The notes under the pieces are model-generated. The model was not told the origin of the DNA. It saw only the letters and a program-made list of their open reading frames with translations, and ran no database searches. Below are positions 1 through 5,007 of a DNA stretch of 5,007 nucleotides, one piece after another. Source of the stretch: Actinomycetes bacterium. GTDB lineage: Bacteria > Actinomycetota > Acidimicrobiia > Acidimicrobiales > RAAP-2. Numbering within the stretch: the stretch's first letter is position 1; each line of letters begins with the position of its first letter. Where the stretch lies: contig JAJYYT010000183.1 of the NCBI GenBank assembly GCA_021800645.1, forward strand, positions 1-5,007, written 5' to 3'. Made by a program: the position numbers and the translations under genes.

Positions 1-10
1 GGGCAGCGCG

Positions 11-30
11 AGGGCGAGGCAGCGCGCCCT
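11..30 (-). terminator. possible terminator hairpin downstream of rnz
   Basis: A perfect 6-bp inverted repeat (agggcg at 11-16 and cgccct at 25-30) encloses an 8-nt loop and begins 8 bases beyond the rnz stop codon on the minus strand. Its position suits a transcription end. However, no U-run follows, and short GC hairpins arise often by chance in DNA this GC-rich. The remaining bases 1-37 show no gene that I can support. Confidence 0.3.
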
Positions 31-37
31 GCGACGC

Positions 38-970
38 TCAGCCCGCCCTGCTCGGCGGGATCGCCACGCGCATGAGGTCTGCGGCTGCGACCACGTCCCC
101 GGAGAACGCGGCTGCGGCCTCCTCCAGAAGGGTGCTCACGTCTGGGTAACGCTGCGAGAAGTGGGTGATGAGAAGGCGACGGGCCCCCGCCTCGGCGGCG
201 AGCCGGCCGGCCTGGGAGGCGGTGAGGTGGCCGTACGCGGCGGCAAGGTCCGCCTCCGCCGAGGCGAAGGTCGCTTCGCAGACGAGGAGGTCAGCACCGG
301 AAGCGAGCTCGACGGCGCCGTCGCACCAGGCGGTGTCCATCACGAACGCCACGACCTGTCCACGACGGACGACGCTCATCTCTTCGAGCTCGATCCGGCG
401 CCCTCCGACGACGACCGCGCCTTCGCGCTCGAGCCGTCCGACGTCCGCCCCTGCGATCCCCGCTCGGGCGAGCCGCTCAGGAAGCATCCTGCGACCTGGG
501 CGCTCTTCCACGCGCCAGCCGATCGTCTCGACGGAGTGGCGGAGCGCGGCCGCCCTGAGGGCCCAGTGGCCCGCGTCGTCCACGGTGAGGAGCCCACGAC
601 CTGCAGCCTCGGCGCCGACCGGCAGCAGGCGGAGGTCGAGCCTGTCATCGAAGACGGACGCGTGCCGGAGCCTGTCGACGTACACCGCCCCGGATGCCGG
701 GAAGCTGAGCGCGACAGGACGGGTCACGCCGTCGAGCGACAGGCGCTGCAGCACGCCTGGCAGGCCGAGACAGTGGTCGCCGTGGAAGTGCGTGATGCAG
801 ATCCTCGTCACCGCGGACGCGCGGACGCCCGCGAAGAGCAGCTGGCGCTGGGTCCCCTCGCCCGGATCGAACACCACCCCGTCGTCGTCCCAGCGCAGGA
901 AGTAGCCGTTGTGGTTCCTCTCGCGCGTCGGCACCTGGCTGGCGGTCCCGAGGACCACGAGCTCGCGCAC
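38..970 (-). CDS. rnz: ribonuclease Z (tRNA 3' endonuclease)
   Basis: This 310-residue metallo-beta-lactamase-fold endonuclease cleaves 3' trailers from pre-tRNAs, mainly those without an encoded CCA, in the cytoplasm. The family metal ligands are all visible: the THFHGDH motif gives H61, H63, D65 and H66, followed by H145 (LRHSVETIGW), D212 (VMDTAWC) and H270 (LLITHFSQRY). H248 in GHLTASQAG corresponds to the conserved catalytic histidine. The N-terminal strand and loop, GTASQVPTRERNHNGY (residues 8-23), is typical of bacterial RNase Z. Length matches the roughly 307-residue homodimeric bacterial type, not the long eukaryotic form. The start is GTG at 970: an in-frame TAG lies at 986-988, so nothing upstream is possible except a rare codon, and the family N-terminus fits exactly. 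No Shine-Dalgarno sequence precedes it. It lies 60 bp downstream of the collagen-like gene on the same strand and may be partly co-transcribed with it. No key residue is missing. Confidence 0.96.
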   Translation of the reverse strand: MRELVVLGTASQVPTRERNHNGYFLRWDDDGVVFDPGEGTQRQLLFAGVRASAVTRICITHFHGDHCLGLPGVLQRLSLDGVTRPVALSFPASGAVYVDRLRHASVFDDRLDLRLLPVGAEAAGRGLLTVDDAGHWALRAAALRHSVETIGWRVEERPGRRMLPERLARAGIAGADVGRLEREGAVVVGGRRIELEEMSVVRRGQVVAFVMDTAWCDGAVELASGADLLVCEATFASAEADLAAAYGHLTASQAGRLAAEAGARRLLITHFSQRYPDVSTLLEEAAAAFSGDVVAAADLMRVAIPPSRAG

Positions 971-988
971 CGGCGGGAGGTGCGGCTA

Positions 989-1006
989 CCGGGAGGTCGG
1001 ACCCGG
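989..1006 (-). other. weak stem-loop between collagen-like gene and rnz
   Basis: The 60-base gap holds a 5-bp GC inverted repeat (ccggg at 989-993, cccgg at 1002-1006). Next to it is a smaller ggcc/ggcc element at 1014-1025, directly after the collagen-like gene's stop. These could attenuate read-through into rnz, but they lack a U-tract. I see no convincing rnz promoter or ribosome binding site in the gap. Confidence 0.2.
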
Positions 1007-1030
1007 CATCTCAGGCCGGAAGGCCACCGG

Positions 1031-2035
1031 TCATGTGAAGTGCCCCGCTCCCTTCGCACAGATCGCGTAGACCGTCACCGTCGCGGACTTCGCTGTCGCG
1101 TTGGTCACTGACACCCCCCATTCCCAGGTCGTCCCCGCCAGGACCGGTCCGTCGTTCTGCGCGGCATGCACCTGGTCCACGCTGCTCGTGTACCCGCCGC
1201 CCGTGACGGCGTACCCTGCCGGACAGGCGGCGACGCCGCTGCCCACGCCCGGGTTGGTGGTGGAGGCCGCACCTGCGACGCTGAACGTCGCCCTGTCGAC
1301 CAGCACTGTCTGGGTGGCCGGAGACGTGGTCGTAGCGCCGGCTGCGCCCTTGGCCGCGAGCAGCGCCCAGCTCGACGTTGTGGTCGTGGGCCTGCCGACG
1401 TTCCGTGTCGTGAGCGACACGTAGCTCGAGCCTGTCTCGGAGACGGCGTCGCCCCGTGTGTAGGTGGCGACGGGGCTGTACGTGCCCTTCCAGACGAGCC
1501 CCGGCGGCCCGACGAGGCTCGTCCCGGCGGCGGGCCACCGCCCGAAGGTCTTCGGCCCGTAGAGCGAGACGGTCGAGGTGTCCAGGTAGAAGTCCCCTGT
1601 CGAGCCCTGGGTGGTCGGAGGCGTCGAGCCGCTCAGGATGGACGTGCCGGGTGTGCCCTTCGGACCCGCCGGTCCGGCAGGCCCACGCGCACCTTGCGGA
1701 CCTCGTGGACCCGGCGCACCCCTCGCGCCGATGAGGCTCCTGCCGGCCCCCCAGGGATGCAGATGCCCCAATGTCTTGGGCCCGAAGAGCACGCCTCTCG
1801 TGGTGTCCAGGTAGAAGTCCCCTGTGGTGCCCACCGCGTTGTTGGGCAGGCCCGTCCCGCCCAGGACTGCGTCGCCCAACCTGCCCGAGAGGAACCCCAG
1901 GAGGTGGACGCCGGTCGCCGTGGCACCCGGCTTGGCCGCCGTGCCCGCGTAGGACGACGCGCCGTAGGCCAGCGCGCCGCCGAGCGCGGCGGCGCCCGCT
2001 GCGAAGATCGCAAGAGACTTGCTCAGTTTCATCAT
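1031..2035 (-). CDS. secreted collagen-like protein with duplicated GDFYLDT/YGPKT modules
   Basis: This is a 334-residue predicted exported protein. Residues 1-33 form a signal peptide: MMKLSK, then a long Ala/Gly/Leu core, with probable cleavage near residues 26-34. Residues 56-103 and 133-176 are two copies of a module containing TGDFYLDT, then (F/Y)GPKT, then SL(I/V)G. Between them, residues 103-130 are nine uninterrupted Gly-X-Y triplets (GAR GAP GPR GPQ GAR GPA GPA GPK GTP). Residues 180-230 (VWKGTYSPVATYTRGDAV...SSYVSL...WALLAAKG) resemble the small CBM5/12-like module common in phage tail fibres and bacterial collagen-like proteins. Residues 271-327 form a C-terminal domain (CPAGYAVTGGGY...VTVYAICA) holding the only two cysteines, C271 and C326, probably disulphide-bonded. 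No sortase motif or C-terminal membrane anchor is present, so it is probably released or held noncovalently. The start at ATG 2035 is chosen because AAGGGAG lies 7 nt upstream and the signal peptide starts there; ATG 2032 is the alternative. Export and domains are inferred from sequence; function is unknown, with surface adhesion or a spore/envelope filament as possibilities. Confidence 0.85.
   Translation of the reverse strand: MMKLSKSLAIFAAGAAALGGALAYGASSYAGTAAKPGATATGVHLLGFLSGRLGDAVLGGTGLPNNAVGTTGDFYLDTTRGVLFGPKTLGHLHPWGAGRSLIGARGAPGPRGPQGARGPAGPAGPKGTPGTSILSGSTPPTTQGSTGDFYLDTSTVSLYGPKTFGRWPAAGTSLVGPPGLVWKGTYSPVATYTRGDAVSETGSSYVSLTTRNVGRPTTTTSSWALLAAKGAAGATTTSPATQTVLVDRATFSVAGAASTTNPGVGSGVAACPAGYAVTGGGYTSSVDQVHAAQNDGPVLAGTTWEWGVSVTNATAKSATVTVYAICAKGAGHFT
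1577..1600 (-). repeat. 24-bp direct repeat, copy 2 (codes VGDFYLDT-type motif)
   Basis: These 24 bases are identical to 1802-1825, exactly 225 bp (75 codons) away and in the same reading frame. They encode the central TGDFYLDT motif of the second module in the collagen-like protein. Identity over 24 bases, while the flanks differ, marks a recent duplication, gene conversion or strong constraint. Confidence 0.8.
1802..1825 (-). repeat. 24-bp direct repeat, copy 1
   Basis: This is the partner of 1577-1600, in the first GDFYLDT module, upstream of the Gly-X-Y stretch in transcription order. It is the anchor of the internal modular duplication and a possible site for slipped or homologous rearrangement that would delete or add a 75-codon unit. 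Confidence 0.8.
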
Positions 2036-2042
2036 CGTTCGT

Positions 2043-2049
2043 CTCCCTT
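2043..2049 (-). promoter_or_regulatory. ribosome binding site of the collagen-like gene
   Basis: On the minus strand AAGGGAG lies 7 nt upstream of the ATG at 2035. It is the strongest Shine-Dalgarno match in the window and decides the start against the upstream in-frame ATG at 2122. Confidence 0.75.
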
Positions 2050-2113
2050 CATCGCTTCCCTGCATTGCTTGCGTGCCCGGGACCCCCCTACCGCATGGGA
2101 TCCTTACCGCCCG

Positions 2114-2141
2114 ACAGTACACCGCCGCAAACGGATCGCAA
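2114..2141 (-). promoter_or_regulatory. candidate promoter of the collagen-like gene
   Basis: On the minus strand, TTGCGA (2141-2136) and TACTGT (2119-2114) are separated by 16 bp, giving a plausible housekeeping-sigma -35/-10 pair with the TAnnnT form common in Actinomycetota. It would leave an untranslated leader of about 70 nt before ATG 2035. An alternative -10 (TAAGGA near 2101-2106) lies slightly downstream. The surrounding bases 2110-2170 are less GC-rich than their neighbours, as promoters often are. This is read by eye only. Confidence 0.35.
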
Positions 2142-2287
2142 CATCGGCAACCACGTCGTCACAATGTCTGCCCGCCGTCGCAGCCCGCCGTCGCGGCCCG
2201 CCGGATGCGACGAGCGGGGAACCGGCGTGGTGCCGGACGGCCTCCAAGGCGGCCTCCCTGACATCGTGCCGGGCAGCCTCCGAGACG
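2142..2287. other. noncoding spacer between collagen-like gene promoter and tRNA-Gly
   Basis: With the promoter and leader, the gene-free stretch totals about 250 bases (2036-2287). It contains a 13-bp tandem repeat (2170-2204) and a 5-bp hairpin (ccggc 2222-2226 / gccgg 2232-2236) that could end tRNA transcription on the minus strand, where it is followed by TT. I see no supportable gene here. Open frames crossing it are GC-driven and also run through the tRNA. Confidence 0.6.
2170..2204. repeat. 13-bp tandem repeat, about 2.6 copies
   Basis: The unit gcccgccgtcgc(a/g) occurs at 2170-2182 and 2183-2195, followed by a partial copy from 2196. The two full copies differ only in the last base. 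The repeat lies in the spacer downstream of the tRNA on its strand and upstream of the collagen-like gene's promoter. It looks like a simple slippage product; a binding-site role is possible but unsupported. Confidence 0.7.
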
Positions 2288-2358
<71 letters not shown>

Positions 2359-2393
2359 AGACGACGTGCCGGCACCGCCGGGTCGCGAGCAGG

Positions 2394-2422
2394 AGTGTAG
2401 GCACCGCGGCTCGGGGTCTCGA
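2394..2422 (-). promoter_or_regulatory. candidate promoter of tRNA-Gly
   Basis: On the minus strand, TCGAGA (2422-2417) lies 17 bp before TACACT (2399-2394). The -10 fits TAnnnT and the -35 matches four of six consensus bases. The -10 ends 35 bases before the mature tRNA 5' end, leaving a short 5' leader for RNase P removal. It overlaps the region upstream of the divergent globin gene. Confidence 0.5.
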
Positions 2423-2452
2423 TCGTGTGCGCCGGCGGACCGCTCGGACGTC

Positions 2453-2458
2453 TAGCTT
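2453..2458 (+). promoter_or_regulatory. candidate -10 element for a leaderless globin transcript
   Basis: TAGCTT (TAnnnT form) ends 7 nt before the GTG at 2466. That is the usual -10 to +1 distance, so transcription would begin at or next to the start codon. No Shine-Dalgarno sequence lies upstream of this GTG, which fits leaderless translation, common in Actinomycetota. No good -35 is visible. Confidence 0.4.
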
Positions 2459-2465
2459 CCTCGCC

Positions 2466-2852
2466 GTGAGCACCACCATGTACGAGCGAGTGGGTGGCGA
2501 GGCGTTCTTCACGTCTCTGGTGGACCGCTTCTACGAAGGGGTCGCCTCTGACCCCGTGCTCCGCCCGCTCTACCCCGAGGACCTCCAGGCGCCAAAGGAG
2601 CATCTGCGACTGTTCCTCGTCCAGTACTGGGGAGGTCCGCGCACCTACGAGGAGCGCCGCGGTCATCCACGGTTGCGCATGCGCCACGCGCCGTTCGCCA
2701 TCGGGCTCGCGGAGCGCGACGCATGGCTGCGCCTGATGCTCGCGGCGCTCTCCGACGCAGGGATCGGCGAGGAGGACGAAGCGCAGATGGCCGAGTACTT
2801 CCGTGCCGCGGCGACCCAGCTGATCAACCAGGCCGGGCGGCGACCCAGCTGA
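2466..2852 (+). CDS. glbO: group II truncated haemoglobin (TrHbO)
   Basis: This 128-residue 2-on-2 globin binds haem. The group II family is linked to oxygen binding, peroxide or NO/reactive-species chemistry and redox sensing in the cytoplasm or at the membrane. Visible landmarks are YERVGGEAFF at the N-terminus, Y23 (B10), Y36 (CD1, in LYPED), the block QYWGGPRTYEERRGHPRLRMRHAPF with proximal histidine H74 (F8), and W87 (G8, the group II hallmark). In Mycobacterium tuberculosis trHbO the same Tyr, His and Trp positions shape the haem pocket, and similarity by eye is high along the whole length. The GTG at 2466 is preferred because the promoter-like TAGCTT fits a leaderless start there. ATG 2478 is the alternative and would give 124 residues, still starting before the globin core. 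The last residues (AGRRPS) and the stop lie in a 29-bp tandem duplication. It is divergent from tRNA-Gly and convergent with the YbjQ-like operon, with a 35-bp gap, so it is probably monocistronic. Confidence 0.95.
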   Translation: MSTTMYERVGGEAFFTSLVDRFYEGVASDPVLRPLYPEDLQAPKEHLRLFLVQYWGGPRTYEERRGHPRLRMRHAPFAIGLAERDAWLRLMLAALSDAGIGEEDEAQMAEYFRAAATQLINQAGRRPS

Positions 2853-2880
2853 TCAACCAGGCCGGGCGGCGACCCGGCTG
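2811..2880. repeat. 29-bp tandem repeat across the globin stop codon
   Basis: Two perfect 29-bp copies (2811-2839 and 2840-2868) are followed by a partial third copy starting at 2869 that differs at 2876 (g for a). The globin reading frame enters copy 1, crosses into copy 2 and stops at TGA 2850-2852. Because 29 is not a multiple of 3, the TGA present in each copy falls into frame only after the shift. Confidence 0.9.
2861..2878. terminator. possible bidirectional terminator between convergent genes
   Basis: A perfect 6-bp stem (gccggg 2861-2866, cccggc 2873-2878) with a 6-nt loop lies in the 35-bp gap between the globin stop and the YbjQ-like gene stop. It is symmetrical, so it could act on both strands. 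No T-run follows on either side. The stem exists only at this copy of the 29-bp repeat: in the upstream copies the base equivalent to 2876 is a, which breaks it. Confidence 0.4.
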
Positions 2881-2887
2881 ACGGACG

Positions 2888-3727
2888 TCACTCGCCTCCG
2901 GCGCTGCGGAGGCTCTTCACCTCGAACAACCGCACCCGTTCGTCGAGGGGGACCACCATCTCCGGCGCGATGGAACGGTGCGCGGCTGTGCGCAGGTGCA
3001 CCCCGGTGCCGATCGCGACGAACTGGATCACCCTCATGCTCGAGCTCGCTTTGCCCTCGCGCAGCTTCACCGCGACGATGCCTTCCGCTTTCATCGTGGC
3101 GCCGGAGCGCTGCATGCGTTCCATCGCGCGTTCGCGCGCCAGGTAGAGCGCCTGCGTCAGGTTCGGAAGCTCGACGTTTTGGCCCTGTTGCGCCGCCCAC
3201 TCGCGTGCGGTCCGGCGCGGGGCGATCACGAAGCTCGCGCCGGCGGCGAGACCGAGCGGCCACCACCCCGCGCGGGTGAGGAGCACGAAGTCGCGCGCGG
3301 AGAGATCCGAGACGAATTCGAAGTGGTGCGAGCGCGCGTCCGTGCGGCGCACCGCCGTCCCGGTCAGCTCGAGAGACACGTGGTGGGAGGACACCCGCAG
3401 GCCCACGTCGACACCGAGCACTCCTGAGGCTCCTGCCTGCTCACAGGACTGCCGGAGCAGCTTCGCGGCGTGGTCCACCGCCCCGGTGAACGCCGCCGAC
3501 GCCTCCTGCACCTCTCCGGTGGTCCATTGCCACACGCCCCAGGGGATCGACCACCACGAGATGCCGTAGACGAGGTCGACCGGCTCCCAACCAGCGGAGT
3601 GGAGGAGCAGGGTCTCGTCGATCGTGAGGTCCGACGTGGTGCCGTGCGGGCCGGCTGCCCGGTCCGCACCGCCAGGCGAGGCGGACAGCGCCGAGACCGC
3701 CTGCCGAACCTCGTCGCGAAGCCTCAC
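2888..3727 (-). CDS. tandem YbjQ-like (DUF74, putative heavy-metal-binding) domain protein
   Basis: This 279-residue protein has two YbjQ-like units. Unit 1 spans about residues 40-128 (LLHSAGWEPVDLVYG..., AGASGVLGVDV, VSLELTGTAVR). Unit 2 spans about 147-245 (FVLLTRAGWWPLGLAAG..., QNVELPNLTQALYLARERAMERM, EGIVAVKL, IQFVAIGTGVHL). Unit 2 keeps the characteristic helix and the 'G-I-V-x-V-x-L' strand of the YbjQ/DUF74 fold. The tail, about 246-279, ends with a P-x-x-x-V-P-L-D motif shared with the upstream paralogue. A low-complexity N-terminus (residues 15-30) precedes unit 1. There is no signal peptide or clear membrane span, so it is probably cytoplasmic. The GTG start at 3727 is supported by GAGGGA 5-6 nt upstream. 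It lies 25 bp after the stop of the preceding gene and is last in the operon. The 'heavy-metal-binding' name is a family label; I see no Cys-rich metal site and do not know the function. Confidence 0.85.
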   Translation of the reverse strand: MRLRDEVRQAVSALSASPGGADRAAGPHGTTSDLTIDETLLLHSAGWEPVDLVYGISWWSIPWGVWQWTTGEVQEASAAFTGAVDHAAKLLRQSCEQAGASGVLGVDVGLRVSSHHVSLELTGTAVRRTDARSHHFEFVSDLSARDFVLLTRAGWWPLGLAAGASFVIAPRRTAREWAAQQGQNVELPNLTQALYLARERAMERMQRSGATMKAEGIVAVKLREGKASSSMRVIQFVAIGTGVHLRTAAHRSIAPEMVVPLDERVRLFEVKSLRSAGGE

Positions 3728-3732
3728 GTCGT

Positions 3733-3738
3733 TCCCTC
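3733..3738 (-). promoter_or_regulatory. ribosome binding site of the distal YbjQ-like gene
   Basis: GAGGGA on the minus strand lies 5 nt before the GTG at 3727, inside the 25-bp gap after the upstream gene. It fixes the GTG as start and allows independent reinitiation. Confidence 0.6.
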
Positions 3739-3752
3739 AGCGCTCCTGCTCG

Positions 3753-4688
3753 TCACGTCAACCGGACGACGGGGACCGCTTCGGGCAGCGGGTCGAACTC
3801 CTTGAACCGCCGAACCCTGTTGCCCTTCAGCGTGCACTGGATCGAGAGGTCGCCCTCCCCGATCTCGCGCTCCGAGCGCTCCAAGGTCGCGCCGTGGAGG
3901 AGGTCGGTGCCGAGCTGGGAGCGGACGCGCTCGCGAGCGATGCGCCGAGCCGCAGCCTCGGCACGGTTCACCTGGTCCACCGGACCGACGCCGGACACCC
4001 CCGCAGCGCCCTGGCCGTACCAGGTGCCGACGCCGGATCCCGCGAGCTGATAGTGGGTGATGCAGTAGCCCAGCATCCGGACGGCGCTCAGCGTGGCGAC
4101 CACCGAGACCGGAGCGAACCCGGCCTCGATGAGCTTCGCAAGCCGCTGGCCCGAGAGGTACGTGCTGAAGGGGGTCGCAGGGCGCGGGATGTCTGGGACC
4201 ACGACCGCGGTGCCACTTGCGGAGAATTCGACCATCGCGCCGCCGACGAGCGGGCGCATGGCATCGAGGACGCCGACGACGCCGGTCGCGCCCAGAGCCT
4301 TCGCCTCTTCGACCATTCGCCCGGTCGCGAGCCCCCATCCCGACGCCCAGCTGTCCTCGAGCCATGTGAGCTCGTAGTTCGCGCCGTACATGCGGTGCTC
4401 GGCGCTCACGAAGCCGTGCGGGCATTGCCACTGCTCGACGTACTGCCCGCGGCGCTGCGGCGCGCTCGTCCAGCCGCCGCCGAACCCGCCCAACCCCATG
4501 CCGAACCCGCCTGTGGTCATGTACCAGCTCCACTGCAGGACCGCGTAGCCCTGGACGTAGCCCACCGGCTGCATCCCCATGTCCAGGCACGACGCGAAGT
4601 CGGCGACGGAGAGGCCTGACGACCACGCCCCTTCGGCGAGCCGACGAGTGGCCGCCTCGGGGAGCCCGTTACCGGCTGTCGAGGCCAT
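3753..4688 (-). CDS. divergent tandem YbjQ-like protein with Gly/aromatic-rich insert
   Basis: This 311-residue protein is related to both neighbours. Unit 1 begins near residue 30 (DFASCLDMGMQPVGYVQG) and resumes at about 123-164 with GRMVEEAKALGATGVVGVLD and VEFSASGTAVVVP, a good YbjQ-like helix-strand pair. Between them (about 52-118) is an insert rich in Gly, Trp and Tyr, with GGFGMGLGGFGGGW (60-73), EQWQCPHG (85-92) and WLEDSWASGWG (109-119). Unit 2, about 182-295 (RLAKLIEAGFAPVSVVATLSAVRMLGYCITH, then a long helix RAEAAARRIARERVRSQLG, then LSIQCTLKGNRV), follows the same order but has lost the NVELPN and TQA motifs. The ATG at 4688 overlaps the preceding stop as TGATG, pointing to translational coupling. 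An in-frame upstream extension to 4988 exists but would overlap the preceding gene and is Arg/Pro-rich shadow sequence. No signal peptide is evident; the hydrophobic stretch near 44-57 is short. Function unknown. Confidence 0.8.
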   Translation of the reverse strand: MASTAGNGLPEAATRRLAEGAWSSGLSVADFASCLDMGMQPVGYVQGYAVLQWSWYMTTGGFGMGLGGFGGGWTSAPQRRGQYVEQWQCPHGFVSAEHRMYGANYELTWLEDSWASGWGLATGRMVEEAKALGATGVVGVLDAMRPLVGGAMVEFSASGTAVVVPDIPRPATPFSTYLSGQRLAKLIEAGFAPVSVVATLSAVRMLGYCITHYQLAGSGVGTWYGQGAAGVSGVGPVDQVNRAEAAARRIARERVRSQLGTDLLHGATLERSEREIGEGDLSIQCTLKGNRVRRFKEFDPLPEAVPVVRLT

Positions 4689-5007
4689 CAGCCGTCGAGA
4701 GAGATGATCGTCTTCGGCTGCGGGATCGTGTGGTCGCCTTCGGAGCGAGCGACCGCGGTCCCAAGCGAGAGGAATTCGATCGTGTGGTCGCCCCACATGT
4801 GGCTCTTCTCCTCGAGCCGTACCCCGACGATCCCCGTCGCGCCGAGCTCGTTCGCCTCGTCCTGCATCCGGGTCATCGCCAGCTCGCGGGCTTCGTAGAG
4901 CGCCTGGGTGAAATTCGGCAGCTCGACGTTGCGGCCCGTGCTGCGCAGCGTCTGACCGACTCCGCGATGGGCGATGTGGTAGACGCACGTCCCCATCACG
5001 AGCCCGA
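4688..5007 (-). CDS. YbjQ-like domain protein, 5' end beyond window
   Basis: This is the C-terminal 105 residues of a gene whose start lies off the right edge. The frame is open to position 5007, and the upstream residues GLV-MGTCVY align with GLAAGASFVI of the 2888-3727 protein, so the GTG/ATG at 4994-4999 is an internal codon. It contains the best YbjQ-like match in the window: RNVELPNFTQALYEARELAMTRM, EANELGATGIVGVRLEE and IEFLSLGTAVARSE, then the tail TIPQPKTIISLDG resembling the end of the distal paralogue. It also aligns with that gene at DNA level (compare 3144-3185 with 4896-4937). Its TGA overlaps the next ATG by one base. By analogy with its neighbours a second YbjQ-like unit probably precedes it, but that is not visible. 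Confidence 0.85.
   Translation of the reverse strand, partial: GLVMGTCVYHIAHRGVGQTLRSTGRNVELPNFTQALYEARELAMTRMQDEANELGATGIVGVRLEEKSHMWGDHTIEFLSLGTAVARSEGDHTIPQPKTIISLDG

What the first reader, a model, noticed from the sequence alone, without database searches (positions are those of the whole stretch)
2888..5007. Operon of three paralogous tandem YbjQ-like proteins
Three consecutive genes, with a TGATG overlap and then a 25-bp gap, encode proteins built from YbjQ/DUF74-like units. Five units are visible and a sixth is likely off the edge. Typical YbjQ proteins, such as the E. coli one, are about 107 residues with one domain and form a pentamer in known structures of the family. Here two units are fused per chain and the chains are diverged from one another. 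That would suit a hetero-oligomeric ring or shell built from duplicated subunits. The biochemical role of the family is unknown, so an operon of fused, diverged copies is a good entry point.
Basis: partly seen in the sequence, partly recalled or inferred. Interest (0 to 1): 0.7.

Follow-up and report, generated by a model that had tools for sequence, protein, structure and literature searches.

The report
Conserved operon of tandem YbjQ proteins
The three neighbouring genes are real double-unit relatives of a small, poorly understood bacterial protein, and with a fourth small gene they form a conserved set in many soil bacteria whose job is unknown but may lie in looking after the cell membrane.

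Summary
Genes C (2888-3727), B (3753-4688) and the end of A (4688-5007), minus strand, encode YbjQ-type proteins (PF01906 over cut-off in all three). Profile comparison shows six homologous units, two per chain. X-A-B-C is the commonest order: 84 of 131 gene-called loci. X lies within 250 bp of A in 86 of 105 distinct loci, further off in 10. In 396 genomes of the phylum, all 8 with X are among the 11 with A. Streptomyces has B'-A-X; mycobacteria have A plus a DUF5073 protein. Function is not shown. pspA (ESCRT-III-like membrane repair) is directly upstream of X in 9 of 107 distinct loci; the 8 placed on a tree lie in one clade, none in the clade of the window's genus. Best reading: a multi-subunit tandem-YbjQ assembly with partner X acting at the membrane; metal binding is the main rival. 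New variant of a known kind.

The parts
2888..3727 (-). Gene C: tandem YbjQ-like protein, 279 aa, last gene of the operon
   Evidence: ORF; PF01906 4.4e-11, two stretches; PF01906 in 17 of 17 aligned C proteins, the window's included
3338..3637 (-). Unit C_N (approximate borders)
   Evidence: profile-profile with A_N 7.9e-19, C_C 7.4e-16
2978..3319 (-). Unit C_C (approximate borders)
   Evidence: profile-profile with A_C 9e-42
3753..4688 (-). Gene B: tandem YbjQ-like protein, 311 aa, with an inserted CPHG region; conserved C89, H91, H98, C209
   Evidence: ORF; PF01906 5.2e-6, 18 of 18 aligned B proteins, the window's included; C89 66, H91 63, H98 65, C209 67 of 67 aligned B proteins
4194..4625 (-). 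Unit B_N (approximate borders, with insertion)
   Evidence: profile-profile with A_N 7.1e-19
3789..4181 (-). Unit B_C (approximate borders), the most diverged unit
   Evidence: profile-profile with A_C 1e-9, A_N 5e-7, C_C 5.7e-7, C_N 4.6e-6; B_N only 1.8e-3
4688..5007 (-). C-terminal unit of gene A; the rest of A lies on L005:9802-9923 and L006:8214-8729
   Evidence: PF01906 1.1e-11; contig ends overlap 82 of 91 bases; synteny in L019
4686..4690 (-). TGATG overlap of the A stop and the B start
   Evidence: sequence; A-B gap of -1 or -4 in 23 of 33 loci

Best explanation
The window holds three of the four genes (A, B, C) of a conserved operon X-A-B-C. Shown: three diverged proteins of two YbjQ-type units each, kept together with the small protein X in Acidimicrobiia and, in reduced or permuted form, in other Actinomycetota and Dormibacterota. 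Inferred: the chains assemble through their YbjQ units into one large hetero-oligomer (for example stacked pseudo-pentamers, or an A-B-C pseudo-hexamer). A is the core, B and C are lineage-specific additions, and X is the adaptor that ties the assembly to the inner face of the cell membrane. Inferred with less certainty: the assembly works with PspA, the ESCRT-III-like membrane-repair protein, as a scaffold or sensor in membrane maintenance.
For: Six homologous units. Order X>A>B>C in 84 of 131 gene-called loci, with varied flanks. X within 250 bp of the best A gene in 86 of 105 distinct loci and 0.3-2.5 kb away on the same strand in 10 more, most of these with another tandem-YbjQ gene between. 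All 8 X genomes lie among the 11 A genomes of 396, hypergeometric 1.2e-14, not corrected for kinship. X-A also on an Aulosira (cyanobacterial) plasmid. pspA directly upstream of X on the same strand in 9 of 107 distinct loci, with gaps of -4 to 7 bp in the 7 where X was called, although the genomes with pspA hold only 1-2 copies (54 of 61 genomes); PspA_IM30 is the commonest family, 7 of 62, among operon-like neighbours scanned. The mycobacterial counterpart of X matches Rv1761c, which a membrane-protein expression screen found overexpressed in the membrane fraction (PMC2396618, passages). Rv1762c was found in large-particle preparations (PMC8635971) and is described as lying in a membrane fraction (PMC9846648).
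Against: No pspA stands beside the module in the clade of the window's genus (0 of 17 rows; the window's own A is too short to be on the tree); G000's two pspA genes are on other contigs. The 8 pspA-linked rows on the tree all lie in one clade of 57 and may reflect one ancestral join; the ninth, L048, was not on the tree. X of the window has no Pfam match, and the likeness of X to the DUF5073 protein is modest (3.5e-6, probability 88, with 12 divergent X; 1.3e-4, probability 54, with all 54; nothing significant by pairwise BLASTP). Other neighbours point elsewhere: MoxR-like/VWA_CoxE in 2 distinct loci, WS/DGAT beside mycobacterial A. No structure or oligomer was computed. That Rv1762c is an A homologue was not tested by sequence.
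Confidence: 0.4

Rival explanations
1. Metal-handling complex: the tandem YbjQ assembly binds a transition metal, as the family name 'putative heavy-metal-binding' says, and serves metal storage, buffering or insertion.
For: B keeps C89 (66), H91 (63), H98 (65) and C209 (67) of 67; A keeps C194, H197, H200, H256, H261 and E264 in all 69 aligned. AAA (MoxR-like, my label) and VWA_CoxE genes lie directly upstream in Yinghuangia and, fused, in L129; MoxR-CoxE pairs are recalled, not tested, as helpers of metal-site assembly. PMC9846648 suggests metal transport for Rv1762c (speculation in that paper).
Against: The family name rests on no assay found here. The B residues lie in a B-specific insertion and in the other unit, and without a structure it is unknown whether they meet. 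Single-unit YbjQ proteins were not checked for these residues. The AAA/CoxE neighbours occur in only 2 distinct loci.
Confidence: 0.25
2. Lipid-storage or acyl-lipid accessory complex, as suggested by WS/DGAT wax-ester synthase genes beside A and its partner in mycobacteria.
For: A WS/DGAT gene is the neighbour in L143, L144 and L145, same strand and upstream of A in the last two (Pfam confirmed in L144, and in two of the proteins scanned; L143 judged by its sequence start).
Against: Seen only in these three genomes of one genus; other flanks vary.
Confidence: 0.08
3. Cargo or shell part of a nanocompartment, or a free large particle of its own, unrelated to membranes.
For: Rv1762c was consistently found in purified nanocompartment preparations (PMC8635971, passage); YbjQ units form rings.
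Against: Co-purification in an ultracentrifugation fraction may mean only that the particle is large. No encapsulin is among the 25 of 74 neighbour families shown; no dedicated encapsulin search was made.
Confidence: 0.12
4. The three genes are a recent local duplication without a shared function.
For: All units are homologous.
Against: On the unit tree five of the six unit types form one group each across loci, A_C being the exception. The order is kept in 84 of 131 loci.
Confidence: 0.03

Closest known systems
YbjQ / UPF0145 / DUF74 (Pfam PF01906), e.g. PDB 1y2i, 2gtc, 1vr4
   Same: Unit family by sequence: PF01906 over cut-off; A profile hits 1y2i 2e-7, B 6e-5, C 2gtc 2e-5. Solved members are pentamers.
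   Different: Two diverged units per chain, three chains per operon, an insertion in B, and a small partner X. Solved members have one domain of 103-107 residues (table passage).
Mycobacterial Rv1762c-Rv1761c pair
   Same: A-type tandem YbjQ gene beside a small partner gene: L144/L145 A is 261 aa, Rv1762c is 789 bp with two such domains (PMC9846648), and the L144 partner matches PDB 2k3m Rv1761c at 1.8e-51.
   Different: No B or C beside it in L143-L145; the partner is DUF5073 and only distantly like X. That Rv1762c is the A homologue is inferred from length, domain count and neighbour, not from its sequence.
PSP system (PspA with PspAA, PspAB, PspC, LiaI/LiaF and other partners; PMC11237479)
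   Same: pspA lies directly upstream of X in 9 of 107 distinct module loci.
   Different: No pspA in the window's operon. X does not match PspAA: Pfam holds PspAA (found in L125) and none of 54 X proteins hits it. Terms YbjQ and MoxR: 0 occurrences in the survey's main text.
C2CD5 YbjQ-like domain (Pfam PF23025)
   Same: Weak Pfam hits in 4 of 17 C and 3 of 18 B proteins.
   Different: Best E 0.00049; no C2 domain reported by Pfam for A, B or C of the window.

Membership tests
YbjQ_1 (PF01906) | Match to the family model over its curated cut-off | tested here: met
   A part, B and C all over 23 bits
YbjQ_1 (PF01906) | Every unit recognisable as a YbjQ unit | tested here: met
   Five unit types clear; B_C only by profile-profile comparison, 1e-9 to 4.6e-6 with units of A and C
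YbjQ_1 (PF01906) | Single-domain chain of about 105 residues, as in the solved members | tested here: not met
   279 and 311 aa, two units per chain; so a tandem branch of the family
YbjQ_1 (PF01906) | Pentameric ring | not testable with these tools
   Structure prediction switched off
YbjQ_1 (PF01906) | Heavy-metal binding | not testable with these tools
   Conserved Cys/His in A and B only
PSP (phage shock protein) system | pspA in the same operon | tested here: not met
   Genome-wide PF04012 search of G000 finds only C89 and C41. Met in 9 of 107 distinct loci of relatives
PSP partner domain PspAA (PF22743) | X matches PspAA | tested here: not met
   No hit among 54 X proteins at 0.05
DUF5073 (PF16817) | X of this genome matches the model | tested here: not met
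   No family for the window's X at E 1; profile comparison 3.5e-6 with divergent X leaves distant kinship open
Known anti-phage defence | PADLOC model match of X, A, B or C | tested here: not met
   No families for X, A (from L058), B, C at 0.01

The most novel reading that the evidence does not exclude
An actinobacterial ESCRT-III (PspA) companion machine: a hetero-oligomeric ring of tandem YbjQ chains, A-B-C, anchored through the small protein X, which guides or regulates PspA polymers on the cell membrane. This would be the first assigned function for a branch of the YbjQ family, with the A-X core reaching from cyanobacteria to mycobacteria.
Probability: 0.25. Interest if true: 0.78.

Novelty: new variant of a known kind. 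Interest (0 to 1): 0.52.

Why it matters
YbjQ is a widespread family with solved pentameric structures and no job that the searches here could find. Here it appears as a four-gene system with a steady partner, X, and in some genomes a well-studied neighbour, PspA. That turns an open question (what do YbjQ rings do?) into concrete tests: which chains assemble, whether X binds membranes or A, and whether PspA takes part. The mycobacterial pair Rv1762c/Rv1761c appears to be the reduced form of the same module.

Tried and rejected
Rejected: X as PspAA or any Pfam family; X as a seventh YbjQ unit (profile E 0.033 or worse against all six); phage origin (115 pattern hits in viral contigs, none confirmed; three plasmid records do carry relatives); anti-phage defence. 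Thiamin phosphate synthase: PMC7084401 gives that activity to YbjQ, but its reference 31 is about YjbQ (passages; that YjbQ is another family is recalled). PMC5198076 lists a UPF0145 gene only as a neighbour in a transposon table (passage). PMC6414554 lists E. coli YbjQ among proteins rising in persister recovery (table passage): suggestive, no mechanism. Led nowhere: Rfam upstream of the operon, promoter/terminator scan, weak FliE and ribosomal P0 hits, weak PADLOC coiled-coil hits of PspA. The first hhalign run was spoiled by a stale output file and redone. My gene finder is home-made; it missed X in several loci (rescued by six-frame search) and called no module in 3 of 131 loci. The count of 84 of 131 includes near-duplicate loci from two collections. 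Distinct counts (107, 105) differ because loci are merged by different lengths of A. One search gave 93 of 105 with X beside any gene that the A model fits best, which counts B'-type genes as A, made while checking this report, used the best A gene alone: 86 within 250 bp, 10 further off (L045, L048, L123, L133, L135-L140), 9 without (L032, L052, L092, L118, L129, L141, L143-L145; of these L092 begins about 100 bp before A and L143-L145 have the DUF5073-type protein). Tree caveats: long branches, few columns, quick method. One search aligned unrelated neighbours only to pass 62 of the 65 listed to one scan (three DUF5073-type proteins left out). DUF5073 was scanned in L144 alone; L143 and L145 were judged by likeness (sequences).

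Papers: PMC11237479, PMC9239133, PMC4092069, PMC5198076, PMC6414554, PMC7084401, PMC8635971, PMC9846648 and PMC2396618: passages found by search terms only. PMC2954204: passages and one section. All others: search listings only. The statement that no function is in print for YbjQ, and no YbjQ-PspA link, rests, limited to this open library and to main texts.

Full report
What is in the window. On the minus strand lie gene C (2888-3727), gene B (3753-4688) and the 3' part of gene A (from 4688 to beyond 5007). All three match PF01906 over its cut-off. A PF01906 search of the whole genome finds four matches: these three and one at the end of contig C190. C190 ends inside a gene whose product continues into A: 82 of 91 bases agree in the overlap, and in the sister genome G001 three of the four genes before X on C190, then X, A, B, C and the globin gene, follow each other on one contig (L019). 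A is therefore about 288 aa with two units. The join stays an inference, since G005, G011 and G019 carry more than one cluster.

Six units. Profiles of the six halves, from 66 to 69 proteins each, align with each other with E 4.6e-6 or better in 14 of 15 pairs; B_N with B_C gives 1.8e-3. On a tree with 11 single-unit YbjQ proteins, five of six unit types form one group each; A_C does not, with weak support for its split. A evolves slowly, B and C faster, by branch length. Sequence search of solved structures gives YbjQ family members alone below E 0.05 for A, B and C.

The fourth gene. Upstream of A stands X, about 135 aa, overlapping A by 4 bp in 22 of 29 loci with both. The window's X matches no Pfam or NCBIfam family at E 1; the best hit among 20 X proteins is DUF7433, 3e-4, in 2 of them. 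Searching 5.8 billion proteins with X gave 264 relatives among the 7999 candidates scored, and the 120 listed carry no Pfam domain. X is not a YbjQ unit.

Conservation. Of 131 gene-called loci, 84 read X>A>B>C (near-duplicates included). X lies within 250 bp of the best A gene in 86 of 105 distinct loci, further off on the same strand in 10, and is not found on that strand in 9. In 396 genomes drawn evenly from the phylum, 17 have A-profile hits at 1e-10; 11 of them exceed 250 bits, the other 6 are one-unit hits near 42 bits. X is found in 8 of 396, all among the 11; hypergeometric 1.2e-14, with kinship not corrected. In 7 of the 8, X and A lie within about 1.2 kb, in four of these with another tandem-YbjQ gene between them; in G139 they are 40 kb apart (coordinates). 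The module appears in Acidimicrobiia, Dormiibacterota, Streptomyces, Yinghuangia and a Mycobacterium MAG, on two Streptomyces plasmids, where the record names the genes 'heavy metal-binding domain-containing protein' twice and 'hypothetical protein', and on a cyanobacterial plasmid. The protein search with A stopped at its ceiling of 8000 relatives. Flanking genes vary, so the module is the unit.

Neighbours as clues. pspA (PF04012, 6e-36 in L042) lies directly upstream of X on the same strand in 9 of 107 distinct loci (7 beside a called X; L124 and L048 after six-frame search); in L125 a PspA-PspAA gene is convergent. 54 of 61 genomes, the own one included, have pspA in 1-2 copies, so adjacency by chance should be rare. 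PspA_IM30 is the commonest family among 62 scanned operon-like neighbours (7), then SnoaL_2 (4). Against this: on the A tree the 8 pspA-linked rows placed lie in one clade of 57 and need 2 to 5 changes, and the clade of the window's genus, 17 rows, has none. AAA (MoxR-like) and VWA_CoxE genes precede the module in Yinghuangia and, fused, in L129. In L143-L145, which I take for mycobacteria, A is followed by a DUF5073-type protein with a 1-bp overlap, with a WS/DGAT gene as neighbour.

Link to studied proteins. The L144 partner matches Rv1761c (PDB 2k3m, 1.8e-51). Its neighbour in numbering, Rv1762c, is 789 bp with two putative heavy-metal-binding DUF74 domains (PMC9846648), so it is very probably the A homologue (inference; not compared by sequence). 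Rv1762c was consistently found in purified nanocompartment preparations (PMC8635971). Rv1761c was among the targets of a membrane-protein screen and was overexpressed in the membrane fraction (PMC2396618). Divergent X and the DUF5073-type proteins align at 3.5e-6, probability 88; all 54 X together at 1.3e-4.

Mechanism. Shown: units, operon, X-A linkage. Inferred: large hetero-oligomer through YbjQ units; five-fold symmetry of single-unit YbjQ cannot be filled by a whole number of two-unit chains in one ring, so either stacked rings or another symmetry, such as six units from A+B+C, is expected. Inferred with less certainty: membrane attachment through X, and work with PspA. Conserved Cys/His in B and A keep a metal role open. 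A relevant oddity of the family: in 1vr4 the subunits of one pentamer differ in fold (PMC2954204 section 17), which would suit diverged subunits with fixed roles; this is speculation.

Novelty. Members of a known domain family in a tandem, multi-gene form with a partner of no known family; two PSP surveys do not mention YbjQ (0 occurrences) or PF01906 (0, for PMC9239133) in their main texts. I rate it a new variant of a known kind, interest 0.52.

Noticed in passing
window 2808-2881: A 29-bp tandem repeat (2.6 copies, 97% matches) sits at the 3' end of the truncated-globin gene.
   Followed up: no
window 2466-2849 (+): A truncated haemoglobin gene (PF01152, 4e-32) lies convergent to the operon; a globin of the same cluster is found in 14 of the 40 loci clustered.
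   Followed up: partly
window 1034-2038 (-): Protein with a signal-like N-terminus and a short collagen-like stretch (Pfam Collagen 3e-4, below its cut-off).
   Followed up: no
window 127-149: Four of the nine differences between window and held assembly fall within 23 bases of the RNase Z-like gene.
   Followed up: no
L148:5827-6579: On the Aulosira plasmid the A-like gene looks interrupted, with X still directly upstream.
   Followed up: no
L118:2023-2424: A 134-aa protein without a significant Pfam match stands where X would be, before A-B-A'.
   Followed up: partly
L125:3100-3937: Two tandem X genes before A-B-A' in a Dormibacteraeota genome.
   Followed up: no
PMC7084401: That paper writes YbjQ where its reference is about YjbQ; the slip could spread as a false function for YbjQ.
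   Followed up: yes
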